Below are positions 1 to 13,544 of a DNA stretch of 13,544 bases, in pieces (position 1 is the stretch's first letter; each line of letters opens with the position of its first letter). Under the pieces are notes generated by a model that ran no database searches, was not told the DNA's origin, and worked only from the letters and a program-made list of their open reading frames with translations. The stretch spans positions 1 through 13,544 of the forward strand of contig JABMDH010000076.1 of NCBI GenBank assembly GCA_015904075.1, in the 5' to 3' direction. Source of the stretch: Nitrospira sp. GTDB lineage: Bacteria > Nitrospirota > Nitrospiria > Nitrospirales > Nitrospiraceae. The position numbers and the translations under genes are program-made.

Positions 1-752
1 AGGATGGGTCCGGCGATGGCATCTACGCCCGGCGGTACGATGCCACGGGGACCGCCGTAGGCGGGGAAGTGCAGGTCAACAGCACGATAGCCAATAGCCA
101 GTCTCAGTCTGCCGTGACGGCACTGGCCGACGGCGGGTATGTGGTGACGTGGACCTCTTCTAACCAGGATGGGTCCGGCACTGGCGTGTACGCGCAGCGG
201 TCCGATGCGGCGGGGGTGCCAGTGGGCCTCACCGTGACTGGGAGTGCGGGGGCGGACCGCTTGAACGTGGGGACCCATTCGCTGCTCACGGTGGATGGCG
301 CTGGCGGTGCGGATCAGCTGACCGGCGGCGACGGGGCCGATATTCTTCTGGGTGGGGCCGACAGCGATATGCTCACCGGCGGAGCCGGAGAAGATTATTT
401 GGACGGCGGGACCGGCGCGGATCTGCTGATCGGTGGTGCCGCCGGCGATCGCTACCTCGTCGACCATGTGAGCGATCGCATCGCCGAGACCGGCACTAGC
501 GGTACCGATATCGTCCAGGCGAGTGTGCATCATACGCTGGGGGCCACCCTCGAAGATCTGCTCCTGACCGGAGTCGGCAATCTGAATGGGACCGGCAACG
601 CCACCGGTAATCTGTTGCAAGGCACCAGCGGGGATAACGTCCTCGACGGCAAGGGTGGTGGTGATCTGTTGCGCGGTGAGGCGGGGACGATCGCCTCGTG
701 GGCGACACCGGCGACGATGTGCTCATTGGAGGGACCGGCGACGACGAACTGA
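1..752 (+). CDS. RTX-type calcium-binding secreted protein, 5' fragment (start outside window, frameshifted at 3' end)
   Basis: This is the open frame running in from the left edge (first full codon at 3), so the true start is upstream. It begins inside a module ending in QRYDAAG-like residues, contains one more complete module (about 75-239, with ALADGGYVVTW), then glycine-aspartate RTX nonapeptides (about 297-444 and 597-690) of the GGxGxDxLx type that bind calcium outside the cell. Between the two blocks lies a spacer with LVDHVSDRIAETG and LEDLLLTGVGNLNGTGNA, matched later by VVDNVGDRITDTG and LEDLILTGTGDLRGTGNA. After GEAG the RTX pattern is lost and the frame runs through unrelated residues to a stop at 750. 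The pattern resumes in another frame, so the last 20 or so residues are frameshift read-through. RTX proteins are exported by type I secretion; no transporter gene is in the window. The precise role (adhesin, surface layer or enzyme carrier) cannot be told. Confidence 0.75.
   Translation, partial: DGSGDGIYARRYDATGTAVGGEVQVNSTIANSQSQSAVTALADGGYVVTWTSSNQDGSGTGVYAQRSDAAGVPVGLTVTGSAGADRLNVGTHSLLTVDGAGGADQLTGGDGADILLGGADSDMLTGGAGEDYLDGGTGADLLIGGAAGDRYLVDHVSDRIAETGTSGTDIVQASVHHTLGATLEDLLLTGVGNLNGTGNATGNLLQGTSGDNVLDGKGGGDLLRGEAGTIASWATPATMCSLEGPATTN
680..690 (+). other. Single-base frameshift in the RTX gene (probable loss of one G)
   Basis: Upstream frame reads GEAG then T-I-A-S-W; the frame one base back reads D-D-R-L-V-G-D-T-G-D-D. 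Restoring one G to the run at 683-686 gives GEAGDDRLV-GDTGDDVLI-GGTGDDELI, a perfect series of RTX nonapeptides. The paralogous block at 2690-2860 has no such break. This may be a real mutation, a phase-variable tract, or a homopolymer sequencing error. Confidence 0.8.
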
Positions 753-3631
753 TCGGCGGGACGGGACGGGATATCCTCACCGGCGGGGACGGGGCCGACC
801 AGTTTGTTCTGCATGCCGCCCTCTCCGCGACTACCAATGTGGATCAGCTCACGGATTTCGATGGAGGCGTCGATACGATTCAGTTGAGCCGCAGCGTGTT
901 TACGGCGCTTGCTCTGGGGACGCTCGATGCGGACGCGTTTCAGAGCGGCGCCGGCGTCACCACGGCCGCCGATGCCGATGATCGCATTCTCTACGACACC
1001 ACCACCGGCGCCCTCTACTATGACGTCAACGGCACGGCGGCGGGCGGCCCGATCCAGATCGCCACGCTGACCGGCGCACCCGCACTCAGTGCTAGCGACA
1101 TCACCGTCATTGCCCCGCCGCTCAATGCGGGAGCGGTGATCGCCCCAGCCGCCAGTGCGGCGAACCGGCTCACAGCGCCAACCGCGACCAGTGCAGACTC
1201 CCACGCGCACCAGATCATCCAGGGCACGAGTGGCGACGATCTATTTGCCGGACGCGGCGGCGATGATGAACTCACTGGCGGCGCCGGGTCGGATACCGCC
1301 TGGTACGGCGGGTTTGCCCAGGAGTATCTGCTCGCCACCGAGGACAGCGTCCTGACCGTGACGGATCGGCAGGCGGTGAACGGCGATGAGGGGACAGACC
1401 AGCTCACGACGATCGAGCAGCTCCAGTTTAGCGATGCGCGTCTCACGGTGACGAGTGAACGCCGCGTCAACAGTGAGACGGCTGCGGATCAGAACGACGG
1501 CCGGGTCACGGCATTGGTCGACGGGGGCTATGTGGTGACCTGGGAGTCATTTGAGCAGGATGGCGATTTCAATGGCGTCTATCTGCAGCGGTACGATGCG
1601 TTCGGGCAAACGGTTGGTAGGGAAGTGCAAGTGAACAGTACGACGACCGATCACCAGGAGGACAGTGCGGTCACGGGGTTGGCCGACGGGGGGTATGTGG
1701 TGACGTGGACGTCCTCCCTCCAGGATGGTTCCGGCGCTGGTGTCTATCTCCAGCAGTACGATACAGCGGGAGCAACTGTGGGTGGAGAAGTGCTCGTCAA
1801 CAGTACGACGGCCAATAGCCAGTCCGACAGTGCGGTGACAGGGTTGGCCGACGGGGGCTATGTGGTGACGTGGGAGTCGGACGGGGGACAAGATGGAGAC
1901 GGCTATGGCATCTATGCGCAGCGGTATGATGCGGCGGGCAATAGGGTTGGGATCGAGGTGCAGGTCCACAGTACGATAGCTGGGGATCAGAACCAAAGCG
2001 CAGTGACCGCGTTGGCCGATGGGGGCTATGTGGTGACCTGGACCTCTGAGGAACTTGATGGGGAGCATGGGAGTATCGCCCTTCAGCGATATGATATGGC
2101 GGGGAGTGCCGTTGGTGGGGAGGTGTTGGTCAACAGTACGACGGCTGGTGATCAGGAGGACAGCGCGGTGGCAGCGTTAGCCGATGGGGGATATGCCGTG
2201 ACGTGGGAATCTTCAGGACAAGATGGGGACGGCTACGGCATTTACGTGCAGCGGTACAACGCGGCAGGGGAGGCCGTGGGCCTCGTAGTGACCGGCACGG
2301 CTGGCGATGAGCGGCTGAACATTGGGACACACCAGCTACTCACGGTGGATGGGGCGGGCGGCAACGACACCCTGACCGGCGGCGCGAGTGCGGATATTCT
2401 GTTAGGCGGTACCGGCACGGACAGCCTCATCGGCAATGCGGGCGACGATTACCTGAACGGCGGCATCGGAGCCGACAGGCTGCTTGGCGGGCTGGGGAAT
2501 GACACCTACGTGGTCGACAATGTCGGCGACCGCATCACCGATACGGGTGGGAGCGAGACGGTTGAGTCCAGCGTTAGCTACACGCTTGGGCTCGGGCTCG
2601 AAGATCTCATCCTGACCGGCACCGGTGACCTCCGAGGGACCGGCAACGCCAATGGCAATCTATTGCAGGGCAATAATGGCGATAATGTGCTCGATGGGCA
2701 AGCGGGGGGGGACCTGATTCTGGGTGGAGGGGGTACCGACACACTATTAGGTCGAGCGGGTAACGACATTCTGAGGGGCGGGGACGGAAATGACGATCTG
2801 TATGGGGGTGTCGGTCACGACATTCTTGCCGGTGGGGAAGGCGAGGATCGGTACGTGTTTTATACGGGCCTCTCGGCGACGACCAACGTGGATCAGATCT
2901 TGGATTTCGACGTAAATAACGATCTGATTATTCTGAGCCGGGGGATCTTTACCACCTTACCACTAGGGACGCTTCAGGCCTCCGCCTTTCGCGCCGGGGC
3001 CGGGGTGACCACGGCGGGCGATGCCGACGATCGCATCATCTACGACACGACGACCGGCGATCTTTATTACGATGCCAACGGCACGGCAGCGGGCGGGCCG
3101 ATCAAGTTTGCTACCCTCGTCAATACTCCAGGCGCGCTCACTGTGAGTGACTTCGAGATCATCGCGGCGCCGACCCAGTTTAGCCTCAGCCCGTTGGCGT
3201 CACTCACTGGCAATGTGGCGTCGCGGGCGACGAGTGCTTCTGTCGGACTGAGTGCCGCCGGGAACGATATCTATTATCGTGCGCGCGGGGATGGGCAGAA
3301 TGTGATCGACGACCGGAGCGGCACGGCCGATCGGCTGCAGTATGGAGCGGGGATCACGTCATCCGATCTGATTCTGAGTCGGCAGGCGAACGATCTCCGG
3401 GTCGCCATTCATGGCTCGACCGATATGGTGACGGTGAAGGACTGGTTCACCACGCCGGCGCAGCAGATTGAAACCATTGCTACGGGAACGGGCGAGATCT
3501 TGCTGAGCACGCAGGTGGATCAATTGATTCAGGCGATGGCTGGGTTCACCGCCCAGACGGGCCTTGCGTGGGATGATGCGATTGCTGCCCGTCCCGCAGA
3601 GGTGCAGGCCATTCTCGCCGCGAGCTGGTAA
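698..3631 (+). CDS. RTX-type calcium-binding secreted protein, 3' part (continuation after frameshift)
   Basis: Coding similarity in this frame starts at about 686, directly continuing the interrupted RTX nonapeptides; the GTG at 698 is only the first in-frame start codon and has no convincing ribosome binding site. Order: RTX repeats (GDTGDDVLI, GGTGDDELI, GGTGRDILT); a serralysin-like stretch with LSATTNVDQLTDFD and YDTTTGALYYDVNGTA; a short RTX block with a DTAWYGGF...LTTIEQLQFSD segment (about 1220-1450); five 55-56-residue modules (1466-2293); a second RTX block (about 2350-2860); a second LSATTNVDQILDFD...YDTTTGDLYYDANGTA stretch; then a haemolysin-related domain (DRLQYGAGITSSDLILSR, VTVKDWF; about 3260-3460). 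The C-terminus (VDQLIQAMAGF...ILAASW) is a plausible uncleaved type I secretion signal. With the upstream fragment this is probably one gene. No enzymatic domain is visible. Confidence 0.8.
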   Translation: MGDTGDDVLIGGTGDDELIGGTGRDILTGGDGADQFVLHAALSATTNVDQLTDFDGGVDTIQLSRSVFTALALGTLDADAFQSGAGVTTAADADDRILYDTTTGALYYDVNGTAAGGPIQIATLTGAPALSASDITVIAPPLNAGAVIAPAASAANRLTAPTATSADSHAHQIIQGTSGDDLFAGRGGDDELTGGAGSDTAWYGGFAQEYLLATEDSVLTVTDRQAVNGDEGTDQLTTIEQLQFSDARLTVTSERRVNSETAADQNDGRVTALVDGGYVVTWESFEQDGDFNGVYLQRYDAFGQTVGREVQVNSTTTDHQEDSAVTGLADGGYVVTWTSSLQDGSGAGVYLQQYDTAGATVGGEVLVNSTTANSQSDSAVTGLADGGYVVTWESDGGQDGDGYGIYAQRYDAAGNRVGIEVQVHSTIAGDQNQSAVTALADGGYVVTWTSEELDGEHGSIALQRYDMAGSAVGGEVLVNSTTAGDQEDSAVAALADGGYAVTWESSGQDGDGYGIYVQRYNAAGEAVGLVVTGTAGDERLNIGTHQLLTVDGAGGNDTLTGGASADILLGGTGTDSLIGNAGDDYLNGGIGADRLLGGLGNDTYVVDNVGDRITDTGGSETVESSVSYTLGLGLEDLILTGTGDLRGTGNANGNLLQGNNGDNVLDGQAGGDLILGGGGTDTLLGRAGNDILRGGDGNDDLYGGVGHDILAGGEGEDRYVFYTGLSATTNVDQILDFDVNNDLIILSRGIFTTLPLGTLQASAFRAGAGVTTAGDADDRIIYDTTTGDLYYDANGTAAGGPIKFATLVNTPGALTVSDFEIIAAPTQFSLSPLASLTGNVASRATSASVGLSAAGNDIYYRARGDGQNVIDDRSGTADRLQYGAGITSSDLILSRQANDLRVAIHGSTDMVTVKDWFTTPAQQIETIATGTGEILLSTQVDQLIQAMAGFTAQTGLAWDDAIAARPAEVQAILAASW
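1466..2293 (+). repeat. Five tandem ~165-bp repeats coding 55-56-residue modules
   Basis: Repeat starts (V-N-S-T or equivalent) fall at 1466, 1631, 1796, 1964 and 2129, with spacings 165, 165, 168 and 165 bp. Each module carries D-Q-x-x-S-A-V, ALADGGYVVTW, a Q-D-G-(D/S)-G-x-G-(I/V)-Y segment and QRYDAAG, so it probably folds as a beta-rich unit. A sixth complete module lies at about 75-239 and the end of a seventh at 1-74. The fourth module (1964-2128) is the most diverged (ELDGEHGSIALQRYD). Confidence 0.85.
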
Positions 3632-3814
3632 TTGTGAACGGTGAGGGGTAAGGGGTAGGGGGTAAATCAGTGTTGCGTTGTGAATGTTGAGTTGCGAGTT
3701 ATTCGGATCGAGTGGCTCGTCGGCCGCAGGCCTGTCGGAATAGCGGATCGGTGATTGCAGCAGAAGCGCTCATGAATAATGCGGGCTCGGACCCGTTCTG
3801 CTAAGATAGTTGCC
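3632..3814. other. Intergenic spacer with a G-rich tandem tract
   Basis: No gene is supported in this 183-bp stretch. Right after the RTX stop, 3641-3664 holds closely spaced G-runs (GAGGGGTAAGGGGTAGGGGG), a degenerate GGGGTA-type tandem. The rest shows no convincing promoter -35/-10 pair or terminator hairpin. A TAAGAT hexamer at 3802-3807 sits seven bases before the next gene's ATG and could be a -10 element, but no good -35 is at the right distance. Confidence 0.5.
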
Positions 3815-4147
3815 ATGAGTAGTCCTACGATGCATCATGGTACGCTCAAACTGTTGCCGGCCTATACCGGCTGTACGTCGCTTGACGAGGCGCTGGCCGA
3901 TTCGCGGAGCCAGGCGATCTTGTGGCTGGAAGTCTTGTTCAACGATCAGTTGGACCAGGCTACCCTGTTGTGTCATCCAAAAGGGCGGGAAGCCTTTGAC
4001 GTCGCCTGTCGGTGGTATACGCACTTTCGGAGTGTGATCCAATATATCGCGCCTCGCTCGCCGCTTCCGCCCAATGACGGCCCTCTCGACTATCGGCAGT
4101 ATCGCACCTTCATTGAGGCCTTGCACTTTGTCGGCCCTGACGCTTAA
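3815..4147 (+). CDS. Hypothetical protein (110 residues), partner of the overlapping DUF6036-like gene
   Basis: I do not recognise this family. From the ATG at 3815 the protein is MSSPTMHHGTLKLLPAYTG... and is soluble, with no signal peptide or membrane segment. A helical-looking segment (SLDEALADSRSQAILWLEVL, about residues 24-43) is followed by a Trp/Tyr/Phe-rich middle (VACRWYTHFRSVIQYI) and a C-terminus ending FIEALHFVGPDA. A longer in-frame start at 3779 adds 12 basic residues; 3815 is preferred because the extension looks non-native, though neither has a strong Shine-Dalgarno. ATG at 3830 is also possible. Its last 20 bp overlap the next gene's proposed start, which suggests translational coupling and a two-gene unit. 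A toxin-antitoxin-like pairing is possible but unproven. Confidence 0.6.
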   Translation: MSSPTMHHGTLKLLPAYTGCTSLDEALADSRSQAILWLEVLFNDQLDQATLLCHPKGREAFDVACRWYTHFRSVIQYIAPRSPLPPNDGPLDYRQYRTFIEALHFVGPDA

Positions 4148-4652
4148 CCATATCCTGACGTTGCTGGAGCAGTATGTCCGCCAGACCGGGCGGTCGCTCG
4201 ACGTAATTCTGATCGGTCGGCTGGCGCTGTATGCCTACGGGTCTCAAGAGGCCCACACTGAGGATGTGGATGCGGAGTTGGCGCACGATGTGGAAGAACT
4301 TGGTGCCTTTCTCAAGCACCATGATGTGCCGTCCAATCTCAGTGAAAATATTTCCGGCTGGTCGATTGTGTCCTTGCCGCCTGGCTATCGCGAACGCGTC
4401 CGCCTCCTGCACCACAAGGACACGTTACGGGTGTCGTTGCTCGATCCTGCCGATTTTGTGATCAGTAAATTGCGTCGGGGGACCGAACAGGACCTCGCCG
4501 ATGCGGAGTTTGTGGCACGGCGTCATGCCGTGCCGGTCACCGCGATCCGTGCTGCTGCCGCCGCCGCGATTGCGGCGTCGCCCAAGGACACGGCATTGTT
4601 TGTCTTTCGCAAGATCATCGAATTATTCCTCCAACGGCTGGAGTCCATGTAA
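4128..4652 (+). CDS. DUF6036-like / nucleotidyltransferase-fold protein
   Basis: The 174-residue protein has the hallmark of DUF6036/AbiEii-like nucleotidyltransferase-fold proteins: L-I-G-R-L-A-L-Y-A-Y-G-S (residues 28-39) followed by T-E-D-V-D (44-48). D46 and D48 would correspond to the metal-binding aspartates. The second Gly usual in the 'IGGxAL' motif is Arg31. A typical late motif, LLDPADFVISKLRRGTEQDLADAEFV, follows, then a helical C-terminus. I chose the TTG at 4128 because GAGG at 4115-4118 lies nine bases upstream and the N-terminus then starts at the family's first helix; an ATG at 4074 would add 18 residues and lengthen the overlap with the upstream gene from 20 to 74 bp. Family relatives include antitoxins or toxins of nucleotidyltransferase-type modules; the activity here is unknown. 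Confidence 0.7.
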   Translation: MSALTLNHILTLLEQYVRQTGRSLDVILIGRLALYAYGSQEAHTEDVDAELAHDVEELGAFLKHHDVPSNLSENISGWSIVSLPPGYRERVRLLHHKDTLRVSLLDPADFVISKLRRGTEQDLADAEFVARRHAVPVTAIRAAAAAAIAASPKDTALFVFRKIIELFLQRLESM

Positions 4653-4687
4653 CCGCGTCCGACGATTGTTTTTGACTCGTTCATGGA

Positions 4688-5158
4688 TCACGCGGGTGAG
4701 GAGCCTAATCGTTCTCTGACGGCTTCGAGGAGCCGTTCCTCCGACCCTGAAAATCCCGGCATGGTGCGCAGCAGATGCGAGCGAATGAGTTGCTCCAAAT
4801 CCGGCAGCGTGCGGATGCCGAGCCGGAAGTAGAGATAGGTCACGAGCGAATCGGAGAGGCCCGGCAGCTTCGCCCAATCTTTGACCTCCGGTGGGAGCGG
4901 AGTTTTCAATTCCTCATAGGCACGGATTGTGCCGGTTTCAAGAAACTCCCTGATTTTCCCAGCCAGGTCTTTTCCTACGCCGTCAATGTCTTCCAGGCCA
5001 TGCCGCTGAGCCACGGCGGCGACATCATCTTCAATCTCCAGTAACGCGTCCGCCGCGCGCCGATAGGCCCGGACCCGATAGGGATTGGCCCGTTGGGCCG
5101 CCAGGAGTTCGGCCATTGACCGGAAAAGAGCTGCTAGTTGTCGGTTATTCTCGTGCAT
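4688..5158 (-). CDS. Stand-alone helix-hairpin-helix protein, PolX N-terminal-like
   Basis: The 156-residue protein resembles the first part of family X DNA polymerases (PolX/Pol beta): a helical start with NPYRVRAYRRAADAL (residues 25-39), then helix-hairpin-helix elements at IDGVGKDLAGKI (58-69), LPGLSDSLVTYLYFRLGI (98-115, degenerate hairpin) and MPGFSGSEERLLEAV (133-147). These contact DNA backbone without sequence specificity. The polymerase palm with its catalytic aspartates and the PHP domain are absent, so it should not synthesise DNA; it may be a DNA-binding or repair accessory protein. It is convergent with the DUF6036-like gene (35 bp between stops) and divergent from the thiamine cluster. 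The ATG at 5158 has no strong Shine-Dalgarno. It is short for PolX (about 570 residues), but I see no broken remainder next to it. Confidence 0.75.
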   Translation of the reverse strand: MHENNRQLAALFRSMAELLAAQRANPYRVRAYRRAADALLEIEDDVAAVAQRHGLEDIDGVGKDLAGKIREFLETGTIRAYEELKTPLPPEVKDWAKLPGLSDSLVTYLYFRLGIRTLPDLEQLIRSHLLRTMPGFSGSEERLLEAVRERLGSSPA

Positions 5159-5205
5159 GGTGATTGTTCACGTAGCAGGTTGTGAAATAAATGTGTGGGT
5201 ATGAA

Positions 5206-5239
5206 ACCCTCAGGAATCTTGTTGATTAATCCTGAAGGT
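5206..5239. repeat. Imperfect inverted repeat / hairpin
   Basis: ACCCTCAGGAAT (5206-5217) pairs with AATCCTGAAGGT (5228-5239) at 10 of 12 positions around a 10-base loop. No U-run follows on either strand, so it does not look like a rho-independent terminator. It could be an operator, or form in the leader of the minus-strand HHH gene. Confidence 0.5.
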
Positions 5240-5245
5240 GCCAGA

Positions 5246-5405
5246 CCCAGGATGCTCAAAATGGCCGTTCAGCGAGGTCGCAGCGAGCAAGGAGGCGAGG
5301 CGTACGCTTCGGTACGTTGAGCCTCTGAGCGATGCGACCTGCCTGCGCGAAGCGCTTCGGCGAAGGCAGGGAACACAGCTGGCGGACTTTTTCAGCATCT
5401 TGCTA
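5246..5405. repeat. Interspersed palindromic element with nested inner palindrome
   Basis: The outer arms (about 5249-5273 and 5378-5404) are imperfect inverted repeats: GATGCTCAAAATGGCCG against the reverse complement of CGGACTTTTTCAGCATC. Inside, GAGGC (5292-5296) pairs with GCCTC (5321-5325) and CGTAC (5301-5305) with GTACG (5312-5316) around GCTTCG. A second small palindrome is inserted in the right half: CCTGCC (5338-5343) with GGCAGG (5365-5370) enclosing the perfect palindrome CGAAGCGCTTCG (5348-5359). A half-copy of the same element lies at 6491-6534, so this is a dispersed family, probably a REP/MITE-like element. Confidence 0.7.
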
Positions 5406-5450
5406 GGCCTATTGTGCGATGCGTCGGGTCCATTGAGCAAGGGGCCTTGA

Positions 5451-5480
5451 TTGACAAGGTGAATTCGCGTCTCATAGGAT
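5451..5480 (+). promoter_or_regulatory. Candidate sigma70-type promoter for thiS-thiG
   Basis: A perfect -35 box TTGACA (5451-5456) is followed, after 18 bases, by TAGGAT (5475-5480), four of six matches to TATAAT. Transcription would start near 5487, almost at the thiS ATG (5489), so the message would be leaderless or nearly so. The alternative reading of AGGAT (5476-5480) is a Shine-Dalgarno for thiS transcribed from further upstream. Confidence 0.45.
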
Positions 5481-5488
5481 GACGCACG

Positions 5489-5707
5489 ATGCAGGAGACG
5501 ATCAAAATCCATGTGAACGGCGAGGCCAGGGATTGGCGCAGCGGCGCAACCGTGGCGGATTTGTTGCGCGAGCTGGAGGTCAAGGCCGAACGTGTGGCAG
5601 TAGAGCTGAATCTTGAAATTCTCGATCGCGCGGCGTTCGCGCACCGTCCGCTCCACGACGGAGACCGGGTCGAGATCCTGGGTTTTATCGGCGGCGGATC
5701 ATTTTAA
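5489..5707 (+). CDS. thiS: Sulfur carrier protein ThiS (with C-terminal Ser-Phe extension)
   Basis: This 72-residue ubiquitin-fold (beta-grasp) protein carries sulfur as a C-terminal thiocarboxylate to the thiazole synthase ThiG in thiamine biosynthesis. The N-terminus (IKIHVNGEARDW) and the segment ATVADLLRELEVKAERVAVELNLEIL match the family, as does DGDRVEILGFIGGG near the end. Unusually, two residues (Ser-Phe) follow the terminal glycines, while the chemistry needs an exposed GG carboxylate after adenylation by ThiF. Removal of a C-terminal dipeptide is known for QbsE-type carriers (GGCF), so processing is plausible; no JAMM-type protease is encoded in the window. AGGAT lies eight bases before the ATG. 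The stop is nine bases before thiG and overlaps its Shine-Dalgarno, so the two are co-transcribed. Confidence 0.92.
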   Translation: MQETIKIHVNGEARDWRSGATVADLLRELEVKAERVAVELNLEILDRAAFAHRPLHDGDRVEILGFIGGGSF

Positions 5708-5716
5708 GAGGACACT

Positions 5717-6490
5717 ATGGCGGACGATCGGCTGATTATTGCGGGACGTGAGTTCAAGTCGCGGTTGTGGGTGGGCACGGGCAAGTATAAGGACTTTGTC
5801 GAAACACAAAAGGCGATCGAATTGTCCGGCGCCGATGTCGTGACGGTGGCGGTGCGCCGTGTGAACATTACCGATCGTTCGAAGGACAACCTGCTCGACT
5901 ATCTCGATCCCAAGAAGTACACGATTTTGCCAAACACGGCCGGTTGCTACACGGTGGAAGATGCTGTGCGGTATTCCCGCTTGGCCCGCGCGGCGGGTGT
6001 TTCTGATTTGGTTAAGCTGGAAGTGCTCGGCGACGAGAAAACCTTGTTTCCTGACACGGCCGGGTTGATCGAAGCGGCCAAGATTCTCATCAAAGAAGGA
6101 TTCATCGTGCTGCCGTATACGAACGATGATCCGATTGTCGCAAAGAAGCTGGAGGATATCGGTTGTCCCGCCGTCATGCCGCTGGCCGCGCCGATCGGAT
6201 CGGGGCTGGGCATCCGCAATCCCTACAATCTGAAAATCCTCATGGAGTCCGTCAAGGTGCCGGTGATCGTCGATGCCGGTGTAGGGACGGCGTCCGATGC
6301 GGCCTTGGCAATGGAATATGGCGCCGATGCGGTGCTCATGAATACGGCCATTGCCGGCGCGCAGGATCCGCTTGCGATGGCGGAAGCGATGAAGTACGCG
6401 ATCTGGGCCGGACGATTGGCCTACAAGGCCGGCCGGATTCCCAGGAAGCTGTATGCGACGGCGAGCAGCCCGATCGAAGGCATGCTGTAG
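5717..6490 (+). CDS. thiG: Thiazole synthase ThiG
   Basis: ThiG condenses 1-deoxy-D-xylulose 5-phosphate, dehydroglycine and the sulfur of ThiS thiocarboxylate into the thiazole phosphate of thiamine, in the cytoplasm. At 257 residues it has the expected TIM-barrel length. Visible family marks: [19 protein letters not shown] near the start, [17 protein letters not shown], the Schiff-base lysine K100 in [43 protein letters not shown], and [10 protein letters not shown]. The start ATG has a good Shine-Dalgarno (AGAGGA, 5707-5712). The enzyme providing dehydroglycine (ThiO or ThiH) and ThiF are not in the window, so they must lie elsewhere. The stop codon is immediately followed by a half-copy of the dispersed palindromic repeat. 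Confidence 0.97.
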
Positions 6491-6534
6491 CAGGATGGTG
6501 AAAAAGCCCGCCAGCTTTGTTCTCACATCGCTGG
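6491..6534. repeat. Half-copy of the dispersed palindromic element
   Basis: The sequence directly after the thiG stop (GGATGGTGAAAAAGCCCGCC, then AGCTTTGTTC and ACATCGCTGG) matches the reverse complement of the right arm at 5371-5405 (AAGATGCTGAAAAAGTCCGC, then CAGCTGTGTTC), with few mismatches. Only one arm is clear. A short hairpin follows (CAGGAT 6536-6541 with ATCCTG 6550-6555), with no U-run, so it is not a convincing terminator. Confidence 0.6.
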
Positions 6535-6603
6535 ACAGGATTGATGACTATCCTGCCGGCTCTTGCGAACGCCCTTACCCTTCATTCTTAACCTGCTTCT
6601 CAC

Positions 6604-7230
6604 ATGGCATCCGTTGATTTTCGTCTGCTTCTCGTCACTGATCGTCACCGGACACGCGGGCGCTCACTGCCATCGATTCTCCAACAGGCTGTCGAGGCGG
6701 GATTGCCGGCCATACAATTGCGGGAGCGTGACCTGCCGACGACCGAGTTGCTACAGTTCGTGCAAGAGATTCGCGCGATCACGTTGCCGCGCGCCGTTCC
6801 CCTGATTATCAATGACCGTGTCGATCTGATGCTGGCGCTGAATTTGGACGGCGTGCATCTGCGCGCGAATAGTCTGCCGGTTGCCGCCGTGCGCCGGCTG
6901 GCCGGCGCTGATCGTCTGATCGGACTCTCGACCCATTCGCTTGCGGAAGTCCGGCAGGCCAACCAGGACGGGGCAGACTATGTGGTGTTTGGTCCGATCT
7001 TCGACACTCTTTCGAAACGGCAGTTTGGATCTCCGGTTGGATTGGCACAGCTGGCCGAGGTTTGCCGCCTCTCGGCGATTCCGGTGTTTGCCATTGGTGG
7101 GATCTCAGGCGCGTCTGTGCCTGCCGTGCGTCGAGCCGGGAGCCACGGCATCGCAGTGATCGGATCGATCCTTGATCAAGAAGATCCTGCGACAGCAACG
7201 AGAGCTATATTGGCGGCGCTGACATCGTAG
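6604..7230 (+). CDS. thiE: ThiE/TenI superfamily protein (thiamine phosphate synthase or thiazole tautomerase)
   Basis: A 208-residue TIM-barrel protein of the thiamine phosphate synthase family, which joins thiazole phosphate and hydroxymethylpyrimidine diphosphate, or (TenI) tautomerises the thiazole product. Motifs: IQLRERDL (37-44), LIINDRVDLML, GVHLRANSLP, GLSTHSLAEV, GADYVVFGPIFDTLSKR, VFAIGGIS and GIAVIGSIL. ThiE normally has K in QLREK and GQED after VHL, whose Asp helps bind Mg2+. Here these read RER and RANS, as in TenI-type members, and the His of STHSL matches the TenI catalytic His. The symbol thiE is the family default; tautomerase is a serious alternative, fitting its place after thiS-thiG. 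ATG 6604 is the first start after an in-frame stop at 6589; there is no clear Shine-Dalgarno, and the 113-bp gap from thiG holds repeat sequence. Confidence 0.85.
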   Translation: MASVDFRLLLVTDRHRTRGRSLPSILQQAVEAGLPAIQLRERDLPTTELLQFVQEIRAITLPRAVPLIINDRVDLMLALNLDGVHLRANSLPVAAVRRLAGADRLIGLSTHSLAEVRQANQDGADYVVFGPIFDTLSKRQFGSPVGLAQLAEVCRLSAIPVFAIGGISGASVPAVRRAGSHGIAVIGSILDQEDPATATRAILAALTS

Positions 7231-7280
7231 TATCCAGCGCGCGTGATAATCGTGTAGCGAGCCGGAATAGTTTCGTTCTG

Positions 7281-7309
7281 TTGACCACCCCCAGGTCGAG
7301 TGTTAGAAT
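7281..7309 (+). promoter_or_regulatory. Sigma70-like promoter of the proteasome operon
   Basis: TTGACC (7281-7286) and TAGAAT (7304-7309) are separated by exactly 17 bases and match the consensus boxes at five of six positions each. The predicted start of transcription (about 7316) touches the ATG of a 14-codon mini-ORF (7317-7361) and leaves about 54 bases before the arc ATG at 7370. Confidence 0.65.
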
Positions 7310-7369
7310 CCCGCGCATGCATACGTGTTTGCGTTCAACCGGCGGTGTTCCGGTCCGTTGAGCCCAACC

Positions 7370-9280
7370 ATGGGAGATAGTAAAGACCGGTCAAGCCGAC
7401 TCCAGTCCGCCCGAGATACCGTGAAGAAGATCACGCAGCGGTTGTCTGAAGGTAAGTCGGACATGCTACATAAGAACGACGAACACGCCCGCGAGATCGA
7501 CAAGTTGCGCGCTCAAATTGAGTCGCTGGAAGAAGAACTGCGGCGGCTCTATCAGTCCCGTCATCAATTCGACCAAGCCCACAAGCAGAACGAAAAGCTT
7601 GTTACCACGCTGCAGGATGCGAAGGCGCAGATCGAGGCCTTGCGCGCCGAAGTGGACAAGCTGACGGCGCCGCCCTCCACGTACGCGATTTTTTCCGGCA
7701 TGAACGAAGACGGCACCGGCAACGTCTATGTGTCGGGGCGAAAAATGAAAGTCAATGTTCACCCGTCCATCAAGGGTTCGAAATTAAGGAAGGGGCAGGA
7801 AGTCGTTCTGAACGAAGCGCTCAATGTCATCGAGATCAAAGGGTTCGACAGCCAGGGCGAGGTGGTGCGTTTAAAAGACGTGCTCGACGGGGGACGCGCG
7901 CTGGTCACACTCCATTTTGACGAGGAGAAAGTCGCGGATCTGGGCGATCCGTTGCTCGCCGAGCGGCTGAGCGTCGGCGATCATCTGTTGTACGATCCCC
8001 GCTCCGGGTATGTAATCGAGAAGTTACCCAAGTCGGAAGCGGAAGAGCTTGTCCTGGAGGAAGTGCCTGACGTCGATTATGAACATATCGGCGGACTCCA
8101 AAAGGAATTGGAGCATGTGCGCGATGCGGTTGAATTGCCCTTCCTCCATCCACAGATCTTTTCCGAATACAAACTGAGCGCGCCGAAGGGGGTGTTGCTC
8201 TATGGCCCGCCCGGCTGCGGAAAGACGCTCATTGCCAAAGCCGTCGCCAACTCGATTGCGAAAAAGCTGGGCGATCGTGCAGGCAAAGAGATTCGGAGCT
8301 ACTTCGAATACAAACTGAGCGCGCCGAAGGGGGTGTTGCTCTATGGCCCGCCCGGCTGCGGAAAGACGCTCATTGCCAAAGACGTCGCCAACTCGATTGC
8401 GAAAACGCTGGGCGATCGTGCAGGCAAAGAGATTCGGAGCTACTTCCTCCATGTGAAGGGGCCGGAGCTGCTGAATAAGTATGTGGGCGAATCGGAGCGG
8501 CAGGTACGCGAAGTCTTCAAGAAGGCGAAGGAACGTGCGGAAGACGGCCATCCGGTGATCGTCTTTTTCGATGAAATGGATGCGTTGTTTCGAACCAGAG
8601 GCACCGGGATTTCGTCCGATATCGAGTCGACCATCGTGCCGCAGTTTCTCTCGGAAATCGACGGAGTCGAACGTCTGCGTAACGTGATCGTCATCGGGGC
8701 GAGCAACCGGCAGGATCTGATCGATCCCGCCGTGCTTCGTGCCGGTCGGTTGGATGTCAAAGTCAAAGTCGGACGCCCTGATGCCGCCGCCGCACGGGAC
8801 ATTTTCTCCAAGTATGTGTCGATCGATCTTCCCTTTGCCCAGGATGAGTTGGAGCGGCATGGGGGCGACCGGCGGGCGTTCGTGGAGTGGTTGACGTCCC
8901 TGACGGTGGAAACGATGTACGCAGCCAGTGAGGAAAATAAGTTCATCGAAGTCACCTATGCCAACGGCGAAAAGGAAGTGCTGTACTTTAAGGATTTTGC
9001 CAGCGGCGCGCTGATTGAAGGCATCGTCTCGCGCGCGAAAAAGTTTGCGGTCAAGCGGGTGATTTCCGGTGAAGGGACCGGCCTCCGGTCGGAGGATCTG
9101 GTGCGTGCGATCCGTGAGGAGTTCAAAGAGCACGAAGATCTTCCGAATACGACCAATCCGGACGATTGGGCAAAAGTCGCCGGGAAAAAAGGCGAGAAGA
9201 TCATTCATATCCGGACGATCAGCGGCGGGCCGGCCGAATCGCGTCAGATTGAAACGGTTACCACCGGCCACTACCTATAA
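7370..9280 (+). CDS. arc: Proteasome-associated ring ATPase ARC/Mpa, with duplicated Walker A segment
   Basis: This hexameric AAA+ ATPase unfolds tagged proteins and threads them into the 20S proteasome. From ATG 7370 it has 636 residues: an N-terminal coiled coil (about 30-95, KLRAQIESLEEELRRLYQ) that would bind the Pup-like tag, OB-fold interdomain (about 95-235), and an AAA module with Walker A GPPGCGKT, Walker B VIVFFDEMD (D401, E402), GASNRQD and the arginine-rich AGRLDVKVK. The C-terminus ends in GHYL, equivalent to the GQYL tail that docks mycobacterial Mpa on the proteasome. The anomaly is a 47-residue in-frame tandem repeat (E266-F312 and E313-F359), giving Walker A at 279-286 and again at 326-333. 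Removing one copy gives 589 residues, near the family's usual length (about 600). A GTG at 7325 would add 15 residues but lies close to the predicted transcription start, so ATG 7370 is preferred. The stop is nine bases before dop. Confidence 0.95.
   Translation: MGDSKDRSSRLQSARDTVKKITQRLSEGKSDMLHKNDEHAREIDKLRAQIESLEEELRRLYQSRHQFDQAHKQNEKLVTTLQDAKAQIEALRAEVDKLTAPPSTYAIFSGMNEDGTGNVYVSGRKMKVNVHPSIKGSKLRKGQEVVLNEALNVIEIKGFDSQGEVVRLKDVLDGGRALVTLHFDEEKVADLGDPLLAERLSVGDHLLYDPRSGYVIEKLPKSEAEELVLEEVPDVDYEHIGGLQKELEHVRDAVELPFLHPQIFSEYKLSAPKGVLLYGPPGCGKTLIAKAVANSIAKKLGDRAGKEIRSYFEYKLSAPKGVLLYGPPGCGKTLIAKDVANSIAKTLGDRAGKEIRSYFLHVKGPELLNKYVGESERQVREVFKKAKERAEDGHPVIVFFDEMDALFRTRGTGISSDIESTIVPQFLSEIDGVERLRNVIVIGASNRQDLIDPAVLRAGRLDVKVKVGRPDAAAARDIFSKYVSIDLPFAQDELERHGGDRRAFVEWLTSLTVETMYAASEENKFIEVTYANGEKEVLYFKDFASGALIEGIVSRAKKFAVKRVISGEGTGLRSEDLVRAIREEFKEHEDLPNTTNPDDWAKVAGKKGEKIIHIRTISGGPAESRQIETVTTGHYL
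8165..8446 (+). repeat. 141-bp in-frame tandem duplication inside arc
   Basis: Copy 1 spans 8165-8305 and copy 2 spans 8306-8446. They differ at only two bases: C at 8241 against A at 8382 (Ala to Asp) and A at 8265 against C at 8406 (Lys to Thr). Both changes alter the protein. Copy 1 keeps the family-typical AKAVANSIAKKL, so copy 2 is the more diverged. The near identity points to a very recent event or an assembly artefact. Confidence 0.95.
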
Positions 9281-9289
9281 CCATCGCTT

Positions 9290-10789
9290 ATGTCCGAACA
9301 CACACCGACGAATCGCTCGCGAGTGCTTGGTACGGAAACCGAGTTCGGCATTGCGGCAAAGGACAACTCGTCCGCCGATCCGGTGACCGGTTCGATCGCC
9401 GTGATCGGGCACTACACGGGACTGCCTGCGCCGGGTGCGATCTGGGATTACGAGCACGAAAACCCGCTGTTAGATGCCCGTGGGTTCGAAATCGACGGTG
9501 AGCGCGAACGTCCCAATCCCGATTACAATCGGCAGCTCAACAAGGTGTTGGCGAACGGCGGACGCCTCTATGTCGACGGGGCCCATCCTGAATACTCCAC
9601 TCCGGAATGTTCGACTCCGCGGGAAGTGGTGGCCTTTGAGCGGGCCGGGGAGCGGATTCTCGCGCAGAGTCTCCGTGAAATGACCAGAGTCCGGGGTAGC
9701 GAACAATATGTACTCTACAAGAACAATTCCGACGGCAAGGGCAACAGTTACGGCTATCATGAAAACTATTTAGTGTCGCGCGCCGTGCCGTTCAACACCA
9801 TTGCCCGCGTGTTGATCCCCTTCCTGGTCACCAGGCCGATTTTCGCCGGGGCCGGCAAGGTCGGAGCGGAAAATCAGACCACTCCGGCAGAGTATCAGAT
9901 ATCTCAGCGCGCCGATTTTTTTGAATGCCTGCTCGATCTCAATACGATGGTCAAGCGGCCGATCATCAATACGCGCGATGAGCCGCATGCCGAGCATGCG
10001 AAGTTTCGGCGTCTCCATGTCATTGTGGGCGATGCCAATATGGCGGAGGTCTCCACCTATCTGAAGGTGGGCACTTTAGATATTGTGTTGGAACTGCTTG
10101 AGGCGGGAGCCACGTTGCCTTCGGTAGAGCTGGATGAACCGGTTCGCGTGTTCAAACAAGTGTCCCGTGATCTGGATATGAAGGACACGCTCAAGCTGGT
10201 AGGTGGACGTCCGACAACGGCGGTGGCCGTTCAGCGCGCTTATCTCAATGCGGCCGTGAGCTTCTATGCGACGAACGGTCTCGATCCCTCGACTCAGGAT
10301 CTTCTGCACCGTTGGGAGACCGTGCTCGACACGCTCGATCGTGATCCGCGTCTGCTGGTGAATCAGTTGGATTGGGTGGCCAAGCGCCACATGATTGAGT
10401 CCTATATGGACCGCAAGGGCTGCGGGTGGGACGATCCCCGTATCAAGCTGATGGACCTGCAATACCATGATGTCCGCCCTGAGCGAGGGTTGTTCTACAC
10501 GCTGGAGCGTGGCGGGCATATCGAGCGGATCGTCGAGGAGGCGGATATTCAACGCGCAGAGTATACTCCGCCCCCCGGCACCAGAGCCTATTTCCGCGGC
10601 CGCTGCGCGAGCAAGTTTGCCAAGGCGCTCTATGGGGTGAGCTGGACGTCAGTGCTGTTCGACGTCGGCAATGCCACGATCAAGAAAGTGCCGTTGATGG
10701 ATCCCCATCGCGGGACGCAGGCGTTGACCGGCGGATTGCTCGATACAGTGGATACGGTCGATGCGTTGATTGAGAAACTGAAAGCTTGA
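9290..10789 (+). CDS. dop: Deamidase/depupylase Dop
   Basis: Dop is related to glutamine synthetase and PafA; it deamidates the C-terminal Gln of Pup (where present) and removes the modifier from conjugates, using a bound ATP. Of 499 residues, the first shows VLGTETEFG (catalytic/metal Glu16), then the Dop loop region with WDYEHENPLLDARGF (about 52-66), which PafA lacks, and GGRLYVDGAHPEYSTPEC with D96 matching the essential Asp of the family. Further shared blocks are LYKNNSDGKGNSYGYHENYL, IINTRDEPHAEHAKFRRLHV, VGDANMAEVSTYLKVG, LDWVAKRHMI, DLQYHDV and YFRGRCASKFAKAL. It follows arc by nine bases and precedes prcB by 21. The ATG has no obvious Shine-Dalgarno, so translation is probably coupled to arc. 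Confidence 0.95.
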   Translation: MSEHTPTNRSRVLGTETEFGIAAKDNSSADPVTGSIAVIGHYTGLPAPGAIWDYEHENPLLDARGFEIDGERERPNPDYNRQLNKVLANGGRLYVDGAHPEYSTPECSTPREVVAFERAGERILAQSLREMTRVRGSEQYVLYKNNSDGKGNSYGYHENYLVSRAVPFNTIARVLIPFLVTRPIFAGAGKVGAENQTTPAEYQISQRADFFECLLDLNTMVKRPIINTRDEPHAEHAKFRRLHVIVGDANMAEVSTYLKVGTLDIVLELLEAGATLPSVELDEPVRVFKQVSRDLDMKDTLKLVGGRPTTAVAVQRAYLNAAVSFYATNGLDPSTQDLLHRWETVLDTLDRDPRLLVNQLDWVAKRHMIESYMDRKGCGWDDPRIKLMDLQYHDVRPERGLFYTLERGGHIERIVEEADIQRAEYTPPPGTRAYFRGRCASKFAKALYGVSWTSVLFDVGNATIKKVPLMDPHRGTQALTGGLLDTVDTVDALIEKLKA

Positions 10790-10810
10790 TATGCCAATTG
10801 GTAATTTTCT

Positions 10811-11641
10811 ATGAAGTTGCCCTATTTGCCGAATCACGACGAATCCAGTTTTTTTGATTTCGTCTCGAAGCATCATCCGGGGCTGACGCCCGGCGGTCAC
10901 GGCGCGGTGCCTGCTGATCGGTGGGCACAGTCGGACCCGGCCCGATCGGGTGGGCCGATGGCGGTACCCCATGCGACGACCGTCTTGGCGATTAAGTATC
11001 AACAGGGAGTGGTGATTGCCGGCGATCGTCGGGCGACGGAGGGATTTCAGATCGCCGATCGCCGCATTGAAAAGGTATTTAAGATCGATGAGTTCTCCGC
11101 CATGGCGATTGCCGGTGCTGCCGGTCCCTGCATTGAGATGGCCAGGCTGTTCCAAACCGAGCTGGAGCATTACGAAAAATTAGAAGGGATGCAGCTGTCC
11201 TGCGAGGGGAAAGCGAATAAGCTCGGTCAGATGGTCAAAGCCAATCTCCCGATGGTGTTTCATGGGTTGGTCGTGATGCCGTTGTACGTGGGCTATGACC
11301 TCAAGCGCGCCGAAGGGCGCATCTTTAAGTACGATCTGGCCGGCGGGCGCTATGAGGAGTCGGATTATCACGCTATCGGATCGGGCGGCAAAGACGCGCG
11401 CAACACCATGCGTGAGTATTTCCAGAAAAACCTGTCGGAACCTGACGCACTCAAACTGGCGCTGACTGCGCTGTACAATGCCGCAGACGATGATGTGGGC
11501 ACCGGAGGGCCGGATCTCGTGCGAGGGATCTATCCGACGGCCAAGTTCGTCACCGCGCAGGGCATCGCCGATGTGGCTGAGGACCAGATCCGTTCCGTCT
11601 ACGACGGCATGATTGCCGTACGACGATCGAGGGAGACGTAA
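10811..11641 (+). CDS. prcB: Proteasome beta subunit PrcB (20S catalytic subunit, precursor)
   Basis: PrcB forms the two inner heptameric rings of the 20S proteasome and cleaves unfolded proteins inside the chamber. The 276-residue precursor has a propeptide of about 55 residues (SSFFDFVSKHHPGLTPG resembles the mycobacterial SSFTDFLRRQAPELLPA), removed before Thr56 in PHA-TTVLAIKY. Relative to that Thr, Asp17 (D72 in AGDRRAT) and Lys33 (K88 in IEKVFKID) are in place. ELEHYEKLEGM, YDLAGGRYEE, DYHAIGSGGKDARN and YNAADDDVGTGGPDLVRGIYPTA follow the family. The propeptide match supports the ATG at 10811; an internal Met at residue 50 is not needed. The 21 bases before it lack the Pup-type gene that mycobacteria have at this place, and no strong Shine-Dalgarno is visible. 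Confidence 0.96.
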   Translation: MKLPYLPNHDESSFFDFVSKHHPGLTPGGHGAVPADRWAQSDPARSGGPMAVPHATTVLAIKYQQGVVIAGDRRATEGFQIADRRIEKVFKIDEFSAMAIAGAAGPCIEMARLFQTELEHYEKLEGMQLSCEGKANKLGQMVKANLPMVFHGLVVMPLYVGYDLKRAEGRIFKYDLAGGRYEESDYHAIGSGGKDARNTMREYFQKNLSEPDALKLALTALYNAADDDVGTGGPDLVRGIYPTAKFVTAQGIADVAEDQIRSVYDGMIAVRRSRET

Positions 11642-11643
11642 CC

Positions 11644-12330
11644 ATGCCCATGCCGTATTACGTGTCTCCCGAACAGGTGATGCAGGACAAGGCGGAGTAT
11701 GCCAAAAAGGGCATCGCCAAGGGCCGGTCCATCATCGCCATGGAGTATGCCGACGGCATTTTGTTGACGGCCGATAACCCCAGCGCGTCGCTGCACAAGG
11801 TCTCTGAGATCTATGACTGCATCGCGTTTGCCGGAGCCGGCAAGTACAGCGAGTTTGAGAATCTGCGCAAGGCCGGCATCCGGCACGCTGATCTCAAAGG
11901 CTTCATGTATAGCCGTGAAGACGTGACGGGTCGTTCTCTGGCCAACGGGTATTCTCAGAGCCTCGGCACAATTTTCAGCCAGGAGCTGAAACCGCTCGAA
12001 GTGGAAATTCTGGTGGTGCAGGTCGGCGTCAACGGCCATCCGAACGAAATGTATCGGATTTCATTCGATGGGAGCATCATCGATGAAAAGAATTTTGCGG
12101 TTATCGGCGGGAAATCGGATGCCGTGCAGGCTGTGTTGAAAGAGAAAAGCTCCGGCCAGGCCCCGGCGCTGGAGACGGCGTTGGCCCGTTGCCTTTCGGC
12201 GCTCGAACAGACTGCGAATCTCAAGCTGCCCCCCGAAGGACTGGAAGTGGCGGTCTTGGAGCGCCACCGCGTCGGCCGGAAATTTCGTCGCTTGCCGGTG
12301 GCCGATATTCGCCGGCTCCTCTCCAACTAA
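11644..12330 (+). CDS. prcA: Proteasome alpha subunit PrcA
   Basis: PrcA forms the outer heptameric rings of the 20S proteasome, which gate entry and receive the C-terminal tails of the ARC ATPase. The 228-residue protein starts MPMPYYVSPEQVMQDKAEYA, the alpha-subunit signature (compare SFPYFISPEQAMRERSELA in mycobacteria), then KKGIAKGRSIIA, PSASLHKVSEIYD, AGAGKYSEFENLRKAGI, DVTGRSLANGYSQSLGTIF and FDGSIIDEKNFAVIGG. It has no propeptide or catalytic N-terminal Thr, as expected. GGGAG about nine bases upstream is a good Shine-Dalgarno. It starts two bases after the prcB stop, so the stoichiometric partners are made together. The C-terminus (RRLLSN) is shorter than the mycobacterial tail. Confidence 0.96.
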   Translation: MPMPYYVSPEQVMQDKAEYAKKGIAKGRSIIAMEYADGILLTADNPSASLHKVSEIYDCIAFAGAGKYSEFENLRKAGIRHADLKGFMYSREDVTGRSLANGYSQSLGTIFSQELKPLEVEILVVQVGVNGHPNEMYRISFDGSIIDEKNFAVIGGKSDAVQAVLKEKSSGQAPALETALARCLSALEQTANLKLPPEGLEVAVLERHRVGRKFRRLPVADIRRLLSN

Positions 12331-12357
12331 ATCCCGGGCGCGATTCCGTGCCGTCTG

Positions 12358-12386
12358 TTGAAGCGCGACGCGCGGGCGTGTAATCT
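12358..12386 (+). promoter_or_regulatory. Weak candidate internal promoter before pafA
   Basis: TTGAAG (12358-12363) and TAATCT (12381-12386) are separated by 17 bases within the 70-bp prcA-pafA gap, the largest gap in the operon. Match to the consensus boxes is four and three of six. If used, transcription would start near 12393, eight bases before the pafA ATG. pafA may equally be read from the operon promoter. Confidence 0.3.
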
Positions 12387-12400
12387 GACTCCACACGACC

Positions 12401-13544
12401 ATGGTATCTCCAGGCCCCATCAAACCGCGGATCTTCGGTCTTGAAAATGAGTACGGCCTGATATTCTCGCCGAACGGCCGGATCTATCTGCCGATGGAAA
12501 AGGTTCTGGGGTATATCTTTGAGGGCCTCATTCCCAACAGCTGGCCGTCCAATGCGTTCCTGGTCAACGGCGCGCGGTTCTATCAGGACACCGGATGCCA
12601 TCCGGAATACTCCACGCCGGAATGCGACAACATTCTCGATCTTGTGATCCATGACAAGGCCGGTGAGCGGCTGTTGGAGGCCTGTTTGCCGGCGGCTGAA
12701 GAGCGTCTTCGCGAGGAGGGGCTCTCCGGCGAGATTTATATTTTCAAGAACAATACCGATTCACTGGGCAATACCTACGGCTGCCACGAAAACTTTTCGA
12801 TGCGGCGCGACGTCGATTTCTGGAAAGTGACGGAGCAGCTGATTCCGTTCTTCGTCACGCGGCAGGTGTTCAGCGGGGCGGGAAAAGTGCTCAAGGTATC
12901 CGGTAAGCCGCAGTATTTCATTTCCCAGCGGGCGCAGCATATTCACGAAAAGACGTCGTCGTCGACCACATCCTCGCGCAGCATCATCAACACCCGCGAT
13001 GAGCCGCATGCCGATGCGGAGCGGTATCGCCGTCTTCATATCATCGTGGGCGATTCCAACATGTCGGAGTTTGCCACGTATCTCAAGGTCGGCACGGCGG
13101 CGCTGGTCCTGTCGATGATCGAAGAGGGCTATGCGGTCCATGGGATGGAGCTGGAAGATCCCGTCAAAGCGATCCGCGAGATTGCACGCGATTATACCCT
13201 CAAGAAAAAAGTGCGGCTCGATGACGGCCGGCAGTTGACCGCGGTAGAAATTCAGCGGATCTATTTGGAACGTGCCAGGGAGTATCTGGACCGGCACGCG
13301 CATGACCCGACTCTCGATGACGTCTATGTCAAATGGCAGCAGGTGCTCGATCAGCTGGAAGACGATCCCATGCAGTTGGTCCATCAGGTTGATTGGGTGA
13401 CCAAGAAACATCTGATTCAATCGTATGTGGATAAAAAGTCATGCGGTTGGGACGATCCGCGGGTGCTGTTGCTGGACTTGCAGTACCATGACGTGAAACG
13501 GACGCGGGGACTGTACTACCTCATGGAATCCCGCGGGCTCATTG
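12401..13544 (+). CDS. pafA: Pup--protein ligase PafA (3' end outside window)
   Basis: PafA uses ATP to phosphorylate the C-terminal Glu of the Pup-like modifier and joins it to lysines of target proteins, marking them for the proteasome. 381 codons are visible; the family has about 450-480, so only the C-terminal part is cut off. The start is RIFGLENEYG (E15), followed directly by FLVNGARFYQDTGCHPEYSTPEC (D63 is the catalytic Asp position), with no Dop loop. Other marks: IYIFKNNTDSLGNTYGCHENF, FFVTRQVFSGAGKV, SSSTTSSRSIINTRDEPHAD, YRRLHIIVGDSNMSEFATYLKVG, VKAIREIARDYT and LDLQYHDVKRTRGLYYLM. The ATG at 12401 has no Shine-Dalgarno. It is paralogous to dop (shared IINTRDEPHA and SxECx blocks). 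Prefers modifiers ending in Glu, or Gln after Dop acts; the modifier gene is not in the window. Confidence 0.95.
   Translation, partial: MVSPGPIKPRIFGLENEYGLIFSPNGRIYLPMEKVLGYIFEGLIPNSWPSNAFLVNGARFYQDTGCHPEYSTPECDNILDLVIHDKAGERLLEACLPAAEERLREEGLSGEIYIFKNNTDSLGNTYGCHENFSMRRDVDFWKVTEQLIPFFVTRQVFSGAGKVLKVSGKPQYFISQRAQHIHEKTSSSTTSSRSIINTRDEPHADAERYRRLHIIVGDSNMSEFATYLKVGTAALVLSMIEEGYAVHGMELEDPVKAIREIARDYTLKKKVRLDDGRQLTAVEIQRIYLERAREYLDRHAHDPTLDDVYVKWQQVLDQLEDDPMQLVHQVDWVTKKHLIQSYVDKKSCGWDDPRVLLLDLQYHDVKRTRGLYYLMESRGLI

Follow-up and report, generated by a model that had tools for sequence, protein, structure and literature searches.

The arc/mpa gene, encoding the proteasomal AAA ATPase, of a Nitrospira contig holds an in-frame tandem repeat with a unit of 141 bp, i.e. 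47 codons: each unit encodes strand β1, the Walker A motif (GPPGCGKT), helix α1 and the loop that follows, and everything from the Walker B motif onward is single. The explanation that we favour, with somewhat less than even confidence, is a recent, private in-frame duplication in one Nitrospira lineage, in which the functional P-loop is that of copy 1. The features of the gene, in the coordinates of the analysed stretch of 13,544 nucleotides (hereafter, the window), are the following:

7370..9280, + strand: arc/mpa, proteasomal AAA ATPase (TIGR03689; PF17758, PF16450, PF00004), 636 codons plus stop
8165..8305, + strand: copy 1 of the 141-bp unit, residues 266-312, whose sequence is the ancestral one
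8306..8446, + strand: copy 2 of the 141-bp unit, residues 313-359, with Asp 338 (base 8382) and Thr 346 (base 8406)
8294..8314, + strand: duplication junction, encoding RSYF/EYK (the slash marks the border of the copies), with one base of junctional identity
8561..8581, + strand: Walker B stretch VFFDEMD, single, residues 398-404

The extent of the repeat has been obtained by two programs: the repeat search of the window lists it as family D4 (141 nt, spacing 141), and Tandem Repeats Finder reports positions 8164-8446, with a period of 141, 98% matches, 0% indels and a score of 552; owing to one shared base, 8164-8304 and 8305-8445 are an equivalent register of the same units. The agreement of the two programs bears out an earlier reading of the same DNA from its sequence only (the sequence-only reading), which had described a near-perfect in-frame tandem duplication at 8165-8446, coordinates that correspond exactly to two codon-aligned units. 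The copies mismatch at two bases, C to A (8241 versus 8382) and A to C (8265 versus 8406), which leave identical runs of 77, 23 and 40 nt; both mismatches change the amino acid (A291 versus D338 and K299 versus T346), and the comparison of the copies thus returns the two differences, Ala to Asp and Lys to Thr in copy 2, that had been noticed before. A chance repeat is ruled out, as 139 random matches in 141 positions have a probability of about 10^-80. No 78-mer is found twice in the window, so that reads of 150 nt could resolve the 141-bp array.

The product of the gene matches TIGR03689 (pup_AAA) in two stretches with 794.6 bits, above the cutoff of 504.75, in agreement with its earlier naming as an ARC/Mpa ATPase. 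The open reading frame stays open through the repeat to position 9280; the frame that was called mechanically begins upstream, at GTG 7325, and the count of 636 codons is taken from ATG 7370. With this start, the protein minus one copy has 589 residues, which is the commonest length among the relatives (82/120), and the rest of its layout is normal, as the sequence-only reading had it: the N-terminal coiled coil and the two OB domains are present (PF17758, PF16450; a long helix at residues 36-99 in the structure model), and the Walker B and sensor stretches are single and follow the family consensus, the IVFFDEMD and IGASNR columns being invariant in an alignment of 26 sequences, which also upholds the claim of a single Walker B. 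The departure from the relatives, and from the known ARC/Mpa proteins (TIGR03689; PDB IDs 5kwa, 5kzf and 7px9-7pxd), is limited to 47 extra residues, through which the β1-Walker A-α1 unit occurs twice; the extra beta-alpha unit that had been proposed for the AAA core is indeed encoded, at residues 313-359. This protein does not represent a new ATPase class.

The gene lies in a proteasome locus of the Nitrospira type, in the order thiS, thiG, thiE, arc, dop, prcB, prcA, pafA; a thiS, a thiG and a thiE-type gene (Pfam ThiS, ThiG and TMP-TENI) are located upstream of arc, and the genes for Dop, PafA and the 20S subunits accompany it, as is characteristic of an ARC/Mpa locus. The downstream genes are:

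9290..10789, + strand: dop (depupylase/deamidase), TIGR03688, 546.6 bits versus a cutoff of 492.3
10811..11641, + strand: prcB, proteasome beta subunit, TIGR03690, 298.8 bits versus 191.9
11644..12330, + strand: prcA, proteasome alpha subunit, TIGR03691, 297.4 bits versus 139.05
12401..13544, + strand: pafA-like ligase, running off the window, PF03136; TIGR03686, 467.9 bits for the truncated sequence, short of the whole-protein cutoff of 551.3

The order from thiG to pafA (thiG, thiE, arc, dop, prcB, prcA, pafA) is also found in locus L002 (N. moscoviensis) and in locus L003. The gap between dop and prcB (10789-10811) is only about 20 bp long and so leaves no room for a gene for a tag of the Pup/UBact type; reading the open reading frame lists by eye did not show one either.

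The copy number among the relatives has been examined with three protein searches, from each of which the best 120 matches were considered (of 7998, 4208 and 6901 proteins, respectively; 160 distinct proteins fetched), and with a comparison of genome loci (80 fetched of at least 592). The Walker A motif is single in 160/160 fetched homologues, and GPPGCGKT is single in the ARC frame of 80/80 fetched loci; a conserved feature of the clade is therefore an unsupported explanation of the repeat. Close relatives have one copy as well: proteins P0006 and P0007 have one copy at 96.6-98.2% protein identity in the flanks (96.6-98.6% in the flanking parts compared when the partial, likewise single-copy P0003 is included, i.e. 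about 97-98%), and the nearest fetched locus, L001, from a Nitrospira metagenome bin, is single-copy too, its arc flanks being about 88% identical at the DNA level. The two top-scoring proteins of the first search, whose scores suggested further duplications, have been rejected: P0001 is single-copy, its FFEYK merely resembling the junction, and the array of P0002 is unrelated, as described below. The protein collection consists of representatives of 90% clusters, and a duplicated member could hence hide behind a single-copy representative.

At the two differing sites, the relatives side with copy 1: Ala at the site of A291 (AKAVA) is kept in 160/160 fetched proteins and 80/80 loci, the site of K299 is Lys in 119 and Arg in one of the best 120 of 7998 proteins (Ala at the A291 site in 120/120), and L001 has the codons GCC and AAA. 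Copy 2 is the derived copy; since the fetched, single-copy relatives match copy 1 at the changed sites, copy 1 is the ancestral one, and both changes arose in copy 2. Sequences that carry the derived state or the junction were sought in the same material: the copy-2 words KDVAN and AKTLG and the junction word YFEYK occur in 0/160 fetched proteins, the matches listed for the junction query (best 120 of 4208) span just 55-57% of the query, the top matches of the copy-2 region (residues 328-367; best 120 of 6901) are 95% identical and lack the copy-2 words, the exact junction gave 0 matches in viral contigs, and the protein of the window itself is not among the matches listed.

The comparison with L001 also bears on the age of the repeat. 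Copy 1 differs from L001 by 21 synonymous and 0 non-synonymous changes, and copy 2 by 21 and 2; as the copies show no synonymous difference between them, the duplication is much more recent than the divergence from L001. Purifying selection on the flanking codons is strong (dN/dS about 0.05): against L001, dS is 0.58, dN 0.028 and dN/dS 0.049, and against L002, L003 and L009, dN/dS is 0.045-0.050. Under the constraint of the flanks, both of two changes would be non-synonymous with a probability of about 0.02-0.03, and without constraint with one of 0.59; together with the location of one of them at an invariant Ala, this hints at a weaker constraint on copy 2. With two differences it is a hint and not a proof, as a strong test of constraint would need more of them, and sequencing error would give the same picture.

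A serious alternative, nearly as likely as the duplication that we favour, is that a chimeric read or amplification product, or the local misassembly of a poorly covered contig, made the repeat, the two differences being consensus errors or bases of a minor strain. The duplication is seen in one contig, the junction is absent from the fetched relatives, both differences fall at positions where the relatives do not vary in this manner, and the change from Ala to Asp at an invariant site could equally be a consensus error; in addition, a frameshift is probable near position 690 of this contig, so its base accuracy may be imperfect, and an unrelated exact tandem array is present in P0002, one of the 160 ARC proteins fetched, which shows that such arrays appear occasionally in public assemblies. 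On the other hand, at least one read must presumably contain the junction, the repeat leaves the frame intact, for which a random artefact has a one-in-three chance, and the frames from thiG to prcA, along with the part of pafA, are uninterrupted, with family matches that extend across almost the full model or the portion present. Moreover, the residues of copy 2 occur in none of the 160 fetched homologues, so that a stitching of strains would have no visible donor. The argument of the sequence-only reading, that the two non-synonymous differences speak against an artefact, holds in part: they do counter a simple stitching of reads, but consensus errors at invariant positions would look the same.

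If the duplication is present in the organism, as we favour, the protein would have gained a second β1-P-loop-α1 unit, with the Walker B motif and the set of sensor residues staying single; with one Walker B and one sensor set, only one of the units could complete a nucleotide site. Copy 1 most likely keeps its place in the core, because it is joined to the pre-core helix and its sequence is unchanged, and the extra 47 residues, with the P-loop of copy 2, would protrude as a loop that connects helix α1 to strand β2, where the drift of copy 2 may have begun with the change from Ala to Asp at the invariant position and with the change from Lys to Thr. The ATPase activity would then be reduced rather than normal. 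Two comparisons side with copy 1: MAFFT puts the full-length homologues on its P-loop, and the phmmer match to Mpa covers residues 55-306, including the P-loop of copy 1, and then resumes at residue 345, although both preferences may reflect the two mismatches. The structure model of the two-copy protein (mean pLDDT and pTM of 69.7 and 0.52, compared to 71.2 and 0.51 for the single-copy control) has the canonical order of AAA elements with the P-loop of copy 1 in the core and residues 304-355 at a pLDDT under 50; the register of the model was dictated by the alignment, in which all 25 homologues have a gap at residues 300-346, and for this reason the model cannot tell the copies apart.

A real duplication with the opposite arrangement, copy 2 supplying the nucleotide site and copy 1 forming a loop ahead of it, is very improbable: the native connection to strand β2 belongs to copy 2, and the best-scoring Pfam AAA stretch (residues 322-468) starts in copy 2 and includes its P-loop, but copy 2 bears the change from Ala to Asp, copy 1 would part the pre-core helix from strand β1, and the MAFFT and phmmer choices described above, with the same reservation about the mismatches, point to copy 1. 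There is also a slight chance that the two near-identical units compete for one core, either as alternative registers or as a reversible switch of proteasomal degradation, through the gain and loss of a copy, in a Nitrospira population.

It is unlikely, though less so than the previous two arrangements, that a real duplication has inactivated the ATPase, because neither unit packs or because the ring cannot assemble; arc would then be a nascent pseudogene or in an off-state, revertible to the single copy by recombination between the copies. The insertion sits in the catalytic core, an invariant Ala is changed, and an exact internal repeat of at least 14 residues occurs in only one of the 160 fetched homologues, the unrelated P0002. 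Against a loss of function, the rest of the gene is free of stops and frameshifts, its flanks look strongly constrained, though the event may be too young for decay to be visible, and the predicted structure retains the AAA core with a mean confidence similar to that of the control.

With respect to its origin, the duplication that we favour was probably produced by replication slippage. A direct repeat of 10 nt is located around the breakpoints:

8140..8149, + strand: direct repeat CTTCCTCCAT, left member, 15 bases outside the left breakpoint
8443..8452, + strand: direct repeat CTTCCTCCAT, right member, overlapping the right breakpoint

In the relatives, the sequence shared at these positions is only 4 to 9 nt long (13/13 checked). 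The 10-nt repeat could have promoted slippage; exact slippage on it has been rejected as the source, since it predicts a unit of 162 bp instead of the observed 141, and the repeat would thus be at most a helper. The analysis gave no sign that the duplication has spread or has been selected.

Among known proteins, a comparable case is P0002, an ARC-type protein of 735 aa from a public ENA contig, which also has an internal in-frame tandem array in its AAA region (offset of 146 aa, run of 148); it differs from the protein of the window in that its unit of 146 aa covers the Walker B motif and the residues downstream, its Walker A is single and its copies are identical, and its array, whether real or an artefact, is independent of the duplication described here. 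In engineered helix duplications of T4 lysozyme, two identical neighbouring segments reportedly compete for one place and one of them is extruded; those duplications were designed rather than natural, and T4 lysozyme is not an ATPase. In the literature searched, as judged by titles and the beginnings of abstracts, we have found no duplicated Walker A in an AAA ATPase. If real, the duplication offers a natural experiment on two questions, whether a second nucleotide-binding unit can be accommodated by an AAA core, and which one of two almost identical segments is taken up into a fold; if it is an artefact, it is a reminder that a short in-frame tandem array seen in one contig has to be backed by reads. 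The knowledge of bacterial proteasomes is unchanged by it.

Elsewhere in the window, a gene with calcium-binding repeats of the RTX type is apparently split, within positions 600-800, by a frameshift near 690: the left frame stops at 752, another frame runs on from 698, and both match PF00353; the split may be genuine or may stem from an error in the sequence. The region of the calcium-binding gene (positions 1-2229) also contains diverged direct repeats of about 165 bp (families D1-D3).
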